Shown here: positions 1 to 64,000 of the stretch, piece by piece
Layout: every line of letters begins with the position of its first letter
Numbering within the stretch: position 1 is the stretch's first letter
Assembly: GCA_035561515.1 (NCBI GenBank)
Contig: DATMXP010000052.1
Location: 62,001-126,000 of the forward strand
DNA length: 64,000 nucleotides
Reading direction: 5' to 3'
DNA from: Terriglobales bacterium
Lineage (GTDB): Bacteria > Acidobacteriota > Terriglobia > Terriglobales > Acidobacteriaceae
The notes under the pieces: model-generated
The model's database searches: none
The model's input: the letters and a program-made list of their open reading frames with translations, nothing else
Told to the model about the DNA's origin: nothing
Translations under genes and position numbers: made by a program

Positions 1-28
1 ACGGCGGGAACTGCCCTTCCAAAAACCA

Positions 29-733
29 TCACACCGGAAGCGATTCCGGGGAGACCTCTTCGAGCCGCCCGCGTTCCAAACGGAACACGCGGTCACAACG
101 ACGCGCGAAAGCGAGATTGTGGGTGGCAATAAGGGAGGTCAACCGGTAGTCGCGATGCAGCCGGGAGATCAATTCGAATACCGCCTCGGCTGTCGTGTTG
201 TCGAGATCGCCTGTCGGTTCATCCGCTAACAACAACTGCGGGTTCGTAACCAGAGCCCGGGCAATCGCAACCCGCTGTTGCTCACCGCCGGATAACTCCC
301 CGGTACGGTGATGCGCCCGGTCTTCGAGTCCAACTTCACGCAACCACTTACGAGCCTCTGAGTCGGCTTCTTTCTGGCCGGTGCCCCGCATGAGCAGTGG
401 CATGGCCACGTTCTCCGCCGCGGTGAATTCCGGCAACAGGTAATGAAATTGCCAGACATACCCAATCGAACGGTTTCTAAAATCCGCCGCAGCTTCGTCG
501 GAGAGTGATTGCAACTTCAATTGGGCGCAGTATACGTCACCCTCAGAAGCGCTATCAAGCGCGCCGAGGATGTGCAAAAGGGTACTTTTACCGGCACCAC
601 TTTGGCCGACGATGGCGACCATCTCCCCCCTCCGGATTTGGAAGGACAAGTTGTCAAAGATCACCAGGTCTGATCTGCCCGACCGAAAAACCTTGCGTAA
701 ATTTTCGGCTCGCAGAACCTCGGTCTGTTCCAT
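29..733 (-). CDS. lolD: Lipoprotein-releasing ABC transporter ATP-binding protein (LolD family)
   Basis: Cytoplasmic ATPase of an inner-membrane ABC system that extracts lipoproteins for transfer to the outer membrane. About 234 residues, the usual LolD size. Visible motifs are Walker A (GQSGAGKST), the signature LSGGEQQR, Walker B with D-loop (LLLADEPTGDLD) and the H-loop (ATHN). The frame stays open upstream to 844, but those extra 37 residues look non-coding, and the family start matches MEQTEVLRAENL at 733. The LolC/E-type permease lies just upstream on the same strand, so the two probably form one transcript. MacB-type or FtsE-type ATPases share these motifs; the permease partner favours Lol. 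Confidence 0.88.
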   Translation of the reverse strand: MEQTEVLRAENLRKVFRSGRSDLVIFDNLSFQIRRGEMVAIVGQSGAGKSTLLHILGALDSASEGDVYCAQLKLQSLSDEAAADFRNRSIGYVWQFHYLLPEFTAAENVAMPLLMRGTGQKEADSEARKWLREVGLEDRAHHRTGELSGGEQQRVAIARALVTNPQLLLADEPTGDLDNTTAEAVFELISRLHRDYRLTSLIATHNLAFARRCDRVFRLERGRLEEVSPESLPV

Positions 734-944
734 TGGATGCAGGCGTAACTCCCCACGGTGCAATTTCGGCCACGGCCTTAGCGCCGACGCCTTAACCTGA
801 AGCCTTGACGTATTAGACCACGACACCGTCATTTTGATTCCCACAACTCGTCACAAAAGTTCTCTTCGAGGTTACTGCTGTGCCGGAATGGGACTTGATT
901 TGTCAATCACAGCGCACTGTGATGAAAATCACCACACTTTTGGA

Positions 945-2240
945 CTATTCGTAACGGAGGGCTTCGGCGGGATAAATGCGGGCGGCGGCGATGGCGGGGT
1001 AGATGGTTGCGATCAGCGAGATGCCAATCGAAACCAGTGCGACGATGACGCCGTCGATCACGCGAGGTGCGAAGGGTACGTAGTCGATGGAGTAGACCTC
1101 GGCTGAGAGCGAGAGCAGCTTGTAGTGCCCGGCAGCGAGGGACAGTGAGTAGCCGAGAATGACGCCGATGATAGTTCCAACGATGCCGATAAGGACACCC
1201 TGGGCCATGAAGATCCGTTGTACCTGGCCGCGGCGAGCCCCCATGGAGCGAAGGACGGCAATGTCCCTGGTCTTTTCCATCACCATCATGATGAGCGAGA
1301 TCAGGATATTAAGAGCAGCCACAAAGACGATGAGGCCGATGGTTATAAAGGTTACGACCCGTTCCAGGCGTAGGGCCCGAAACAGCGCCTGATTCTGTTC
1401 CATCCAGTTCGTTGCCATGAAGCCTTTTCCAGCTTCCTGCTGGAGCGTACTCCCGATCTCGCCTGCCTTGTAGATATCGTCCACTTTGAATTCGAGTACA
1501 GAGACGACGTCGCCAAGCCCAAAGAGCGACTGTGCGGAGGAGAGGCGAGTAAACGCCCAAGTGGCGTCGTAGTCGTAGAACCCGGAATTGAAGATTCCCA
1601 CTACCCGGAAACGAACATACTTAGGAACCAGTCCGAAAGGAGTGAGCTCCCCCTGCGGGCTGGTAACCAAAACGATGGACCCGATGGTGGCGCCCAGGTC
1701 GTCGGCCATCTCGCGACCAAGAACGATGGGAGGCATGGCGGCTAGGCGTGACTGCACGTCAGAAAGGTCGTCGGGTTCACTACCGGCCGCCGCTGGCTTC
1801 GCCGGCGCTGCCTGGGGATTGAGAGCGTCGGTGGAGCCGACGTTCACGGTTTGAAGAAGATCAGAGACTCTGCGTTCGTACTCAGGAATAACACCCTTGA
1901 TGACGGCGCCTTTGGCTTTCGATCCTCGGGAGATAAGTACCTGCTCATACAAAGCCGGGGCGGAGGCCAGCACGTGGGGTGTTTTGCCGAGCCGATCAGT
2001 GAGCTGCTGCCAGTCGCGGATGCCGTCGGATTCCACGCGAAGGAGGTTCACGTGCGATGTCGAACCAAGCAGCCGAGCCTGGAGATCCTGACGGAAACCA
2101 TTGTTGATGGCGAGCGCGATGATGAGCGATGCGACTCCGGCCGCGACCCCGGCAATGGAAATGCCGGTGATGATGCCGATGACGGCTTGCCGCCGCTTGG
2201 CGCGCAGGTAACGAGTCGCGATGAAGAGTTCGAAGCGCAA
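945..2240 (-). CDS. LolC/LolE family lipoprotein-releasing ABC permease
   Basis: Inner-membrane permease of 431 residues, the normal length for LolC/LolE. The N-terminus (FIATRYLRAKRRQAVIGI) has the RYLRAKR motif of the family followed by a transmembrane helix, then a large periplasmic domain (about residues 45-280) and three C-terminal transmembrane helices, one preceded by EKTRDIAVLRSMGARR, the FtsX-like coupling motif. A Pro/Ala-rich insert near residues 145-165 lies in the periplasmic domain. LolD follows downstream on the same strand. A single LolC/E-type permease here suggests a homodimeric (LolF-like) transporter, but a second paralogue elsewhere in the genome cannot be excluded. Confidence 0.88.
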   Translation of the reverse strand: MRFELFIATRYLRAKRRQAVIGIITGISIAGVAAGVASLIIALAINNGFRQDLQARLLGSTSHVNLLRVESDGIRDWQQLTDRLGKTPHVLASAPALYEQVLISRGSKAKGAVIKGVIPEYERRVSDLLQTVNVGSTDALNPQAAPAKPAAAGSEPDDLSDVQSRLAAMPPIVLGREMADDLGATIGSIVLVTSPQGELTPFGLVPKYVRFRVVGIFNSGFYDYDATWAFTRLSSAQSLFGLGDVVSVLEFKVDDIYKAGEIGSTLQQEAGKGFMATNWMEQNQALFRALRLERVVTFITIGLIVFVAALNILISLIMMVMEKTRDIAVLRSMGARRGQVQRIFMAQGVLIGIVGTIIGVILGYSLSLAAGHYKLLSLSAEVYSIDYVPFAPRVIDGVIVALVSIGISLIATIYPAIAAARIYPAEALRYE

Positions 2241-2330
2241 TTAGTAAGTCAGTAGATTAATAAGCTAGTGAATTGAGAATCAATCCACACGGTAGAAGCT
2301 ACCAGTTCACTCGGGCGTACGCAAAACCAA

Positions 2331-2915
2331 TTAGAACTTCGGCATGATGGCGGGCACGCGTTTTTGATATTCGCGGTAGTCATTGCCGAAGCGTTGGACG
2401 AGTTCGCCTTCTTCGGTGCGGATCATGAAGATGCCAGTGAGGACGGCGAACATGGTGAGAATCCAGCAGGCGAGCATGCCGGTTCCGATGCTCCATCCGA
2501 TCATTTCGAGCAGGTGTCCAAGGTAGATGGGATGGCGCACTCGCTCCCGAATGCCTTGAATGACGAGGCGCTGAGCGTGACGATCGGGTTCGAGTTCATG
2601 ATGACCGCTCAACTGGAGCGGCGAGAAGCCATGGCGTCCCTTGTGGTAGAGAAAAAGTCCCCCGGCGAAAAAGAGTATTGCGATCAGCCAAGTCCACTTG
2701 TGCCGATACAGGAGAACGTGCCGAAACGGGTAGGTGACCAAGTAAAGGGCGACCCACATGGACATCCACATGGGCACAAGGAACTTGTACACCGCTTTGC
2801 CCTGGTGTTTCCGCGTGCGCCACATCCCGGCGCGTGGATGAATCACCAGCCAGAACGACGGAATACTGGCATAGATACAGCAGGCTATCCATCCGAGATA
2901 GGCGATCAGAGACAC
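2331..2915 (-). CDS. Isoprenylcysteine carboxyl methyltransferase-like membrane protein
   Basis: A 194-residue polytopic membrane protein with about five hydrophobic segments. The C-terminal half carries the ICMT/PEMT-type SAM-binding signature: RERVRHPIYLGHLLEM, then a hydrophobic hairpin, then RTEEGELVQRFGNDYREY and a terminal VPA-P motif. Bacterial members of this family methylate lipids or small isoprenoid-like substrates, and the substrate here cannot be told from sequence. It lies about 90 bases upstream of the lolC/E start on the same strand and could share a transcript with it. Length and motif spacing are normal, with no sign of truncation. Confidence 0.75.
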   Translation of the reverse strand: MSLIAYLGWIACCIYASIPSFWLVIHPRAGMWRTRKHQGKAVYKFLVPMWMSMWVALYLVTYPFRHVLLYRHKWTWLIAILFFAGGLFLYHKGRHGFSPLQLSGHHELEPDRHAQRLVIQGIRERVRHPIYLGHLLEMIGWSIGTGMLACWILTMFAVLTGIFMIRTEEGELVQRFGNDYREYQKRVPAIMPKF

Positions 2916-3075
2916 GGCGGCATTGTAGACGAGGCTGCGGCGAGTTCCTCTAAACAGTCAGCGAGAGGCGCCGAGGAAGAACCCAGGAGTGTTTTTCGTC
3001 ATGCGAAATGGAGAGAAGCCGGTTCCTGTGGCGGAACCGGCCTGTGTGGTTGATGGCATGCACTGCTATGACTGG

Positions 3076-5427
3076 CTAGCGTCCGGGGATGACGGTCTTT
3101 GCCGAGCCCATGTTGTCGAAGCGGTCGTAAACGCGCACGACGATCACGTGTTCCTGCCCGGCGGACGGGCGGGACTGATTCCTCCTCGCGGACTGCGAGG
3201 CGGTGAGCGCTTCCTCGGTTGCGGTTTGAGTGTTGGACGGTAGCTTAATGTTGAAGTCGTAATTCTGCACGCGATAGTCGGAAATCTGGCCCACCGGTTC
3301 GACGGTTTGCCATTCGCCTGCGTCGATGGAGTACTCGGCACGGGCGATGGGCGAGTAGCCATCGAGAGCGCGGAATGTGATGTGGAGAGTATCTCCTTCC
3401 ACGACGCCGGTCACGTTGGTGACCTGGGGCGGTGTGGTGTCGATTTCAAACCGGGGACTCTCTTTGGAGTCGCTCAGCGCTTCTTCGGGAGTGTGCGATG
3501 GCGCGTCGGACGCCGTGACCATGATCTTGTAGCCACCGTCGGGAAGCAGGGCCGATTCGAAAGAGAAATACTTGTCGGTGAGATCGCTTTTCAGCAGCTT
3601 CCAGCGAGTTTCGTTGTCGCCACGGTAGTAGACGGAGTAGGACAGATCGTCGTCGTTTTCATCGCGCGCGACCCAACGGACTGCGACGTACTCTTTGTCA
3701 CGAAGAGCGGTTACGGGTGCATCGACCCGCGACGCGACACCAACCTGGCCCGGGCCGACGGCGATGGGACCACTGTCGCCGGAAGTACGAGGCATCTGCG
3801 GGAAGCGAGCGCCTGGTTGAACATAGACCTCATCCACCTGCGGGGGCACGTTCTTCGGGAGGTAATTCACCAGAACGCTATCGAGCGTGGCTGGCGGATT
3901 GCCCGGATGCAGCACGGCACGCCACTGAACAAAGCGAGCCGGTGGAACCTCCATGGGGAGCTCGCGGGTGAGATCGACTTTTTTCCAGTCGCTCCAGTTG
4001 CGGTCGGGATTGTCGACGTTTCCGCTGCGCGCGAACAGTTCGAAGTTGCCGGTGCCGCGAACCACAGCGCGTCCCCAGCGCGAGAAGATGCGGGCGTCGA
4101 AGACGTCGCTCTCGAAGGTACCGTCGGCATCTGCGGTGCCACCGAGGAGGAATAGTTTTCCAAGATTGCTGGTGGCGATGTACACGCCGCCGTTCGGTGC
4201 CGGGGCAATTCCGGTGACCTGGTTCGCAGTAGCCTTACCGAGATCGGTGAAGCTGTCACCAGAGATGACGAAGAGACGTCCCCTGTTTCCGGTACCTGCG
4301 ATAAGGCGTCCGCGTGGATCGAACGCGAGAACGTAGACAAGTTCGTCACGCGATTGCCAGAGGCGACGTGGCGATCCGTCGGGCGCGATGCGGTATACCT
4401 CTGACCCGCCGGTGGTAGTGATGGGAACGACCGGTGTCACTTGCGGTACGGGCGTGGCGACCACCTGACTCCCCAAGGTCACTGTGGGAGCGGCGCCGGG
4501 TTGAGGCTGTGCGATGGGCGTGACCGTCTGCGGCTGCAAGGTGATGGTGGGCGTAACGGCCGCAGTCCGTTTTTCGCCAGCACCCGCAGCGTAAATATTT
4601 CCATCGCGGTCTACGGCGATCGCAGTGATTTCTTTCTTCGGAGCGCTGTAAAGGACGAAGCCGTCGCCAGCGGGTGAAATACGGTAGATGAGGCCGCTGC
4701 CGTCGGAGCCGGCGATGAGGTTGCCCCTGGGGTCAAAGGCGAGAGCGCGGATGTGGGCTTCGTCGCTTTTGAAGAAGACGGACCCGTTGCCGGTCTTGTC
4801 GACCCGATATATCTCACCGCGGTCGCCGGTGGCGACGTAAAGGCGTCCGTCGTTATCTTCGGCGAGTGCCCAGATGTACTTGGTTTTAGGGTCGAAGAAA
4901 ACCGATGAGGTGAAGTTCGGGTCCTTGGCGACGGGCCCCTGCTTCTCGGCAACTGGAGCTTCGGGTTGCTGCGGTTCGACTGCTTTTGCAGGCGTCTTGC
5001 CGGCGGGCGGCGCGGGAGCGTTCCGGGTAATTCGATACACCTTTCCGTCCGGCGATGTGGCGGCGTAGAGCGCACCGTCGCGCCCGAACAGCAGGGCCTG
5101 GACCTGCAGCTCCTGGGGTTCAAAGATGATGCTGACCTGTCCCTGTGGCGTAACGCGGTAAACGCGTGCGGGAGAGCCGGACGCGATATAGGCGTTGCCT
5201 TCGCGGTCGGAGGCCAGGGCCCAGAAGTACGTCGAGGGCGTGGTGGCAACCTGTTTTAACGCGGGCGAGAGCTCAAGCGTACCGTTGCTGCGAATAGCGA
5301 CGCCCTTGGCGGTGCCCTTAGAGAAATCGTCGTAGCGCGACTGGAACCATGTGCGCGTTCCGCCGGCGAAGACCACGGCGGGGAAGATCAGGAGAGCGGT
5401 CAGGGAGAAAAGCGTTCGTTTCATCAT
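3076..5427 (-). CDS. Secreted beta-propeller protein with C-terminal Ig/FN3-like domains
   Basis: About 783 residues from an internal Met followed by a signal peptide (MKRTLFSLTALLIFPAVVFA). The open frame continues 35 residues upstream, but that part lacks export features; 5427 and 5424 are both possible starts. The N-terminal half has at least five propeller-type blades of the form AFDPRGNLIAGSDGSGLIYRI, as in SMP-30, NHL or PQQ-like propellers. A Pro/Thr/Gln-rich low-complexity insert (about residues 290-335) splits the blades. The second half is beta-rich, with an ARDENDDDLSYSVYYRG segment and a later IDTTPPQVTNVTG segment like FN3/Ig-type modules. The role is unknown; it is probably a periplasmic or surface protein. 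Confidence 0.7.
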   Translation of the reverse strand: MMKRTLFSLTALLIFPAVVFAGGTRTWFQSRYDDFSKGTAKGVAIRSNGTLELSPALKQVATTPSTYFWALASDREGNAYIASGSPARVYRVTPQGQVSIIFEPQELQVQALLFGRDGALYAATSPDGKVYRITRNAPAPPAGKTPAKAVEPQQPEAPVAEKQGPVAKDPNFTSSVFFDPKTKYIWALAEDNDGRLYVATGDRGEIYRVDKTGNGSVFFKSDEAHIRALAFDPRGNLIAGSDGSGLIYRISPAGDGFVLYSAPKKEITAIAVDRDGNIYAAGAGEKRTAAVTPTITLQPQTVTPIAQPQPGAAPTVTLGSQVVATPVPQVTPVVPITTTGGSEVYRIAPDGSPRRLWQSRDELVYVLAFDPRGRLIAGTGNRGRLFVISGDSFTDLGKATANQVTGIAPAPNGGVYIATSNLGKLFLLGGTADADGTFESDVFDARIFSRWGRAVVRGTGNFELFARSGNVDNPDRNWSDWKKVDLTRELPMEVPPARFVQWRAVLHPGNPPATLDSVLVNYLPKNVPPQVDEVYVQPGARFPQMPRTSGDSGPIAVGPGQVGVASRVDAPVTALRDKEYVAVRWVARDENDDDLSYSVYYRGDNETRWKLLKSDLTDKYFSFESALLPDGGYKIMVTASDAPSHTPEEALSDSKESPRFEIDTTPPQVTNVTGVVEGDTLHITFRALDGYSPIARAEYSIDAGEWQTVEPVGQISDYRVQNYDFNIKLPSNTQTATEEALTASQSARRNQSRPSAGQEHVIVVRVYDRFDNMGSAKTVIPGR

Positions 5428-5590
5428 GACAAAGCAGGCTTGAAATAAGGCTACCAGAAGCAGGGCGGGTTGCGCACAAGGCCACGTGGGCTGGGACGAA
5501 CTGCGGAACTTTGGTTCGTGCATTTTCGTCATTCCGGAATAACAGTCGTAACGTGTTCACCCGACGGGCATTCGTGATATTTTGCGCGGC

Positions 5591-6403
5591 ATGAATGCAA
5601 CGGACCAGGCGGTTCAAACTCCACAGTTCGATACGGTTGAGTACGCAGCCCAGCAGGGCAATTGCGTACTCTGCAATCAGGCTGTGGGCAGTCCTTATTA
5701 TCGCGTCAACGGAGAGCAGGCGTGCAGTCGGTGCGCGGAGACGGAAATGGCGGAATTGGCCAACGGCACGAAGAACTATTCGCGCGCTCTGCTTTTCGGA
5801 ATCGGCGCAGCCATCGTGGGCTTGATCGGTTATGCGACGTTTGCGATCGTGACCGGTTGGGTGATCGGGTTTCTTTCGTTGGGTGTCGGCTGGATTGTCG
5901 GCAAGGCGATGCTCAAGGGATCGAGAGGCATGGGCGGCCGCAAGTACCAGATCACGGCGGTGCTACTGACGTATGCGGCGGTTTCGATGTCGGCAATTCC
6001 GGTCTGGGTGGCGCAGATCGCAAAAGAAAAGAAGAACGCTCAGCCCCAAGCACAGGTGCATGTGCAGCCACAAAGCCAGAGCACGCAATCGAGCATCACG
6101 CAGTCGAACGGTGACGCGGTTCCGGATCCGATGGCTTCGCGAGAAGCACAGCCGGCCGCAGATACTGCACAGACAGGATCTGACACTACTTCACAGGCCG
6201 CTGCTGAAGCGAAGCCGGAGAAGGCTCCGATGAACTTTGGCAAGGCGATCGCGATGCTGGTGGGGATCGGGCTGGCTTCTCCGTTCCTGGAGTTGGCATC
6301 GCCGTTACACGGGATCATCGGTTTGTTCATCCTGTTCATCGGCATGCAGCTTGCGTGGAAGATGTTAGCGAGACCGAAGTTGCAGATTGATGGTCCGTTC
6401 TAA
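5591..6403 (+). CDS. Zinc-ribbon membrane protein of unknown function
   Basis: 270 residues from ATG 5591 (a TTG three codons earlier is less likely). Near the N-terminus are two CxxC knuckles, CVLC and CSRC, 24 residues apart, typical of a cytoplasmic zinc ribbon. Two or three transmembrane helices follow (ALLFGIGAAIVGLIGYATFA and the next segment), then a helix ending in VPVWVAQIAKEK, a Gln/Ser/Ala-rich linker (about residues 145-210) and two more C-terminal helices. The next gene starts within 16 bases and encodes another zinc-ribbon membrane protein, so the two probably form an operon. No enzymatic motif was seen. Confidence 0.75.
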   Translation: MNATDQAVQTPQFDTVEYAAQQGNCVLCNQAVGSPYYRVNGEQACSRCAETEMAELANGTKNYSRALLFGIGAAIVGLIGYATFAIVTGWVIGFLSLGVGWIVGKAMLKGSRGMGGRKYQITAVLLTYAAVSMSAIPVWVAQIAKEKKNAQPQAQVHVQPQSQSTQSSITQSNGDAVPDPMASREAQPAADTAQTGSDTTSQAAAEAKPEKAPMNFGKAIAMLVGIGLASPFLELASPLHGIIGLFILFIGMQLAWKMLARPKLQIDGPF

Positions 6404-6418
6404 TGCGGAGTGGGGACA

Positions 6419-7366
6419 TTGTCGTCGGCGAGTGAAGTTTTAGTTGCGTGTCCGAGGTGTGCGAACCCAATCGCCCCTGACGCAGTGGTCTGCGAAAAAT
6501 GCAGAACACTCATCCATGCCGGCGAACTCAACTCGATTTCGTTCCGCGCGAAAGAGCTGGAGAAGAATGAGCAGTTCTCCGAAGCGCGGGAGGAGTGGAT
6601 TCATGCCCTTCGCCTTTTGCCGGAAGATTCGAAGCAGGCGGTCTGGATCCGCGGACATATCGCGGAACTGGAGCAATCAGCAAGCTCGCTGAAGGAGCTT
6701 GGTCGCGACGAAGAAGTACGGCAGCGGGTATACCGGAAGTCCGTCGCGGCGTTCGTGATCAGCTTCGCCCTGTTCATCGCATTTGAATCCGCGTACGCGG
6801 GCATCGCGTTCGGCTTCGGGTTCTCGGTGCTGATTCTGGTCCATGAATTCGGCCATTTCGTTGACGTGAAGCGGAGAGGGCTGAAGGCTGACTTGCCGGT
6901 GTTCCTGCCGGGGATCGGCGCATTCGTGCGTCTGAAGACGACGGCGATCACGAAGGAAGTGCGAGCGGGTGTCTCGCTGGCCGGGCCGTTTGCAGGATTC
7001 CTTTCTGCCGTGGCTTGTGCTGCGATCTGGTATGCGACCGGCAACAAATACTGGGCCGCGCTGGCGCAGTCTGCGGCATGGCTGAACGTGGTGAACATGA
7101 CTCCGGTGTGGGTGCTTGATGGCGGACAGGCAGCGTCGGCGTTGGGAAGAGTGCATCGATTCGCCATTTTGGTGCTTGCGGTGGCCGCGTGGAGGTTCAC
7201 GGGAGAGAGCGTGTTCTTCGTGGTCGCGGCGGGTGCGCTGTACCGAGCATTCAGCAAGGACGTTCCGGAGGAACCTAGCCAATCGGCGGCGGCGTATTTC
7301 ATCGCGCTTATGGCGTTGCTGGCCGCGGTGATGTATTACGTTCCGGGAACCGGGTTCGGGACGTAA
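6419..7366 (+). CDS. Site-2-type M50 zinc metalloprotease with N-terminal zinc ribbon
   Basis: About 315 residues. An N-terminal zinc ribbon (CPRC, CEKC), then a helical TPR-like segment (AKELEKNEQFSEAREEWIHAL), then a membrane domain with the zinc-binding HEFGH motif and a later LDGG motif (WVLDGGQ), the two active-site elements of intramembrane site-2 proteases. It lacks PDZ domains, unlike the RseP at 15479, and resembles the small SpoIVFB/Rip-like group. I prefer TTG 6419 because GGAG at 6407-6410 lies eight bases before it; a GTG at 6410 overlaps that site. It follows the zinc-ribbon gene at 5591 and faces an S55-type peptidase gene across a shared terminator. Confidence 0.82.
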   Translation: MSSASEVLVACPRCANPIAPDAVVCEKCRTLIHAGELNSISFRAKELEKNEQFSEAREEWIHALRLLPEDSKQAVWIRGHIAELEQSASSLKELGRDEEVRQRVYRKSVAAFVISFALFIAFESAYAGIAFGFGFSVLILVHEFGHFVDVKRRGLKADLPVFLPGIGAFVRLKTTAITKEVRAGVSLAGPFAGFLSAVACAAIWYATGNKYWAALAQSAAWLNVVNMTPVWVLDGGQAASALGRVHRFAILVLAVAAWRFTGESVFFVVAAGALYRAFSKDVPEEPSQSAAAYFIALMALLAAVMYYVPGTGFGT

Positions 7367-7384
7367 ATTCTCTTCGAGACAAGA

Positions 7385-7413
7385 AAAAGCCCTCGGACGT
7401 GCCGAGGGCTTTT
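7385..7413. terminator. Bidirectional intrinsic terminator
   Basis: Perfect 12-bp stem (arms 7385-7396 and 7402-7413, AAAAGCCCTCGG and its complement) around a five-base loop. It has A-runs on one side and T-runs on the other, so it can end the protease operon from the left and the S55 gene from the right. Confidence 0.9.
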
Positions 7414-7426
7414 GAGTTTCTGAAGA

Positions 7427-9223
7427 TTACTTCACGGACACGGTAATAATCTGGGCGCCGGAGACGACGTAATCGAGCGGAGTGGAAGCTTCGCTCACCG
7501 AAGATTCGCCGGTAACGATCATATCCTGCGTGCCGCGCAGGCCGTCCATGACGTTCATTACGGAGAGTGGCAATGTCGGCATCACTTTATCTTCGACCAT
7601 TGCTTCCGGATTCGCTTCCAGCAACGAAACATAGAGGCGTGAGTTGCTGTGCTCCTTGTTCAGGATCGCAATGGTGGAGGCGATGTCGAGCTTGCGCGCC
7701 ATCGGACCGCCGCTGGTGCGGCGCATGCGGTCGAGGGAATCTCCATCGCTGACCAGGATCCGAAGCGTGCCTTTTGGAGTCGAGGTCGGAATGCGAATCG
7801 GGATCTGGCGCACGATGCGGTCACCGCGATAGGGGCGTAGCGTGGCTTCGATCACGATTTCATCGCCGGGGCGAGCTTCGGTTATGTCGGTGCGTACGTT
7901 CTCGAGGCGTGCGTAGCGGCGTTCGCGGATCAGGTCGAAGTCGAGATTCACGGAGTCGATCTTCGGCTTGGCGTATGGGTTGTCGTAGATGCGGCTGAAC
8001 CGCTCGCCAAGGCCGAGAGCGACCGCGAAGGCAGTTGGCACGCCGCCATCCATGGGCGCGTACATGTTCTGGAGATTCACCTGCGGGAAGCCATCCACGT
8101 TCAATTGACCGCGGAAGCGATAGGTGAGGTCTTCGCCGTACTCATTCAAACCCTGAAGCGCGCTGAAGACGGTCGACATGATGGCGACGGGCGTTAGCTT
8201 CGGGTTGTTGAGCACTTCATACCGGAAGGTCTTAGTGCTCTTTCCGCCATGAACGGAGAGGGTGACTGGGATCATCTGCGGGGTGCGGGCGAAGCGACCG
8301 AGGATGCCGGTGTGACGGTCCTGAACAAAGGCGCCGACTTCTTCCGTGGTGTTGACGATCTTGAAGGCGTTGAGAGGCGAGGGAAGAGTGGCGACGACGT
8401 TGGCTTTCGTCATCGGCATATCAACCTTGCCGAACTGAAGCAGCGGATGTCCGCAGGCCAAGAGGCGCTCGGGATCGATGTAGGTGACGGTGCAGGTGGC
8501 GGCGATGTTGAGATCGCCCTTCACGAGGACGGCACTCACAGCCGAGCCGGGAACGATGGGCTCAGGCTGCTTTTCGTTGGAAACGGATCCGGCGCCCATC
8601 ACGGGAACGATGCCGGCTGCTGCGAACTGCGGGGCGAAACGCTTCACGGCATCTTCGGTGAAACCATTGAAGACCAGTGGTGTCTCGATTGGGGTCAGCA
8701 GGTTCGTGACTTTGCCGAGGGCAGGAGCTGTGCCGGGGCCGGACGTCTTCGTGGTCGCATCGGGCGCAGGCTCAGTGGAGCGAGCTTCCGCGGGAGCCAC
8801 GGTGTTATCGAGTTCGTTGATCTCGAGCATGTCGGCGATCGGAGTGATGCCGGCGATGGGTTCCTTCGAAAATTGCCCGATACGGAATGCGAGCGCACCG
8901 ACGAGTTTGCCGTCGATGTAAACGGGGCTTCCGCTCATTCCGGCGACGACACCGGTGTATTCAGGCTTCTCTCCCTGGAGGCGAACAAGAATGATGTCGC
9001 CCTTCGGGCCGTTGGCATTTTTCAGCACGCCGAGAACGACAAGGTTCATCGGCTCCGGCTGGGTGCCTTCGAAAACGGTGTAGGCGACGCCTTTCATCCC
9101 AGCTTTTATTTCTGAGACGGGCATGGTGACGAGCTTCCCGGATGGAGGGGCCGACTGGGCCAGGGCAAAACAGGAACTCAGGACGAAGACGAAGATAACG
9201 AGGCGCGCAACTGCTTTATTCAT
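7427..9223 (-). CDS. SpoIVB-type peptidase S55 domain protein, secreted
   Basis: 598 residues starting at an internal ATG with a GGAGG-type ribosome site and a clear signal peptide (MNKAVARLVIFVFVLSSCFA). The S55 serine motif GMSGSP is at about residues 95-100, followed by VYIDGKLVGALAF as in SpoIVB. A second conserved block, TYIDPERLLACGHPLLQFG, follows at about 247-265. In Bacillus SpoIVB the His-bearing GH block comes before the GMSGSP block, so the order here looks reversed. The C-terminal 300 residues are beta-rich and unassigned. The protein is expected in the periplasm. Such long S55 proteins are familiar in Acidobacteriota, but their substrates are not known to me. Confidence 0.8.
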   Translation of the reverse strand: MNKAVARLVIFVFVLSSCFALAQSAPPSGKLVTMPVSEIKAGMKGVAYTVFEGTQPEPMNLVVLGVLKNANGPKGDIILVRLQGEKPEYTGVVAGMSGSPVYIDGKLVGALAFRIGQFSKEPIAGITPIADMLEINELDNTVAPAEARSTEPAPDATTKTSGPGTAPALGKVTNLLTPIETPLVFNGFTEDAVKRFAPQFAAAGIVPVMGAGSVSNEKQPEPIVPGSAVSAVLVKGDLNIAATCTVTYIDPERLLACGHPLLQFGKVDMPMTKANVVATLPSPLNAFKIVNTTEEVGAFVQDRHTGILGRFARTPQMIPVTLSVHGGKSTKTFRYEVLNNPKLTPVAIMSTVFSALQGLNEYGEDLTYRFRGQLNVDGFPQVNLQNMYAPMDGGVPTAFAVALGLGERFSRIYDNPYAKPKIDSVNLDFDLIRERRYARLENVRTDITEARPGDEIVIEATLRPYRGDRIVRQIPIRIPTSTPKGTLRILVSDGDSLDRMRRTSGGPMARKLDIASTIAILNKEHSNSRLYVSLLEANPEAMVEDKVMPTLPLSVMNVMDGLRGTQDMIVTGESSVSEASTPLDYVVSGAQIITVSVK

Positions 9224-9428
9224 ACTGCTGGACGTCCTCCGGACGGCTGAAGTCCGTGGCTGACGGGTGGCATTCGTGGGCGAACACTCTGCCCCGCAGG
9301 CACTTACATGTAAACCGAGGGGACAAGAATGTGTTTCGCACCGAGTCAAAATGCGGGGAATGAGCGTCTATACTAGCATAGACACCGGCGAGTTACTCGC
9401 GCCCGCATGTCTGAAGTTTAGGATTCCC

Positions 9429-10619
9429 ATGGTTCCCCTTCAATCAAGAAATCACCGTACTTCCGGAACTAATGCCCTAGTCCTTTTTGCCCTAATCTCG
9501 GTTCTTCTGGTTACTTTGGCGCCGGCTCAAACGCAGAGCGGCGACCAACAGAAGAAGCCCAGTGAACAGGCACCTGCTGAGGCCGGCGGCCCTCAGGGTG
9601 ATATTGGTCCGATTATCGTGCCGAAGAAGAAGCCTGAGGAGGCTCCTCCGCCGCCGCAGCGGCAGATTCCTAAGAACCCCGAAGGCATGCCGGACTTTTC
9701 CTTGAGGGTGGACGTACAAAACGTCCAGGTGCCGGTCCTGGTAACGACCAAGGAAGGCGGCTTCCTGCCCGGGCTGAAGAAAGAGAACTTCCGGGTTTAC
9801 GAGGATGGCGTTCCGCAGACGATCACGGATTTCCGGCAGTCGGAAGCGCCCATCACGGCGGTACTGCTGATTGAGTTTGCCAACATCAATTACTGGTTTA
9901 TGTATGACGCGATCAATGCGTCCTACGCTTTTGCCAACAGCTTGAAGCCGGAAGATTGGGTCGCTGTCATCACATTCGACAACCGGCCATTCATCCTCGC
10001 CGACTTCACGCAGGACAAACGCGAGATCTACGGCGCGATCCGCAAACTACAGATCCCGGGCTTCTCGGAGACGAACGTTTTCGACGCACTCTACGACACG
10101 CTGGACCGGTTGGAAGGAATCCAGGGGCGGAAGTACGTCATCCTGATTTCTAGGGGTATCGACACCTTCAGCAAGCTGAACTACGACAAGATCCTGAAGA
10201 AGGTGAAGGAAACGCGAAACGTTGGGATCTACACGATCAGCACCGGTGAAGCATTTCGAATTGCAATGGAAGCCCGCTACGGCAATCGCAGCGAGTTCGG
10301 CGCGTACAACATGGATTATCTTCAGGCCGATAACCAGATGCGCACGTTTGCCAATCTCACGGGCGCTAAGTGGTACAAACCGCGTTTCGAAGGTGAGTTG
10401 CCGGAAATCTTTCAGGACGTGGCAGGGAACATCCGCAATCAGTACCTGATCACCTATAAGCCCACGAACGCGAAGCAGGACGGGACGTATCGAAAACTGA
10501 AAGTCGAGTTAGTCGCGCCGGATGGCGGGCCGCTTACGGTGAAGAACCAGAAAGGCAAAACTCTGAAGGCGCAGGTTATCGCGCGTGAGGGGTACACCGC
10601 GAAGCACGAAGTGGAATAA
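9429..10619 (+). CDS. VWFA-related domain protein (acidobacterial type), exported
   Basis: 396 residues from ATG 9429, chosen because AGGA lies five bases upstream and a signal anchor follows (ALVLFALISVLLVTLAPAQ); the frame is open further upstream without coding character. A Pro/Lys/Glu-rich linker leads into a beta-sandwich-like segment (VQNVQVPVLVTTKEGGFLPG) and a VWA-like domain ending in GRKYVILISRGIDTF. The usual metal-site motif DxSxS is replaced by the stretch VLLIEFANINYW, so metal binding in the standard way is doubtful. This architecture corresponds to the 'VWFA-related acidobacterial domain' family. A strong terminator follows. Confidence 0.82.
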   Translation: MVPLQSRNHRTSGTNALVLFALISVLLVTLAPAQTQSGDQQKKPSEQAPAEAGGPQGDIGPIIVPKKKPEEAPPPPQRQIPKNPEGMPDFSLRVDVQNVQVPVLVTTKEGGFLPGLKKENFRVYEDGVPQTITDFRQSEAPITAVLLIEFANINYWFMYDAINASYAFANSLKPEDWVAVITFDNRPFILADFTQDKREIYGAIRKLQIPGFSETNVFDALYDTLDRLEGIQGRKYVILISRGIDTFSKLNYDKILKKVKETRNVGIYTISTGEAFRIAMEARYGNRSEFGAYNMDYLQADNQMRTFANLTGAKWYKPRFEGELPEIFQDVAGNIRNQYLITYKPTNAKQDGTYRKLKVELVAPDGGPLTVKNQKGKTLKAQVIAREGYTAKHEVE

Positions 10620-10639
10620 ACGGAATAGATGAATTGCGG

Positions 10640-10665
10640 GCGCCTCGCTTAAACGAGGCGCTTTT
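10640..10665 (+). terminator. Intrinsic terminator after the VWFA gene
   Basis: Stem GCGCCTCG / CGAGGCGC (10640-10647 with 10654-10661), six-base loop, followed by TTTT. It overlaps the stop codon of recQ on the other strand. Confidence 0.8.
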
Positions 10666-12205
10666 ACTTTTCGCGAAGTGCTTGCAGCAAGGCTGGGCCG
10701 AAGTTTACCGCCTTCTTTTCGCCAATGCCCTTAATGGTCGCGAGTTCCCGCAGCGAATCGGGGGCAAGCCGTGCGACCTCCTTCAACGTACTGTCGTGCA
10801 TGACACAGAAGGCAGGCCATCCCTGTTTATCGGCTAACCTGCGCCGAACGATTTTCAGTCTTTCGAATCGGAGCGCGGCTTCGGGCGTGAGTTCAGAATC
10901 GGATAACGGTGACTTCCTGACTTTCTTCGGAAACGATTGTTTGTCGAGGGTGGGTCTGAAACGGGGCTCCGCTTTTCCGCTGCAGACGTCACACGAACAT
11001 TTATCGATCGCAGTGCTTTCACCGAAGTAATCGAGAATCTGGCGGCGACGGCAACGATGAGTGTCGGCATAGCCGAGCATGAGGTCGAGTTTGCGGCGTG
11101 AATGCGCCTGCAAGCGGGCGAGGTCGGACTCTCTCAACGAGGGATTGTTCTCGCCGATCTTGTCGATGAAGAACTCCTGCGTGCGCTGATCCCGATAGCC
11201 ATGAAGGAGAACGCATTCCGCAGGTGCGCCGTCGCGTCCCGCACGTCCGGCTTCCTGGTAATAGGCTTCTACGCTTCCGGGCAGGTTGTAGTGAAGCACG
11301 AAACGAATGTCGGGCTTGTTGATCCCCATCCCAAACGCGTTGGTTGCGACGGTGATGGCGTTCGAGGATTCCATGAAACGCGTCTGGTTGGCTTTCCTTA
11401 CCTGCGATTCCATTCCGGCGTGGTAAGAGCAAACGACGCGGCGCGGAAACTTCTCTTCGATCAGCGCAGACAACTCTTCCACTGCGCGGCGAGTGGAGCA
11501 GTAGATGATTCCACTTAAGTTGCGAGCTTTTACAAACTGAAGTACGGCTTCGTCTTTGTTGGCCTCGCTTTCGATACGGCGGGCGGAGTAGGCGAGGTTC
11601 GGACGATCGAATCCCGTAACGTGAACGCGAGGATTACGCAGACCGAGCATGGAGACGATATCGCGGCGAACCTGCGGAGTCGCGGTTGCCGTCAATGCCA
11701 TCGTTACGGGTGAGCCGAGTTTCTTTCGAGCATCGGCGAGGTTCAGGTAGTCGGGACGAAAATCGTGTCCCCAGAAGCTGACGCAGTGGGCTTCGTCGAC
11801 GACGAAGAGATTCGGGCGAAGTTTCGGCAACAGGTTCTGGAAGGACGGTGCGGCGAAACGTTCCGGGGCAATATAAAGCAGCCCTCGGAAGCCGTTGTGC
11901 AGTGCGGCGAGACCTTTTCTGATCTCGTCGCTCGACTGCGAACTGTTGAGGATCATCGCGGGGATGCGCAACTGCCGGAGTTGAGCGACCTGATCTGCCA
12001 TGAGCGAGATCAACGGCGAAACGACAATGGTCAGTCCGCGGAATACAACGGCAGGCAGCTGGAAGCAGAGGCTTTTGCCCGCTCCGGTCGGCATGACGCA
12101 GACGACATCGTTGCGGGCGATCACGTCGTCGATGACTTCGCGCTGCTGTGGCCTGAACTGCTTGAGGCGAAAGACGGATTGGAGAATGGACTCCGGGGAA
12201 ATCAT
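10664..12205 (-). CDS. recQ: ATP-dependent DNA helicase RecQ
   Basis: 513 residues. Superfamily 2 helicase that unwinds DNA 3'-5' in recombination and fork repair. Motif I MPTGAGKS is at 38-45, motif II DEAH at about 137-140 (VVDEAHCVSFWGHDFRPDY, including the RecQ aromatic-rich loop), and motif VI is QEAGRAGRDG. The RecQ zinc-binding cysteines are present (RCRRRQILDYFGE followed by CSCDVC). A short winged-helix region and a C-terminal HRDC domain (about residues 440-513, FERLKIVRRRLADKQGWPAF) complete it. It is somewhat shorter than E. coli RecQ because the region between zinc finger and HRDC is compact. Confidence 0.93.
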   Translation of the reverse strand: MISPESILQSVFRLKQFRPQQREVIDDVIARNDVVCVMPTGAGKSLCFQLPAVVFRGLTIVVSPLISLMADQVAQLRQLRIPAMILNSSQSSDEIRKGLAALHNGFRGLLYIAPERFAAPSFQNLLPKLRPNLFVVDEAHCVSFWGHDFRPDYLNLADARKKLGSPVTMALTATATPQVRRDIVSMLGLRNPRVHVTGFDRPNLAYSARRIESEANKDEAVLQFVKARNLSGIIYCSTRRAVEELSALIEEKFPRRVVCSYHAGMESQVRKANQTRFMESSNAITVATNAFGMGINKPDIRFVLHYNLPGSVEAYYQEAGRAGRDGAPAECVLLHGYRDQRTQEFFIDKIGENNPSLRESDLARLQAHSRRKLDLMLGYADTHRCRRRQILDYFGESTAIDKCSCDVCSGKAEPRFRPTLDKQSFPKKVRKSPLSDSELTPEAALRFERLKIVRRRLADKQGWPAFCVMHDSTLKEVARLAPDSLRELATIKGIGEKKAVNFGPALLQALREK

Positions 12206-12284
12206 GAACGGTTCAATGTAACACTTCAGTTATTCCCCGGTATGTGCTGCCGCGGAACGATTCCGCTTACAAAACTCATTCCGC

Positions 12285-13175
12285 CTAGTTTTTCGGAAGA
12301 GTCACGCCGAGTTCTTCCGCCCGCTTGAACATCAGTTCCTGGCATAGGTCGATGGCTGCCTCGCGCTCCCGGCCGTCGTAAAGGGACTCAATAGTCAGGT
12401 ACGCCTTTACACGTCCGAGCAATTGGAAAGCGGCATCGTGCCGGATGGTCTCGAGCGCAATAGCGATGTGACGCGCCGATAACTGAGTCCGCGGAACCGA
12501 CCTTTTGGCCTCTGCCTGTGGCGGAGGTGCCTGTGGCAGAGGTGAAGGAACGGCGATTCCCTCTGGCGGCGTTTCCTGCAAATCGAGAACGGGATCTGGC
12601 CGTAACTCAACGATCGCAGGTCCGGATTCCGGTTTCAGTGCCGGCACCAAACCCGACAGAAGTACCAGCGTCTCGATATCTCGTTCTCCAAACACGTCAG
12701 CCTCACCCGAAAACACTGCAAAGACGCCGAAGGAATCGTCGTCATAGCTCAGAGGCACGGCCAGCATGGAGTAAATGCCCGACTGCCGGCAGGCCTCGGC
12801 GTTTACGCGAGGATCATTCTGCGTGTCGTTACAGCAGATGACTTCGCCTGTACGCATGCATGTACCCGAAATCCCCGAGTCGCGGCTAACCGTGGTGCCG
12901 AGTGGAGGCGCCAGTGATCCAGCACGTGCCCGGCAGGTGACTTCGTTGCCGTCGAAGAGAGCGATCGCAGATCCCTCGGCGTTGGTGAAAGCAAGCGCTT
13001 CGTTGGCGATGATGCTGAGCGATTGTGCGGGTAAGAGACCGGAAAGCCGGAGCTTAAGTGCAGCGAGATTCGGCTCAGTCTGAGTAAGAATTCGAGGTAA
13101 AGAAATTGAAACCGAGTGCGCCACGGTTTTCCGGCGCAGTCGGCGAGAGGTGTCAGTTGTACCGTACGGCATCAC
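12285..13175 (-). CDS. GAF-domain sensor-like protein
   Basis: 296 residues. A GAF domain spans about residues 40-185 (SIIANEALAFTNAEGSAIAL, then AVPLSYDDDSFGVFAVFSGE), a fold that binds small ligands or mediates dimerisation. It is followed by a Pro-rich linker and a short C-terminal helical part (about 230-296). No kinase, cyclase or DNA-binding domain is attached, so the output is unknown. The start is uncertain: two ATGs are adjacent at 13175 and 13172, and the family-like part begins later. It lies upstream of recQ on the same strand, with about 80 bases between them. Confidence 0.72.
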   Translation of the reverse strand: MMPYGTTDTSRRLRRKTVAHSVSISLPRILTQTEPNLAALKLRLSGLLPAQSLSIIANEALAFTNAEGSAIALFDGNEVTCRARAGSLAPPLGTTVSRDSGISGTCMRTGEVICCNDTQNDPRVNAEACRQSGIYSMLAVPLSYDDDSFGVFAVFSGEADVFGERDIETLVLLSGLVPALKPESGPAIVELRPDPVLDLQETPPEGIAVPSPLPQAPPPQAEAKRSVPRTQLSARHIAIALETIRHDAAFQLLGRVKAYLTIESLYDGREREAAIDLCQELMFKRAEELGVTLPKN

Positions 13176-13350
13176 GCTCCAACAATCGGCGAGGGGGAGT
13201 GAGGCAGAGGGCCTCGTCGCAGATTACGTGGTGATCCTGATTCTTAAGTTAGGACAATTCTTGATTGGTGACAATTAGGAATATTGATTACGGTGAGGAA
13301 AATCGCTGGACAAAGCAGATTTTGTCCTCACAGTACAATGTTCCGTTCTT

Positions 13351-14244
13351 ATGAAACGTGTACTGACAGCAATCGTTCTGATTCCAGTGGTGTTGCTTGC
13401 GGTTTTCCGTGCTCCGTCATGGTTGTTCGCGGCGTTAGTTGGCGCGGTGGCGCTGCTGGCCACGCGCGAATTCGTGGACCTGGCGAAGCACTACAACGTA
13501 ACGCCGTTTCGCATGCCCACTTATGCCGGTATCGCGCTGATGTTCCTGGCGCTGATCGTTCGCGCGTTTCAGGCTCAGACTCCGACGCTGGCAACGGAGG
13601 CGCTGTTCCTGATCGTATTCACCGCCTTTGCGTTTGGTGCATTCATTTATCTGGTTGTGGGAATGATGCGACGCGACCTGGCGACGTCATATCCCGCGGC
13701 TGCAGCGTCGTTCTTTGCGCTCGGGTATTGTGGCGTGCCCCTTTTGCTGCTGGCCAACGTCCGGCAACAGTGGGCCGGCGCATTCCTGATCCTGTACCTG
13801 TTCCTGGTGGTGTGGACGGGCGACACGGCGGCGTATTACGTCGGACGAGCCATCGGACGTCACAAGATGGCGCCGCGTGTAAGTCCGGGGAAGTCGTGGG
13901 AAGGTGGCATCGCGTCGTTCTTCGGATCGATCGGAATTGGCGTGCTGGTTTTCAGTTATGCACGTCCGATCAGCGAGGCCCTGTTGAGCGCCAAGCTCAT
14001 CGAGCAGTGGCAGGGATACATGGCGCCGACGCCACCGTTATGGCAGGTGGTGGTGCTTTCAGGTAGTCTCAACGTTGCCGCGCAACTGGGTGATCTGGTG
14101 GAGTCGCTGCTGAAGCGCGGAGCGGGTGTAAAGGATTCGGGAACTTTGTTGCCGGGCCACGGCGGAGTACTGGACCGGATTGACGCGCTGTTATTTGCGG
14201 TTCCGGTGCTCTGGTACTTTGCTGCTTTACGTGTGCTGGCCTGA
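13351..14244 (+). CDS. cdsA: Phosphatidate cytidylyltransferase
   Basis: 297 residues, integral membrane enzyme making CDP-diacylglycerol from phosphatidate and CTP, the entry point to phospholipids. Seven or eight transmembrane segments are visible. The C-terminus carries the diagnostic signature LLKRGAGVKDSGTLLPGHGG followed by VLDRID, and SPGKSWEGGIASFFGSIG is also conserved. It is the first gene of a cdsA-dxr-rseP run with 21 and 19 base gaps. In many bacteria uppS stands directly before cdsA; here uppS is at about 31 kb on the other strand. Confidence 0.95.
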   Translation: MKRVLTAIVLIPVVLLAVFRAPSWLFAALVGAVALLATREFVDLAKHYNVTPFRMPTYAGIALMFLALIVRAFQAQTPTLATEALFLIVFTAFAFGAFIYLVVGMMRRDLATSYPAAAASFFALGYCGVPLLLLANVRQQWAGAFLILYLFLVVWTGDTAAYYVGRAIGRHKMAPRVSPGKSWEGGIASFFGSIGIGVLVFSYARPISEALLSAKLIEQWQGYMAPTPPLWQVVVLSGSLNVAAQLGDLVESLLKRGAGVKDSGTLLPGHGGVLDRIDALLFAVPVLWYFAALRVLA

Positions 14245-14265
14245 TAGAATGAAAGTCCCAGCCAA

Positions 14266-15459
14266 ATGAAGAGAATTGCCATCCTTGGCTCAACGGGTTC
14301 CATTGGGCACAGCACCCTGAATATCGTTGAGTCCTACCCGGAACGGTTCCAGGTAATCACACTCGCAGCCGGCAACAACGTTGACACGGTTTTCGAGCAG
14401 GCGAAGAAGTTCCGCCCGAAACTGGTGTCAGTCGCTACCGAAGAAAATGCGAATCTCCTGCGGGCGAAGCTCGCAGACGCCAAACTTGGACATATCGAGG
14501 TCGTATTCGGGACGGCGGGTACTGTCAGGGTGGCAACGCATCCGGAAGTGAACTTCGTGGTAAGCGCGATTGTTGGCGTTGCCGGGCTGGAAGCCACTTA
14601 CGAAGCGGTGAAGGCGGGGAAGAGCGTCGGGCTGGCGAACAAAGAGTCGCTGGTAGTAGCGGGTGAGATCATCACAGCCGAAGCGCGGAAGAACAACGTT
14701 CCGCTGCTGCCCATCGATTCCGAGCACAATGCGGTGCATCAGTGCATGCGCGGCGGAACCCTGGACGAGGTGGACAGAGTCTGGCTGACGGCTTCCGGCG
14801 GTCCTTTTTTACACACGCCTGCTCACGAATTTGCGGTGATCACCGTCCAACAGGCATTGAATCATCCCACCTGGAAGATGGGGCGAAGGATCACCATCGA
14901 CTCCGCGACGTTGATGAATAAGGGGTTTGAGGTCATAGAGGCCTGTCGTTTGTTCAACTTACCGCCGAAGCAGGTGGACGTAATCGTGCATCCGCAGAGC
15001 ACGATTCACTCGATGGTGGAATTCAGGGACGGAAGTATCCTGGCACAGTTATCGGTCACAGACATGCGGCTGCCGATTCTGTACGCTTTGACCTTTCCGG
15101 AGCGTACCAAATCGGACCTAAGGTTTTCGTTACGTGACCTTCGGAAACTCGACTTTTATGCTCCGGATATGGGAAAGTTCCCCTGTCTACGGCTGGCCTA
15201 CGAAGCGGCCGAGGCGGGAGGATCTAAAACGATCGCTTTGAATGCGGCCGATGAAGTGGCAGTAGCGGCTTTTCTTGACGGTGAAATCCCGTTTACGGGG
15301 ATCGCACAGGTGATTGAGGAGACGCTATATGAAACTACAATGTCGCATCCTGAATCTATAAGTAGTGTATTGGGCGTTGATGCCGAGGCCCGGCTGACGG
15401 CCCGCCGCCGGGTTGAACATCTGGCGAAAAAGTCAGCACAAACAGTGCAGGTGAATTAA
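14266..15459 (+). CDS. dxr: 1-deoxy-D-xylulose 5-phosphate reductoisomerase
   Basis: 397 residues. Converts DXP to MEP with NADPH, the second step of the MEP isoprenoid pathway. The N-terminal nucleotide-binding motif LGSTGSIGHSTLNI is intact, as are LANKESLVVAGE and the active-site blocks LPIDSEHNAVHQC and TASGGPF. The metal/substrate loop MGRRITIDSATLMNKGFEVIEA is present. Length is standard. It sits between cdsA and rseP in an apparent operon. ispG, a later step of the same pathway, is 4.4 kb downstream. Confidence 0.96.
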   Translation: MKRIAILGSTGSIGHSTLNIVESYPERFQVITLAAGNNVDTVFEQAKKFRPKLVSVATEENANLLRAKLADAKLGHIEVVFGTAGTVRVATHPEVNFVVSAIVGVAGLEATYEAVKAGKSVGLANKESLVVAGEIITAEARKNNVPLLPIDSEHNAVHQCMRGGTLDEVDRVWLTASGGPFLHTPAHEFAVITVQQALNHPTWKMGRRITIDSATLMNKGFEVIEACRLFNLPPKQVDVIVHPQSTIHSMVEFRDGSILAQLSVTDMRLPILYALTFPERTKSDLRFSLRDLRKLDFYAPDMGKFPCLRLAYEAAEAGGSKTIALNAADEVAVAAFLDGEIPFTGIAQVIEETLYETTMSHPESISSVLGVDAEARLTARRRVEHLAKKSAQTVQVN

Positions 15460-15478
15460 GAGGTAAAGTTCCCCAGCT

Positions 15479-16819
15479 ATGCAGGATTTTCTAATCGCAG
15501 TAGTAGCCGTCGGTTTCGTGCTCGGGATCATGATCCTGATCCACGAGTTCGGCCATTATGCCGCCGCCAAGTTGTTTGGCGTGCGGGTTGAAGTTTTCTC
15601 CATTGGTTTCGGTAAGCGGCTACTCGGCTTTCGCCGGGGCGACACAGACTACCGGATCAGCCTGATCCCTCTCGGCGGATACGTGAAGATGACCGGCGAG
15701 AATTTCATGGAAGAGCGCTCGGGCGCTCCCTATGAGTTCATGGCCCATCCGCGCTGGCAGCGCTTCATCATTGCGGCGGCCGGCCCGTTCATGAATATCC
15801 TGCTGGCGGTTGCGCTGCTCACGGCCGTGTTCATGATTCGCTACGAACACCCGTTGTTCCTGGAGCGCGCGGCGGTGGTGGGATCGGTGATCGACGACTC
15901 TCCCGCGGCCAAGGCGGGATTCGAACCGGGCGACCGGATTGTGCGCATCGACGGCGTCGAGAATCCGAACTGGGAAGACGTCCTGCGTAAAGTGCTGCTA
16001 AGCCCAAATCATTCGTTGCCGGTGCAAGTCGCGCGTAACGGTGAAATCCTGGACAAAACGATTGTTCCGCACGCGGTTGGACCGGACCAGGCTGGCGGTG
16101 ACACCGGATGGGTGCCGCAGCAGCCGAATATCGTCACGTTCGTGGAAGAGAATAAGCCCGCTGCAAAGGCAGGCTTGAAGGTTGGCGACGAGATTACTGC
16201 GCTGAACGGAAAGCAGACTCGCACGACCGAAGAAATGATCAAGATGCTCCAGGCGAACAAGAGCGCTCCGGTGGAAGTGACTGCGCTGCGCAACGGCCGG
16301 GAGATGAATTTCACGGTTACGCCGATGCTGGATCGTCGCGACGACGGCACCGAGCAATACCGGATTGGCATTCACAGCAATCCTGTTCACATCGACAAGC
16401 TGTCCTTCGGCGAAGCGCTCTCGAAGTCAATCGACGAGAACAAAAAGAACTCTTTGCTGGTGTTCGACCTCGTCGGAAAAATGCTTCAGCGTAAGGTTTC
16501 GGTGAAACAGATGTCGGGTCCGATCGGTATTGCGCGGGCGTCGGGAGATGCCGCGAAACAGCCGGGTTGGGCTCCGCTGATGTACCTGATGGCGATGGTC
16601 AGCCTGCAACTGGGATTGTTCAACCTGTTCCCGTTCCCGATTCTCGACGGCGGCATGATCCTGATGCTGGCGATTGAAGGAATCCGCAGGAAGGACATCA
16701 GCCTGGCGGTGAAGGAACGCGTGTACCAGGTAGCATTTGTGCTGCTGGTGCTATTCGCGGCGCTGGTGATCTTTAACGACATCGCGAAGCTGCCGGCGTT
16801 CACACCAAGACTGCCGTAA
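15479..16819 (+). CDS. rseP: RIP metalloprotease RseP (site-2 protease, two PDZ domains)
   Basis: 446 residues. Intramembrane zinc protease that cleaves anti-sigma factors and remnant signal peptides. The HEFGH zinc motif is at about residues 22-26, two tandem PDZ domains lie in the periplasmic loop (about 115-200 and 205-285; SPAAKAGFEPGDRIVRIDG and KPAAKAGLKVGDEITALNG), and the second metal motif NLFPFPILDGG is near residue 385. It is the last gene of the cdsA-dxr-rseP run and is followed by a UUCG-loop terminator. The window also holds a second M50 protease at 6419 with a different architecture. Confidence 0.95.
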   Translation: MQDFLIAVVAVGFVLGIMILIHEFGHYAAAKLFGVRVEVFSIGFGKRLLGFRRGDTDYRISLIPLGGYVKMTGENFMEERSGAPYEFMAHPRWQRFIIAAAGPFMNILLAVALLTAVFMIRYEHPLFLERAAVVGSVIDDSPAAKAGFEPGDRIVRIDGVENPNWEDVLRKVLLSPNHSLPVQVARNGEILDKTIVPHAVGPDQAGGDTGWVPQQPNIVTFVEENKPAAKAGLKVGDEITALNGKQTRTTEEMIKMLQANKSAPVEVTALRNGREMNFTVTPMLDRRDDGTEQYRIGIHSNPVHIDKLSFGEALSKSIDENKKNSLLVFDLVGKMLQRKVSVKQMSGPIGIARASGDAAKQPGWAPLMYLMAMVSLQLGLFNLFPFPILDGGMILMLAIEGIRRKDISLAVKERVYQVAFVLLVLFAALVIFNDIAKLPAFTPRLP

Positions 16820-16838
16820 TTACTCAATCGAGAAGACA

Positions 16839-16864
16839 AGGCGCGACTTCGGTCGCGCCTTTGC
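16839..16864 (+). terminator. Intrinsic terminator after rseP
   Basis: Nine-bp stem AGGCGCGAC / GTCGCGCCT (16839-16847, 16852-16860) closed by a TTCG tetraloop and followed by TTGCTTTT. Ends the cdsA-dxr-rseP transcript. Confidence 0.88.
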
Positions 16865-16876
16865 TTTTGCGAACGC

Positions 16877-17377
16877 TTAGAAGCCCAGGGTGTCGTCGGC
16901 GGAAGGGCCGTAAGTTGCCGGGACAGGTACGCCATTCAGCCGAAGGTATACGCCAAGCTGCGCGCGATGGTGTACCAGGTGGTTCAGAAACATTTCGCGA
17001 TAGGCGAGGAATCGCGATCCTTCAAAGATAGTTTTGCCGCTGAATGCCAGGCGCCAGTTATCGTTCCACGCAGTGTCGGGAAGTTTCTTCAGAGCCTCGC
17101 GGACCTTCTCCGCACCCTCATCGAGGGCTTTCACTAGCTGCTCGGGGGATTCGAACGGTAGCGGCTTCCAACTGCTGGTGGAGAAGTCCAGCTCCGGCGT
17201 GGTTAAGATAGTAAGTCCGAATCCTGCGAGTTGCGCAACGTGAGGAGCGAGATCCTTCAACTTCATAGACTTTGCGTGTGGCGCGAAATCGGGCTTCATG
17301 GGAACACGTTCGAGCGTAATGCGGGTGGTCTTAATCTCGGCCTCGAATTCGGCCAATAGCAGTGTGCTGATAGACAT
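16877..17377 (-). CDS. DinB-like four-helix-bundle protein
   Basis: 166 residues from ATG 17377, which has AAGGAA seven bases upstream; the longer open frame to 17425 lacks such a site. The sequence fits the DinB/YfiT superfamily: helical, with a histidine-rich metal-site helix FLNHLVHHRAQLGVYLRLNG followed by VPVPATYGPSADD. The early histidine ligand is probably in KLKDLAPHVAQL. Members include damage-induced proteins and thiol-dependent transferases, so the reaction is not known. It faces rseP across the terminator at 16839. Confidence 0.8.
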   Translation of the reverse strand: MSISTLLLAEFEAEIKTTRITLERVPMKPDFAPHAKSMKLKDLAPHVAQLAGFGLTILTTPELDFSTSSWKPLPFESPEQLVKALDEGAEKVREALKKLPDTAWNDNWRLAFSGKTIFEGSRFLAYREMFLNHLVHHRAQLGVYLRLNGVPVPATYGPSADDTLGF

Positions 17378-17466
17378 GGTGAGGTTCCTTTCCATGACGG
17401 GGCATCCTCGACCCCGAAACGGCAACTATTTTCGCCTTTTGTTCGCTATTTGAAAAGCGGAATCTT

Positions 17467-17497
17467 AAAGAAAAAGGCGCGACTCACGCCGCGCCTT
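17467..17497 (-). terminator. Intrinsic terminator after the aldehyde dehydrogenase
   Basis: Read on the minus strand: stem AAGGCGCG / CGCGCCTT (arms 17490-17497 and 17474-17481), eight-base loop, then a T-rich tail. Confidence 0.78.
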
Positions 17498-17514
17498 GTC
17501 CAAACACAAGCGGG

Positions 17515-19020
17515 TTAGCTGAGCCGGGTGCAGACTGCCTTGGTTTCTGTGTACAGCTCAAGGGCGTCGTGACCCATCTCGCGTCCCCAACCGGACTCTT
17601 TGTAGCCACCGAACGGCATGGCGGCGTCAAAGATGTTGTAGCAGTTGATCCACACGGTGCCTGCACGCATCTCCGCTGCGATCTGGTGGGCCTTGGAGAT
17701 GTCCTTGGTCCACACTGCTGCCGCGAGTCCGTAAGGGTTGCTGTTGGCGCGCTCAACGAGTTCGTCGGAGCGTTCGAACGGGATCGCAGCCACCACAGGT
17801 CCGAAGATCTCTTCCTTCACGCACTTCATGTTCTCGTTGGTGTTTACGAGTACGGTTGGCTCGACGAAGTAGCCTTGCTCGCCGTGACGCTTGCCGCCGG
17901 CAACGGCCTTTGCCCCTTCGCTCAGACCGGACTGGATATAACTGGTGACGCGGGCGAGTTGCTCATCGCTGACCAATGGACCCATCTGGGTGTCAGGCGA
18001 CATACCGGGACCGAGTTTGATCTTTTTGGCCTGCTCGGCGACGCCTTCCACCACTTCATCAAACGCACGCTTCTCAACGTAAAGGCGCGACCCGGCGCAG
18101 CAGCATTGACCATGATTGAAGAAGATCGCGCTGGCGGCGCCAGGGATGGCGGTCTTCATGTCGGCGTCGGCGAATACGATGTTCGGCGACTTGCCACCGA
18201 GTTCGAGAGAGACCTTCTTCAGGTTTCCAGCGGCGGCCTTCAAGATGATCTTGCCGACTTCCGTGGAACCGGTGAAGGCTACTTTATCCACGTCGTTGTG
18301 CGCTGAGAGCGCGGCACCGGCGGTTTCGCCGTAGCCCGGAACAACGTTCACGACGCCTTCAGGGAATCCGGCTTCCATGATGAGTTCGCCGAGTCGGATG
18401 GCGGAGAGTGGAGTCTGCTCAGCAGGCTTCAAAATTACCGTGCAGCCTGCCGCCAGTGCGGGGCCGAGTTTCCAGGCTGCCATCAGCAGCGGGAAATTCC
18501 ACGGAATGATCTGTCCAACGACGCCCACGGGCTCACGAAGGGTATAGGCGAGATATCTCGCACCCGGAGTGTAGGGAACCGAGATCGGGATGGTGTTGCC
18601 TTCAATCTTGGTCGTCCATCCGGCCATGTAACGGAACAGGTCGATTGCGAGAGGAACGTCGGCAGCGCGAGCGACACCTACAGGCTTGCCGTTGTCGAGT
18701 GCTTCGAGTTGCGCAAACTCTTCGAGGTTCTTCTCGAGCAGGTCGGCAAGCTTCCAGATGAGACGGCCGCGTTCGGAGGAGGTCATCTTCCGCCAAGGGC
18801 CTTTGTCGAACGCTCGACGCGCGGCGGTGACGGCGAGGTTGATGTCGGCGGCGTCACCCTCAGCTATATATGCCATCTCCTTGCCGGTGGAGGGATCGTA
18901 CGTGGGGAAGGTTTTTCCGGAAACGGCGTCTACCCATTTTCCGTCGATCAACATTTTGCGGGGGGTCGCGATGAACTTGGAAACATGCTCGTTCACCAAG
19001 GGAGCTACTGCTGTGCTCAT
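17515..19020 (-). CDS. NAD(P)-dependent aldehyde dehydrogenase
   Basis: 501 residues, full-length class-1/2-type aldehyde dehydrogenase that oxidises aldehydes to carboxylates. Conserved blocks: IIPWNFPLLMAAWKLGPALA, the dinucleotide-binding FTGSTEVGK, the general-base VSLELGGKSPNIV, and the catalytic cysteine in FFNHGQCCCAGSR. C-terminal EIFGPVVAAIPFE and the oligomerisation region MPFGGYKESGWGREMG are intact. Closest in pattern to retinal/betaine-aldehyde-type enzymes; the physiological substrate cannot be told. It is monocistronic, with its own terminator downstream and a long untranslated region upstream. Confidence 0.93.
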   Translation of the reverse strand: MSTAVAPLVNEHVSKFIATPRKMLIDGKWVDAVSGKTFPTYDPSTGKEMAYIAEGDAADINLAVTAARRAFDKGPWRKMTSSERGRLIWKLADLLEKNLEEFAQLEALDNGKPVGVARAADVPLAIDLFRYMAGWTTKIEGNTIPISVPYTPGARYLAYTLREPVGVVGQIIPWNFPLLMAAWKLGPALAAGCTVILKPAEQTPLSAIRLGELIMEAGFPEGVVNVVPGYGETAGAALSAHNDVDKVAFTGSTEVGKIILKAAAGNLKKVSLELGGKSPNIVFADADMKTAIPGAASAIFFNHGQCCCAGSRLYVEKRAFDEVVEGVAEQAKKIKLGPGMSPDTQMGPLVSDEQLARVTSYIQSGLSEGAKAVAGGKRHGEQGYFVEPTVLVNTNENMKCVKEEIFGPVVAAIPFERSDELVERANSNPYGLAAAVWTKDISKAHQIAAEMRAGTVWINCYNIFDAAMPFGGYKESGWGREMGHDALELYTETKAVCTRLS

Positions 19021-19409
19021 AGCCCATCTCCTGTCCGGAGCGTGCTGGGAAGGGCGCTCCGCTGCTAGTTGAATTTAGTGCGTTACGTGAATACCCACTA
19101 CCACGACGGCGGCATCCTCTTCCGCCGAAGGGAAGTAAATGTAGCACAAAAAGTACTTTCTTTCAGGAGTGGGAAAACGAAAAGGAGTGGGGCTCTGGAG
19201 ACCAGACAGTCAGCGTATGAATCGGTCAAGCGGTATGAAACCGGAGTGATGGTTCCATACAGGACGGCCTGGCTAACGACCGAGAGAGTTAACGTAATTC
19301 ACAGTCAACTTCAACGCGCAGCACGACTCAGGCGTACTTGCCGTGTTCAAGAGAAAGTCGCGTCATCGTTGAAATCACGACGTGGCCTTAACTTAGGAGA
19401 AAGAACGTA
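19021..19409 (+). other. 389-base divergent intergenic region
   Basis: Lies between the divergent aldehyde dehydrogenase and Spy-like genes and should hold both promoters. A 113-codon frame on the plus strand (19069 onward) has no ribosome site and no recognisable protein character, and I do not call it a gene. The Shine-Dalgarno of the next gene (AGGAGA near 19396) is at the right edge. I see no repeats or RNA motif. Confidence 0.6.
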
Positions 19410-19784
19410 ATGAGAAGTGTCGTGCCTGTGATTGTTCTGATTGGATTGCTTGTGGGAACAATACCAACATTTGCCCAAGGCCGCCTTGGCCGCCGCGGAA
19501 ACATGCCGGCGGCGGAAGACCGCCTGAAGAATTTGTCCGAGAAACTCCAGCTTTCAGACGATCAAAAGGCCAAGATCAAGCCCATCCTCGAGGACGAAGC
19601 CAGTCAACTTCAACAAATCAAGAAAGATGGTTCGAAATCGCGTCAGGAGAAAGTCTCGAAAGCCCGCGAGATTCACCAGGCGCATATGGACAAGATTCGT
19701 CCCATCCTGACCGACGATCAGCAAAAGAAACTTGATGAAATGAGAGAAGAAGCAAAGGAGCGCATGAGAAGCCGGCGACAATAA
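19410..19784 (+). CDS. Spy/CpxP-like periplasmic protein (LTxxQ type)
   Basis: 124 residues with a signal peptide (VVPVIVLIGLLVGTIPTFAQ) and an all-helical, highly charged mature part. Two related segments, LQLSDDQKAKIKPILEDE and HMDKIRPILTDDQQKKLDEM, match the LTxxQ repeats of the Spy/CpxP/ZraP family, whose members act as periplasmic chaperones or envelope-stress modulators. A good ribosome site (TTAGGAGA) precedes ATG 19410. Downstream is a stem-loop without U-run (19799-19826). ispG starts about 100 bases later on the same strand. Confidence 0.78.
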   Translation: MRSVVPVIVLIGLLVGTIPTFAQGRLGRRGNMPAAEDRLKNLSEKLQLSDDQKAKIKPILEDEASQLQQIKKDGSKSRQEKVSKAREIHQAHMDKIRPILTDDQQKKLDEMREEAKERMRSRRQ

Positions 19785-19885
19785 GAGGGTTTGTAATGGG
19801 GCTGTTGTAGGCCTGAACAACGGCCCTGACCTCTCCCCTGCGTGCTAGAATTTTAATAAGTCACACGTATTCAAGAATTTCCAAC

Positions 19886-21124
19886 ATGGCAGAGATACGT
19901 CGCAGAGGATCCGTTACCTGTACCATCGGCAATGTCCGCGTGGGCTCCGACGCGCCAGTAATGGTGCAGTCCATGACCAACACCGATACCGCTGATGTGC
20001 TCTCCACCGTTGCACAGGTGGAAGCACTGGCGCGCGCCGGATCGGAAGTGGTGCGCGTGACGGTGAACAACGACGAGGCTGCCGCTGCCGTCCCTCGCAT
20101 TGTGGACTTGCTGGACCGCAAGGGTATCAGCGTTCCCATCATCGGCGACTTCCATTACAACGGCCACATCCTGCTGAAGAAGTATCCCGAGTGCGCGCGG
20201 ATGCTGGCGAAGTACCGCATTAATCCCGGCAACGTGAGCGTCGGGCGGAAAGACGACGACAACTTCCGCACGATGATCGAAGTGGCCGTCGAAAATCAGA
20301 AACCGGTTCGCATCGGCGTGAACTGGGGTTCGCTCGACCAGCAACTGCTCACCCGCATGATGGACGACAACAACAAGCTTGCGGACCCACTGCCGGCTCG
20401 CGACGTGACCATGGAAGCGATGGTAGTGAGCGCACTGAAGTCTGCGGAACTGGCGGAGAAGTACGGACTGCGTCACGACCAGATCATCCTGAGCGCGAAA
20501 GTGAGTGGCGTGCAGGACTTGATCGATGTTTACCGGAACCTGGCGGCTCGCTGTGACTATCCACTGCACCTCGGTTTGACGGAAGCAGGCATGGGCGTAA
20601 AGGGAATTGTCGCGTCAACGGCGGGACTTGCAGTCCTGTTGCAGGAAGGGATTGGAGACACGATTCGCGTTTCCCTTACACCGGCCCCGAACGGCGATCG
20701 CACGGAAGAAGTCGTAACTGCGCAGCAGATTCTGCAGTCGATGGGCATCCGCAGCTTCACGCCGCAGGTGACGGCGTGTCCAGGATGCGGACGAACGACG
20801 AGCACCTATTTCCAGGAACTGGCTGAGAATATCCAGAGTTATCTTCGCAACCAGATGCCAATTTGGCGCGACAACTACATCGGCGTGGAAGAGATGAAAG
20901 TGGCTGTCATGGGATGCGTGGTGAATGGTCCCGGCGAATCAAAACACGCCAACCTTGGTATCTCACTTCCCGGGACATTTGAGGAGCCAAAGGCTCCTGT
21001 GTATGTTGACGGTCGATTAATGACCACACTGAAAGGCGACCACATCGCCGAAGAGTTCATGAAGATCCTGCAGGATTACGTGGACTCACACTACGCACCG
21101 AAGACGGAAGCGGTCGCGAAGTAA
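19886..21124 (+). CDS. ispG: 4-hydroxy-3-methylbut-2-en-1-yl diphosphate synthase
   Basis: 412 residues. Iron-sulfur enzyme of the MEP pathway converting MEcPP to HMBPP. The N-terminal TIM-barrel part begins [20 protein letters not shown] with [12 protein letters not shown]. The 4Fe-4S cysteines are in [11 protein letters not shown] and [12 protein letters not shown] near the C-terminus. Length matches the short two-domain bacterial form without the insert of plant and chlamydial proteins. With dxr at 14266 and uppS at 30933, the window holds three isoprenoid-route genes that are not in one operon. Confidence 0.95.
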
Positions 21125-21150
21125 TCAGCTCAACCTACTGAATACACCGG

Positions 21151-21174
21151 GGGCACGGCAGCTTCGCCGTGCCC
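21151..21174 (+). terminator. Hairpin after ispG, no U-run
   Basis: Nine-bp perfect stem GGGCACGGC / GCCGTGCCC with a six-base loop, 27 bases after the ispG stop. There is no T-run, so termination at this site would need another factor. The related stem at 55904 does have a T-run. Confidence 0.5.
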
Positions 21175-21226
21175 TCCACTGACCACCGGCGCGTTCGTTG
21201 TCGCGCGGAAAACGGACGTGGTCGCG

Positions 21227-21337
21227 TTATAAACTCAGTAGGCCGACCGACACACCGAGCCAAACCACAAATCCCGCCACTACCAAAGCCGTCCGAATCA
21301 AAGCGTTGTCGATGAACCAATTCCAATTCGCATCCAT
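21227..21337 (-). CDS. Candidate 36-residue single-span membrane protein
   Basis: A short frame on the minus strand: ATG at 21337, stop TAA at 21229-21227. GGGAGG lies five bases upstream of the ATG, as strong as any ribosome site in the window. The product starts MDANWNWFIDNALIRTALV and continues as one hydrophobic helix (VVAGFVVWLGVSVGLLSL), with a polar N-terminus and no charged C-terminal tail. It stands alone between ispG and the 5'-nucleotidase gene. Function unknown. The call rests on the ribosome site and the clean transmembrane pattern, and chance is possible at this length. Confidence 0.55.
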   Translation of the reverse strand: MDANWNWFIDNALIRTALVVAGFVVWLGVSVGLLSL

Positions 21338-21444
21338 AAGAACCTCCCGGTTGCCTACTTTTCTGACGTTTGCATTTCCGTTTCGTCAACCGATTCTGTC
21401 CCTGTATACGAAGGACTGATGGCAAAAGTTCCCTGGATTTCCTT

Positions 21445-21469
21445 TGTCACCGAAAGTGACACTTTTTTG
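21445..21469 (+). terminator. Orphan terminator-like hairpin
   Basis: Stem TGTCAC / GTGACA with five-base loop followed by CTTTTTTG. It is 320 bases beyond ispG and 120 before the next gene on this strand. It could end a long ispG 3' region or an unannotated small RNA. Confidence 0.45.
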
Positions 21470-21588
21470 CAGCGAGTTCGGCGATTTCAATTTGGGAATT
21501 TCTGTAAATAATTGCGAATCTAAGTAGCTCCCACCTGGAACTTCGGCGATAAGCTTCGCTTCAGTACTGAGCACTTGGGGAGGTGTTC

Positions 21589-23196
21589 ATGAAGCGGTCA
21601 CGCCTTATTCGGCTTCTTCTCATCGTTTTCTGCTTTTTAGTCTGGGTGGGAATCTGCACGGCCCAACAGGTCACTTTGCTCCACGTGAACGACACGCATT
21701 CGCACATCGACGCCTGGGGACCGAAAGACGCAAATCTCGACGGCACTCTCGGCGGATTACCGAAAGTAGCCACGGTTGTTGGCATGCAACGCGCAGCCGA
21801 CCCGCAGGCTCTGTTTGTGCACGGTGGCGATTTGTTCCACGGAGATCCGTTCTTCAACCAATACTTCGGGATTCCGGAGATTCAGATCCTTCAACAACTC
21901 GGATTGAACGCGATGGCCGTCGGCAATCATGAGTTTCAGTACGGGCCTGACTTCCTGGCCTTTGTGCTGAGCTACTCGATGCCGACGTATCCTGCGCCTC
22001 CGTCGTTTCCGCTGGTAAGTTCGAACCTCGATTTCGCCAACTACCCATATCTGCCTTGGATCGGTTCGACCACACTCAAGGAAGTGAATGGAGTGAAGGT
22101 CGGATTCTTTGGCATCACCACCCCGTACGACGTGATTGAGCAGCCTGCTCCGGTAGTGGTGCGCGAAACGCTGGCAGAGGACTCAGCCGCCGCTGTTGCG
22201 CAGTTGCGGTCGCAGGGAGCGCAGATCGTTGTGTGCCTGTGTCACACGGGTATGCAGGTATCTGAATTGCTGGCGCAAGTTGTGCCGGGGATCGATGTGA
22301 TCGTGAACGCGCACGACCACGTTGCGCTCGCGGAACCGAAGATGGTTGTGTCGCCGACGGGCACAACGATCATCGTTTCGGCCGGACAGTATTACCGGTG
22401 GGTTGGGAAGTTGCGGCTGAACTACGACGGAACACATGTCTCCATGGTGGATTATTCGCTGCTGTCTGTTGATGAGAATGTGCCGGCGTATCCGTCGCTC
22501 CAGGCAGTAGTCGACAGTCTGAAGCCGGAAATCGTCGCTCGTTACGGAGACATCTATCACACCCAGATTGCCTGGGCGACTGCGCCGATCTCCAAGGAAT
22601 TCGATCCCGATCACATCAAACGTGACACGGCTCTCGGGGACCTAGTCGCCGATGCCTACCGGAACCACACCGGGACAGAGATCGCATTGGAAGCCAGCGG
22701 CTTCATCAACGAAGATATGCCGCCTGGGCCCATCGTGGGAGCGGATGTGTTTCGCGTGATGAGCTATGGCATCCCGCACATGACCCAAACCGGTTTGTCG
22801 ATCGATCTGTTCCGCCTGGCGACGTTCCGCATCAGCGGCGCGGAACTGATCAAAGGATTGGAAATAACGCTGACGAACACGGATTTGTATCCGCAGATTT
22901 CAGGGATGCGCTTCGAAATGGACTCGCGTAACCCTCCTTATCAGCGCATTCTGCTCGATACAGTCCACATCAACGGGCACAAACTCGACCCCACCCGGCT
23001 CTATTCGGTTACGGGAACCGAGGGATTGGTGATGTTTCTGCCCATGATGGGACTTGAGGTGCAGGACGTTCATATACTTCCCGACACCGCCTACGACGCG
23101 ATCAAGGCGCTCGTGATCCAACGGGCGATTCTCGATCCCGCGTATTCAGGACGTATTCGCGACGTGGCATCGATTCCGGGAAAGGCGCAAAAGTAG
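21589..23196 (+). CDS. 5'-nucleotidase / UshA-family metallophosphoesterase, exported
   Basis: 535 residues from ATG 21589, with GGGGAGG five bases upstream; a GTG two codons earlier overlaps that site. Signal peptide up to about residue 23 (LIVFCFLVWVGICTAQ). The metallophosphoesterase domain shows the dimetal motifs VNDTHSHIDAW, HGGDLFHGDPFF and VGNHEFQYGPDF, then HDHV. The C-terminal 5'-nucleotidase domain follows (GDLVADAYRNHTGTEIALEA and the substrate-site region near YSVTGTEGLVMFL). Probably a periplasmic nucleotide or sugar-phosphate hydrolase; exact substrate not determinable. Confidence 0.88.
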   Translation: MKRSRLIRLLLIVFCFLVWVGICTAQQVTLLHVNDTHSHIDAWGPKDANLDGTLGGLPKVATVVGMQRAADPQALFVHGGDLFHGDPFFNQYFGIPEIQILQQLGLNAMAVGNHEFQYGPDFLAFVLSYSMPTYPAPPSFPLVSSNLDFANYPYLPWIGSTTLKEVNGVKVGFFGITTPYDVIEQPAPVVVRETLAEDSAAAVAQLRSQGAQIVVCLCHTGMQVSELLAQVVPGIDVIVNAHDHVALAEPKMVVSPTGTTIIVSAGQYYRWVGKLRLNYDGTHVSMVDYSLLSVDENVPAYPSLQAVVDSLKPEIVARYGDIYHTQIAWATAPISKEFDPDHIKRDTALGDLVADAYRNHTGTEIALEASGFINEDMPPGPIVGADVFRVMSYGIPHMTQTGLSIDLFRLATFRISGAELIKGLEITLTNTDLYPQISGMRFEMDSRNPPYQRILLDTVHINGHKLDPTRLYSVTGTEGLVMFLPMMGLEVQDVHILPDTAYDAIKALVIQRAILDPAYSGRIRDVASIPGKAQK

Positions 23197-23206
23197 GTGA
23201 CATGAT

Positions 23207-23236
23207 CCCGCGCTCCTCAGGGGGCGCGGGTTTTCT
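23207..23236 (+). terminator. Intrinsic terminator after the 5'-nucleotidase gene
   Basis: Seven-bp stem CCCGCGC / GCGCGGG (23207-23213 with 23224-23230), ten-base loop, then TTTTCTTCTT. Confidence 0.82.
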
Positions 23237-23245
23237 TCTTAAGGC

Positions 23246-24166
23246 TCAGGCAGTCTTGGCATGGGGCACGACGATCGCTTCCAGCCGTGGGTAGGTTCTG
23301 AGCAGGGGTTCCGGTGCGAGAACCTTTCGGCCGGTGAGCATTGCCTTCAGTTCCAAGGCGTTCGCTGGAGCCTTGCCCTCGAAATGGTTGTTAGCGACCA
23401 CAAAGGTGACGTCGGCTTTCTTTGCGACTAGTTCGATCTTTTCCTTCCAGCCTTCGAGTTCCTTGGTGGTGTAGAGGTAATCGTAGCGGTCGCTCGATTT
23501 TTCCGGATCGAACCACTGATCGTAGCGGCGTCCATGCAGGCGTACATAACCAATGCTCGAGGTGACATGCTCGCTCGGCTGGATCGCCTGGCCGAGAAGC
23601 GGTTGATCAATATTGCAGAACGCGACGTTCTTCTGCGCGAAGTAACGAAGCACGCCCTCGTTGCCCCAACTTGAATGGCGTACTTCCACCACCAGTGGAT
23701 ACTCACGGAATTGCCGAATCAGTAACTCGAGGTGATCACGGTTCTCGTTCGTATTCCTGAATGAGATGGGGAACTGCACCAGCACTGCGCCGAGCATGCC
23801 TTCTTCCGCGAGGGAGTCCAACCCGGCCTTGGCGTCGTCTTCATCTTTGTCGTTGAAGCGAATGGTTTTCGCCGAGGTTGACTCGACGACTGCGATCGGT
23901 GAATGCGTGAAGGCTCTGTTCAGCTTGGCGGTGAAGACGAAGTCCGGATTAACCGCCTTCGCTTTGCGGCACCACAACTTTCCGATCTCCGGGCGGATGT
24001 GCCCGTAGAACGAGCTGTTGATCTCGATCAGGTCGAAATACTGCGCGAGATACTCGACAGGATGCTTGTCCTTCTTAAGTTGGGCAGGGTACACGGTCCC
24101 GTCCCAATCCTTGTAAGACCATCCTGCGGGGCCGATGTGGATCTTCACTGGATCATCGTAAATCAA
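23246..24166 (-). CDS. DUF72 (YecE-like) protein
   Basis: 306 residues. Family hallmarks are the N-terminal IGPAGWSYKDWDGTVYPA and the barrel motif FDLIEINSSFYG, then VQFPISFRNT and LVVEVRHSSWG. The fold is a TIM barrel of unknown biochemical role, widespread in bacteria. The start is not clear: TTG 24166 overlaps the stop of the upstream CAP-domain gene (TTGA), and a GTG six codons later (24148) is also possible; neither has a good ribosome site. The overlap suggests translational coupling to the upstream gene. Confidence 0.85.
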   Translation of the reverse strand: MIYDDPVKIHIGPAGWSYKDWDGTVYPAQLKKDKHPVEYLAQYFDLIEINSSFYGHIRPEIGKLWCRKAKAVNPDFVFTAKLNRAFTHSPIAVVESTSAKTIRFNDKDEDDAKAGLDSLAEEGMLGAVLVQFPISFRNTNENRDHLELLIRQFREYPLVVEVRHSSWGNEGVLRYFAQKNVAFCNIDQPLLGQAIQPSEHVTSSIGYVRLHGRRYDQWFDPEKSSDRYDYLYTTKELEGWKEKIELVAKKADVTFVVANNHFEGKAPANALELKAMLTGRKVLAPEPLLRTYPRLEAIVVPHAKTA

Positions 24167-24957
24167 TAGAAAGCCAGCGCGACGTAGTATGTGCCGCCCG
24201 GATTTTCCGGGCTTTGTGCGAAACAGGTTGCGACCGAGTACTTGGAAATGTCGCGATTACGTGCGAGCCGCTGTGCGGATTCCGGCAGGTCTTCCGGGTT
24301 GCTGTTGTTGTAAGTAACGGCGTAACGCACATCGGGCAGACCAAGTACCGCCTGTGCGTTGACCTTGCCGGCTTTGCCCATCCTGCATGCAAGCTGTTTG
24401 AGCGTTGCCGAATTTAGGCGCTCGAGTCGCGGCGAGCGGTAGCGACGGCGCAAGTCCGTGAACGCTTTCGCGACCAGTTCTTCCGCCTGGGCGGCCGTCC
24501 GCTCTTCGATTACATGAGCGAAATTCTGCGCGGCCCAATAGGTGCCGTCCTGCCCACGGGCGATTCCGACACCAACGTCGCTGTAGCGCGGTTCAAGGAT
24601 GTTCTCCCGGTGCGGCGGCGACTTCATGAAATTCGGATGAAGGTCTTCGAAGAAGGTGCTAAAGCCGACGTTTTCGCCGGCGCGATCGAAGCGAAGCCCC
24701 GTAGCCGAAATGCGCTTCGAGACTTCAGGTTCTCCGGGCAGTTGATGAGAGAGCTTTCCGGTTTGCGCCATTCGCTCAGCGTGTTGGCGGGCCGACTGAA
24801 CCAGGTAAGGATTCAGTTTCAGATCGGGCAGGCCGGCTTCGCGTCGAGACTGGTTGAGTTCGTCGACGAGTTTCTGCTCGTCGGAAGTTGGTTGAACTTG
24901 GGACCATCCTGAAAAGGGAAGGATTAAGGCGACCAGGATTAGGACTAGCGATCTCAT
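24163..24957 (-). CDS. Secreted CAP-domain (SCP/PR1-like) protein
   Basis: 264 residues from ATG 24957, immediately followed by a signal peptide (MRSLVLILVALILPFSGW). The frame is open 176 codons further upstream, but that part is the antisense of rmuC and is rejected. The CAP domain (about residues 30-150) shows LVDELNQSRREAGLPDL, the helix QSARQHAERMAQTGKLSHQ, RAGENVGFS and HRENILEPRYSDVGVGIARG, with the CAP-cavity His/Glu positions present. The remaining 100 residues are helical and unassigned. Exported; substrate unknown. Confidence 0.85.
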   Translation of the reverse strand: MRSLVLILVALILPFSGWSQVQPTSDEQKLVDELNQSRREAGLPDLKLNPYLVQSARQHAERMAQTGKLSHQLPGEPEVSKRISATGLRFDRAGENVGFSTFFEDLHPNFMKSPPHRENILEPRYSDVGVGIARGQDGTYWAAQNFAHVIEERTAAQAEELVAKAFTDLRRRYRSPRLERLNSATLKQLACRMGKAGKVNAQAVLGLPDVRYAVTYNNSNPEDLPESAQRLARNRDISKYSVATCFAQSPENPGGTYYVALAFY

Positions 24958-25090
24958 CGTCGAAGGATGCTCAAACTCTTGGATGCTTATCCGCAATAAT
25001 CTCACGGAACTAAGGCGAAAAAAAAGCGAATACTCGCACCCGTTTGTGATACGATTCGCGCCAAGCTTTAATCTCCAAGTTGGAGTCATG

Positions 25091-26512
25091 ATGGGCCAGG
25101 CAGCAATCATTTTAGTCTCGATTATCTGCGGAGTAGGAATCGGTGTCTTTATCGGGAGGCTGCTGGCAAGTGACAGACTTCGCAAGGACTTCGAAACAAA
25201 GTTGAGCGATGCCGAGCGGCGGACGGCAACGGCCGAAGCCGCGGTTCCAGAGTTGCGTACCCAGTTCAGCCGGAAGGATGCTGAAAGCAAGCAGTTGCAG
25301 GAGCGGCTGGAAGCCGAGTTGAAGGCGCGCAGCATTGCGGAAACCGCTCTTGGCGAAGAGCGCAAGCGACTGGAGGAACAACGTGCTCTGCTGAGCGAAG
25401 CCCAGGACAAGCTGCGGGACGCATTCCAGGCTGTCGCCGCACAAGCGCTAAGTTCAAACAACGAGTCGTTTCTGCAACTCGCCAAGAGTACCCTGGAGAA
25501 ATATCAGACTGAAGCGAAGAAGGAACTCGAGGCGCGGCACACAGCCGTCGCTACTTTGGTCGATCCCATCAAGGAAAGCCTCGCGAAGGTTGATACCCAA
25601 CTCCAGGAACTCGAAAAGAGCCGGAGCCAGGCATACGGAACTCTGACCGAACAGGTGAAGTCGCTGATCGGATCACAGCAGAAGCTGGAGGCTGAAACCG
25701 GAAAGCTGGTAACAGCCTTGCGTGCTCCGAATGTCCGCGGACGTTGGGGCGAGATCCAGTTGCGGCGCGTGGTCGAGATCGCCAATATGATCCCGTATTG
25801 CGATTTCGAAGAACAGGTGAGCGTTTCCACCAGCGATGGGCGTCTGCGTCCTGACCTGATTGTGAAGCTGCCCGGCGGCAAGAATGTGGTGGTGGATGCG
25901 AAGGCCCCGCTCCAGGCGTACCTGAATGCGCTGGAGGCGCAGGACGAAGATCATCGCAAGGGGCATCTGCTCGCCCACGCGCGCCAGATTCGCGAGCACA
26001 TGAAGAAGCTCAGCTCGAAGGCCTACTGGGAACAATTCCAGCCAACGCCGGAGTTTGTTGTTATGTTCCTGCCCGGTGAAACCTTCTTCAGCGCAGCCCT
26101 CGAACAGGACGCCACGCTCATCGAAGATGGCGTGATGCAGAAGGTGATCCCGGCTTCGCCAACCACTCTCATTGCGTTGCTGAGGGCGGTCGCCTATGGG
26201 TGGACGCAAGAGAAGCTTGCCCGCAACGCTCTGGAGATCAGCAACCTTGGCAAGGAACTGTACGAGCGGTTGCGCGCCATGGGCAATCACATGGAGGCGG
26301 TCGGTAAGGGCCTCGACCGTGCGGTTGAGTCTTACAACCGAGCTGTGGGATCGATGGAATCACGTGTGATGGTTTCCGCGAGGAAGTTCGCGGAGTTGGG
26401 ACCCGCGGTGACCGAGGAAATTGCCGAGCTACAGCCAGTGGAGAAGACCACACGGACTCTGGAATTATTCGACAGCACAGAGGAACTGGCGGCTTCGGCA
26501 GGCGCCGAGTAG
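25091..26512 (+). CDS. rmuC: DNA recombination protein RmuC
   Basis: 473 residues from ATG 25091 (the adjacent ATG 25088 is only two bases from GGAG). An N-terminal transmembrane anchor (AIILVSIICGVGIGVFIG) is followed by a long coiled coil (about residues 30-200, rich in Glu/Arg/Ala) and the RmuC nuclease-like core: RAPNVRGRWGEIQLRRVVE, PDLIVKLPGGKNVVVDAKAP, FVVMFLPGETFFSAAL. The core has the PD-(D/E)xK-like D...DAK pattern. RmuC limits sequence inversions and affects recombination. Divergent from the CAP-domain gene. Confidence 0.92.
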   Translation: MGQAAIILVSIICGVGIGVFIGRLLASDRLRKDFETKLSDAERRTATAEAAVPELRTQFSRKDAESKQLQERLEAELKARSIAETALGEERKRLEEQRALLSEAQDKLRDAFQAVAAQALSSNNESFLQLAKSTLEKYQTEAKKELEARHTAVATLVDPIKESLAKVDTQLQELEKSRSQAYGTLTEQVKSLIGSQQKLEAETGKLVTALRAPNVRGRWGEIQLRRVVEIANMIPYCDFEEQVSVSTSDGRLRPDLIVKLPGGKNVVVDAKAPLQAYLNALEAQDEDHRKGHLLAHARQIREHMKKLSSKAYWEQFQPTPEFVVMFLPGETFFSAALEQDATLIEDGVMQKVIPASPTTLIALLRAVAYGWTQEKLARNALEISNLGKELYERLRAMGNHMEAVGKGLDRAVESYNRAVGSMESRVMVSARKFAELGPAVTEEIAELQPVEKTTRTLELFDSTEELAASAGAE

Positions 26513-26568
26513 CTGCATCAACGGTAAGCTATCGCTCCATTTAAGATGTGGACAGAAAGGTTTGCTCG

Positions 26569-27126
26569 ATGTCCCATCGTGTTTGCCCCTGGTGGCTCGG
26601 ATATCTGCTTGCAAGTCCCCTTCGCCGTCTGTTTACGAAGCCCGAGCAGTTGCTCTCCCGTTACATTCAGCCCGGCATGACAGTCCTCGAACCGGGGCCG
26701 GGGATGGGCTTCTTTACGCTGCCCATCGCGAAGATGGTCGGTCCCTCCGGGCGTGTGGTTGCCATTGACGTACAGCAGAAGATGATAGACGGACTGAAGC
26801 GTCGGGCAGAGAAGGCCGGAGTCGGCGATCGTATCGACGCGAGGGTTGCTGGACCGGAAACTCTTGGTATTTCCGATTTGGCCGGGCAGGTGGATTTCAC
26901 GTTGGCTTTCTACGTAGTGCACGAATTTCCAGAAGGGCATCCGTGCTTTCGCGAAGTCGCCGCTACTTCGAAACAAGGGGCAATGTTTTTGGTTTCAGAG
27001 CCGACGGGGCACGTCGACGACGCATTCTTCGCTTCGGAGTTGAAGCAAGCGGAGGCTGCGGGCTTCGCAGTCGCGGAGCGGCCGAACATTCGCCGGAGCA
27101 AAACTGTGTTACTCCGCAAAATGTAG
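26569..27126 (+). CDS. Class I SAM-dependent methyltransferase
   Basis: 185 residues from ATG 26569 (AAAGG about eight bases upstream). Motif I is VLEPGPGMGFFTLPIAKMVG, with the acidic end of strand 2 in VVAIDVQQKMIDGL, motif II/post-II in VDFTLAFYVVHEFP and a typical KQGAMFLVSEPTGHV strand 5. N-terminal helix HRVCPWWLGYLLASPLRRLF is as in small UbiE-like methyltransferases of unknown substrate. The stop is 4 bases from the stop of the convergent radical SAM gene, with no terminator between them. Confidence 0.85.
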   Translation: MSHRVCPWWLGYLLASPLRRLFTKPEQLLSRYIQPGMTVLEPGPGMGFFTLPIAKMVGPSGRVVAIDVQQKMIDGLKRRAEKAGVGDRIDARVAGPETLGISDLAGQVDFTLAFYVVHEFPEGHPCFREVAATSKQGAMFLVSEPTGHVDDAFFASELKQAEAAGFAVAERPNIRRSKTVLLRKM

Positions 27127-27130
27127 GTGG

Positions 27131-28216
27131 CTACGCCGGGAAGAGTCCCATCTGCGCCGCTTGCGAGGCTCGGGCACTCGCCGGTTTCGGATGGCTTGCG
27201 TAATCCCAGCGCCCGTAAAGCCCATATTTTTTACGCAAGCTGGTCATCAGCGTCGAGATTCTCTTTCTATACGCAGCGGTCACGAAAGCCTTCTCTCCGT
27301 AGCGCGCACGATACTTTTCAACCAGGTGAGGAAATTCCTTCTCGAGAAATGGCAGGAAGACGTTTGCCGAGCACGGCTTCAGGAATAATGGGTTGGCGTA
27401 GATGTATAGTCCGCCATGTTCTTTGGTTGCTTTTACCAGCGCATCGAGATCGCGCAGCGAGTCGTTGATGTCAGGCAGCACTGGTGCGCAGATCACACCC
27501 GCAGACACGCCCGCTTGCGTTAGAGCCCGAACCGCCTCCAGGCGCAAATCTGGACGCGGTGCTCGCGGTTCCAGAATGTGAGCCAAACGGTAGTCCAGCG
27601 TCGTTACGGTGAGATTCACGTACATGCGATTGCGCTCGGCGATCTTGCGCAGCAGATCGGTATCGCGCACGACCAGGTTCGACTTGGTCACGATGCTGAT
27701 GTCGAGCCCCTCATGTCGCGAGAACTCTTCCAGAATCGAGCGTGTAACTTCATACCGCCGCTCGGCCGGTTGGTAAGGATCCGTGGCCGTGCCAATCGCG
27801 ATCTGCTCTCCGTCCTTAACTTTCTTCAGATCACGACGTAGCTGGCTGACCACATCCTGCTTCACGTAGATCAGCCGCTCAAACGCGAGCGGATCGCGAA
27901 GTTCCATGAACTCGTGCGTATACCGTGCGTAGCAGTATTTGCAGGCGAATTCACATCCGCGAAACGGATTTACGGTCCAGGAGAATGGCATCCGGGGCAC
28001 GTTGCAGCGATTCAGGATCGACCGGGTCTGGATAGTGAAGTACTCGATGTTGTGTCCGTCGCGGATGTGTTCCCCAGCGGCGGCAAGGCGGGCAATCCCC
28101 ACGAGTTTCGGGTCATCGCAGTCGGGAGGGAGAAGCGGAAGGGAAGCCATAGGGAGGTACTCGACTTTCGCTTTTTCTTCGCTATCGTATTCCCGAAATG
28201 GGAAACTCGTCAACAC
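27131..28216 (-). CDS. Spore-photolyase-like radical SAM protein (PA0069/Rv2578c family)
   Basis: 361 residues. The radical SAM cluster motif is CKYCYARYTHEF within PFRGCEFACKYCYAR, preceded by NRCNVPRMPFSWTVNP, as in the group related to spore photoproduct lyase. Further conserved parts are GTATDPYQPAERRYEVTRS and LDISIVTKSNLVVRD. Function is unproven in this family; a DNA- or nucleotide-directed reaction is often assumed. The start is uncertain: GTG 28216 and ATG 28150 are both possible, and neither has a clear ribosome site. Confidence 0.85.
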   Translation of the reverse strand: MLTSFPFREYDSEEKAKVEYLPMASLPLLPPDCDDPKLVGIARLAAAGEHIRDGHNIEYFTIQTRSILNRCNVPRMPFSWTVNPFRGCEFACKYCYARYTHEFMELRDPLAFERLIYVKQDVVSQLRRDLKKVKDGEQIAIGTATDPYQPAERRYEVTRSILEEFSRHEGLDISIVTKSNLVVRDTDLLRKIAERNRMYVNLTVTTLDYRLAHILEPRAPRPDLRLEAVRALTQAGVSAGVICAPVLPDINDSLRDLDALVKATKEHGGLYIYANPLFLKPCSANVFLPFLEKEFPHLVEKYRARYGEKAFVTAAYRKRISTLMTSLRKKYGLYGRWDYASHPKPASARASQAAQMGLFPA

Positions 28217-28231
28217 CAGGAAGGAAGAAGG

Positions 28232-28261
28232 AAAACGGGCCGCCGTCAGATGTAGGCGGCC
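28232..28261 (-). terminator. Terminator-like hairpin on the minus strand
   Basis: Read on the minus strand: GGCCGCC / GGCGGCC stem with ten-base loop, then CGTTTTCC. It lies 24 bases after the small ORF at 28285-28467 and just upstream of the radical SAM gene, so it would separate the two. Confidence 0.6.
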
Positions 28262-28284
28262 TTGGTTTGGGAAGGGGCGGATTG

Positions 28285-28467
28285 CTAGTGACAGCCGTGC
28301 TGCCGTTCGTGCTCGCGCAAAGCGCGCAGGGCTTCCGCGATGGCGGTATTCATAGCGTCCATCTTACGGTCGGTCATGTGAACGCCCATGGTGCGGTGGC
28401 TTTGCAGCCTGTTCAGCGCAATGCGCTCATATTGCTCGTATAGGTGATTCCACGTATTACAAAGCAT
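28285..28467 (-). CDS. Candidate 60-residue hypothetical protein
   Basis: Short frame from ATG 28467. The second half (MTDRKMDAMNTAIAEALRAL) is an amphipathic helix ending in a His/Cys-containing tail (REHERQHGCH). Third codon positions in the last 30 codons are mostly G or C, as in real genes here. No ribosome site precedes the ATG, but TTGTCA and TATTCT hexamers (18-base spacer) place transcription start at or next to the ATG, compatible with a leaderless message. A terminator-like hairpin follows. Function unknown; an internal start at the later Met residues is possible. Confidence 0.45.
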   Translation of the reverse strand: MLCNTWNHLYEQYERIALNRLQSHRTMGVHMTDRKMDAMNTAIAEALRALREHERQHGCH

Positions 28468-28474
28468 CGAGGCC

Positions 28475-28504
28475 AGAATAGGCGGTGAGCTTTTCGTCTG
28501 ACAA
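28475..28504 (-). promoter_or_regulatory. Candidate promoter for the 60-residue ORF
   Basis: Minus-strand hexamers TTGTCA (28504-28499) and TATTCT (28480-28475) with an 18-base spacer. The predicted start of transcription falls within a base or two of ATG 28467. Confidence 0.4.
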
Positions 28505-28641
28505 GCAAAACGGCTGAAAACTGTTTACTACAGCACTATTTCAGAGACACATTTGGGAACGATGCAACTCTGGTACCAATCGACGTCAAGTGATCGTTAG
28601 CGGGGCAAGAATTTGCGTCAAGAGGAGTTTCGATTTGGGAG

Positions 28642-28989
28642 TTAGCGTTTTTTCAAGAACCATCCCACCGCGAATCCCAAAAGAGCGAGAGCGGCGAGTC
28701 GTTTATGGTCCCGAATCGGAACAAATCTGGTGCCCGCCGACGAGATCTCAAGCACTCCGATTGGTTTTACCATCGCACCACCGCCGCCACCGCCTCCCTG
28801 GCCGAGGCGTTGCTCTTCCGGATTGCGACTGGGACCCATCCCGAAGCCCGCGCCGAATCCGTATCGGACGCGGGCCACAGGGATGATGGTCTTGCCTTCG
28901 GCACTGACCGGGTCGCCGAAGACGGTTTTCACCGTCGTGCTCCCGGCGATGCTGGTGTGAATCGATTCCAGATACTTCTGTATTTCCAT
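28642..28989 (-). CDS. GerW/YtfJ-family protein
   Basis: 115 residues. Matches the sporulation protein YtfJ (GerW) family: helix EIQKYLESIHTSIAGST, then TVFGDPVSAEGKTIIPVARV, then a glycine-rich block (YGFGAGFG and a GGGGGGG run) and VKPIGVLEIS. The last 20 residues form a hydrophobic helix (LAALALLGFAVGWFLKKR), an addition that would anchor the protein. In Bacillus the family is needed for lysozyme-type germination; non-sporulating bacteria also have members with no known job. It starts two bases after the stop of the secreted protein gene upstream, so the two are probably co-translated. Confidence 0.8.
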   Translation of the reverse strand: MEIQKYLESIHTSIAGSTTVKTVFGDPVSAEGKTIIPVARVRYGFGAGFGMGPSRNPEEQRLGQGGGGGGGAMVKPIGVLEISSAGTRFVPIRDHKRLAALALLGFAVGWFLKKR

Positions 28990-28991
28990 CG

Positions 28992-29630
28992 TTACTCGTC
29001 GTCTTTGCCCGTCGGCATCTGAGGCATCTGGCCTCCCATCATGCCGCCCATGCTGAATTTCTGGTATCCGGAGGGGATTTCAAACAGCGAGGCTGCGGGC
29101 ATTCCTTCCTGGATGTTGTTCAATTCGATGGTCGCGTCATTGGTTTGGGTGCGAATCGGAAAGTGAATTTTCTTGTCCAGCCACACGGTCATCGTGGACC
29201 CATCTTTTTTGTTCTTGAACAGCCACTTGTCTGTTGTGCGGCCGTTGACCGTCTCAGTACCCACCTTTTCGCAAGTCATATCAGTTGCTGCGGAGCACGG
29301 ATTCGTCGGATCGTAGGACTTCAGGTCGGGCATCTTGGGGCCACGATGCATGCTTTGTTGTCCGGCGCGCATTTCCATGTACATCTTCTGCTGCGGCATC
29401 ACCATGTAGCTGACCTTCCCCGGGATGTCGTTGATCATGATGCTCTGATGCCCGGCGGCGTTCATATCCCAGCGCATCTTCGTGCCGCTGAAATACATTT
29501 TCCCGTTCATGGTTTCTCCGCCTTTGGCTTTCATGGTCAGATCCCCAGAGAAGGGAACCGCGCCCGGAACCTGCGCTAATGCCAGCGAAGCGACAAACGC
29601 AAAAAGAATCACGACTGCGAATTTCCGCAT
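28992..29630 (-). CDS. Secreted DUF4412-like protein
   Basis: 212 residues from ATG 29630, with a strong GGAGGAG ribosome site three bases upstream and a signal peptide (FAVVILFAFVASLALA). The mature part reads as a LolA/LolB-like half-barrel: DLTMKAKGGETMNGKMYFSG, MRWDMNAAGHQSIMINDIPG, YMVMPQQKMYMEM, WLFKNKKDGSTMTVWLDKKI. It is rich in Met (GGMMGGQMPQM at the end), which may reflect metal or lipid contact. This fits the DUF4412 family; function unknown. It precedes the GerW-like gene with a two-base gap. Confidence 0.75.
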   Translation of the reverse strand: MRKFAVVILFAFVASLALAQVPGAVPFSGDLTMKAKGGETMNGKMYFSGTKMRWDMNAAGHQSIMINDIPGKVSYMVMPQQKMYMEMRAGQQSMHRGPKMPDLKSYDPTNPCSAATDMTCEKVGTETVNGRTTDKWLFKNKKDGSTMTVWLDKKIHFPIRTQTNDATIELNNIQEGMPAASLFEIPSGYQKFSMGGMMGGQMPQMPTGKDDE

Positions 29631-29729
29631 ATCTCCTCCGTACCTCGAACTTACGGTTTGCAAGGCTATCACAGCGCAACGGGGGTTTGCTGTGCATCGA
29701 AAGTGTCTGACCTGTTACCCTGAAAAGAT

Positions 29730-30464
29730 ATGCACCCGATCGTACTGAGTCTGCTGCTTGGTCTTACCGCTGCTGGAGCGAACGTTTTCGGCGGCGCGGT
29801 AATCGTGCAGAAACACTGGGAACGTCGCTACCTGCGATATTTCGTAGCGCTCGGCTCAGGGTTCATGCTGGCGACCGCGCTCATGGAAATGGTGCCAACC
29901 AGCTTCGAGTTGCGCGGCGAGAAGGCTGCATTGCTCGTCCTATTGGGATACCTGATCGTTCATTTTTTCGAGCATACGGTCAGTCCGCATTTTCACTTTG
30001 GCGAAGAAACGCATGAGCACGAGTTCCGCCACGCCCACAAGAGTTACTCGGTTCTGATTGGGTTGATGATTCACACGTTCTTCGACGGGATTGCCATCGC
30101 GTCCGGGTTCCTGGTTTCCAGTTGGCTGGGATGGGTGATCTTCCTTGCGGTTTTCTTACACAAGGTGCCGGAGGGATTTACGGTCGCGTCGGTCATGCTC
30201 GCGTCGGGGAAAAGCAAGGGCTTCGCATGGGGTTCGTCAGTGGCGCTGGGAGTTGCCACCTTGGCCGGTGTTGCCACTATGTCCATCACACAGCAGGCCG
30301 TCAGCGTGGGACTGCCCCTGGCAGCCGGTGTGACGCTTTATGTCGCTGCTTCGGACCTCATCCCCGAAGTAAACCGTGAGCCGGGAATCAAGATGGCCCT
30401 CGTCGTCTTTCTCGGAGTGGCTACGCTTTTCGTCCTCGATTTCGTTTTCCACATCCACCACTAA
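29730..30464 (+). CDS. ZIP-family divalent metal transporter
   Basis: 244 residues with about eight membrane helices. The metal-site helices are recognisable: IHTFFDGIAIASGF (TM4-type) and LHKVPEGFTVASVMLASG (TM5-type), each with the His and acidic residues of the ZIP transport site. A His-rich loop between TM3 and TM4 (HFHFGEETHEHEFRHAHKS) is the usual metal-sensing or collecting loop. ZIP proteins bring zinc or iron into the cytoplasm. It ends 34 bases before the next gene on the same strand. Confidence 0.9.
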   Translation: MHPIVLSLLLGLTAAGANVFGGAVIVQKHWERRYLRYFVALGSGFMLATALMEMVPTSFELRGEKAALLVLLGYLIVHFFEHTVSPHFHFGEETHEHEFRHAHKSYSVLIGLMIHTFFDGIAIASGFLVSSWLGWVIFLAVFLHKVPEGFTVASVMLASGKSKGFAWGSSVALGVATLAGVATMSITQQAVSVGLPLAAGVTLYVAASDLIPEVNREPGIKMALVVFLGVATLFVLDFVFHIHH

Positions 30465-30497
30465 TTCTCGAATCCGTGTTTAGAATGAAATGTCGCA

Positions 30498-30932
30498 ATG
30501 AGTAGCCCTGTCCCATCCAGCATGCCTCCATTCCCGGAAGAACCATCAACTCAGAACGGGAAACTGCTCCGGAAGAGTGCTGTGGTGATTGCGGCCGGAC
30601 TTGCCTTGCTCGTGTTCGCGGTCACGTCGGCTGCGGATCTGATCATGCTGTACAGGCATGAGCCGGTTCACCTGACTCTTGAGATATCCGACGGCATCTC
30701 AGCTATTGTGATCGGCGCCCTTTGTTACCGAGTCATCAAGCTTGAGCAACTGCGTCGCGAGCGTCTCCGGCAAAAACTGGAAGTGATCGCCGACATGAAC
30801 CATCATGTCCGCAATGCGTTGCAGGTGATCTCGCTCACTACTCACTCGAACAACAAAGAAGAGATCAACACGATACGCGAAAGCGTGAACCGTATTCAGT
30901 GGGCATTAAGGGAATTGCTGCCGAAACTGTGA
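30498..30932 (+). CDS. Membrane protein with histidine-kinase dimerisation-like helix, no ATPase domain
   Basis: 144 residues. Two transmembrane helices (about 25-50 and 63-80) are followed by a coiled coil (LEQLRRERLRQKLEVIADM) and a segment MNHHVRNALQVISLTTHS resembling the H-box of HisKA-type kinases, then a second helix ending ALRELLPKL. This would be a sensor plus DHp domain, but the frame stops there with no N, G1 or G2 boxes and no downstream ATPase gene. Its stop abuts the stop of uppS directly. It may dimerise with or receive phosphate from another kinase; that is inference. Confidence 0.6.
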   Translation: MSSPVPSSMPPFPEEPSTQNGKLLRKSAVVIAAGLALLVFAVTSAADLIMLYRHEPVHLTLEISDGISAIVIGALCYRVIKLEQLRRERLRQKLEVIADMNHHVRNALQVISLTTHSNNKEEINTIRESVNRIQWALRELLPKL

Positions 30933-31724
30933 TTACCTGCTGGCGTGCATGGCGACGACGCCGCCGAATCGACGTTCACGCTTCTGGAAATCGGCAATGG
31001 CGTCGAGAAGGTTCACACCGCGAAAGTCCGGCCAGAGAACGTCCGTCACGTAAATCTCAGAATAAGCAATCTGCCAGAGCAGGAAGTTGCTGATTCGCAT
31101 TTCGCCGCTGGTACGGATCACCAAGTCCGGATCGGGGAGGTTGCGCGTGTACAGATGCCGCGAAATGGTTTCCTCGTCGATGGTCAGGTGATTCAGTCCG
31201 CCGTTACTGGCGGCGCTCTTTACGATCGACTGGAAGGCGTCTACCAGTTCGAGTCGCGCGCCGTAATTCAGCGCCAGAGTCATCACCATACCCGTGTTTT
31301 TCGCTGTTTCCTCACGTGCCCACTGCATGCGCTCCTGGACTTCCGTCGGAAGTTCATGCTGGCGTCCGATGTACTCAACGCGAATGTTGTTCCGGTTCAT
31401 GGTGGGAACTTCCTGCTTGAGGAAGTGGCGAAGCAGCCGCATGAGGAAACCGGTTTCGGTTGCGGGTCGCCGCTGCCAATTCTCGGCGGAGAAGGCGTAC
31501 AGGGTGAGTGCTGGGATATTGATGCGCGCCGCGGTTTCGACCGTGGACCGCACGGCCGTAACGCCTGCTTTATGCCCGGCTACACGTGGCATGTGCCGAC
31601 GCTTCGCCCAACGGCCATTGCCATCCATTATGATGGCAATGTGCTGGGGCAGCCTTTCGGGGTCGAGACTGGCGTAGATTTTCGCTTCGTTCCGGTCCAG
31701 TCCGGCCGGGATAGCAGGGTGCAA
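30933..31724 (-). CDS. uppS: Isoprenyl transferase (undecaprenyl diphosphate synthase)
   Basis: 263 residues. cis-Prenyltransferase making the undecaprenyl carrier for peptidoglycan. Motifs in order: IAIIMDGNGRWAKRR (catalytic Asp), AGHKAGVTAVRSTVE, LTLYAFSAENWQRR, LALNYGARLEL, and DLVIRTSGEMRISNFLLWQIAYSE near the C-terminus. Length standard. In most genomes it sits before cdsA; here it is separated by 17 kb and on the opposite strand. It ends exactly against the preceding convergent gene with no spacer. Confidence 0.95.
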   Translation of the reverse strand: MHPAIPAGLDRNEAKIYASLDPERLPQHIAIIMDGNGRWAKRRHMPRVAGHKAGVTAVRSTVETAARINIPALTLYAFSAENWQRRPATETGFLMRLLRHFLKQEVPTMNRNNIRVEYIGRQHELPTEVQERMQWAREETAKNTGMVMTLALNYGARLELVDAFQSIVKSAASNGGLNHLTIDEETISRHLYTRNLPDPDLVIRTSGEMRISNFLLWQIAYSEIYVTDVLWPDFRGVNLLDAIADFQKRERRFGGVVAMHASR

Positions 31725-31946
31725 ACTCTACCTCGTAAAGTGGTCCGAAACCTGAACGTAACACAGCATGCAGGTTCTTGCAAATGCGGCAGTTACAATA
31801 GAAAGGCAAGTAAGTTGCCGATGTTTCGGACGCACCCTCGTGAAGTGGATATTCGGGTCCGTGTAGGAAACTATTTGAGAGACAAAGTGTTTAATGAGAA
31901 TGGGGCCAGAGCGCTGAGCTTCATTCGTAGTCCTAAACTTAGCTAG

Positions 31947-32243
31947 ATGACATCCCGTACGAAAGCATGGGTAGTGATGCTGTGCGCCTTCGTGGTGCTA
32001 TTGAGCACCAGTGTGGAGTTGGCGCACTTCCATTCGGATTCAAATCCTGCCCCCATCACCAAGAAGAAAACTCCCGACGGATGTCTCGTTTGCCAGAACG
32101 CTCACTCGCCAGCGATATCCACCCAGAGTGCCGACCTCGCAGAGTTCCCTCTCGCCATCGGCACTGCGGCCCCATGCACTTCGAAGGGTAGTTCACAAGT
32201 TGAAGTGTTTGAGCGCTACGTTCGCCCTCCTCCCGGTTGTTGA
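31947..32243 (+). CDS. Small exported His/Cys protein preceding a TonB receptor (DUF2946-like)
   Basis: 98 residues. N-terminal hydrophobic segment (AWVVMLCAFVVLLSTSVELA) acts as a signal or anchor, followed by HFHSDSNPAP and a CLVC pair (DGCLVCQNAH). It ends in FERYVRPPPGC. The short, His- and Cys-bearing export pattern resembles the DUF2946-type small proteins found next to metal-related TonB receptors. A Met at 31977 is an alternative start. The TonB receptor follows 51 bases later with its own ribosome site, so the two are probably one transcript. Confidence 0.6.
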   Translation: MTSRTKAWVVMLCAFVVLLSTSVELAHFHSDSNPAPITKKKTPDGCLVCQNAHSPAISTQSADLAEFPLAIGTAAPCTSKGSSQVEVFERYVRPPPGC

Positions 32244-32294
32244 AGTCGCCTGTATCGCAGTCCCCGATCGGCCTTTATCAACAGGAGTGAATTC

Positions 32295-34706
32295 ATGGTA
32301 TTCCGTCGTACATTTTTTGGTTATGCAGCATTGGCAAGCTTGCTTGCTTCCGTTCTGGTTCTCACGGCAGTCGCGCAAAACGTAGGCACGGTGATCGGAA
32401 CAATCACGGATCCCACCGGGGCCGTGGTCCCCGGAGCAACAGTCTCGATCACCAGTTCGCTTTCCGGATATCGGCAGACCGTCAAGACCGACAACAATGG
32501 TCAGTACAAGTTCACGAACGTGCCGTTTGCGCAGTACACCATCCACGTTGAGATCAAGGGTTTTCACCACGCCGACAAGCGCGGCGAACTGCGGACGAAC
32601 GTCCCAGTAACCGAGAACATGACCCTTGAACTGGCGGAAGCCCAGCAGGAAGTTACCGTCACGGAGCAGGCGCCACTCCTGGAAACCACTTCGGCTGGCA
32701 CTCACCACGACATCGATCAACTCGAGATGGAAAAGTTGCCACTCACCCAGTCCAGCCGGGGCATGGCTGCGATCGTACAGACGCTCCCCGGTGTGGTGAA
32801 GGACGACAACGGTCGTATGCATGCCCGCGGTTCTGAGAGCCAGGTGCAGTATGTCGTCGACGGAGTGCCAATTACCGAGAATCTTGCCGGAGTTTTTTCC
32901 ACGGCGCTGAGCGCAGGCAACATGCGTTCTGCCGAAGTTATCACCGGGAATGTCCCTGCCGAATACGGCGACAAAGTCGCTGCAGTTGTGATGTTCAACA
33001 CCAAGTCAGGGCTCGAAATGCCGTGGCAAGGCAGCATCGGTTTTTCAGGTGGATCCTTCGACACCGCCGGGACCGGTGTTGAATTTGGTGGACACGTGAA
33101 GAAGTTCGGAGTTTATGTGAACTCCGACGTGAGCCGTAGCCGCAGATATCTGGATCCTCCCGAGATCGCGAACTTCCACAATACCGGCGGCAGCGCGCAC
33201 CTGTTCAGCCGTTTCGACTACTCCCCGACGGACAAAGACAACTTGCGGCTCAGCCTGTCGACCAACGGAACAGACTTCCGTGTCCCCAATCGCTTGGAGC
33301 AGCAGGAGCTTGGCCAGAATGTCAGGCAGGAGCTGCGAGACGACTCCCAGTCATTCGGATGGGACCATGTCTTTAACAACACGACCTTGGGCAATCTGGT
33401 GATCTTTCGACGGTCATCAACGTCGCGATTGCTTGATCCGCTTGAAACCGGTTTTCCGTTCCATGCCGAACAGAATCGCCGTCTTCGCAATGAAGGTTTC
33501 CGAGCCAACTTGAGCCGTGAGTTTCCCCACAACTCGTTTAAGACGGGAATTGAAGCGCATCGGCTACCCATTACGGAACGGTTCATGATTGCCGCTACCG
33601 ATCCGGCGATTCTCGAAGACCCAAGTAATCCTGCGTCGCATTTCTCGCTCTCAAACCCGTTCTCATTCCGGGACACGAAGACGGGAAAGCAGTTCGCATG
33701 GTACGTGCAGGATCGCTTCAAATGGGCCGGCTTAACGGCCGATATGGGCATACGCTACGATCATTACGACCTTCTACTAACCCAGGATGCGTGGAGCCCA
33801 CGCATCGGGCTGGCGTACTATGTGGCGAAGACTGGCACGGTAGTCCGTGCGTCTTATAACCGGCTATTTCAAACGCCGCCGGTCGAGAACCTGCTGATCT
33901 CGTCATCGCAGGCGGGCGCGGTGTTCTCGGGGGACCCGAACAAAATCGTGACCCCGGTTCCGCCTGAAAGGCAAAACTTCTACGAGGTAGGCCTGCAACA
34001 GCAACTGGGTCACTATGTCCGACTTGACCTTGCCCATTACGTTAAGAACATCCGGAACATCAGCGATAAGGACCAGTTCCTCGACACCGGCATCATCTTT
34101 CCGGTGGCCGTATATTCAGGCGATGTTCGAGGTTACGAGGTGCGCCTCGACCTGGCGGCGGTTCGTGGGTTCACTGGCTTCCTCAGCTATGCGAACGCGA
34201 AGGCAAACAATACGACTCCTCTAAACGGTGGCTTGTTCCTGGGTACGGAATCGGACCTGCTGCTGGTGTCCGGCCTGCAGTTCCCGGCAGATCACGATCA
34301 GCGAAACACCGGATCATTCGGCGTTACTTATACTGCGCCGCGTGGCTGGTGGAGTTCGTTCACCGGTCGCTATGACAGCGGAGTCGCCAGCGAAGTAGAT
34401 CCCCAGCTTTGGGCGACACTCGATCCTCGGCTGCAGGAGAACCTCGATCCGGTACGCGGGCGCGTAAAGCCAAGGGCCACCTTCGACATCGCAACTGGCT
34501 ACACGCTTCGTTCGGAATCGCGGATGCCGATTGATCTGCAATTGTCCGTTACAAACTTGTTCGACCGGTTCTACCTGTACAACTTTGAAAGCGTCTTTTC
34601 GGGAACGCACATTGGACGTCCCCGCGAGGTCTCTGGCCGCATCGTGTTCCGCTTCAGCAGCGCCAAGCCAGAAAAGGACGCCACCACGTCAAGCAGTGGG
34701 TTTTAG
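32295..34706 (+). CDS. TonB-dependent receptor with carboxypeptidase-regulatory-like domain
   Basis: 803 residues, AGGAG seven bases before ATG 32295. Signal peptide to about residue 31, then a carboxypeptidase-regulatory-like beta-sandwich (NVGTVIGTITDPTGAVVPGA, about 32-115), a plug domain (about 120-230; VQYVVDGVPITENLAGVF) and a 22-strand-type outer-membrane barrel. The C-terminus is followed by a hydrophilic tail rather than a terminal aromatic. This domain order is typical of Acidobacteriota receptors. Shorter than the roughly 1,000-residue SusC/OAR-type proteins. Ligand unknown; the small His/Cys partner hints at a metal or metallophore. Confidence 0.88.
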   Translation: MVFRRTFFGYAALASLLASVLVLTAVAQNVGTVIGTITDPTGAVVPGATVSITSSLSGYRQTVKTDNNGQYKFTNVPFAQYTIHVEIKGFHHADKRGELRTNVPVTENMTLELAEAQQEVTVTEQAPLLETTSAGTHHDIDQLEMEKLPLTQSSRGMAAIVQTLPGVVKDDNGRMHARGSESQVQYVVDGVPITENLAGVFSTALSAGNMRSAEVITGNVPAEYGDKVAAVVMFNTKSGLEMPWQGSIGFSGGSFDTAGTGVEFGGHVKKFGVYVNSDVSRSRRYLDPPEIANFHNTGGSAHLFSRFDYSPTDKDNLRLSLSTNGTDFRVPNRLEQQELGQNVRQELRDDSQSFGWDHVFNNTTLGNLVIFRRSSTSRLLDPLETGFPFHAEQNRRLRNEGFRANLSREFPHNSFKTGIEAHRLPITERFMIAATDPAILEDPSNPASHFSLSNPFSFRDTKTGKQFAWYVQDRFKWAGLTADMGIRYDHYDLLLTQDAWSPRIGLAYYVAKTGTVVRASYNRLFQTPPVENLLISSSQAGAVFSGDPNKIVTPVPPERQNFYEVGLQQQLGHYVRLDLAHYVKNIRNISDKDQFLDTGIIFPVAVYSGDVRGYEVRLDLAAVRGFTGFLSYANAKANNTTPLNGGLFLGTESDLLLVSGLQFPADHDQRNTGSFGVTYTAPRGWWSSFTGRYDSGVASEVDPQLWATLDPRLQENLDPVRGRVKPRATFDIATGYTLRSESRMPIDLQLSVTNLFDRFYLYNFESVFSGTHIGRPREVSGRIVFRFSSAKPEKDATTSSSGF

Positions 34707-34723
34707 TCCGATTGGAAGCCAAC

Positions 34724-34755
34724 AAAAAGCCGAGGCTGTTATGCCTCGGCTTTTT
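34724..34755. terminator. Bidirectional intrinsic terminator
   Basis: Stem AAAAGCCGAGGC with its complement (34725-34736 and 34743-34754), six-base loop, A-run on the left and T-run on the right. Serves the TonB receptor gene and the convergent XRE gene. Confidence 0.88.
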
Positions 34756-34782
34756 GTGCCAGGTCGGAGGAGCAGAACTTAT

Positions 34783-35316
34783 TTAGGTGGTGCGGACGGG
34801 ACGCGTGACCATGTCGCGCATCTGCGTCAGCAGGCTCGACCACTGCATGCCGTTCAGCTTGGCGATGTACGGCACCATCTCGGCGATGAACTCGTCGGCC
34901 ATCAACTCACGGATTTCCCGCTCACGCGAGCATGCTCCGCTCAACAGTTCGGGCACCGTGACTTCCAGCGCTGTCGCCAGCCTTTCCAGTGAAGACAGCG
35001 TTGGTGTAGCCTTTTCGTTCTCAATCTTGGAGACGTATGTGCGAGGTACGCGCATACGAAGTGCGAGCTGACGTTGGCTCAATCCGGAGCGTTGGCGCAA
35101 CGCACGAATTGACATCGCAACCTGCAGGTGTCCGCCGCGATGTTCGTTGGCGACAGGCTGCGGCGCAACTACTGGCGTCGGCTCTGGCTCAGGTTCTTCA
35201 TCCAAAGGGGTGTGGCATTTGCGGCAAGTACCGCTCATGGTGCGAAATTGCACCAGCAAACACCGATCACATCTCACCACTTCCCGGGAATCAACGGGTG
35301 CGAGAGTCGTGGCCAT
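34783..35316 (-). CDS. XRE-family regulator with N-terminal zinc ribbon
   Basis: About 177 residues from ATG 35316; a GTG at 35346 would add ten. An N-terminal CDRC/CRKC zinc ribbon (residues about 15-35) is joined by an acidic Pro/Glu linker to a standard XRE helix-turn-helix (IRALRQRSGLSQRQLALRMR and TYVSKIENEKATPTLSSLER). A helical C-terminal part of about 60 residues (REIRELMADEFIAEMVPYIA) could be the dimerisation or ligand part. It is not next to an obvious toxin, so it looks like a free-standing regulator. Target genes unknown. Confidence 0.75.
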   Translation of the reverse strand: MATTLAPVDSREVVRCDRCLLVQFRTMSGTCRKCHTPLDEEPEPEPTPVVAPQPVANEHRGGHLQVAMSIRALRQRSGLSQRQLALRMRVPRTYVSKIENEKATPTLSSLERLATALEVTVPELLSGACSREREIRELMADEFIAEMVPYIAKLNGMQWSSLLTQMRDMVTRPVRTT

Positions 35317-35497
35317 GCAGGTTGTGGAAGATGCCAGAGCGGGCACCTACTACTGGGCAAATAAATTGTCCCAATGTCTGAGCAATTTGCGGCATCGGCA
35401 GGTATAGTGTCAAGCAAAATATCGGTGAAAACGTCAAAATGTCATTACGAAACCGGAAGATACCGGAAGTTATCCAGCGAAAGTTCGGAGAAAACCA

Positions 35498-36079
35498 GTG
35501 ATCAATCGTGAATCTGCGTGGAGTTTACTAACTGAATACACCCCCTCGGAAAGTCTCCGAAAACATGCTAGGGCGGTCGAGGCTTGCATGCGGGCTTACG
35601 CCCGGAAGTATGGCGAAGACGAAGAGAAGTGGGGACTCACCGGATTGCTGCACGACTTTGATTACGAGCGCTGGCCTTCGGCGGAAGACCATCCGTTTCG
35701 GGGCCATGAGATCCTCACGCAGCTTGGCTATCCTGAAGACATTCGGCGCGCCATCCTCAGCCACGCCGACTATTCCGGGGTGTCGCGCGATTCCTTGATG
35801 GAAAAAACTCTCTACGCCTGCGACGAACTTGCCGGACTGATTACGGCCGCAGCGCTGGTGAAGCCGAACAAATCCATCGCCGAAGTCGATGCACCCTCTG
35901 TCCGGCGCAAGATGAAAGACAAGGCCTTCGCGCGCAGCGTCAACCGCCAGGACATCATCAATGGTGCTGCCGATCTCGGTGTGGACCTGAACGAACACAT
36001 CACGTTCTGCATCGAGGCCATGAAGGGAATCGCCACGGATTTAGGGTTGGCAGGAGCTCAGGCCGGTTCGGCTTCGTGA
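35498..36079 (+). CDS. HD-domain (HDIG-type) hydrolase
   Basis: 193 residues from GTG 35498, with GGAG eight bases upstream. The HD motif is in LTGLLHDFDYERWPSAEDHP, preceded by a histidine helix (ESLRKHARAVEACMRAYA) and followed by FRGHEILTQLGY and AILSHADY, the metal-binding pattern of HD hydrolases acting on phosphoesters or nucleotides. A KPNKSIAEVDAPSVRRKMKD segment is also conserved in this family. Substrate unknown. The methyltransferase-like gene starts 61 bases downstream on the same strand. Confidence 0.82.
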   Translation: MINRESAWSLLTEYTPSESLRKHARAVEACMRAYARKYGEDEEKWGLTGLLHDFDYERWPSAEDHPFRGHEILTQLGYPEDIRRAILSHADYSGVSRDSLMEKTLYACDELAGLITAAALVKPNKSIAEVDAPSVRRKMKDKAFARSVNRQDIINGAADLGVDLNEHITFCIEAMKGIATDLGLAGAQAGSAS

Positions 36080-36140
36080 CCGAGGTGGCGAGTACCTGCG
36101 TGGTATTCTCGTGAGGTCATTTCCCTGAGAGTGTCGCTTC

Positions 36141-36941
36141 GTGAGCCTGTTTTCATCATTGAATCGCCTGCGTGGCCGCAAACTGTTCGACGAACGAGTC
36201 GAGCACATCGAGCAGGTTGTTCAGTTGCCGCCATTTACTCCGGAGATTGCTGCCGCGGTTCAGTTGATTGCCACGCGGATCACGGTAAAGGCCGATGAGG
36301 AATCGCGCCTGCTGGCGCAGAAGGAAGCGAATGCGGCTTCGCTGAAGGAGTACGAGGCCCTCGCCCCGGTATTCGCGAAAAAGAAAAAGCCGCGTAAGGT
36401 GCTCGAAATCGGGCCCGGCTTTGGGCGTTCCGTTATTTATTTCGGCAAGAAAGGTGTGTGGGACGACACCGCCGAAATTCATCTTTACGACACGAACGGT
36501 ACTCAGACCAAGTACAAGCAGAAGTTCTATGACACGCCACCGAAGTGGCCGGACGTCTCTTCGTTCTGTGGGCACTTGCCGCTGCTAAAACAGGTGCTGG
36601 AGTACAACGGCATCCACAACTTCCACGTCCACGATGCCGCCACGATGCCGCTGACGCAGCTTCCCGGCCCGTACGATTTCATCTATGGCTTCTACAGCGT
36701 GGGCTTCCATTGGTCGCTGGACTTCTATCTGGACGAGATCGATCCGCTGCTTCACGAGCGCGGACTGCTCGTCTGCACGCTGAACAAGCACTTCCGACCC
36801 TTCTCAAGGCTGGCGAACTATTCCACCCGCGTGGTCGAATGCCCGGAGATCAAGAAGAACGCGTCACCCTTGCGCTTGCTGCTACTCAGCAAGCGCGACT
36901 TACCCGATGTTGGCCTTCCAGTGGCGAAGGTCTACCGCTGA
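36141..36941 (+). CDS. SAM-dependent methyltransferase-like protein
   Basis: 266 residues from GTG 36141. A Rossmann-type nucleotide motif VLEIGPGFGRSVIYFGKK is followed by AEIHLYDTNG (acidic end of strand 2), FHVHDAATMP and PYDFIYGFYSVGFHW, then a strand-5 region PLLHERGLLVCTLNKHF. The pattern fits a class I methyltransferase of the kind found with sugar- or nucleoside-modification genes. The first 90 residues are helical and charged. The substrate is not recognisable. The stop codon abuts the stop of hutH with no intervening base. Confidence 0.7.
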   Translation: MSLFSSLNRLRGRKLFDERVEHIEQVVQLPPFTPEIAAAVQLIATRITVKADEESRLLAQKEANAASLKEYEALAPVFAKKKKPRKVLEIGPGFGRSVIYFGKKGVWDDTAEIHLYDTNGTQTKYKQKFYDTPPKWPDVSSFCGHLPLLKQVLEYNGIHNFHVHDAATMPLTQLPGPYDFIYGFYSVGFHWSLDFYLDEIDPLLHERGLLVCTLNKHFRPFSRLANYSTRVVECPEIKKNASPLRLLLLSKRDLPDVGLPVAKVYR

Positions 36942-38528
36942 TTACTTCAGCGACTCGGCCACTCTTCCGCTGGCGATCACGTCTGCAACCTTCGCAATAT
37001 CGCCCGACAGAATGCGGTCATGCTTGACCATCGGCGATACTGACCGGATCGCCTCATACGCTGCCTGCCCGCGCTTGCTTGGCTTCAGCGGAAGCAGGAA
37101 GTCAATGGCCTGGGCGGCAGCCATGGCCTCGATCGCTACTACGTAGCGGGTGTTCTCGATGACCTTCTTCAGCTTCACCGCAGCCGCCATGCCCATGGAT
37201 ACGTAGTCTTCCTTATTGCCACTCGTCGTGATCGAATCCACCGATGATGGATGCGCCAACACCTTGTTCTCGCTTGCCAGGGCTGCGGCCGTGACCTGGA
37301 TCATCATGAATCCGGAATTCAGGCCGGCCTCTCCGGCCAAAAACGGCGGAAGACCTTCATTCAAACTCGGGTTCACGAGCCTCTCGACTCGCCGCTCGCT
37401 GATTCCGGCCAGAGCGCTCAACGCAATCGCCAGGAAATCCAGCGCAAAGGCGATCGGTTCGCCGTGAAAGTTTCCACCTGAGATTACGTCACCCGTGATC
37501 GACTGGTCTTTCGCTCCAACTTGCTTGGGAGCAGGGAAAACCAGCGGGTTATCGACGGCGGAGTTCATCTCAATTTCAAAGGTACGACGGCAGTGAGCGA
37601 GCGTATCGCGGACTGCTCCATGAACCTGTGGGATGCAGCGCAGCGAGTAGGCATCCTGCACACGCTTGCAGTCCGGACCACGATGCGACTCACGAATAGC
37701 GCTGCCTTCGAGCAGCTTACGGATGTTCGCGGCAGTGTGAATTTGTCCAGCATGAGGACGCGCGCGGTGGATCCGCTCGTCCATGGCGACATCGGTGCCA
37801 CGCAGTGCATCGAGCGTGAGCGCGGCGATTACGTCGGCGGAATTTACCATCGTCTCGGTCGCCAGCAGCGCGAGGCAGCCGACCGCCAGCATCGCCTGTG
37901 TGCCGTTGATGAGCGAGATAGCCTCTTTTGCTTCCAGCACCAGTGCCTTAATGCCTGCATGCTTCAGTGCCGTGGCGGCGGTTACGCGACGCGCCGGTGG
38001 ATCACCCGCGCGCCGTGGTTTCTTGCCGCTGGAATGCCACGCCTCACCTTCTCCGATCAGGACCAAAGCCAAATGAGACAGGGGAGCCAGGTCACCGCTC
38101 GCTCCAACCGACCCTTGCGCCGGTATCACCGGATGCACGCCGCGGTTCAGCATCTCGCAGAGTGTGTCGATAACAATCGGCCGCACGCCGCTGTTGCCCT
38201 TCGCCAGCGAGTTCGCGCGAAGAAGAATCATGGCGCGAGTTTCGGCTTCGCTCAGCGGTTCGCCAACGCCCACGGCATGCGAGCGCAGCAGGTTCACCTG
38301 CAATTCGCGGCTCTGCTCGGGAGAGATGCGAACATCGCTCAGCTTGCCTACCCCGGTGGTAATCGCGTAGGCCACCTTGTTGGTGGCGAGAATGTCATCC
38401 ACCACCGCGCGGGCGCGTTCCACGGCGATGCGTGCATCAGGTGCCAACAGCACCGGACGCTTCTGATAAACAACTTCTTTAAGATCTTCGAGGGTGAGGT
38501 CGTTACCGGTAAGATGAAGTGCTTTCAT
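36942..38528 (-). CDS. hutH: Histidine ammonia-lyase
   Basis: 528 residues. Deaminates histidine to urocanate. The MIO cofactor triad ASG is in GSVGASGDLAPLSHLALVLI, and LRSHAVGVGEPLSEAETRA carries the His typical of histidine rather than tyrosine or phenylalanine lyases. Further motifs are LINGTQAML, QDAYSLRCIPQVHG and FHGEPIAFALD. The rest of the hut pathway is not in the window. A 13-residue insert (near KKPRRAGDPPARR) makes it slightly longer than usual. Confidence 0.9.
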   Translation of the reverse strand: MKALHLTGNDLTLEDLKEVVYQKRPVLLAPDARIAVERARAVVDDILATNKVAYAITTGVGKLSDVRISPEQSRELQVNLLRSHAVGVGEPLSEAETRAMILLRANSLAKGNSGVRPIVIDTLCEMLNRGVHPVIPAQGSVGASGDLAPLSHLALVLIGEGEAWHSSGKKPRRAGDPPARRVTAATALKHAGIKALVLEAKEAISLINGTQAMLAVGCLALLATETMVNSADVIAALTLDALRGTDVAMDERIHRARPHAGQIHTAANIRKLLEGSAIRESHRGPDCKRVQDAYSLRCIPQVHGAVRDTLAHCRRTFEIEMNSAVDNPLVFPAPKQVGAKDQSITGDVISGGNFHGEPIAFALDFLAIALSALAGISERRVERLVNPSLNEGLPPFLAGEAGLNSGFMMIQVTAAALASENKVLAHPSSVDSITTSGNKEDYVSMGMAAAVKLKKVIENTRYVVAIEAMAAAQAIDFLLPLKPSKRGQAAYEAIRSVSPMVKHDRILSGDIAKVADVIASGRVAESLK

Positions 38529-38591
38529 AAGAAGCCGCCAATCTGGGGAAAATAACTGGCTAGTCTACCAGTTCGGCTTCTCAGAACTCGA

Positions 38592-39023
38592 TTACAGGCT
38601 CGCCACCACCGCCGCGCGGAACGGCACAAGGTACTTCTCCGGCAAGTTTTTTCGCTGAAGGTCGTCGCCGACAACGATATGCGTCGTCTCGCCTTCCGCG
38701 AGCACCGAACCGTCAGAGGCGCGCACCACCTCGTACCCGAAGTGCAGCATCCAGCTGCGGACGTTTTTCAAGTGCGTGCGAATAATCAGCTCGTCGTCGT
38801 AGAGCGCCGGCGCTTTGTAACGGACCTTCAGGTCCACGACTGCAATATGGCAGTGGTCTTCGGCTTCCATTTCCTTGTAGGTGAAGCCAATTTGCCGCAG
38901 TAGCTCAACTCGACCCACCTCAAACCAGATCACGTAATTCGAGTGATACACCACGCGCATCTGGTCGGTCTCGGCATACCGTACGCGTATCCGCGCTTCG
39001 CCAACGTAAGGAGTCTTCGTCAT
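38592..39023 (-). CDS. YbgC/4-hydroxybenzoyl-CoA-type thioesterase
   Basis: 143 residues from ATG 39023, which overlaps the upstream stop as ATGA (translational coupling); the frame opens four codons earlier. Hot-dog fold acyl-CoA thioesterase motifs: RVRYAETDQMRVVYHSNYVI (catalytic Asp), WFEVGRVELLRQIGF, DLKVRYKAPALYDDELIIRT, and HFGYEVVRASDGSVLAEGET. Follows enoyl-CoA hydratase and belongs to the same acyl-CoA-handling group. The acyl chain preference cannot be read. Confidence 0.9.
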   Translation of the reverse strand: MTKTPYVGEARIRVRYAETDQMRVVYHSNYVIWFEVGRVELLRQIGFTYKEMEAEDHCHIAVVDLKVRYKAPALYDDELIIRTHLKNVRSWMLHFGYEVVRASDGSVLAEGETTHIVVGDDLQRKNLPEKYLVPFRAAVVASL

Positions 39024-39802
39024 TGACCCGACCACCGTGGCTTACGTTTTTCGAGGAACGACGAGATTCCTTCCCGGAAGTCGCCGGTTGTGCGGCTGCG
39101 TGCATTTTCGTCGATGGCTGCGGATATCTGCCGATTGAGCTCTTCGAATCCGAATCCGGAAATCAGACGCTTGGTCGCGACCAGCGAAAGCGGACTGTTC
39201 TCCAGCAATGTCGCGGCGACTTCCTGCACGCGAGGCATCAGCCGTTCCGGCTCGACGACTTCGTTCACCAGCCCAAAACGATACGCTTCGTGCGCGTCGA
39301 AGATGCGCCCGGTAAGCAGCAGATCGCGTGCGTGCTTCTCGCCGACTTGCCGCACGAGGAAGCTTGAGACGATCGCCGGCACGAACCCGATGCGCACTTC
39401 CGTGTAGCCGAACTTCGCTTCCGTCGAAGCAATCGTGATATCGCACATCGTCGCCAGCCCAGTCCCACCGGCGATGGCAGCCCCATTGACCGCAGCTATG
39501 GTCGGCCTGGGGAACTCGTATACCGACCGGAACAGTCGCGCCATCGTTTGCGTGTCGCGCACGTTCTCTTCGTGCGTCCGCCCGAGCAGCGCCTTCAGGT
39601 TCTCGAGATCAATTCCGCCGGAAAACGCTTTGCCGGCACCGGTGATGATGAGCACCAGCGCTTCAGAGCTCTCTACCTCGTCCAGCGCATTCAGGACTTC
39701 CTCCACCAGCTCGAAGCTGATGGCATTGCGCTTCTCCGGACGATTTAGCGTGATTGTGGCAACGCGATTGTCGTAAGTGAGTGTGATGGTGTTGTACGGC
39801 AT
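39020..39802 (-). CDS. Enoyl-CoA hydratase/isomerase
   Basis: 260 residues, crotonase fold. Conserved pieces: TLNRPEKRNAISFELVEEV, LIITGAGKAFSGGIDLENL (oxyanion hole), AAVNGAAIAGGTGLATMCDI and EVRIGFVPAIVSSFLV. The second catalytic Glu found in hydratases (as in GIVPG-type blocks) is not clearly at its usual place, so a methylglutaconyl-CoA hydratase or another crotonase reaction is possible. It would fit leucine degradation with the HMG-CoA lyase and carboxylase upstream, but the toxin-antitoxin pair and a repeat separate them. Confidence 0.85.
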   Translation of the reverse strand: MPYNTITLTYDNRVATITLNRPEKRNAISFELVEEVLNALDEVESSEALVLIITGAGKAFSGGIDLENLKALLGRTHEENVRDTQTMARLFRSVYEFPRPTIAAVNGAAIAGGTGLATMCDITIASTEAKFGYTEVRIGFVPAIVSSFLVRQVGEKHARDLLLTGRIFDAHEAYRFGLVNEVVEPERLMPRVQEVAATLLENSPLSLVATKRLISGFGFEELNRQISAAIDENARSRTTGDFREGISSFLEKRKPRWSGQ

Positions 39803-39827
39803 GTGAACGAGAAATTATAGACGTTTG

Positions 39828-39907
39828 ACCCACGGAGACACAGAGGCAGAGAGATTTAAGCTTTGAGAAACTGAACCTCCGGAACTCTGTGCCTCTGTGG
39901 TGAAAAC
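39828..39907. repeat. Intergenic dyad repeat element
   Basis: Left arm 39828-39853 (CACGGAGACACAGAGGCAGAG core) and right arm 39885-39907 (CTCTGTGCCTCTGTGG core) are near-perfect inverted copies around a 31-base centre. It fills the gap between the enoyl-CoA hydratase and RES genes. A related sequence occurs in the ligase gene at 58181. CACAGAG-type dyads of this kind are common intergenic repeats in many environmental bacteria. Confidence 0.7.
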
Positions 39908-39910
39908 GAT

Positions 39911-40369
39911 TTACCGGAACATCCGCAGGTCAAACTCGAAAGGTTCAGGCTTCTCGAATTTCACGCGCGCAAACTCCCGATGAGCGGGATTCAGCAGCAG
40001 GTTCCATTCTCCACGAATTGCGGCCGAAGGAACGAGTAGCGCGACGGTCAGGCCTTCGCGCACCCAGGCGTCGCCAATCTTTCGCAGCGATTCCTCTCGT
40101 GATCGCCTCCAGTTTGCGGGCAAGCTTTCCAGCGCCACCTTCAAGACCTCGAGGCTATCGGGAATTTCGCCGGCAACGGACACCAGGTCCTTCGGACGCA
40201 GGTTCGGCTCAAGGTTTACGAACGTCTCAATCGCGGCGAGGGCAAGGGAAGTGGAGGCATAAACAACCGATACGCCGCGGCTGTTCCATCGGCCTCCGAA
40301 CAGACGGGCGCCTTCCCCGGTCGCCGCGTCTGCGGCAAACCGCTGACGACAAATCCGCCAGAAGCGCAT
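39911..40369 (-). CDS. RES-domain toxin
   Basis: 152 residues. RES-family proteins degrade or ADP-ribosylate using NAD+. The family's Arg, Glu and Ser positions appear as WRICRQRFA (Arg), VVYASTSLALAAIETFV (Ser region and Glu) and a C-terminal NPAHREFARVKFEKPEPFEFD. ARLFGGRWNSRGV is the conserved second Arg block. Paired with the Xre antitoxin, overlapping by one base (TGATG). Such Xre-RES modules are type II toxin-antitoxin systems; activity is inferred from family. Confidence 0.9.
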   Translation of the reverse strand: MRFWRICRQRFAADAATGEGARLFGGRWNSRGVSVVYASTSLALAAIETFVNLEPNLRPKDLVSVAGEIPDSLEVLKVALESLPANWRRSREESLRKIGDAWVREGLTVALLVPSAAIRGEWNLLLNPAHREFARVKFEKPEPFEFDLRMFR

Positions 40370-40803
40370 CAGCTATATACGCCGTAAGCGATACGGCCCA
40401 GGACGTCTTCCACTTCGCGGGCGCCAAGGTCTGTGTCCAGTTGGTCAAACGGCTTCTCGCCACCAAGCGCACGGTTCGGCGTGCGAAGCCACTCGGAAGC
40501 CTTCTCCTCGTCGCCGATCTTCTCCACGGCACTTGCGTAGACGCGGGCAAAACGCACGGTACGGTCGGACTCGGCTGCCGTAAGACGTGAATGGTGACTC
40601 AGGCGGCGCGTTAGCGTCCTTTGCGGAATGCCAAGCTTGCGCGACAGCACGCTCTGTCCAACGTTCATACGCTCAGCAAGCGCGCTGATCGAGTGAGCCG
40701 GCAGTCCTTCTCGAACGAGGTCCGCGAGATCGTTCGACTTCTTAACCGTCTTCCCGAGTACCTTGCGGCCTCCGAGTACGTCGGCAATGGCTTGGGTTTC
40801 CAT
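40369..40803 (-). CDS. Xre/MbcA/ParS-family antitoxin
   Basis: 144 residues. The N-terminal half has a helix-turn-helix (AERMNVGQSVLSRKLGIPQR), the C-terminal part is the MbcA/ParS toxin-binding domain (FARVYASAVEKIGDEEKASEWL, then LGGEKPFDQLDTDLGAREVE), the usual layout for the RES partner. It starts at ATG 40803 with AAGAGG four bases upstream and a palindromic operator overlapping the -10 region. It neutralises the RES toxin by inserting its C-terminus into the NAD site in characterised pairs. Confidence 0.9.
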   Translation of the reverse strand: METQAIADVLGGRKVLGKTVKKSNDLADLVREGLPAHSISALAERMNVGQSVLSRKLGIPQRTLTRRLSHHSRLTAAESDRTVRFARVYASAVEKIGDEEKASEWLRTPNRALGGEKPFDQLDTDLGAREVEDVLGRIAYGVYS

Positions 40804-40807
40804 GTGG

Positions 40808-40850
40808 CCTCTTGGCTATATAGATTAGGCCAAGTGGCTTGAAGTTGCAA
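40808..40850 (-). promoter_or_regulatory. Promoter and operator of the Xre-RES operon
   Basis: Minus-strand -35 TTGCAA (40850-40845) and -10 TAATCT (40827-40822) with a 17-base spacer. An inverted repeat CTTGGC-N12-GCCAAG (40811-40834) covers the -10 region and start site, which fits autorepression by the antitoxin. The ribosome site AAGAGG is at 40813-40808. Confidence 0.6.
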
Positions 40851-40853
40851 AGC

Positions 40854-41729
40854 CTATTTCGCGAACTTCGACGAGATGTCGGAAGTCATCGCTAGCACGC
40901 TCTCCAGCGGCTTCCGGATCGGCACCTGAATGCCGCGCTCGTTGAACGCTGCAAGCATGCGTTCCGTCGGGATATTTCCGACCAGCGTGTCCTGCGCGAA
41001 GGGGCATCCGCCCAACCCGCCAATGGCCGAGTCGAACCGGCGGCATCCGGCGTCATAGGCGGCGAGCACCTTGGCCGCGGCTTCGTCGGGACGGCTGTGC
41101 AGGTGGCACCCGATCTCGAGGTAGTCAAAGCGGGCGTTCACGGCGGCAAAGACGTCGGCGATCTGCTGCGGCGATGCAACACCAACGGTATCCGCCAGCG
41201 AGATCTGGTGGATGTCCATCGACTCGAGCAGTTCCACGGCGTTCACCACCTCGTCCACATTCCACAAATCGCCATACGGGTTGCCGAATGCCATCGAGAT
41301 GTAAACGACGACGTCGAGTCCAGCCTCGTCCGCCTTCTTCTCGATTTTCTCCAGCTCTTCGACCGCGTCTTCCAGCGATTGCTTCTGATTATTGTCAAGA
41401 AACGTCGGCGAAATCGAGTAAGGGAAGCCAACGGTCTTCACCGCTTCGGTCGCAATCGCTCTCTCCACGCCTTTCTCGTTGACGACAATGCCGATGATCT
41501 CGACATCATCGGGCGGATCGAGTTGCTTCAGCACCTCTTCCGAGTCCGACATCTGTGGCACGGCCTTCGGAGAAACGAACGACACGGCGTCAATGTGCTT
41601 GAACCCGGTGCCAATGAGAGCGCGCAGGTACTGGACTTTGACGTCAGTGGGAATTTGGCCCTTGAGGCCCTGCCAGGCATCGCGAGGACATTCAACCAGT
41701 TTGATCGGGTCATTTGACGATCGGGTCAT
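40854..41729 (-). CDS. Hydroxymethylglutaryl-CoA lyase
   Basis: 291 residues. Cleaves HMG-CoA to acetyl-CoA and acetoacetate, the last step of leucine degradation. Visible: SFVSPKAVPQMSDSEEVLKQ, MAFGNPYGDLW, the metal HxH in GCHLHSRPDEAAAKVLAA, and the signature GGLGGCPFAQDTLVGNIPTE with the active-site Cys. The N-terminal catalytic motif reads VECPRDAWQG instead of the usual VGPRDGLQ; the Arg, Asp and Gln are kept. ATG 41729 overlaps the upstream stop (ATGA). It lies in the carboxylase operon. Confidence 0.9.
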   Translation of the reverse strand: MTRSSNDPIKLVECPRDAWQGLKGQIPTDVKVQYLRALIGTGFKHIDAVSFVSPKAVPQMSDSEEVLKQLDPPDDVEIIGIVVNEKGVERAIATEAVKTVGFPYSISPTFLDNNQKQSLEDAVEELEKIEKKADEAGLDVVVYISMAFGNPYGDLWNVDEVVNAVELLESMDIHQISLADTVGVASPQQIADVFAAVNARFDYLEIGCHLHSRPDEAAAKVLAAYDAGCRRFDSAIGGLGGCPFAQDTLVGNIPTERMLAAFNERGIQVPIRKPLESVLAMTSDISSKFAK

Positions 41730-42079
41730 CGGGCCATTTCTCTCCTCCGGTGAATCGCACGCTTATCAACCGGCAAAAGATTCGATGCTGCAAACAGCAC
41801 CACGAACCATACCGCAACCCAGAACAACAGGCTCACTCCGATGTTGCCGTCCGAAATCGCAGCCCCACCCACCGGCCAACTGTAGAAACGCGACAGGCCG
41901 TGCACTCGCGCCAGTCTGATTCCGAGAAACATGTATGTTAGCGAAGCTGCGGGGAGCGCCAGTAGCAATGATCCTATTGCCCGCCATAATCGCACTCGCT
42001 TGTACTGACCAGAGGCGAAGAGCAGTATGAAACCCACTGTGACGCAAGCGCCTATGAGAATGGGAAGTAGCGCCGTCAT
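41726..42079 (-). CDS. Hypothetical membrane protein in the carboxylase-lyase operon
   Basis: 117 residues with three membrane helices: ILIGACVTVGFILLFASG, a second near LLLALPAASLTYMFLGI, and VSLLFWVAVWFVVLFAASNL, ending in a basic tail (DKRAIHRRREMAR). No family recognised. It starts one base after the carboxylase stop and overlaps the lyase start by four bases, so it is co-translated with both. That tight placement suggests a link to the pathway, but nothing in the sequence gives a role. Confidence 0.75.
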   Translation of the reverse strand: MTALLPILIGACVTVGFILLFASGQYKRVRLWRAIGSLLLALPAASLTYMFLGIRLARVHGLSRFYSWPVGGAAISDGNIGVSLLFWVAVWFVVLFAASNLLPVDKRAIHRRREMAR

Positions 42080-42080
42080 C

Positions 42081-43772
42081 TTACGTCTGCAGCACTCCCA
42101 CGCTGAACTTCGGCACCTCGGGGTTTAGCGTCGCAGCCGTTAGTGCCGCGATAATCGCGTCGCGCGTGTCCAGAGGATCAATGATGGCGTCCAGCCATAG
42201 CCGTGCCGCGCCGTAACGCGGGTTCATCTGCTGGTCGTAGGTGTTCTTCACTTCGTCGTAAAGTTTCTTGCGATCGGTTTCGCTGAGCTTGTGGCCATTG
42301 CGTTCCAATTGCTTGATCTTGATTTCCACCAGCGTTCCCGCCGCCGACTCGCCACTCATCACCGAGTAGCGCGCCGTTGGCCACGCGAAGATGAAGCGCG
42401 GATCGTAGGCCTTGCCGCACATAGCATAATGCCCGGCGCCGAACGAACCGCCGATGATGACTGCGATCTTCGGCACCACTGAATTCGAGACGGCATTCAC
42501 CATCTTCGCGCCGGCTTTGATAATGCCGCTCCACTCTGCGTCGCGTCCGACCATGAAGCCGTTCACGTCGTGCAGGAAGACCAGCGGCACCAGGTTCTGG
42601 TTGCAGTCCATGATGAAGCGCGAAGCCTTTTCTGCCGACTCGGTGTAGATCACGCGCCCGAACTCCACGCGCTTGTGGCCCTGCTCATCCGTCTGGTGCT
42701 GGTGCGCGGCCTGGTTCGCTACGATTCCAACCGCATGGCCGCCGATGCGCGCGAATCCGCAGATCAGCGTCTTGCCGTATTCGGCCCTGTACTCATCGAA
42801 ACGCGAGCCGTCCACAATGCGCGCGACGATCTCCTTCATGTCGTACGGCTGCGTGGGATTCGATTGGTAGATTCCATATAGTTCTTCCGGCGCGTACAAC
42901 GGCGGATCGACCTTGTTGATGTGATCGAATGGTGCCCGTGGACGCGCACCCATCTTCTCCACCAGAGAGCGAATCCGTTTCAGGCACGATTCGTCGTTTG
43001 GTTCGTGGTAGTCCACGGTGCCGCTGATCGCCGAGTGCATCTCCGCGCCGCCCAGTTCTTCGGCGGAAACTTTCTGTCCGATCGCCGCTTGTACCAACGC
43101 CGGTCCGGCAAGAAACAGACCGCTGCCGTCGGTCATCAGTACGTGGTCGCACATCACCGGCAGATATCCGCCGCCGGCTACGCACATGCCCATGATGGCT
43201 GCGATCTGCGGAATGCCCTTCGCCGACATCACGGCGTTGTTGCGGAAGACGCGGCCAAAGTCATCGGTATCGGGGAAGACATCTTCCTGCAGCGGCAGGA
43301 ACACGCCTGCCGAGTCCACCAGGTAAATCGTGGGGATGTGGTTGTCGATGGCAATGTTCTGCGCACGAATCACTTTCTTGGCCGTCATCGGAAAGAACGC
43401 GCCGGCTTTTACCGTCGCGTCATTGGCGATGATCATGAATGTGCGGCCATGGATTTTGCCAAGCCCTGTAATCACCCCAGCGCACGGAGCGCCGCCCCAT
43501 TCCTCATACATCCCGAATGCCGCATAAAGCCCAAGCTCAAATAATTCGGTGCCGGGATCCAGCAGCAGGTTCAGGCGCTCGCGGGCAGTCAACCGCTTCT
43601 TCTGATGCTGGGATTCGATGGCCTTCTTTCCTCCGCCGAGAACGAGTTGCTCTTCCTCGTTTCGGAGCTGATAGACAAGGTCGGCCATGGCGCGCATGTT
43701 CTTTTCGAAGCGCTGCGACGTGGGATCAATTTTGCTGGGGAGAACGTTGCTGGAAGTGGCGGTTTCGCTCAT
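42081..43772 (-). CDS. Acyl-CoA carboxylase carboxyltransferase subunit (methylcrotonyl-CoA carboxylase beta-like)
   Basis: 563 residues from ATG 43772; the upstream 31 codons in frame look untranslated. Two crotonase-type carboxyltransferase halves: N half with TARERLNLLLDPGTELFELG, GKIHGRTFMIIANDATVKAG and MGMCVAGGGYLPVMCDHVLM; C half with VPLVFLHDVNGFMVGRDAE, GGSFGAGHYAMCGKAYDPRF and AWPTARYSVMSGESAAGTL. It transfers carboxyl from biotin to an acyl-CoA. With HMG-CoA lyase behind it, methylcrotonyl-CoA is the likeliest substrate; propionyl- or geranyl-CoA are alternatives. No biotin carboxylase subunit is in the window. Confidence 0.88.
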   Translation of the reverse strand: MSETATSSNVLPSKIDPTSQRFEKNMRAMADLVYQLRNEEEQLVLGGGKKAIESQHQKKRLTARERLNLLLDPGTELFELGLYAAFGMYEEWGGAPCAGVITGLGKIHGRTFMIIANDATVKAGAFFPMTAKKVIRAQNIAIDNHIPTIYLVDSAGVFLPLQEDVFPDTDDFGRVFRNNAVMSAKGIPQIAAIMGMCVAGGGYLPVMCDHVLMTDGSGLFLAGPALVQAAIGQKVSAEELGGAEMHSAISGTVDYHEPNDESCLKRIRSLVEKMGARPRAPFDHINKVDPPLYAPEELYGIYQSNPTQPYDMKEIVARIVDGSRFDEYRAEYGKTLICGFARIGGHAVGIVANQAAHQHQTDEQGHKRVEFGRVIYTESAEKASRFIMDCNQNLVPLVFLHDVNGFMVGRDAEWSGIIKAGAKMVNAVSNSVVPKIAVIIGGSFGAGHYAMCGKAYDPRFIFAWPTARYSVMSGESAAGTLVEIKIKQLERNGHKLSETDRKKLYDEVKNTYDQQMNPRYGAARLWLDAIIDPLDTRDAIIAALTAATLNPEVPKFSVGVLQT

Positions 43773-43892
43773 ATAAGGATTCCGTATGAAATCGAACCAA
43801 CTAGGGTATAGGAGCGGGACAAGAACGGCTAGTGGGCTGCCGCACGGAACTTCGTGACAGCACAATGCGTATCATCAGGCAGAGGCACTCGC

Positions 43893-44093
43893 ATGCTCAC
43901 ATTCATCTTGTGGTGCATTCTATTCGTGATCTGCTGGCCGCTGGCGCTGCTCGCGATCTTGCTGTACCCGCTGGTTTGGCTGTTTCTGCTGCCGTTCCGG
44001 TTGTTGGGAATTGCGGTGGAAGGCGCGTTGAAACTTGTTTGGGCCGTAGTGACGTTGCCCGCTCGCCTCCTGGGTGCGCCGGGCCGGCTTTAG
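43893..44093 (+). CDS. Small hydrophobic membrane protein
   Basis: 66 residues from ATG 43893, with AGAGG about seven bases upstream. Two very hydrophobic helices (LTFILWCILFVICWPLALLA and LLYPLVWLFLLPFRLLGIA), then an amphipathic helix ending LPARLLGAPGRL. No family recognised. It is divergent from the acyl-CoA carboxylase and its stop overlaps the stop of the hydrolase gene on the other strand (TTAG). Confidence 0.6.
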   Translation: MLTFILWCILFVICWPLALLAILLYPLVWLFLLPFRLLGIAVEGALKLVWAVVTLPARLLGAPGRL

Positions 44094-44782
44094 AGATGCT
44101 TCTTCAGGAACGCCAGTGTTTTCTGTGCCGCGTCCACCATCGTTAGCCCGGAGAAGAAATGCCCCACAGCGGGGTAGATCTTCATCTCGTACGCGCTGTT
44201 TGTCTTCTTGAGCAGAGCTTCCACCTTGTGCGCCTCCGCGACAGGAACGATGTTGTCCACCTCGCCATGCAGTATGAGCGTGGGCGGCATCTGCGCACAT
44301 TGAGCGGCAAGCTCTTCCGGAAGTCCTCCGCAGAATTCCACGACTGCCTTCACCCGCGGATCGCGCGATCCGACTGACAACGCCAGATATCCCCCGAGCG
44401 AAAATCCAATCAGGCCTACGCGGTCTTTCTGCACTTGCGACAGAGTTCCCACATAGGTCATCGCGTCGCTGATCGTTTCCATCCACGGGACGAAGTTCTC
44501 AAGAATAGTGGGTTGCGTTGCGTAGCTCGTATCGGTGCGCTCGAAGTAATGCAGGAGGAACACTGCGTATCCGCTGGCGGCGAGCATACGTGCAGGCTGG
44601 TCCGAGAATGATTCGCGCATGCCGCCGGAACCATGCAGTGCGATGACAGCAGGGAACTGTTTCTCGGCAAGAGGCAAAAAGCGATCGATGCGGATCTGCT
44701 TATTGTCACTCAGAAATGAGTCGGTAGTTTTCTGGACCTGGTGCTGTGAAAGGATGGCGCTAAGAGAGTTTAAGAATGACAT
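44090..44782 (-). CDS. Dienelactone-hydrolase-family alpha/beta hydrolase
   Basis: 230 residues from ATG 44782 (an upstream Met at 44803 is possible). Alpha/beta-hydrolase: oxyanion region FPAVIALHGSGGMRESFSDQ, nucleophile elbow GLIGFSLGGYLAL (Ser instead of the Cys of classical dienelactone hydrolase), Asp in LILHGEVDNIVPVAEAH and His in IYPAVGHFFSG. The order and spacing fit a cytoplasmic esterase of the DLH family. Substrate unknown. Confidence 0.85.
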   Translation of the reverse strand: MSFLNSLSAILSQHQVQKTTDSFLSDNKQIRIDRFLPLAEKQFPAVIALHGSGGMRESFSDQPARMLAASGYAVFLLHYFERTDTSYATQPTILENFVPWMETISDAMTYVGTLSQVQKDRVGLIGFSLGGYLALSVGSRDPRVKAVVEFCGGLPEELAAQCAQMPPTLILHGEVDNIVPVAEAHKVEALLKKTNSAYEMKIYPAVGHFFSGLTMVDAAQKTLAFLKKHL

Positions 44783-44878
44783 GATGCCCGTTAGATGCAG
44801 CACGCGATTGCTCGTCGCTTGTCTGTGCTGCGAGTACCCAGCTTCTTCCGTGCGTTCGACACGGATTTAATCACGGAT

Positions 44879-45151
44879 TTAATAGTGATATCGGGCTTGT
44901 AGGAAGTCGATCCGGTTTTCAGATATGCGATATACCAGACGATGTTCCTGAGTGATCCGCCTCGACCAGCATCCGGCTAACACGAACTTGAGCGGTTCAG
45001 GTTTGCCGACGCCATCGAACGGATCTTTGATCGCTGCTTCAACCAGTTCGAGTATACGGAGAGCAGTCTTGCGATCCGTTTTTACCCAATAACTCAAATC
45101 CTGGCGGAACTCGGGATGAAATACAGCATGACGATCAACCTGCTTCGCCAA
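44879..45151 (-). CDS. yoeB: YoeB-family mRNA interferase toxin
   Basis: About 90 residues from TTG 45151, which has GGGAGA just upstream; an earlier TTG at 45178 is also in frame. Family hallmarks: SYWVKTDRKTALRILELVEA, DPFDGVGKPEPLK, WSRRITQEHRLVYRI and the terminal RYHY. The Glu, Arg and His of the RNase site (EPLK, WSRRI, EHR and the terminal HY) are in place. Its start lies inside the antitoxin's end on the same strand, the normal overlap for such pairs. It cleaves ribosome-bound mRNA in characterised members. Confidence 0.9.
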   Translation of the reverse strand: MAKQVDRHAVFHPEFRQDLSYWVKTDRKTALRILELVEAAIKDPFDGVGKPEPLKFVLAGCWSRRITQEHRLVYRISENRIDFLQARYHY

Positions 45152-45422
45152 GTCCCATCTCCCGGCGAAGTTTCTCAATCGACTCTGGCTTAACCTGCTT
45201 CTTAGTGGCGCGTGCTAATGCCGTAAGCAGCCGTTGGGCGTTCTTGGGCGAACGCAACAGGTGCGCAGTCTCGATAAGGCTTTCAAGTTCATCTGCCGGG
45301 ATGAGCGCCACGTCCTTTGCGCCCCGGCGCCGAACGATAACGATCTCCTGATGGTCGGTGACATCGTCGAGCACGGACGCGAGTCGCTCTCGCAAACTGG
45401 TATATGTGGTTTCAATCGGCAC
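45135..45422 (-). CDS. yefM: YefM/Phd-family antitoxin
   Basis: 95 residues from GTG 45422, AGGAG seven bases upstream. N-terminal Phd/YefM DNA-binding fold (ETTYTSLRERLASVLDDVTD, EIVIVRRRGAKDVALIPADE) then a C-terminal helix that masks the toxin (SPKNAQRLLTALARATKK). It lies directly after a perfect palindromic operator and overlaps the YoeB-like toxin gene, the usual order for this pair. Confidence 0.9.
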   Translation of the reverse strand: MPIETTYTSLRERLASVLDDVTDHQEIVIVRRRGAKDVALIPADELESLIETAHLLRSPKNAQRLLTALARATKKQVKPESIEKLRREMGLGEAG

Positions 45423-45438
45423 CGTAAACTCCTACATA

Positions 45439-45463
45439 TAATGTACAGGAAACCTGTACATTA
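45439..45463. promoter_or_regulatory. Operator palindrome of the yefM-yoeB operon
   Basis: Perfect 11-bp inverted repeat TAATGTACAGG-AAA-CCTGTACATTA. Both arms carry the TGTACA core described for the E. coli YefM operator. It lies 17 bases from the GTG start and covers the likely -10 hexamer (TACATT on the minus strand). Confidence 0.8.
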
Positions 45464-45486
45464 CGTCCACCGACAGCGGCCGTTGG

Positions 45487-46536
45487 CTACACCCCAATGG
45501 CAACGACCTCCAGCTTCTTCAGCGACTCCCCAAATGGCGCCTTTGCCACGCCACGTTCCGTGATAATTGCCGTCACATACTGATTCGGCGTCACGTCGAA
45601 CGCCGGATTCTCGATACGAACTCCATCCGGTGTCATCTGCTTGCCGGCGATGTGCGTCACTTCCTTCGATGAGCGTTGCTCGATCGGGATTTTGCTGCCA
45701 TCGGGCGTTTCCATGTCGATGGTGCTCCACGGTGCTGCAACGTAGAAGGGAATTCCATGTTCTTTCGCGAGCACGGCAACCGTGTAGGTCCCGATCTTGT
45801 TGGCAACATCACCGTTCGCGGCTATGCGGTCGGCGCCAACGATGACAGCTCCAATCTTTCCCTGGCGCATCATCGCGCCCGCCATGTTGTCGGAGATGAC
45901 AGTTGTCGGAATGCCGTCCTTGGTCAACTCCCATGCCGTCAATCGCGAACCCTGTAAAAACGGACGCGTCTCATCCGCATACACATTGATCTTCTTGCCC
46001 GCTTCCACCGCCGCGCGAATGACACCTAGCGCGGTTCCGTACCCGCACGTCGCCAGCGCACCGGCATTGCAATGCGTAAGCACGCCGCCGGAGGAGGGAA
46101 GCAGTACGGCCCCGTTTCGGCCCATCGCTTCGTTTGCGGCGATGTCTTCCACATACATGCGCTGTGCCTCGGTGATCATCGCCTGCTTGATCTGTGGGAC
46201 CGGTAACTCGCTCACTTGCTCGAACCGTTCCTGCATTCGCTTGATCGCCCAGAACAGGTTCACCGCGGTCGGACGGGTTTCCCCCATCGTTTCGCAGATC
46301 TGGTCAAACTGGCGGCGCAACTCGGCGACGTGGTCACCTTCCGCATAGCGCACGCCAAGCGCGATTCCCATGGCCGCGGCGACGCCGATCGCCGGGGCTC
46401 CCCGTACGATCATGTCGCGGATAGCCGTGGCTACGTCTTCGTAATCCTTGCAGGTTACGTAAATCTCTTCCGTAGGAAGCTTCGTCTGGTCGATAAAGCG
46501 AACGCCGTCGTCCGTCCATTCAAGGGTCTTGATCAT
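45487..46536 (-). CDS. mtnA: S-methyl-5-thioribose-1-phosphate isomerase
   Basis: 349 residues. Second enzyme of the methionine salvage pathway. eIF2B-like fold with the MtnA motifs [39 protein letters not shown] (active-site Cys), [36 protein letters not shown] and [13 protein letters not shown]. Catalytic Asp is in GADRI. No other salvage gene is adjacent. The stop is 65 bases before the yefM promoter region on the same strand. Confidence 0.95.
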
Positions 46537-46878
46537 AGGTAAGTTCTTCAGTTTGTTCCCAATTTCAGTTTACCAGTCGCCGTTGAATCAGCTCGAACAT
46601 ATACTCCGGAGTAATTGGTACTCTTTTGTGCGATAACTACTAAGTAATTTATGCACTGTTACCAAAGCTGTAACTAACGATAGGTTCCGCAACTCTCTGT
46701 AAGGGGAAAACATCCATTAAAATGAGGAGAACTGGACAGACATCCGAGGAAAATCATGTTTTGAGCGGTTTTCCCGATTGATTTCTGTGCAGGAGTTTAC
46801 ATACTGTTCGCGGCCCATCCCTCACCAGCGGCGCAACCCGAACATTCGATTCGGGTTAGTGTCTGCAGGAGTGCGGCG
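46537..46878 (+). other. 342-base divergent intergenic region
   Basis: Between the divergent mtnA and transpeptidase genes. It is AT-richer than the surrounding genes and must hold both promoters. The ribosome site for the right-hand gene (AGGAG, 46867-46871) is at its end. I see no strong hairpin, repeat or ORF in it. Confidence 0.6.
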
Positions 46879-48132
46879 GTGGCGAAAGTAAATACCATTT
46901 TGGGACCTGGGATGCACAACGGTTCACGCCTCATTCGTCTGCTGTTCGTTGTTACGCTGGCCGCCGTACTTCTTATGCCGGCCGAGGCCGCCACTGTCTC
47001 TAACCGTTATTCGAAATCGAAGTCGCAATCTATTTCGGAATCTTCCCGCACGAAGAAGAAGTTGTCGCAATCGCGGCACAGCCGTCCGGTTGCGAAATCC
47101 GCCACCAAGCGCAAAAAGTCCAGACGCTCAGTTCGCAAGCGCCGTTACTACGAGCACTTCACGGGCAATTCGTACGCCGATAACCAGACGCAAAACGACA
47201 TCATCTCCGGTGAAGATCCGATCGTGCGTCAGGCTGCCATCGATGCCTTGGGCAACATGAATGGAACCATTGTCGCCGTCGATCCTGGTACGGGTCGCAT
47301 CCTGGCAATGGTGAACCAGGACCTTGCTCTTGCCGAAGGCGCAACACCCTGCTCGACTATCAAACTTTCAGTCGCGCTCGCAGCCCTGAACGAAGGCATC
47401 ATCACCAAGGACACAAAGATCAACCTGGGCCGCGGCTACAAGATGAACCTTACCGACGCGCTGGCCCACTCGAACAATACTTACTTCGAAATTCTCGGCA
47501 GGCGGATGGGCTTCGAGAAGGTCGCAAACTACGCGCGCCAGTTCGGACTCGGTGAACTGGCAGGCTGGAACATTACCGGCGAACATCTCGGTGTGTACCC
47601 GACCGAAGAACTGGATCCGAAGCTCGGTGGCGTTGGCAAGATGTGCTCTTTTGGCGAGAGCATCAACATGACGCCATTGCAGCTCGCGGCTCTGACGTCT
47701 GCCATCGCCAATGGCGGGACACTGTATTACCTACAGCATCCGCAGACGCCGGAAGAAGTCGCGAATTTCCGGCCCCGCGTGAAGCGCCACCTCGATATCG
47801 CCGCTTCCATCCCGTCCATTCTCGATGGAATGTCTGGCGCCGTTCATTACGGCACCGCCCGCAGCGTGCGTTACAGCTTTAGCGAAGAAGAGATTCTCGG
47901 GAAGACCGGCACGTGCTCGAAAGACGGCACGCGCTTCGGATGGTTCGCCTCTTACGCGAACACGCAGTATGGCAAGATCGTCGTTGTCATCTTCCTGAAA
48001 GGCGGACGCCCGACGTTCGGCCCGAAAGCCGCTGAACTGTCCGGCAAGTTGTATCGCGCACTCTACGACCAGAACTTCTTTGCTGTGAAACCGGCGACCG
48101 ACCGTACCGGCACCATCGGCGCTTCGCAATAA
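46879..48132 (+). CDS. Penicillin-binding transpeptidase-like protein
   Basis: 417 residues from GTG 46879 (AGGAG seven bases upstream). Signal/anchor to about residue 38, then a strongly basic Ser/Lys/Arg segment (about 40-92), then a transpeptidase domain. Active-site motifs: SxxK as STIK at 159-162, SxN as SNN at 198-200, KTG at 342-344. No PBP dimerisation or glycosyltransferase domain precedes it, so it resembles a stand-alone transpeptidase or a class D beta-lactamase relative more than PBP2/FtsI. Peptidoglycan cross-linking or beta-lactam interaction in the periplasm is inferred. Confidence 0.8.
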   Translation: MAKVNTILGPGMHNGSRLIRLLFVVTLAAVLLMPAEAATVSNRYSKSKSQSISESSRTKKKLSQSRHSRPVAKSATKRKKSRRSVRKRRYYEHFTGNSYADNQTQNDIISGEDPIVRQAAIDALGNMNGTIVAVDPGTGRILAMVNQDLALAEGATPCSTIKLSVALAALNEGIITKDTKINLGRGYKMNLTDALAHSNNTYFEILGRRMGFEKVANYARQFGLGELAGWNITGEHLGVYPTEELDPKLGGVGKMCSFGESINMTPLQLAALTSAIANGGTLYYLQHPQTPEEVANFRPRVKRHLDIAASIPSILDGMSGAVHYGTARSVRYSFSEEEILGKTGTCSKDGTRFGWFASYANTQYGKIVVVIFLKGGRPTFGPKAAELSGKLYRALYDQNFFAVKPATDRTGTIGASQ

Positions 48133-48149
48133 CCACCTTTACACACGAA

Positions 48150-48175
48150 GGCCTCCCAGCACGGGAGGCCTTTTT
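48150..48175. terminator. Bidirectional intrinsic terminator
   Basis: Stem GGCCTCCC / GGGAGGCC (48150-48157 with 48163-48170), five-base loop, TTTTT on the right. Serves the transpeptidase gene and, less strongly, the convergent gene at 48182. Confidence 0.85.
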
Positions 48176-48181
48176 GTTCGC

Positions 48182-48598
48182 TTATTGGCGGACCAGCAAT
48201 TGCCCTTGCGGGTCGCGGAATGTGAATACCTCGTCGCCTTTGGTGATCTGGCGCGCCATCAGTCCATCGTGGCCGCGGAATCGTACTGGAGCCCCCCGGA
48301 CCTCGATTTTGTCTCCGTCGTTGAATTTCCATTTCATGCTGCGCATTACGCGCGCCGGCGCCAGGTGCACTTCATACGATTTGTCTGCGGTCTTCAGCAG
48401 GATGTGCGATCCCAATTCTCCATCGCTTGCGGGGCACGCGAACTCATCGTGCTGAGCGACAATGCCGGCGATCGTGGTCTCCTTGGCAGGATCGTATGCC
48501 ATCACGTCGGATGTAAAACGCACGCCGAAGACGAGCAGCAACGCCACGACGACCAGCACTGCGGCAAGTATTCCGAAGAAAATACTGAATGGTTTCAC
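48182..48598 (-). CDS. Hypothetical membrane-anchored protein
   Basis: 138 residues from GTG 48598, chosen because GGAGG is seven bases upstream; the frame is open to 48691 without a ribosome site. N-terminal membrane helix (FFGILAAVLVVVALLLVFGV), then an exported domain with beta-like segments: EFACPASDGELGSHILLKTA, YEVHLAPARVMRSM, DKIEVRGAPVRF and EVFTFRDPQGQLLVRQ. The alternation suggests an OB-like barrel. No family recognised. Confidence 0.7.
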   Translation of the reverse strand: MKPFSIFFGILAAVLVVVALLLVFGVRFTSDVMAYDPAKETTIAGIVAQHDEFACPASDGELGSHILLKTADKSYEVHLAPARVMRSMKWKFNDGDKIEVRGAPVRFRGHDGLMARQITKGDEVFTFRDPQGQLLVRQ

Positions 48599-48852
48599 GG
48601 CAGACCTCCAGAGAAGAAGTTCCGGGCTTTGTGATACAGACCTGGCAGCAGAACGGGCCAGTGGAAGGCGATTTGAAGGGCCGGAAAGCACGGTATATCC
48701 TCCCGGTTATCTCCAAAGTAAATCCCTGTGACACGCAGTGCAGTGATGGGTGAAGCACGGGATGGTGACAAATCCGTTTCTGGCACACTGACGCAAATCT
48801 GCTACACTCGCCCTGATGATGATCCACTCCACTTCTGACGTGGAGGGCAGTA

Positions 48853-50094
48853 GTGTCCCGCTTGCGAAATTGGGGAATTCGACTGCTCTTTATCCTGTCC
48901 ATCCTTGGGCCAGGATTCATCACCGCCAACGTCGATAACGACGCGGGTGGCATCTACACTTACGCCTCCGCTGGCGCAAAGTTCGGCTATTCGCTGCTCT
49001 GGACAGTCCTTCCCGTCATGGTCGTCCTGACCTTTGCCCAGGAAATTGCCGCCCGCATGGGTGTGGTCACCGGAAAAGGACTGGGAGAGCTCATCCGTGA
49101 AGAATACGGACTCCGCATCGCGTTCCTGCTCATGAGCGCCCTCGTGCTCTGCAATCTCGGCAACGTGCTCTCCGAGTTCGCCGGCGTCGCCAGCAGTATG
49201 GAGCTGTTCGGTGTCAGCAAATATGTTTCCGTTCCGATTGCAGCCGTGATCGTTTGGTCCGCAGTCGTGTTCGGCGATTACGGCAAGCTCGAAAAAATTT
49301 TCGTCTTTCTCTCGTTCCTTTATATCGCCTACATCATCACGGCGGTCATCGCGCAACCGAACTGGGCCGTAGCCGCTCGCCAGACCTTGAGTGTTCCCCG
49401 CCTCTCGCAGCTTTCAGACTCCGCCTATCTCTATCTCTCCGTCGGAATCATTGGCGCCACCATTGCGCCCTGGCAGCAGTTTTATCTACAGGCATCTGTC
49501 GTGGACAAAGGCACACGCCTGCGCGACCTAAAGTATTCGCAGATCGACTCCGTCGTCGGATCGGTCTTCTCCGTCGTCGTCGCGGGTTTTATCGTGATCG
49601 CCTGCGCTGCCACTCTCTACCTCCATGGATTCCGCGAGATTCACGATGCCACCGACGCCGCCCAGGCGCTGAAGCCCCTTGCCGGCAAATATGCTTACAT
49701 CCTCTTCTCAGTCGGATTGCTGAATGCTTCGCTATTTGCGGCGTCTATCCTGCCGCTCTCCACGGCCTACACCGTCTCGGAGGCACTTGGTTTCGAGTCA
49801 GGATTGAACAAGAAGTTCCGCGAGGCACCCATCTTCTACGGGCTGTACACCGTTCTGATCGCTCTGGGAGCAGCGGTCATCCTGATTCCGGATTTTCCAC
49901 TGGTAAAGGTCGCGGTGCTGTCGCAGGTGCTGAACGGAGTTCTGTTGCCGTTCGTGTTGGTATTCATGCTCCTGCTGGTGAACAAGACCGACCTGATGGG
50001 GAAGTACAGGAACTCGCGCGTCTATAACGTGCTCGCCTGGACGTTGACGGTCATCCTCACCGCTCTAACGACATTCATGCTGTTCCGGCAGTAG
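48853..50094 (+). CDS. NRAMP-related divalent metal transporter with atypical TM1 motif
   Basis: 413 residues from GTG 48853, GGAGG six bases upstream. Eleven hydrophobic segments of the NRAMP/LeuT-like fold. TM1 reads ILGPGFITANVDNDAGGIYT, where the usual DPGN metal motif is replaced by DNDAGG, and TM6 reads GATIAPWQQFYLQ rather than the usual (M/A)PH motif. This suits the NRAMP-related group reported for Mg2+ or Mn2+ rather than classical MntH. The substrate is inferred only. It ends four bases from the convergent uvrA stop. Confidence 0.85.
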   Translation: MSRLRNWGIRLLFILSILGPGFITANVDNDAGGIYTYASAGAKFGYSLLWTVLPVMVVLTFAQEIAARMGVVTGKGLGELIREEYGLRIAFLLMSALVLCNLGNVLSEFAGVASSMELFGVSKYVSVPIAAVIVWSAVVFGDYGKLEKIFVFLSFLYIAYIITAVIAQPNWAVAARQTLSVPRLSQLSDSAYLYLSVGIIGATIAPWQQFYLQASVVDKGTRLRDLKYSQIDSVVGSVFSVVVAGFIVIACAATLYLHGFREIHDATDAAQALKPLAGKYAYILFSVGLLNASLFAASILPLSTAYTVSEALGFESGLNKKFREAPIFYGLYTVLIALGAAVILIPDFPLVKVAVLSQVLNGVLLPFVLVFMLLLVNKTDLMGKYRNSRVYNVLAWTLTVILTALTTFMLFRQ

Positions 50095-50098
50095 GGAA

Positions 50099-52879
50099 CT
50101 ACTGCTTTTTCGAGAAGAAGTGTGCGAGTGCCTGTCCGGTGTACGACTTCTTCACCTTCGCGACCTGCTCCGGCGTACCTTGGGCAACGACTCTTCCGCC
50201 ATCCTCGCCGCCCTCCGGCCCGAGGTCAATGATCCAGTCGGCATTGCGAATCACGTCGAGATTATGCTCGATGATGATGATCGAGTTCCCAAGATCCGTC
50301 AGCCGATGCAGGACGTCCAGCAACTTACGGACATCGTCGAAGTGCAGCCCGGTCGTGGGTTCGTCGAGAAGATAAAGCGTGCGGCCAGTCTGGCGCTTGC
50401 TCAGTTCCCGCGCCAACTTGATGCGCTGAGCTTCACCACCTGAGAGCGTCACCGCAGACTGTCCTAGATGGATGTACCCCAACCCGACGTCGACCAGCGT
50501 CTGCAGTCTCTGCCGCACCTGGGGGAAGTTCTCGAGCACGGGCAGTGCGTCGGAAACCGGCAGTTCCAGCACATCCGCGATCGAATACCCGTTGTACTTC
50601 ACCGCCAACGTCTCGTGGTTGTAGCGCTTGCCGCCGCAGACTTCGCACAAAACGTAAACATCTGGCAGGAAGTTCATCTCAATGCGGCGCTGGCCTTCGC
50701 CCTGGCAGGCCTCACAGCGTCCACCCGGAACGTTGAACGAGAACCGTCCCGCCTTGTATCCGCGCTCGCGCGCTTCCGGCAGCATCGCAAACAGGTCGCG
50801 GATATGCGTAAACACGCCGGTGTAGGTCGCCGGATTTGAGCGTGGGGTGCGCCCAATCGGCGACTGGTCAATCTGTATCACCTTGTCGACCTGCTCAATG
50901 CCCGAGATCGACTTGTGCGCTCCGGGTTCCTCGCGCGAACGATAGAGCTGCTTCGCCAGTGCGCGGTAGAGAATGTCGTTCACGAGCGTGCTCTTGCCCG
51001 AACCGCTGACGCCCGTTACTACCGTCATCACACCCAGAGGGAAGGTGACGTCCACGTGCTTCAAATTGTTTTCGGTAGCGCCCAGTACCGCGATGGCGTT
51101 TCCGTTCGCATGGCGTCGTTCCGGTCGCATCTCGATCTGCGTCGCGCCGGAAATGTACTGCCCGGTGAGCGACTCAGGGCTTTGCATGATCTGCGCCGGC
51201 GTTCCCGAAGCTACGAGCGCACCACCGTGGCGTCCCGCGCCCGGTCCAAGGTCGATGACGTAATCAGCCCGACGAATTGTCTCTTCATCGTGCTCCACCA
51301 CGAGCACCGTATTGCCGAGGTCCCGCAGCGATTCCAGCGATTGCAACAGCCGCTCATTATCGCGATGGTGAAGGCCAATCGAAGGTTCATCGAGTACATA
51401 CAACACGCCGCGCAGTTTCGACCCGATTTGTGTAGCCAACCGGATCCGTTGGCCTTCGCCGCCTGAAAGCGTCGCCGCCGAGCGATCCAGCGAGATGTAC
51501 CCCAGTCCGACGGTATTCAGGAAACCCAATCTCTCTGCGACTTCGCGAACGATGCGTCCGGCTATTTGTTCTTCGCGGTCATTCAGAGTGACCTTCGCCA
51601 CTGCTTCCACGGCTCGCGATACCGGCAACGCGGTGAAGTCCGCGATCGACATCCCGTTCACCTTCACCGCCAGGCTCTCCGGACGCAACCGCTTCCCATG
51701 GCACACCGGACACTGCGTCGCCGACATGTAATTCATCAGCCATTCGCGATAGCCTTCGGAAGCCGTGTCTTCCATGTTCTGCTTCAAATAAGCGAGGACG
51801 CCCTTGAACCCGGTCCTACGGTCGCCCTTCTCCGGACCATAAAGTAAAAGGTTCTGCTCGTTTTGCGGCAGTTTCTCGAATGGCGTACTTAGGTCGATGT
51901 CGTGTGCGGACGCCGCAATCTTCACCATGTGCAGCAGGTTCGTCGAAGCGGAACCCGGCCCGAGCGCGCCGTCCAGCAGCGGCTTCGACCAATCCAAAAT
52001 CACTTTGGCCGGGTCGAAGTCGTATTTGCTCCCAAGCCCGTGGCATTCCGGACACGCGCCATACACGCTGTTAAATGAAAACGAGCGCGGCTCAAGTTGC
52101 GGCACGTTGATGCCGCACTGCGGACATGCCAGCCTTTCGCTGAACATGTACTCCTCGCCGCCCACAATCACCACCTGTACCAGACCGCCGCCCAGTTTCA
52201 TCGCCAGCGCAACCGACTGCTCCAGTCGTCTTTCAATGCCCGGCTTCACCAGCAGGCGGTCGATCACCACTTCGATCGTGTGGTTCTTCCGCTTGTCGAG
52301 ACGGACCTCTTCTTCCAGGTTCACCAGTTCGCCATCGACTCGGGCGCGCGTGAATCCATGCTGGACCAGTTTCTCCATCTCCTGCTTGAACTCGCCCTTG
52401 CGGCCACGCACGATCGGCGACAGGATCATCACCCGGTCTTCCGGCTTCAGCGCCATCACGCGCTCCACGATCTGGTCTGCCGACTGCCGCGAAATCGCTT
52501 TTCCGCACTGCGGACAATGCGGCACGCCGATCGAGGAATAAAGCAGGCGCAAATAGTCGTAGATTTCGGTGATCGTACCGACCGTGGAACGAGGGCTGCG
52601 GCTGGTAGTCTTCTGTTCGATGGAGATCGATGGGCTCAGGCCGTCAATAGCATCCACGTCCGGCCGCTCCATCTGGTCGAGAAACTGGCGGGCGTAGGCG
52701 GATAGGGTTTCTACGTAGCGGCGCTGGCCTTCGGCGTAGATGGTGTCAAATGCGAGCGAAGACTTACCCGACCCGCTGAGTCCCGTAATCACCGTGAGCG
52801 TATTCCGGGGTATTTCGACGTCGATGTTTTTCAGGTTGTGTTGGCGCGCGCCGCGCACCGTAATCTTCGAAATACCCAT
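50099..52879 (-). CDS. uvrA: Excinuclease ABC subunit UvrA
   Basis: 926 residues from ATG 52879 (thirteen open codons upstream look untranslated). Damage-recognition ATPase of nucleotide-excision repair. Two ABC modules: Walker [21 protein letters not shown] and [16 protein letters not shown], signatures [17 protein letters not shown] and [17 protein letters not shown]. The zinc modules show CPQCG pairs and a C-terminal [20 protein letters not shown] with CEVCGGKRY. Length is normal. The minus strand upstream of its start is clear of genes for 150 bases. Confidence 0.97.
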
Positions 52880-53059
52880 GACAAACCAGGACCTGGGTGC
52901 CGTTTCGGAATAGCCCAATGCGGGAAGGTATTAGCACTTCCGAGAGTGCATAGTCCCTAGAAAGTCCGCCGGGGATAAGGCACAGTTCTACTTCCGTATC
53001 TTAATTGTCACTGGCGAACAGGGTCAAACCACCGCAAAGTGCTTCGAGCAGAGGACAGC

Positions 53060-53431
53060 GTGAAATTATTGGGCCCGTGGCCAGTGATAAAGAGATCCGA
53101 ACCGGGCAAAGAGCAGGCCATCATCGTTTCTATGCGGCTTTCCAATGATGCTTTCGGGAATGAAGCGGAAGCCCGGCATCTAACTCGTTTGGAAGAGCAA
53201 TTGGAAGAGCAGTTGAAAGAGGCGGGATCCGGTGAATGGGACGGCCACGAAACCGGTGGAGGCTACCACAAGATCTTCCTCTATGGCCCGTGTGCGGATC
53301 GCCTGGCTGACTCAGTACTACCCATTTTGCTCGCTTATGACGCGCTGCCCGGGTCCTACATGGTGAAGCGCTTCGGCGAAGTGGGTGCCGAAGAGCAGTA
53401 CATCTGGCTTGGGTCGGACCAAAGAGCATGA
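53060..53431 (+). CDS. Hypothetical protein
   Basis: About 123 residues from GTG 53060 (GAGG a few bases upstream; an in-frame start at 53039 would add seven). Begins MKLLGPWPVIKRSEPGKEQA, has a charged helix (TRLEEQLEEQLKEAGSGEWD) and then GGGYHKIFLYGPCADRLADS and a C-terminal YIWLGSDQRA. No family recognised, although the layout (short N-terminal strand, central helix, YHKIFLYG strand) suggests a compact alpha/beta protein. It overlaps the next gene by four bases (ATGA). Confidence 0.6.
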   Translation: MKLLGPWPVIKRSEPGKEQAIIVSMRLSNDAFGNEAEARHLTRLEEQLEEQLKEAGSGEWDGHETGGGYHKIFLYGPCADRLADSVLPILLAYDALPGSYMVKRFGEVGAEEQYIWLGSDQRA

Positions 53432-53649
53432 CGGAACATTGTTGCGAATTGTTACAACGGGCGGTGGACGGAGGCGCGATCTTGAACGAACCGCTCCAGC
53501 GGATGCATGGACGCATTCTCAACGAGATCGACTCAGATTATGCGGCCCGCTCACCCGAAGATCGGCCCAATCTATACCCCATGAATTTCTGTCCGTTTTG
53601 CGGACGGGCTATCTCGCGGACCGTATGGAACGCGGAAAAGAAGAAATAA
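53428..53649 (+). CDS. Small protein with C-terminal CxxC motif
   Basis: 73 residues. Starts within the stop of the previous gene (ATGA), so the two are translationally coupled. Helical N-terminal part (HCCELLQRAVDGGAILNEPL), then NFCPFCGRAISRTVW near the end, a single zinc-knuckle-like CPFC. One knuckle alone would need a partner for a full zinc site, or dimerisation; the CC at residues 5-6 could contribute. No known family recognised; the pair could be an accessory or immunity-type module, but that is speculation. Confidence 0.55.
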   Translation: MTEHCCELLQRAVDGGAILNEPLQRMHGRILNEIDSDYAARSPEDRPNLYPMNFCPFCGRAISRTVWNAEKKK

Positions 53650-53706
53650 AACCAGGCGGAATAAACCTGGTTAGCAGTTTCGGACGAAAACGGGCCTAAC
53701 ATCCAG

Positions 53707-53916
53707 ATGCGCTTAGAGACGCATCGAACAGGACGGATTACGGTGAACCATTTGGCTACGGCTCTGATTCTTATATTGACCATCACACTGGGAATGACCT
53801 TCGGAGTTGTTTCCGGATATCTCATCATCACAGGCGTACTGGGCGTCTTCGCGCGAAAGCCAAAAACCGAAAAGGCATCTCTCGCTCCCGCTACACAGGG
53901 CATCGCTGGCGACTGA
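53707..53916 (+). CDS. Small membrane protein
   Basis: 69 residues from ATG 53707; a GTG at 53743 would give 57. One hydrophobic stretch (LATALILILTITLGMTFGVV) continues into a second (YLIITGVLGVFARK), then a short basic tail. No family recognised. It is 57 bases downstream of the preceding gene and followed by a bidirectional terminator. Confidence 0.45.
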   Translation: MRLETHRTGRITVNHLATALILILTITLGMTFGVVSGYLIITGVLGVFARKPKTEKASLAPATQGIAGD

Positions 53917-53933
53917 TCAGCCCTCCCCAAATC

Positions 53934-53965
53934 AAAAGGCCCGATTCTATGCGGTCGGGCCTTTT
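53934..53965. terminator. Bidirectional intrinsic terminator
   Basis: Stem AAAAGGCCCGA with its complement (53934-53944 and 53955-53965), ten-base loop, A- and T-runs at the ends. Serves the small membrane protein gene and the convergent STN-domain gene. Confidence 0.85.
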
Positions 53966-53986
53966 CTATTTTCAGCGCTCTTCAGA

Positions 53987-54742
53987 TTACCGAGGCGTTC
54001 TCTCCGGGCGTTGCGGCACATCCTGCCCTTGCTGTTGCATGCGCTGCAGTTCCTGCAGCAATTGTTCCGGTGTTTTAGGTCCGCCTCGCTCTCGACCCGG
54101 CACATTGCCTGCCTCATCCGGTGGACCCGGCTGGTAAATCTCCTGGCCTGGTGGTGGCTGTTCCTGCTGGCCCATCTCGTTAACGTTGCCCTCATCTTCC
54201 ACGAACACATCTTCTGGCGGCTGGTAGTTCGTCTGCTGTGCCGGCTGGAAACTCGGCTGGTTCGTCGCGACATTGGTGTTGCCCATATTCGCTCCACCAA
54301 CTCCGCGGTTTGTCAGTATCACCCGCGCCAGCGCCGCCTGGTTCTGGGGTGACCCCACGATGATGTAGTCAAACTTTGAGCCTTCCAGTAACTGCTGCAT
54401 TATGTCGCGTGGCTGACCGGGACCGAGATGCACCACTACGCGCTCCGAACTTACTCCGGGTGGAACCTCAAGCGCTGCTCCCGTCGCCCTGCGTACGCCG
54501 TTAAGTACGTCTCCGAGCGTGGAGTTCTCCGCCGTAATCGACAGCATCCCGTTCTGATATGTGATCCTGGGTGCTGTGGCCGGCATCTGCTCCGGCGTTA
54601 AAGGGACGGGCGGCGGAGCGGGTTGTTGTTCCTGTACGGGCGGAGGTGCTGTCTTTTGAGCTGCCTTCTTCTGCTTTGGAGTGGCTCCAAGAGCCGATCC
54701 CAGCAGCGTCAGAAGTACGATCAACACTGCAATTTGTTTCAT
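53987..54742 (-). CDS. Exported STN-domain protein with Pro/Gln-rich tail
   Basis: 251 residues from ATG 54742 (GAGG six bases upstream; the longer frame is rejected). Signal peptide MKQIAVLIVLLTLLGSALGA, a Lys/Pro/Gln linker, then about 80 residues typical of the secretin/TonB N-terminal (STN) fold: RITYQNGMLSITAENSTLGD, VLNGVRRATGAALEVPPGV and IMQQLLEGSKFDYIIVGSP. The remaining third is Gln/Pro/Gly-rich with no fold. STN domains normally start secretins or TonB receptors; here none is attached. It could dock to such a channel from the periplasm, which is inference. Confidence 0.75.
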   Translation of the reverse strand: MKQIAVLIVLLTLLGSALGATPKQKKAAQKTAPPPVQEQQPAPPPVPLTPEQMPATAPRITYQNGMLSITAENSTLGDVLNGVRRATGAALEVPPGVSSERVVVHLGPGQPRDIMQQLLEGSKFDYIIVGSPQNQAALARVILTNRGVGGANMGNTNVATNQPSFQPAQQTNYQPPEDVFVEDEGNVNEMGQQEQPPPGQEIYQPGPPDEAGNVPGRERGGPKTPEQLLQELQRMQQQGQDVPQRPERTPR

Positions 54743-54884
54743 TTTCTGCCTCGTCCCGTACCGCGATTCTACACCCATTTGTCCCACGACTAAGGAACGT
54801 AACTTGACGCCCGGCTTGCGTTGTTCAAACATCGGAACTGGCTAAGTTGGCATCCAATTCAAAGCAGCGGAAAACGCGAAGCAA

Positions 54885-55886
54885 ATGAACATGAAAAGCC
54901 TTCATCAAGTCAGGATTTCCTGGGTTTTGATTCTGATGTTCGCCTGCGTCATGGCAACCCCCGTCATCGCGGAGGAGTGCAGGGTCGGCTCTGAAATCGA
55001 CACCGCCACTCGCACTGCTATCGAAAACGCGGCCCAGCGCTACTATCAGGCCGCTGCGGCGGGCAACACAGCAGACCTGCAACAGAACTCCATTCCTGCC
55101 GTTTCTTCCGATTTTGCCGGTATTCAAGCGGCAATCAATGAGAACAAGGACAATTTCGGCACCGGTTCCAGCATCCGTGGCATCTACCAGCTCGATGCGC
55201 AAGGGAATGCTCCCTTGAAGCGTGCCGAATTCTACTGTGGCATCATGAATTCGCCCAACTACGTTGGGTTTGCCATCCCCAACCTGCCTCCCGGCAACTA
55301 CGCACTTGCCATGCTCGATGCCCAGGGCGGCAAGAATCCCATTACCGTCTCATTCGTCCTGCAACAGGTTGGCGCCCAATGGAAGATCGGCGGCGTTTAC
55401 ATCCGTCCGACCGCAATCAATGGACACGACAGCAAGTGGTATATAGCCCAGGCCCAGCAGTACAAAGCTAAAGGCCAGAACCTGAACGCCTGGTTCTATT
55501 ACCTGACCGCATGGGACCTTGCTGCCCCGGTCCGCTTCATGGGAACCAAGGCGCTGGATCGCATCGCTGACGAAATGCAATCCGTTCGTCCACAGAATCC
55601 AATTTCGCCGCAGTCGCCCGTGGATCTTTCCTTCAATGGCAAAAGCTACAAGGTCACGGACTTGTTCCCGGTCCCTCTCACCGACGGACTTGGGCTGGTC
55701 GTGAAGTTCCAGGTCCCGGATGTTTCGAACACGGCCGCTGCCTACGCCGATAACGTTAGCGTCATGAAGGCCCTGCTCAACCAGTACCCCGAACTCCGTG
55801 AGGCGTTCGTGAGTATCGTGGCGCGGGCGGTTGCACCAAGCGGAAACGACTATGGCACCTTGCTGTCGATGAAAGACATAAAGTAG
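54885..55886 (+). CDS. Secreted protein of unknown function
   Basis: 333 residues with a signal peptide (VRISWVLILMFACVMATPVIA, cleaved near residue 30). The next part has NTF2-like features (ENAAQRYYQAAAAGNTADLQ), then a segment with a KRAEFYCGIMNSPNYVGFAI stretch, a beta segment GAQWKIGGVYIRPTAI and an HDSKWYIAQAQQYKAKGQ helix. The last third has YKVTDLFPVPLTDGLGLVVK. I know the type only as an Acidobacteriota-like secreted protein. Divergent from the STN gene. A terminator follows. Confidence 0.65.
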   Translation: MNMKSLHQVRISWVLILMFACVMATPVIAEECRVGSEIDTATRTAIENAAQRYYQAAAAGNTADLQQNSIPAVSSDFAGIQAAINENKDNFGTGSSIRGIYQLDAQGNAPLKRAEFYCGIMNSPNYVGFAIPNLPPGNYALAMLDAQGGKNPITVSFVLQQVGAQWKIGGVYIRPTAINGHDSKWYIAQAQQYKAKGQNLNAWFYYLTAWDLAAPVRFMGTKALDRIADEMQSVRPQNPISPQSPVDLSFNGKSYKVTDLFPVPLTDGLGLVVKFQVPDVSNTAAAYADNVSVMKALLNQYPELREAFVSIVARAVAPSGNDYGTLLSMKDIK

Positions 55887-55903
55887 TTCACTGGATATAC
55901 AAG

Positions 55904-55932
55904 AAGGGCACGGACTCGCTCCGTGCCCTTTG
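55904..55932 (+). terminator. Intrinsic terminator after the secreted protein gene
   Basis: Eleven-bp stem AAGGGCACGGA with its complement (55904-55914, 55920-55930), five-base loop, then TTGTC. The GGGCACGG arm is the same as in the hairpin after ispG at 21151. Confidence 0.8.
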
Positions 55933-55949
55933 TCAGCTGTTTGCTTTTT

Positions 55950-56882
55950 CTACCGTTGTCCCAGGCTGGCTGATTCAGTCGCCGTTCTTTTGAGCGGAGG
56001 CTCCTTCACTCCCAAGCCAGCGGCTACCGCAAACAATCGGTCGCTCTCTTGAATGTTTCTTTCCACCCCACGCCCGAGACGGTAAAGAACCGCAAGATTG
56101 TAGATTGACTGCGCGAGGCCGTGCTCAGCAGCCCTGCCGAACCAGTAGACGGCTTTCTGCCCGTCGGGAGCGAGCCCAAATCCCCCGCGATCGTAGAGGA
56201 AGCCCAGGTTATTCTCGGCGAGGACCGATCCACGCTCCGCCGCCTTCAGGTTCCACTCAGCCGCAAGCGCGTAATCTCTTGGCGTGCCCTTTCCGTTCGT
56301 GTAGGCCCACGCTAGGCACTCCAATGCAGCCAGGTCTCCCTTCGACGCGGCACGCTGGAACAATTCGAACCCTTTCGCCTCGTCCGCCTCCACGCCCCGT
56401 CCATACATGTACTGCTTCCCCAGGGCTGAGAACGCAGGATAGTAACTCTTCTTTACCGCGCGGGAATACCAGTCCACCGCCGCCTGCTGGCTCTCCTTAA
56501 CACCGCGGCCTGACGCGAACATAACGCCTACGTTCATCTCTGCCGGAGCAAATCCGGAACTCGCTGCTCGCAGAAACCACCGGAACGCCTCCGCGTCGTC
56601 CTGGGTCACGCCTCGACCTTCGGCATACATCCCGCCAAGACGATTCTGCGCAAACGCATCCCCGCTGTTCGCCGCACGCCGATACCACTTTGCCGCCTGC
56701 TCGTCCTTATGCGCGCATTGGAAAAATTTGGCGAGTTCCAGTTGTGCCTGAACGTCGCCGTCCTCGGCTTGTTTTTCAAGACCCTTCTGCGCTTTTGTGA
56801 ACTCCTCACAGCCATTCTCAGCAGCAGCAGTCAACGCGACCAATAGCAGGCAAGCGACTACAGAACCGAATCGCAATCTCAT
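55950..56882 (-). CDS. Sel1-like repeat protein, exported
   Basis: 310 residues from ATG 56882, followed by a signal peptide (RFGSVVACLLLVALTAAA). Six or more Sel1/TPR-like repeats of about 36 residues, such as AQNRLGGMYAEGRGVTQDDA, EMNVGVMFASGRGVKESQQA and LGKQYMYGRGVEADEAKGFE, filling nearly the whole mature part (about 35-290). Such solenoids hold proteins together in the periplasm. Ser/Ala-rich C-terminus without a known domain. The GTG 33 bases upstream is an alternative start. Confidence 0.85.
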   Translation of the reverse strand: MRLRFGSVVACLLLVALTAAAENGCEEFTKAQKGLEKQAEDGDVQAQLELAKFFQCAHKDEQAAKWYRRAANSGDAFAQNRLGGMYAEGRGVTQDDAEAFRWFLRAASSGFAPAEMNVGVMFASGRGVKESQQAAVDWYSRAVKKSYYPAFSALGKQYMYGRGVEADEAKGFELFQRAASKGDLAALECLAWAYTNGKGTPRDYALAAEWNLKAAERGSVLAENNLGFLYDRGGFGLAPDGQKAVYWFGRAAEHGLAQSIYNLAVLYRLGRGVERNIQESDRLFAVAAGLGVKEPPLKRTATESASLGQR

Positions 56883-57067
56883 TGGTGTCCGCCTTGAAGG
56901 AATGCCATTGCTCACCCCTGAAGAGCAATGAATGGCTCGACACAGTAGTCTTGTCCCTGAAAATTGTCAATCGGTAACAGAAGGGTATCGCCTCGCCCCA
57001 ATCCGACCGGACTCGGCGACCTGGGCCTAGCGTGAGATGTTGATTATCGAAACCCTACTCAAGTGCC

Positions 57068-58864
57068 TCAGGCTGCCTCTTCCTTCGGCACCGGCACCAC
57101 CTTCTCGAACACGCACTCTTTGGGATCCTTATCGAATCGCAACCCTTCGAACACCGGCGCCCTCATCTTGATCGCGCCGCTCTGTCCCTCGTGCGTCCAC
57201 TCCGTAAACTTGATCTCCGCCACCAACTCAGGTTTCACCCAATGCGGTTTCCGGGTCGCCTCGACCTTCCCATGAAATGGACTTTTGTTCGTTTCAAGCT
57301 GATGAAGCCGCTTCCACATCTCCGCGTGCGACGCCGCGTTGAACCCGCTGCCCGCGTGACCCACATGGATCAACCGGCCCTTGTCGTCGTAAAGCCCAAG
57401 TATCAACGATCCAAAATTCTCGCGGCTGCCCCTGGGATCCGTATACCCGCCGATCACGCACTCCTGGCGCTTGGTGATTTTCATCTTCAGCCATTCGCGC
57501 GTCCGCTTTTGCACGTAACAACTTCTCCGGCGCTTCGCGATGATCCCTTCCAGCGCCTTCTGTTTCGCTGCCTCATATAACTTCTCGCCCTCGGCCACGA
57601 AATGGTCCGAGTACTTAAGGATCTCGCTCTCCCTGATAACCTGCTTCAACAACTCTTTTCGCTGCTCCAGATCAACCCGCATCAGGTTGTAGCCGTCCAG
57701 ATACAGCAGGTCGAACACGTAATACAGCACCGGAATCTCCGTATTCGGACGCGACCTCTTCACCCCCGACCGTATCCCCGCCCGCTGCTGCATCAGCGAA
57801 AACGATGGCCGCCCCTCCTCGTCGAACGCCACGATTTCTCCATCCAGCACCGCGTGTTTCCCCTTTACCAGCTTCGGCAGTTCACGCAGCTCCGGATACA
57901 GCGACGTCATCTCATTCTGGTTGCGCGACACCAGTCGCACCTCGCCATCCTCAATGAACGCTACCGCCCGATAGCCATCCCACTTGATTTCATACAGCCA
58001 CTCATCCGACGAGAACGCCTTCTCCGTCAGGGTCGCCAGCATCGGTTGAATGACTCTCGGCATGTCACCCTTCTGCACGCCTTTTAATTCCGCCACGTTC
58101 AAATCCCCGGGGGCTTCATCCACGTCGGGTGTGGGCGAGGGTCGCATCTTAGACTTTGTCCTCGGTTTTCGACCCTGTATGTCTTTGTGTTTGTGCGTCT
58201 CTGTGGTTGTTTTTCTATCCGCCTTCTTCACCGCGTCCGCCAACCACGAATCTTTCGCCTTCTTCGGCGACGCCTTCCGGTTCGACTCCCATTCCGCCGA
58301 ACCCTCATCCTCTGCGATCCGCTTCAGCGACCGCTTCGTCAACACCGACCAGTCCAGTTTGTCGACATCAAAGCCCGGCTTCACCGCTTCGTCTTTCTTC
58401 TTGATCAGCAGCCATTCGTTGCCCTTTGACCCCGGACGCCGCGCCTTCATGTGCGCCAGCACAAACTCGCCCTTCAGCTTCTTCCCGTTCAGTCGAAACT
58501 TCAGGTCGCCCTTCTTCAGCATCTCGCTCGCATTGCCGAGTGGTTCCCACGTGCCGGTGTCCCACACCATCACCGTGCCCGCGCCGTAGTTTCCCTCCGG
58601 GATGATCCCCTCGAAATGGAAGTACGACACCGGATGGTCTTCCACCATCATTGCCAGCCGCTTGTCCGCCGGGTTGAGCGACGGCCCCTTCGGTACCGCC
58701 CACGACTTCAACACACCCTCCATCTCCAACCGGAAGTCGTAATGCAAGTGCGACGCATGATGCTTCTGCACCACGAACCTGCGCTGCGACTTCTTCTCCA
58801 CCTTCGGCGGAGGCTCAGGCGTCTCCTGGAACCGGCGTTTGCGCTTGTACTCTTCGAGTGCCAC
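57068..58864 (-). CDS. ligD: ATP-dependent DNA ligase LigD with 3'-phosphoesterase domain, no polymerase domain
   Basis: 598 residues. N-terminal 3'-phosphoesterase (about 1-190: [40 protein letters not shown], metal His/Asp intact), a basic linker (about 195-265) and an ATP ligase (about 270-598) with nucleotidyl Lys 294 in [12 protein letters not shown], then [23 protein letters not shown] and [18 protein letters not shown]. LigD usually adds a primase-like polymerase domain, absent here. It joins double-strand ends with Ku in the full system; no ku gene is in this window. The linker encodes a dyad-repeat relative at 58181. Confidence 0.92.
58181..58214. repeat. Dyad-repeat relative inside the ligase linker
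   Basis: On the minus strand this stretch contains ACCACAGAGACGCACA then CACAAAGACAT, close to the CACAGAG core of the intergenic dyad at 39828. It codes for about residues 217-230 of LigD ([13 protein letters not shown]), a low-complexity part of the linker. The open frame is kept. Confidence 0.5.
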
Positions 58865-59216
58865 GTAAGGTTAGTTTCGCCTTTCGTACTGCGAGTTTGT
58901 TCCTATCTCGGGAATATTCGTGCCAGAACGGGAATTCGGCGGTTCAATCCGGGAAGATTTTGTTCCATTTTGGGATGGAGCCTAACCACGAAGTTACTCA
59001 AATTCCATCTATACCGATAACGTTAACTTCCCAAAGTGCGCAACAGATTGCACTCTTCCCGATATGGAACTTCCACAATTCCTGAAAACCAGCCACAGAC
59101 GCCGTGTTTCGCGCGGATAAAAAGGCCATCCACGTGCGCAATGTACTTCCACGCCCCTGCCGGCGCAAGGAACTGACAGAGGCTGCAAGATCATTCCCAA
59201 TTCAGGAGATGTTTTA
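58865..59216 (+). other. 352-base intergenic region
   Basis: Between the divergent ligase and PEP-CTERM genes. AT-richer than coding sequence, no convincing ORF (a minus-strand frame at 59009 has no coding character), no recognisable RNA. The ribosome site of the PEP-CTERM gene (CAGGAGA) lies near the right end. Confidence 0.6.
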
Positions 59217-59909
59217 ATGGGCCACTTCGTCAAGGTTCTGATGCTGGTGCTGCTGCTTGGTCTGGCAACTACGCTACTGGCAGAGACCGTTACCGTCGGT
59301 AATCCGAATGTTTCATACTCAGTAAACGACGGCACCAATTTCTACGTCAGCAATACCTCTATATTCAGGGTGCTTCCCGGAGGCACCGTAGCGTCGGCCC
59401 CCGTGGCGGGAAACTTCTGGCAGATCACCAACACGCCCACCTATTCCGACGCCGGCGTTGTCCTGTACTTCAGCAATCCTCTGCTGCTGGGCGATCTCCG
59501 CAGCATTTCCGTCACCTCCGACAATCCTTCAGCGATCAACGTGAACCTCTGGCTCGACACCGGCAATAACGGCACGCTGTTTTCGTTTTCCGGAACGCAG
59601 TTCACCGGCCTGAACGGCGACAGCTATGCCGGCGCTTCCGGTTCCTTCATCGATCAGGACACGCTGTTCTACATGTTTGGCGGAAACGGCGCGGGAACCC
59701 AATACACGCTCGGCCAACTTCAGGCAGGCGCGGACTCCGGCATCGATGCCAATACCCGTGTGGCCCTCTGGGTTGGGATCACTAACGCCGACGTTGCCAA
59801 CATCTCGAAGATCGACGTCACTTCCGTTCCCGAGCCAGCCACCATGTCTCTGCTCGGCGCAGGATTCGTGGCGTTCGCCTTCGGCCTGCGGAAGCGTATT
59901 TCGCGGTAA
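59217..59909 (+). CDS. PEP-CTERM sorting-domain protein
   Basis: 230 residues. Signal peptide LVLLLGLATTLLAETV at the N-terminus and a C-terminal PEP-CTERM signal, VPEPATMSLLGAGFVAFAFG, ending in basic RKRISR, the sorting tag processed by an exosortase-like enzyme. The middle is a beta-rich, Asn/Gly/Thr-rich exported domain (for example YSVNDGTNFYVSNTSIFRVL) of unknown role. The ribosome site CAGGAGA precedes ATG 59217. No exosortase gene is in the window. Confidence 0.85.
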   Translation: MGHFVKVLMLVLLLGLATTLLAETVTVGNPNVSYSVNDGTNFYVSNTSIFRVLPGGTVASAPVAGNFWQITNTPTYSDAGVVLYFSNPLLLGDLRSISVTSDNPSAINVNLWLDTGNNGTLFSFSGTQFTGLNGDSYAGASGSFIDQDTLFYMFGGNGAGTQYTLGQLQAGADSGIDANTRVALWVGITNADVANISKIDVTSVPEPATMSLLGAGFVAFAFGLRKRISR

Positions 59910-59958
59910 GCAAGACTCTTGTTGCATATAGCATTGACCTCCTGCTATAAAAGTGAAG

Positions 59959-59995
59959 ACGCGCTGCCCACAGGGGTGGCGCGTTTCGCTTTTTG
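59959..59995 (+). terminator. Terminator-like hairpin after the PEP-CTERM gene
   Basis: Left arm ACGCGCTGCCC, right arm GGGTGGCGCGT (59959-59969, 59974-59984) with two G-U pairs, then TTCGCTTTTT. Confidence 0.7.
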
Positions 59996-60009
59996 AACAC
60001 AAATTCCAG

Positions 60010-60048
60010 GCGCCTGCGGTCCTCCGAGACCGTGGGCGCTTTTCTTTT
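60010..60048 (+). terminator. Second hairpin with U-run just before the next ribosome site
   Basis: Twelve-bp stem (60010-60021 with 60028-60039, two wobble pairs), loop CTCCGA, then TTTTCTTTT. The U-run ends directly at the GGAGG ribosome site of the gene at 60059, so this is either a second terminator or a leader structure. Confidence 0.55.
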
Positions 60049-60058
60049 GGAGGAAACA

Positions 60059-60565
60059 ATGCTTCAACTGCTCCTTGCCACCCTGCTACTGTTCTGTGGC
60101 ATGGCATATGCCCAGTCCACGCCTGAACCCATGCGCGCCACGCAATCCGGCGAAATTCTCATCCACGGGCCTGTCGACCAGATCTACCAGCTCTTCACGC
60201 CCAAGGGAGAACTCCTCTGGATCCCCACATGGAAGTACACGCCTGTTTATCCGGCCAGCGGTGAAACCGAACTCGACATGGTCTTCCGCACCGACGACGG
60301 GGCCACCACCTGGTCGCTTGCGCGTTACGAGCCGCCGAAGGCATCCGTCTACGTGCTGATGAATCCCAACCTCGTCGCGCGGATCGAAGTTCATTGCCGC
60401 GCCGAATCGGCCAACCAAACCGCGATGCGCATCACGTACACCTGGACCGCCCTCACCGAAGAAGGACGCAAGCACATCGTCAGCCCCGACGAATTCAAAA
60501 CCAAGATGGCACGGTGGAAAGCCTGGCTCGACGATTACTCAACCAAGCAGGGCTGGAAGAAGTAG
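60059..60565 (+). CDS. Exported SRPBCC/START-like protein
   Basis: 168 residues from ATG 60059, GGAGG five bases upstream; the longer open frame to 59993 covers the hairpin and is rejected. Signal peptide to about residue 18 (LLATLLLFCGMAYAQS). The mature part has the SRPBCC helix-grip pattern: GEILIHGPVDQIYQLFTPKG, LLWIPTWKYTPVY, ELDMVFRTDDGATTWSLARY, and a C-terminal helix KMARWKAWLDDYSTKQGWKK. Such domains bind hydrophobic ligands. Role unknown. Confidence 0.75.
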   Translation: MLQLLLATLLLFCGMAYAQSTPEPMRATQSGEILIHGPVDQIYQLFTPKGELLWIPTWKYTPVYPASGETELDMVFRTDDGATTWSLARYEPPKASVYVLMNPNLVARIEVHCRAESANQTAMRITYTWTALTEEGRKHIVSPDEFKTKMARWKAWLDDYSTKQGWKK

Positions 60566-60711
60566 GGAACTGATCGACTTGTGAAGGTCGGTCCGCTCGA
60601 CCGACCTTTCATCCATTGCCCTTCCGTCTAACTTCTCATATACTCCGCCATCGTTCTTTCTAAACGTCAACCGGTAGTCGGGCCTCCAGATCCAAACTCG
60701 AAAGGAACGCC

Positions 60712-61167
60712 ATGCAACGACTCTCGTGGTTGCTGTTTGCCTGCATTCTCATTCTCGCTTGCGGCACGCTGATTGCCGCCGACGACGCCGACACCAAGGC
60801 GCTCATTGCGCTCGACGAAGAGTGGTCGAAAGCCGCGGTCGCGCATGATGCTGACAAAGTCGCCTCCTTCTACGCCGAAGACGCGCATCTCTATCCGCCC
60901 AACGAACCAGGATTCGTCGGGCGTGACAAGGCCAGGGAATCCTGGGCGAAGACTCTCTCCGATCCGAACGTGACCGTTTCCTGGAAGACGACCTCGGCCG
61001 GTATCGACGGCAACACCGGATGGACCGCCGGAACCACTCAAGCTTCCATCAAGGGCGCTGATGGCAAAACCACCGTGCAGACAGGGAAGTACCTCTGCGT
61101 ATGGAAGAAAGGTCCGGACGGCAAATGGAAAGCCGTACACGACATGTGGAATAACGACAGCAAGTAA
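60712..61167 (+). CDS. Exported SnoaL/DUF4440-like protein
   Basis: 151 residues. Signal peptide LLFACILILACGTLIAAD (Cys near the cleavage site could make it a lipoprotein, but the spacing is not a good lipobox). NTF2-like core: LIALDEEWSKAAVAHDADKV, FYAEDAHLYPPNEPGFVGRD, ARESWAKTLSDPN, then QTGKYLCVWKKGPDGKWKAV and HDMWNNDSK. The ribosome site GAAAGGA is seven bases upstream. Family members are hydrolases or binding proteins of unknown substrate. Confidence 0.8.
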   Translation: MQRLSWLLFACILILACGTLIAADDADTKALIALDEEWSKAAVAHDADKVASFYAEDAHLYPPNEPGFVGRDKARESWAKTLSDPNVTVSWKTTSAGIDGNTGWTAGTTQASIKGADGKTTVQTGKYLCVWKKGPDGKWKAVHDMWNNDSK

Positions 61168-61181
61168 TCCACTCAAAGCAA

Positions 61182-61214
61182 AACCCCGGCCCGCGTTGCG
61201 CAGACCGGGGTTCT
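61182..61214 (+). terminator. Weak terminator hairpin
   Basis: Stem AACCCCGG / CCGGGGTT (61182-61189, 61205-61212), fifteen-base loop, only a short T-run. Lies between convergent genes. Confidence 0.6.
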
Positions 61215-61227
61215 CACTCTTGCCGCA

Positions 61228-63402
61228 TTACTTCTTCTTTTTCACCGTTGTCTTCGCCGGTGCCGGCGCAGGCGCTTCCTTCAGCGAAATCAATCCCAAC
61301 TTCGCCGCGCTTTCGAGGTATTCCTTGATCGCCTCCGGCGTCACGGTGCCGTAGTACCACTCGCCTCCGGCGAGCGACTCGGCACGACACGCAGCATAGA
61401 TGTCCCACATGGACCTTTTGCCGTCAATGAAGTTCAAAGCCTCAAACGCCATCAGCGAATGCAGCCCCTTCGGACGCTTGAGGTCGTGCTCTTTCTTGCG
61501 ATATTCGGCAATGGAGGCCGTGCGGGTTGGAATTCGTACTGTGAGTTCTTTCGGAGCGTTGTTTGGGACACAGCCAAACGATTCTGAACACGCGTTCGGT
61601 TCGAAACCTTTGGGTGGTGTTGCAGCGCCGGGAGTGATAGCAAGAGTTTCCCGGGAATCGAACAGCATCTGCTTGATTGTGGCGACCAGCGTTGAATCCG
61701 CTCCGATGCTTCGCAATGATTCCGCCGAATCTTGCTCCCGTCGGACTGACTGCGCGTTCACATTCATGTAGTCCCAAAGAAAGGCGTTTCCGTCGCGCTG
61801 CGCAACGACGACATTTTGAAGATCGTTGGCCATCCGTTTACGCGCTCCGCGAGTGAACATCCCTGCGACAGTACCGGACTCCTTGGTTCCCGCATTCGCC
61901 ATGAACCACGTAATCGCAGTCACCGCCACGGCGTTGCGCTTGAACGTCGTCGGATCCATCTGCCACATGTCGTCGCCTGACGAGTGAATGTACTCGTCGG
62001 GGAAGTTGGTGAACGTGGTGCCGCCATGAACGGCCGCGGTCCAAGCATCGTTGAACGGCATCGCGTCAGTGTTGTTGAAGAAGGGAGTGATCTCCACCGA
62101 GTAGCGGTCCCGCGTGCCAAGCCGCGAGAAGATCGGACGGCTGTAGTGCGATCCCGCCGGTGTGCTCTGCGCCTGCCGTGCGGCGATATAGGAATTGTTC
62201 CCGTAATACAGCGACATGATGATCGACTCGATCACGTCGTTCATGAACGTCGGACGCGACCACGGCGTACGCATCACGTGCTGCACGCGGCTGAGTCCAC
62301 CTATCGTCTGGTTCACTCCGACCATGTCCTGGTTGATGTTGGCGAACGTGTTCTTTACCTCTTCCGGGTGCTCGCCAAAATAGTCGTACGGGCTGTCGAT
62401 TTCGTTGGTCCACCAGAAGCGGATGTCACGCACAGGCCGTTCCAGCTTGCCCTCGCGGATCATCTTCACCAGCGCGCGCCCTACTTCGAGCTGGTTGGCG
62501 CAGCCGGAGCGATCGTCGTTGGCGCTGAATTTCTCTTCCTGGATATGAGCCGTCAGAACGATCTGCTGGTCGTGAATCTTCGATCCGCGAATCCAACCTT
62601 CCACCATGTGCTGTGTTGAAGTCGGCGAGAATTCCGACTCGATCGTCACCCGCGCGCGCAACGTTTCCGCCGGAACCTCAACACTCTTCCTCGCCAGCGG
62701 ATCGAACTCGAAATGCGCGTTCAGCCGGCGCTTCAAAGCCATGCCCGCCCGATACGAAATGATGAAGCCAAAGCTGGGTTCATGCCCTTCCGCATCGGCT
62801 TTCTGGTTGATTCGCGTCCACGTGATCTGGTCCGGATAGTCGCTCGGCACCACGCGGTTCGAGTAATAGCTAACGATCCCGAGTGCGCCCCGCTTCCACA
62901 CCGCCTCCTTCTCCACCAGTGTCGGCGACCCGTTGGCGAGCACGATCTTGCCCTTCACATCCTTACCTTCATAATCGCGTTCGCTGATGCCTTCGCCCAC
63001 GTCGATCAGTTCTGCCGTCGCATTTGTCGGACGTGAATTATCGGCAATCGATGTTGCCACTTCCTCGAACGAACCGAGCTTTGTCTCCTTGCCGTCCTTA
63101 TCAAGGAGCCACAATTCGCCGGACTTTGGCGTCCACGCCGGCTCCCGGTAGGGAAGCTCAAGAATTCGGACGTCTTCCAGCCCATACTCCTTGGCCTTCG
63201 CCGCGATCCAGTTGGCTTCTTTCATAAAGTCCCCGGCACCGCCGCTCGGCACGTGGAACTGCGTCAGCGTACGTAGATGGTCGAAAGCGATGTCACCCGA
63301 AAGTTCGTTGTTCAGCTTGTTGTAAAGGTCTTCCGGAAGAAACGGGGACGTTTGGGCAAGTGCTGAGATCGAGAACAGCAACAAGAAAATCAGTCGCATC
63401 AT
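61228..63402 (-). CDS. M28-family metallopeptidase, exported
   Basis: 724 residues with signal peptide MMRLIFLLLFSISALA. A PA-type insert (about 110-235; KGKIVLANGSPTLVEKEAVW) precedes the peptidase part, which shows the likely metal ligands in LTAHIQEEKFSANDDRSGC (His, Asp), RFWWTNEIDSPYDYFGEHPE (Glu), NTFANINQDMVGVNQ (Asp) and YIHSSGDDMWQMDP (His). The C-terminal 130 residues are unassigned and end in a Lys-rich tail. Likely a periplasmic aminopeptidase; the non-standard spacing of ligands leaves substrate and activity open. Confidence 0.78.
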   Translation of the reverse strand: MMRLIFLLLFSISALAQTSPFLPEDLYNKLNNELSGDIAFDHLRTLTQFHVPSGGAGDFMKEANWIAAKAKEYGLEDVRILELPYREPAWTPKSGELWLLDKDGKETKLGSFEEVATSIADNSRPTNATAELIDVGEGISERDYEGKDVKGKIVLANGSPTLVEKEAVWKRGALGIVSYYSNRVVPSDYPDQITWTRINQKADAEGHEPSFGFIISYRAGMALKRRLNAHFEFDPLARKSVEVPAETLRARVTIESEFSPTSTQHMVEGWIRGSKIHDQQIVLTAHIQEEKFSANDDRSGCANQLEVGRALVKMIREGKLERPVRDIRFWWTNEIDSPYDYFGEHPEEVKNTFANINQDMVGVNQTIGGLSRVQHVMRTPWSRPTFMNDVIESIIMSLYYGNNSYIAARQAQSTPAGSHYSRPIFSRLGTRDRYSVEITPFFNNTDAMPFNDAWTAAVHGGTTFTNFPDEYIHSSGDDMWQMDPTTFKRNAVAVTAITWFMANAGTKESGTVAGMFTRGARKRMANDLQNVVVAQRDGNAFLWDYMNVNAQSVRREQDSAESLRSIGADSTLVATIKQMLFDSRETLAITPGAATPPKGFEPNACSESFGCVPNNAPKELTVRIPTRTASIAEYRKKEHDLKRPKGLHSLMAFEALNFIDGKRSMWDIYAACRAESLAGGEWYYGTVTPEAIKEYLESAAKLGLISLKEAPAPAPAKTTVKKKK

Positions 63403-63450
63403 GGTGCGTCGAAGTATAAAACACGAGAGTCTCGAAGGAAGAACGAGGGG

Positions 63451-64000
63451 CTACGACGACTGTAAAGCGGCCTGAGTCCGTAGCGACCTCAGACTGAAAC
63501 CCGAAGCAAAGATTGCAAACAGGCCCAGCGTCCATAACGGAACCGTCAGCACAAGAAAATCCACGATCGAGAATGCTGTTGCCGTCGTCTTATCGATACC
63601 GTAAATCGACAGTCCCAGTACGGCAAAGAACTGGAATGTGCCAACGTTCGCCGGAGCATTCGGAATTGCCGTCCCTAGCCGGATGATGAACAGCACCACG
63701 AATCCTGCCGTTAAGGGTAATCGCAACCCAAAGGCCCGCATCATGAACCACGACGCCAGTCCCTGGCACAGCAGCAGTCCAGCCGAGAACAGGAACGCAA
63801 CCCATATCGATCGCGAGAGTCCGATCTGGCGAAGTCCGGAGGCCATCTCACGCACGAAGCGCCCGATAGCGGAAGTGTGTTCCGGATCGTCAGCGTCGCG
63901 ACTGCGCAACACCACCAGCACAAACACCGCCGTTCCCGCCAGCACAATCACACCCAGAACGTCGCCGGCCGTGGAAAGTAATTTCGGAAGTGGTGCAACA
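63451..64000 (-). CDS. Flippase-like integral membrane protein (LPG-synthase TM family), 5' end outside the window
   Basis: Frame open past the window edge, so only the C-terminal 183 codons are seen and the start is missing. At least five hydrophobic segments: VLGVIVLAGTAVFVLVVLR, WVAFLFSAGLLLCQGLASWF, LTAGFVVLFIIRLGTAIPNA, VGTFQFFAVLGLSIYGIDKT and LVLTVPLWTLGLFAIFASGF. The PNAPANVGTFQFF stretch is typical of UPF0104/AglD-YbhN-type proteins, related to the membrane part of lysyl-phosphatidylglycerol synthase. Probably a lipid flippase-like component; exact role unknown. Confidence 0.75.
   Translation of the reverse strand, partial: VAPLPKLLSTAGDVLGVIVLAGTAVFVLVVLRSRDADDPEHTSAIGRFVREMASGLRQIGLSRSIWVAFLFSAGLLLCQGLASWFMMRAFGLRLPLTAGFVVLFIIRLGTAIPNAPANVGTFQFFAVLGLSIYGIDKTTATAFSIVDFLVLTVPLWTLGLFAIFASGFSLRSLRTQAALQSS

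Follow-up and report, generated by a model that had tools for sequence, protein, structure and literature searches.

A 36-residue membrane protein gene of soil Acidobacteria is a probable member of an ECF-sigma envelope-stress regulon

We describe a 36-residue protein encoded on the minus strand of a Terriglobales genome, within a window (the whole stretch of DNA analysed) of 64,000 nucleotides, and propose as the best overall explanation that it is probably a single-pass inner-membrane protein of an envelope-stress regulon controlled by an ECF sigma factor. Genes this small commonly go unannotated, and the small membrane proteins studied in detail belong mostly to a few model bacteria. Here an overlooked open reading frame (ORF) becomes a testable candidate member of such a regulon in soil Acidobacteria through the combination of its conservation, its selection and a stress-type promoter that other genes share. 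The promoter evidence suggests a function, where the initial annotation of this DNA had proposed none. The features of the locus are as follows.

19886..21124, plus strand: ispG (gcpE), the convergent neighbour (PF04551)
21152..21173, no strand assigned: 22-base hairpin without a T-run, between the convergent small gene and ispG; putative shared transcription terminator
21227..21337, minus strand: small membrane protein gene, 36 aa, one predicted transmembrane helix (family, selection, AF2 model)
21343..21348, minus strand: ribosome-binding site GGGAGG, 5 bases before the ATG
21407..21432, minus strand: ECF-sigma-type promoter motif GGAAC-N17-CGTA, 69 nt before the ATG (-35 at 21432..21428, -10 at 21410..21407)
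21583..23196, plus strand: 5′-nucleotidase-like gene (PF02872, PF00149), lying between the DUF72 gene and the small gene in this genome
23246..24166, minus strand: DUF72 gene (PF01904), a frequent same-strand upstream neighbour, here with the nucleotidase gene intervening

Results

The ORF and the gap that holds it

The ORF runs from an ATG at 21337 to a TAA at 21227 and its product is MDANWNWFIDNALIRTALVVAGFVVWLGVSVGLLSL. In ccGGGAGGttcttATG, a GGGAGG stands five bases before the ATG, just as the initial annotation had reported, and a Shine–Dalgarno-like element (by a liberal pattern) lies within 15 nt of the start in 66 of 75 family members. The single membrane helix claimed for the product agrees with one hydrophobic stretch in the protein (top 19-residue Kyte-Doolittle mean of 2.37) and with an AF2 model built from 10 sequences, which places helices at residues 3–10 and 12–35 (mean pLDDT 88.6, pTM 0.50).

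The gap spans 458 bases, from the end of ispG at 21124 to the first start of the plus-strand nucleotidase ORF at 21583. We shuffled it 4000 times with dinucleotides preserved and scored ATG ORFs of 30–60 codons. An ORF having a membrane stretch as well as a strong ribosome site never appeared (0/4000); a membrane stretch with any ribosome site arose 16 times, and a ribosome site with any hydrophobicity 63 times. The gap had been described as otherwise empty, which holds for genes, as we recognised no second coding ORF there, but not for signals, as it also carries the ECF-type promoter motif (21432..21407) and the hairpin at 21152–21173. The hairpin is single-copy in its own genome at up to 3 mismatches, and its position suggests a terminator shared by the small gene and ispG. 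Upstream of the 5′-nucleotidase gene, a dyad TGTCAC-CGAAA-GTGACA at 21445–21461 is possibly an operator; as a terminator-like call it is at chance level (1 found, 0.8 expected).

A lineage-specific family under purifying selection

In a first search of 61 genomes, relatives of 36–42 aa shared M1, N6, D10, R15 and W26. We then searched 398 genomes from the window's taxonomic family with a profile, which matched 64 genomes from 30 genera at E 2.8e-8 or better, one of them (G246) through a paralogue only and one (G088) through a copy cut at a contig edge. Samples of the class (399 genomes) and phylum (297), which include genomes of the window's own family, gave 18 and 5 matching genomes, respectively, at E up to 0.001, all from that family and none from outside it; the neighbouring family f2 gave weak matches only (E 0.016 or worse). 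By these searches the gene family is lineage-specific, confined to a group of soil Acidobacteria.

The initial annotation had named stops or frameshifts in relatives as evidence that would count against the gene. We checked the frame in 77 stretches, the window and 76 others that were picked from profile matches and are therefore not an unbiased sample, and found it intact at 36–40 aa in 75, with 74 starting at ATG. The two others are technical cases: a length filter removed one, and the other is truncated where its contig starts. No internal stop occurs among the listed profile matches with E ≤ 0.01. The 75 members comprise 62 orthologues and 13 paralogues, the latter from genera g66 (7) and g70 (6). 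Positions 17–31 are free of K, R, D and E in all 75, and in a 46-member alignment, where identity to the window protein ranges over 36–67%, N6, D10, R15 and W26 are invariant. The family has the form of small single-pass proteins (at most 50 aa, one hydrophobic helix).

Change in the relatives is biased towards synonymous sites, a check that had likewise been proposed for this frame. Across 13 genus groups, 11 made up of orthologues and 2 of paralogues, Nei-Gojobori dN/dS is 0.06–0.22 in 12 and 0 in one single-pair group, values that are approximate because pS nears saturation in several groups. Mean nucleotide identity is higher in the ORF than in the upstream flank in 13/13 groups, and higher than in the downstream flank in 12/13; the exception, g25, is one pair in which the downstream flank runs into ispG. 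On comparative grounds the ORF is almost certainly a real protein-coding gene, and the early reading of it as a real, usually missed small membrane-protein gene is borne out by the family's conservation and by dN/dS of 0–0.22.

No Pfam family matches the window protein, and over the 46 aligned members nine Pfam families match a single member apiece, at no better than E 0.028; neither PspC nor Lia is among these families. PHROGs gives a best E of 0.0041, with any one family matched by at most 3/46 members. The sole NCBIfam match, TIGR03165 (F1/F0 ATPase, Methanosarcina type, subunit 2), is weak (window protein E 0.0014, 19 bits against a cut-off of 55.5, 1/46 members) and we took it as chance. 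A literature search, mostly of papers open without subscription, found no description of the family. The protein family is new; its kind, small stress-induced membrane proteins, is already known.

A conserved ECF-type promoter motif

In upstream alignments of six locus sets, a GGAAC...CGTA block survives in otherwise diverged orthologue DNA. We searched 350 bases upstream of each start for GGAAC-N-CGTA, allowing spacings of 14 to 19. A perfect motif stands before 50 of 62 orthologues, always with a spacing of 17 (33 loci) or 16 (17 loci), and before none of the 13 paralogues. Base shuffles gave a mean of 0.6 (maximum 4), the reverse strand 0, and random 350-bp stretches from the same loci a mean of 2 (maximum 7). 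Within one mismatch the motif covers 59/62 orthologues (83/1500 shuffles reach this level): of the 12 lacking a perfect copy, 9 have one mismatch, 2 have two and 1 has three, which leaves L072, L079 and L114 with no motif even at one mismatch. By genus, 22 of 29 have at least one member with the perfect form.

The motif is retained while the upstream neighbour differs, be it a DUF72, CAP, nucleotidase or two-component-like gene (by eye). What is conserved is a GGAAC-type -35 and a CGT-type -10 held 16–17 nt apart, the mark by which we recognise the regulon. We infer that an ECF sigma factor recognises the motif, and it is very likely, judging from this pattern, that the small gene has its own promoter under ECF sigma control.

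Neighbouring genes

Within three recognised genes to either side of the 62 orthologues, ispG lies convergently downstream in 47 (25 genera), and in 41 the immediate downstream gene is ispG on the opposite strand. A DUF72 gene lies upstream on the same strand in 32 (20 genera), CAP in 29, and ispG and DUF72 are both present at 23. We rejected the idea that DUF72 or CAP is an operon partner throughout the family, as the upstream neighbour varies and the motif stays. In genus g79, ispG is absent from the three genes on either side at 9/9 loci, and selection and motif persist there; in g66 and g70 the small gene sits beside ispG and DUF72 is missing. At one locus (L092, in G159), the sole such case among the 62 orthologues, ispG lies upstream on the same strand as the small gene, an unexplained exception that may be an inversion or an assembly fault.

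Viewed from ispG, 10 of 80 named loci carry the small gene in the stretch examined; of the 70 without it, seven have less than 1 kb of downstream sequence, and five (L169, L172, L178, L183 and L186) keep ispG and DUF72 and have no such ORF. The gene's presence is thus patchy. A divergent version of the gene was sought on the small gene's strand within 2.5 kb at 62 ispG loci without it and was rejected: six have a hydrophobic ORF led by a ribosome site, none family-like by eye, and the five loci just named have no such hydrophobic ORF within that distance.

Other genes behind the motif

Genome-wide, a stricter pattern (GGAACYTT-N13/14-CGTA, with the reversed pattern as control) occurs 7 times in the window's own genome against 3 for the control, about twofold, and 49 times in 12 relatives against 24, so about half of its matches are background. 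Of the seven own-genome matches, two are internal to long coding ORFs, and a third (L227) overlaps an ORF in the opposite orientation. A looser pattern is near chance in the same genome (21 against 17 reversed).

Close to a start, the motif recurs before zinc-ribbon/PspC, HlyD-type, MacB-like, DUF6249 and ECF sigma genes. The HlyD-type genes are L252 (by Pfam) and L255, L286 and L295 (by resemblance); L249 is HlyD-type by Pfam and has the motif only through the looser, chance-level pattern. MacB-like permeases with the motif are L280 (Pfam) and L227 (resemblance), and L288 is a DUF6249 gene (Pfam). For L228 and L284 we dropped a DUF4097 identity, a likeness by eye with no Pfam match at E up to 0.01.

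We put the PspC gene to a direct test. A PspC match occurs in 37 of 40 genomes, and we examined 30 loci, of which 19 belong to genomes that carry the small gene and 11 to genomes that lack it. A perfect motif lies within 200 bases upstream of the PspC/zinc-ribbon gene in 25 of the 30, at 20–30 nt before the start in 19 of those 25, whereas base shuffles of the upstream DNA gave it in 3/1500. The motif is present in 16/19 genomes with the small gene and in 9/11 without, so the small protein is not required everywhere for the PspC response. The motif thereby exposes a candidate regulon that can be traced genome by genome: PspC, HlyD- and MacB-type transporters, and a further small membrane protein.

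That further gene lies in the window at 43893–44093 on the plus strand and encodes a hydrophobic protein of 66 aa (MLTFILWCILFVICWPLALL...), for which Pfam gives no match. By the looser pattern, a motif GGAACTTCGTGACAGCACAATGCGTAT stands at 43846–43872, 20 nt before its ATG. In a relative (L267, in G011), the stricter motif stands 19 nt ahead of the start.

Candidate sigma factors

At L311:2055-5188 of the window's own genome, an ECF sigma gene with the motif overlaps by 4 bases the gene for an 857-aa zf-HC2/FecR protein, which is followed by an ABC transporter ATPase gene (named by eye). From this arrangement L311 is a candidate autoregulated stress locus in that genome. Of six orthologues of the FecR-linked sigma gene whose upstream DNA we examined, three have the motif (own genome, G020 and G073) and three do not (G025, G077 and G022). 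Strong matches to this sigma factor (E < 1e-50) occur in 7/20 genomes with the small gene and 2/20 without, with a profile built from six of the seven matching small-gene genomes. We rejected it as sole regulator: 13/20 small-gene genomes give no strong match, and with matches in only 7/20 it cannot be the general regulator. We also considered whether the motif might stem from autoregulation of a widespread RpoE-like ECF sigma, and set this aside: the motif is missing upstream of that sigma gene at 9/9 loci from relatives, and in the window's own genome one degenerate match lies there.

Paralogues with other upstream elements

The seven g66 paralogues (MFDGKNN type; L124–L129 and L132) lie beside a cytochrome P450-like gene (by eye) in 4 of 6 inspected cases. 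In place of the ECF motif, 7/7 have TTGGC[AC]-N6/7-[TG]GC upstream, a count that is not independent for four loci because their alignment had guided the choice of pattern; the pattern occurs in 0/68 other family members and 5/700 shuffles. This element resembles the -24/-12 element of sigma-54 promoters. The g70 paralogues (MFENN type; L131 and L133–L137) have neither the ECF nor the sigma-54-like motif. A different conserved block lies upstream of them, and NuoA/NuoC-like genes (by eye) are near some of the loci (L133). Judged by these upstream elements, the sigma factor has apparently switched between paralogues.

Discussion

From the gene, its selection and family, the predicted membrane helix and the shared motif, we infer stress induction and a non-enzymatic membrane role for the small protein. 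In the mechanism we favour, an ECF sigma factor would transcribe the small gene from its own promoter, and the same factor would also drive the PspC gene, joined in some genomes by transport genes and an ECF sigma gene. The product, laid out as a short polar N-terminus, one predicted helix and almost no C-terminal tail, would accumulate in the cytoplasmic membrane during envelope stress and act there without enzyme activity. Most likely N6, D10, R15 and W26 would pair with a larger protein in the membrane, be it PspC or one of the regulon's transporters, or else the bilayer would be altered directly; either way, membrane maintenance would be helped. An envelope-stress membrane role is, on the genomic pattern, reasonably likely; naming any particular partner is doubtful. 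A bolder form of this proposal, tentative at present, makes the protein a dedicated small partner in a PspC-centred ECF envelope-stress response found in this acidobacterial group alone. After duplication, control of the copies would have passed to sigma-54 in one genus and, in another, to a promoter of a third type; if this is true, the paralogues serve different membrane stresses.

The most serious competitor, which we regard as possible though not favoured, casts the protein as a small accessory or regulatory component of one particular membrane enzyme or transporter, much like AcrZ or CydX, and treats the stress control as incidental. The invariant N6, D10, R15 and W26 could well be contact residues, and in some genomes the motif is common to HlyD- and MacB-type transport genes. 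Against this, the small gene has no constant co-directional partner (DUF72 at 32/62, CAP at 29/62), nor does the family profile match any PDB chain at E up to 10. The convergent ispG, present at 47/62 orthologues in 25 genera, raises the separate idea of a regulator of IspG or isoprenoid synthesis, for which the 63-aa YdfD of E. coli, outlined in PMC8835842 as acting on IspG, would be a precedent. We consider this very improbable: the two genes are on opposite strands and form no operon, g79 keeps selection and motif with no ispG nearby (9/9 loci), and 70/80 named ispG loci are without the small gene (seven of them with less than 1 kb downstream).

Small size, hydrophobicity and a gap with no other recognised coding ORF would also suit a type I toxin normally silenced by antisense RNA. 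This reading is made very improbable by the strong purifying selection, by the conserved promoter of stress type and by the position next to ispG in 47/62 orthologues; in addition, Rfam finds 0 families over the window at gathering thresholds, and scanning both strands of the small-gene region for the sigma-70 consensus gave no promoter. Finally, an ORF this short invites the suspicion of chance, or of a leader peptide whose translation rather than product matters. That suspicion is scarcely credible given dN/dS of 0–0.22, 36–67% identity with conserved residues and 0/4000 in the gap shuffles, and a leader would have nothing to attenuate because the next gene downstream is the opposite-strand ispG in 41/62 orthologues. 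We retain the probably ECF-controlled, single-pass membrane protein as the working explanation.

Comparison with known systems places this protein among familiar kinds. AcrZ and MgtS are, beside YohP, small stress-induced membrane proteins of E. coli, and like all three the window protein has fewer than 50 residues, one transmembrane helix and no catalytic domain. Unlike them, its family has no family match, is lineage-restricted, and combines a conserved polar N-terminal motif with an ECF-type promoter. According to the abstract of the YohP study, small membrane proteins are often up-regulated in unfavourable conditions, and the 27-aa YohP itself changes lipid content and fluidity (PMC12719787). 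As in Psp and Lia networks, where sigma-W is summarised as inducing B. subtilis pspA (PMC8581546) and LiaI as a small membrane anchor in envelope stress (PMC9239133, PMC11237479), a Psp-type gene is tied to the putative response, here through the promoter motif that the PspC gene has in common with the small gene; unlike PspC and LiaI, the family has no PspC or Lia domain (Pfam, 46 members). A parallel in promoter architecture is the sigma-E regulon of Streptomyces, for which GGGAAC...CGTC sites ahead of pspA and mreBCD are tabulated in PMC6767563. The -10 element is CGTC in these two examples from a different phylum and CGTA here, and the architecture is otherwise that of the motif in the window.
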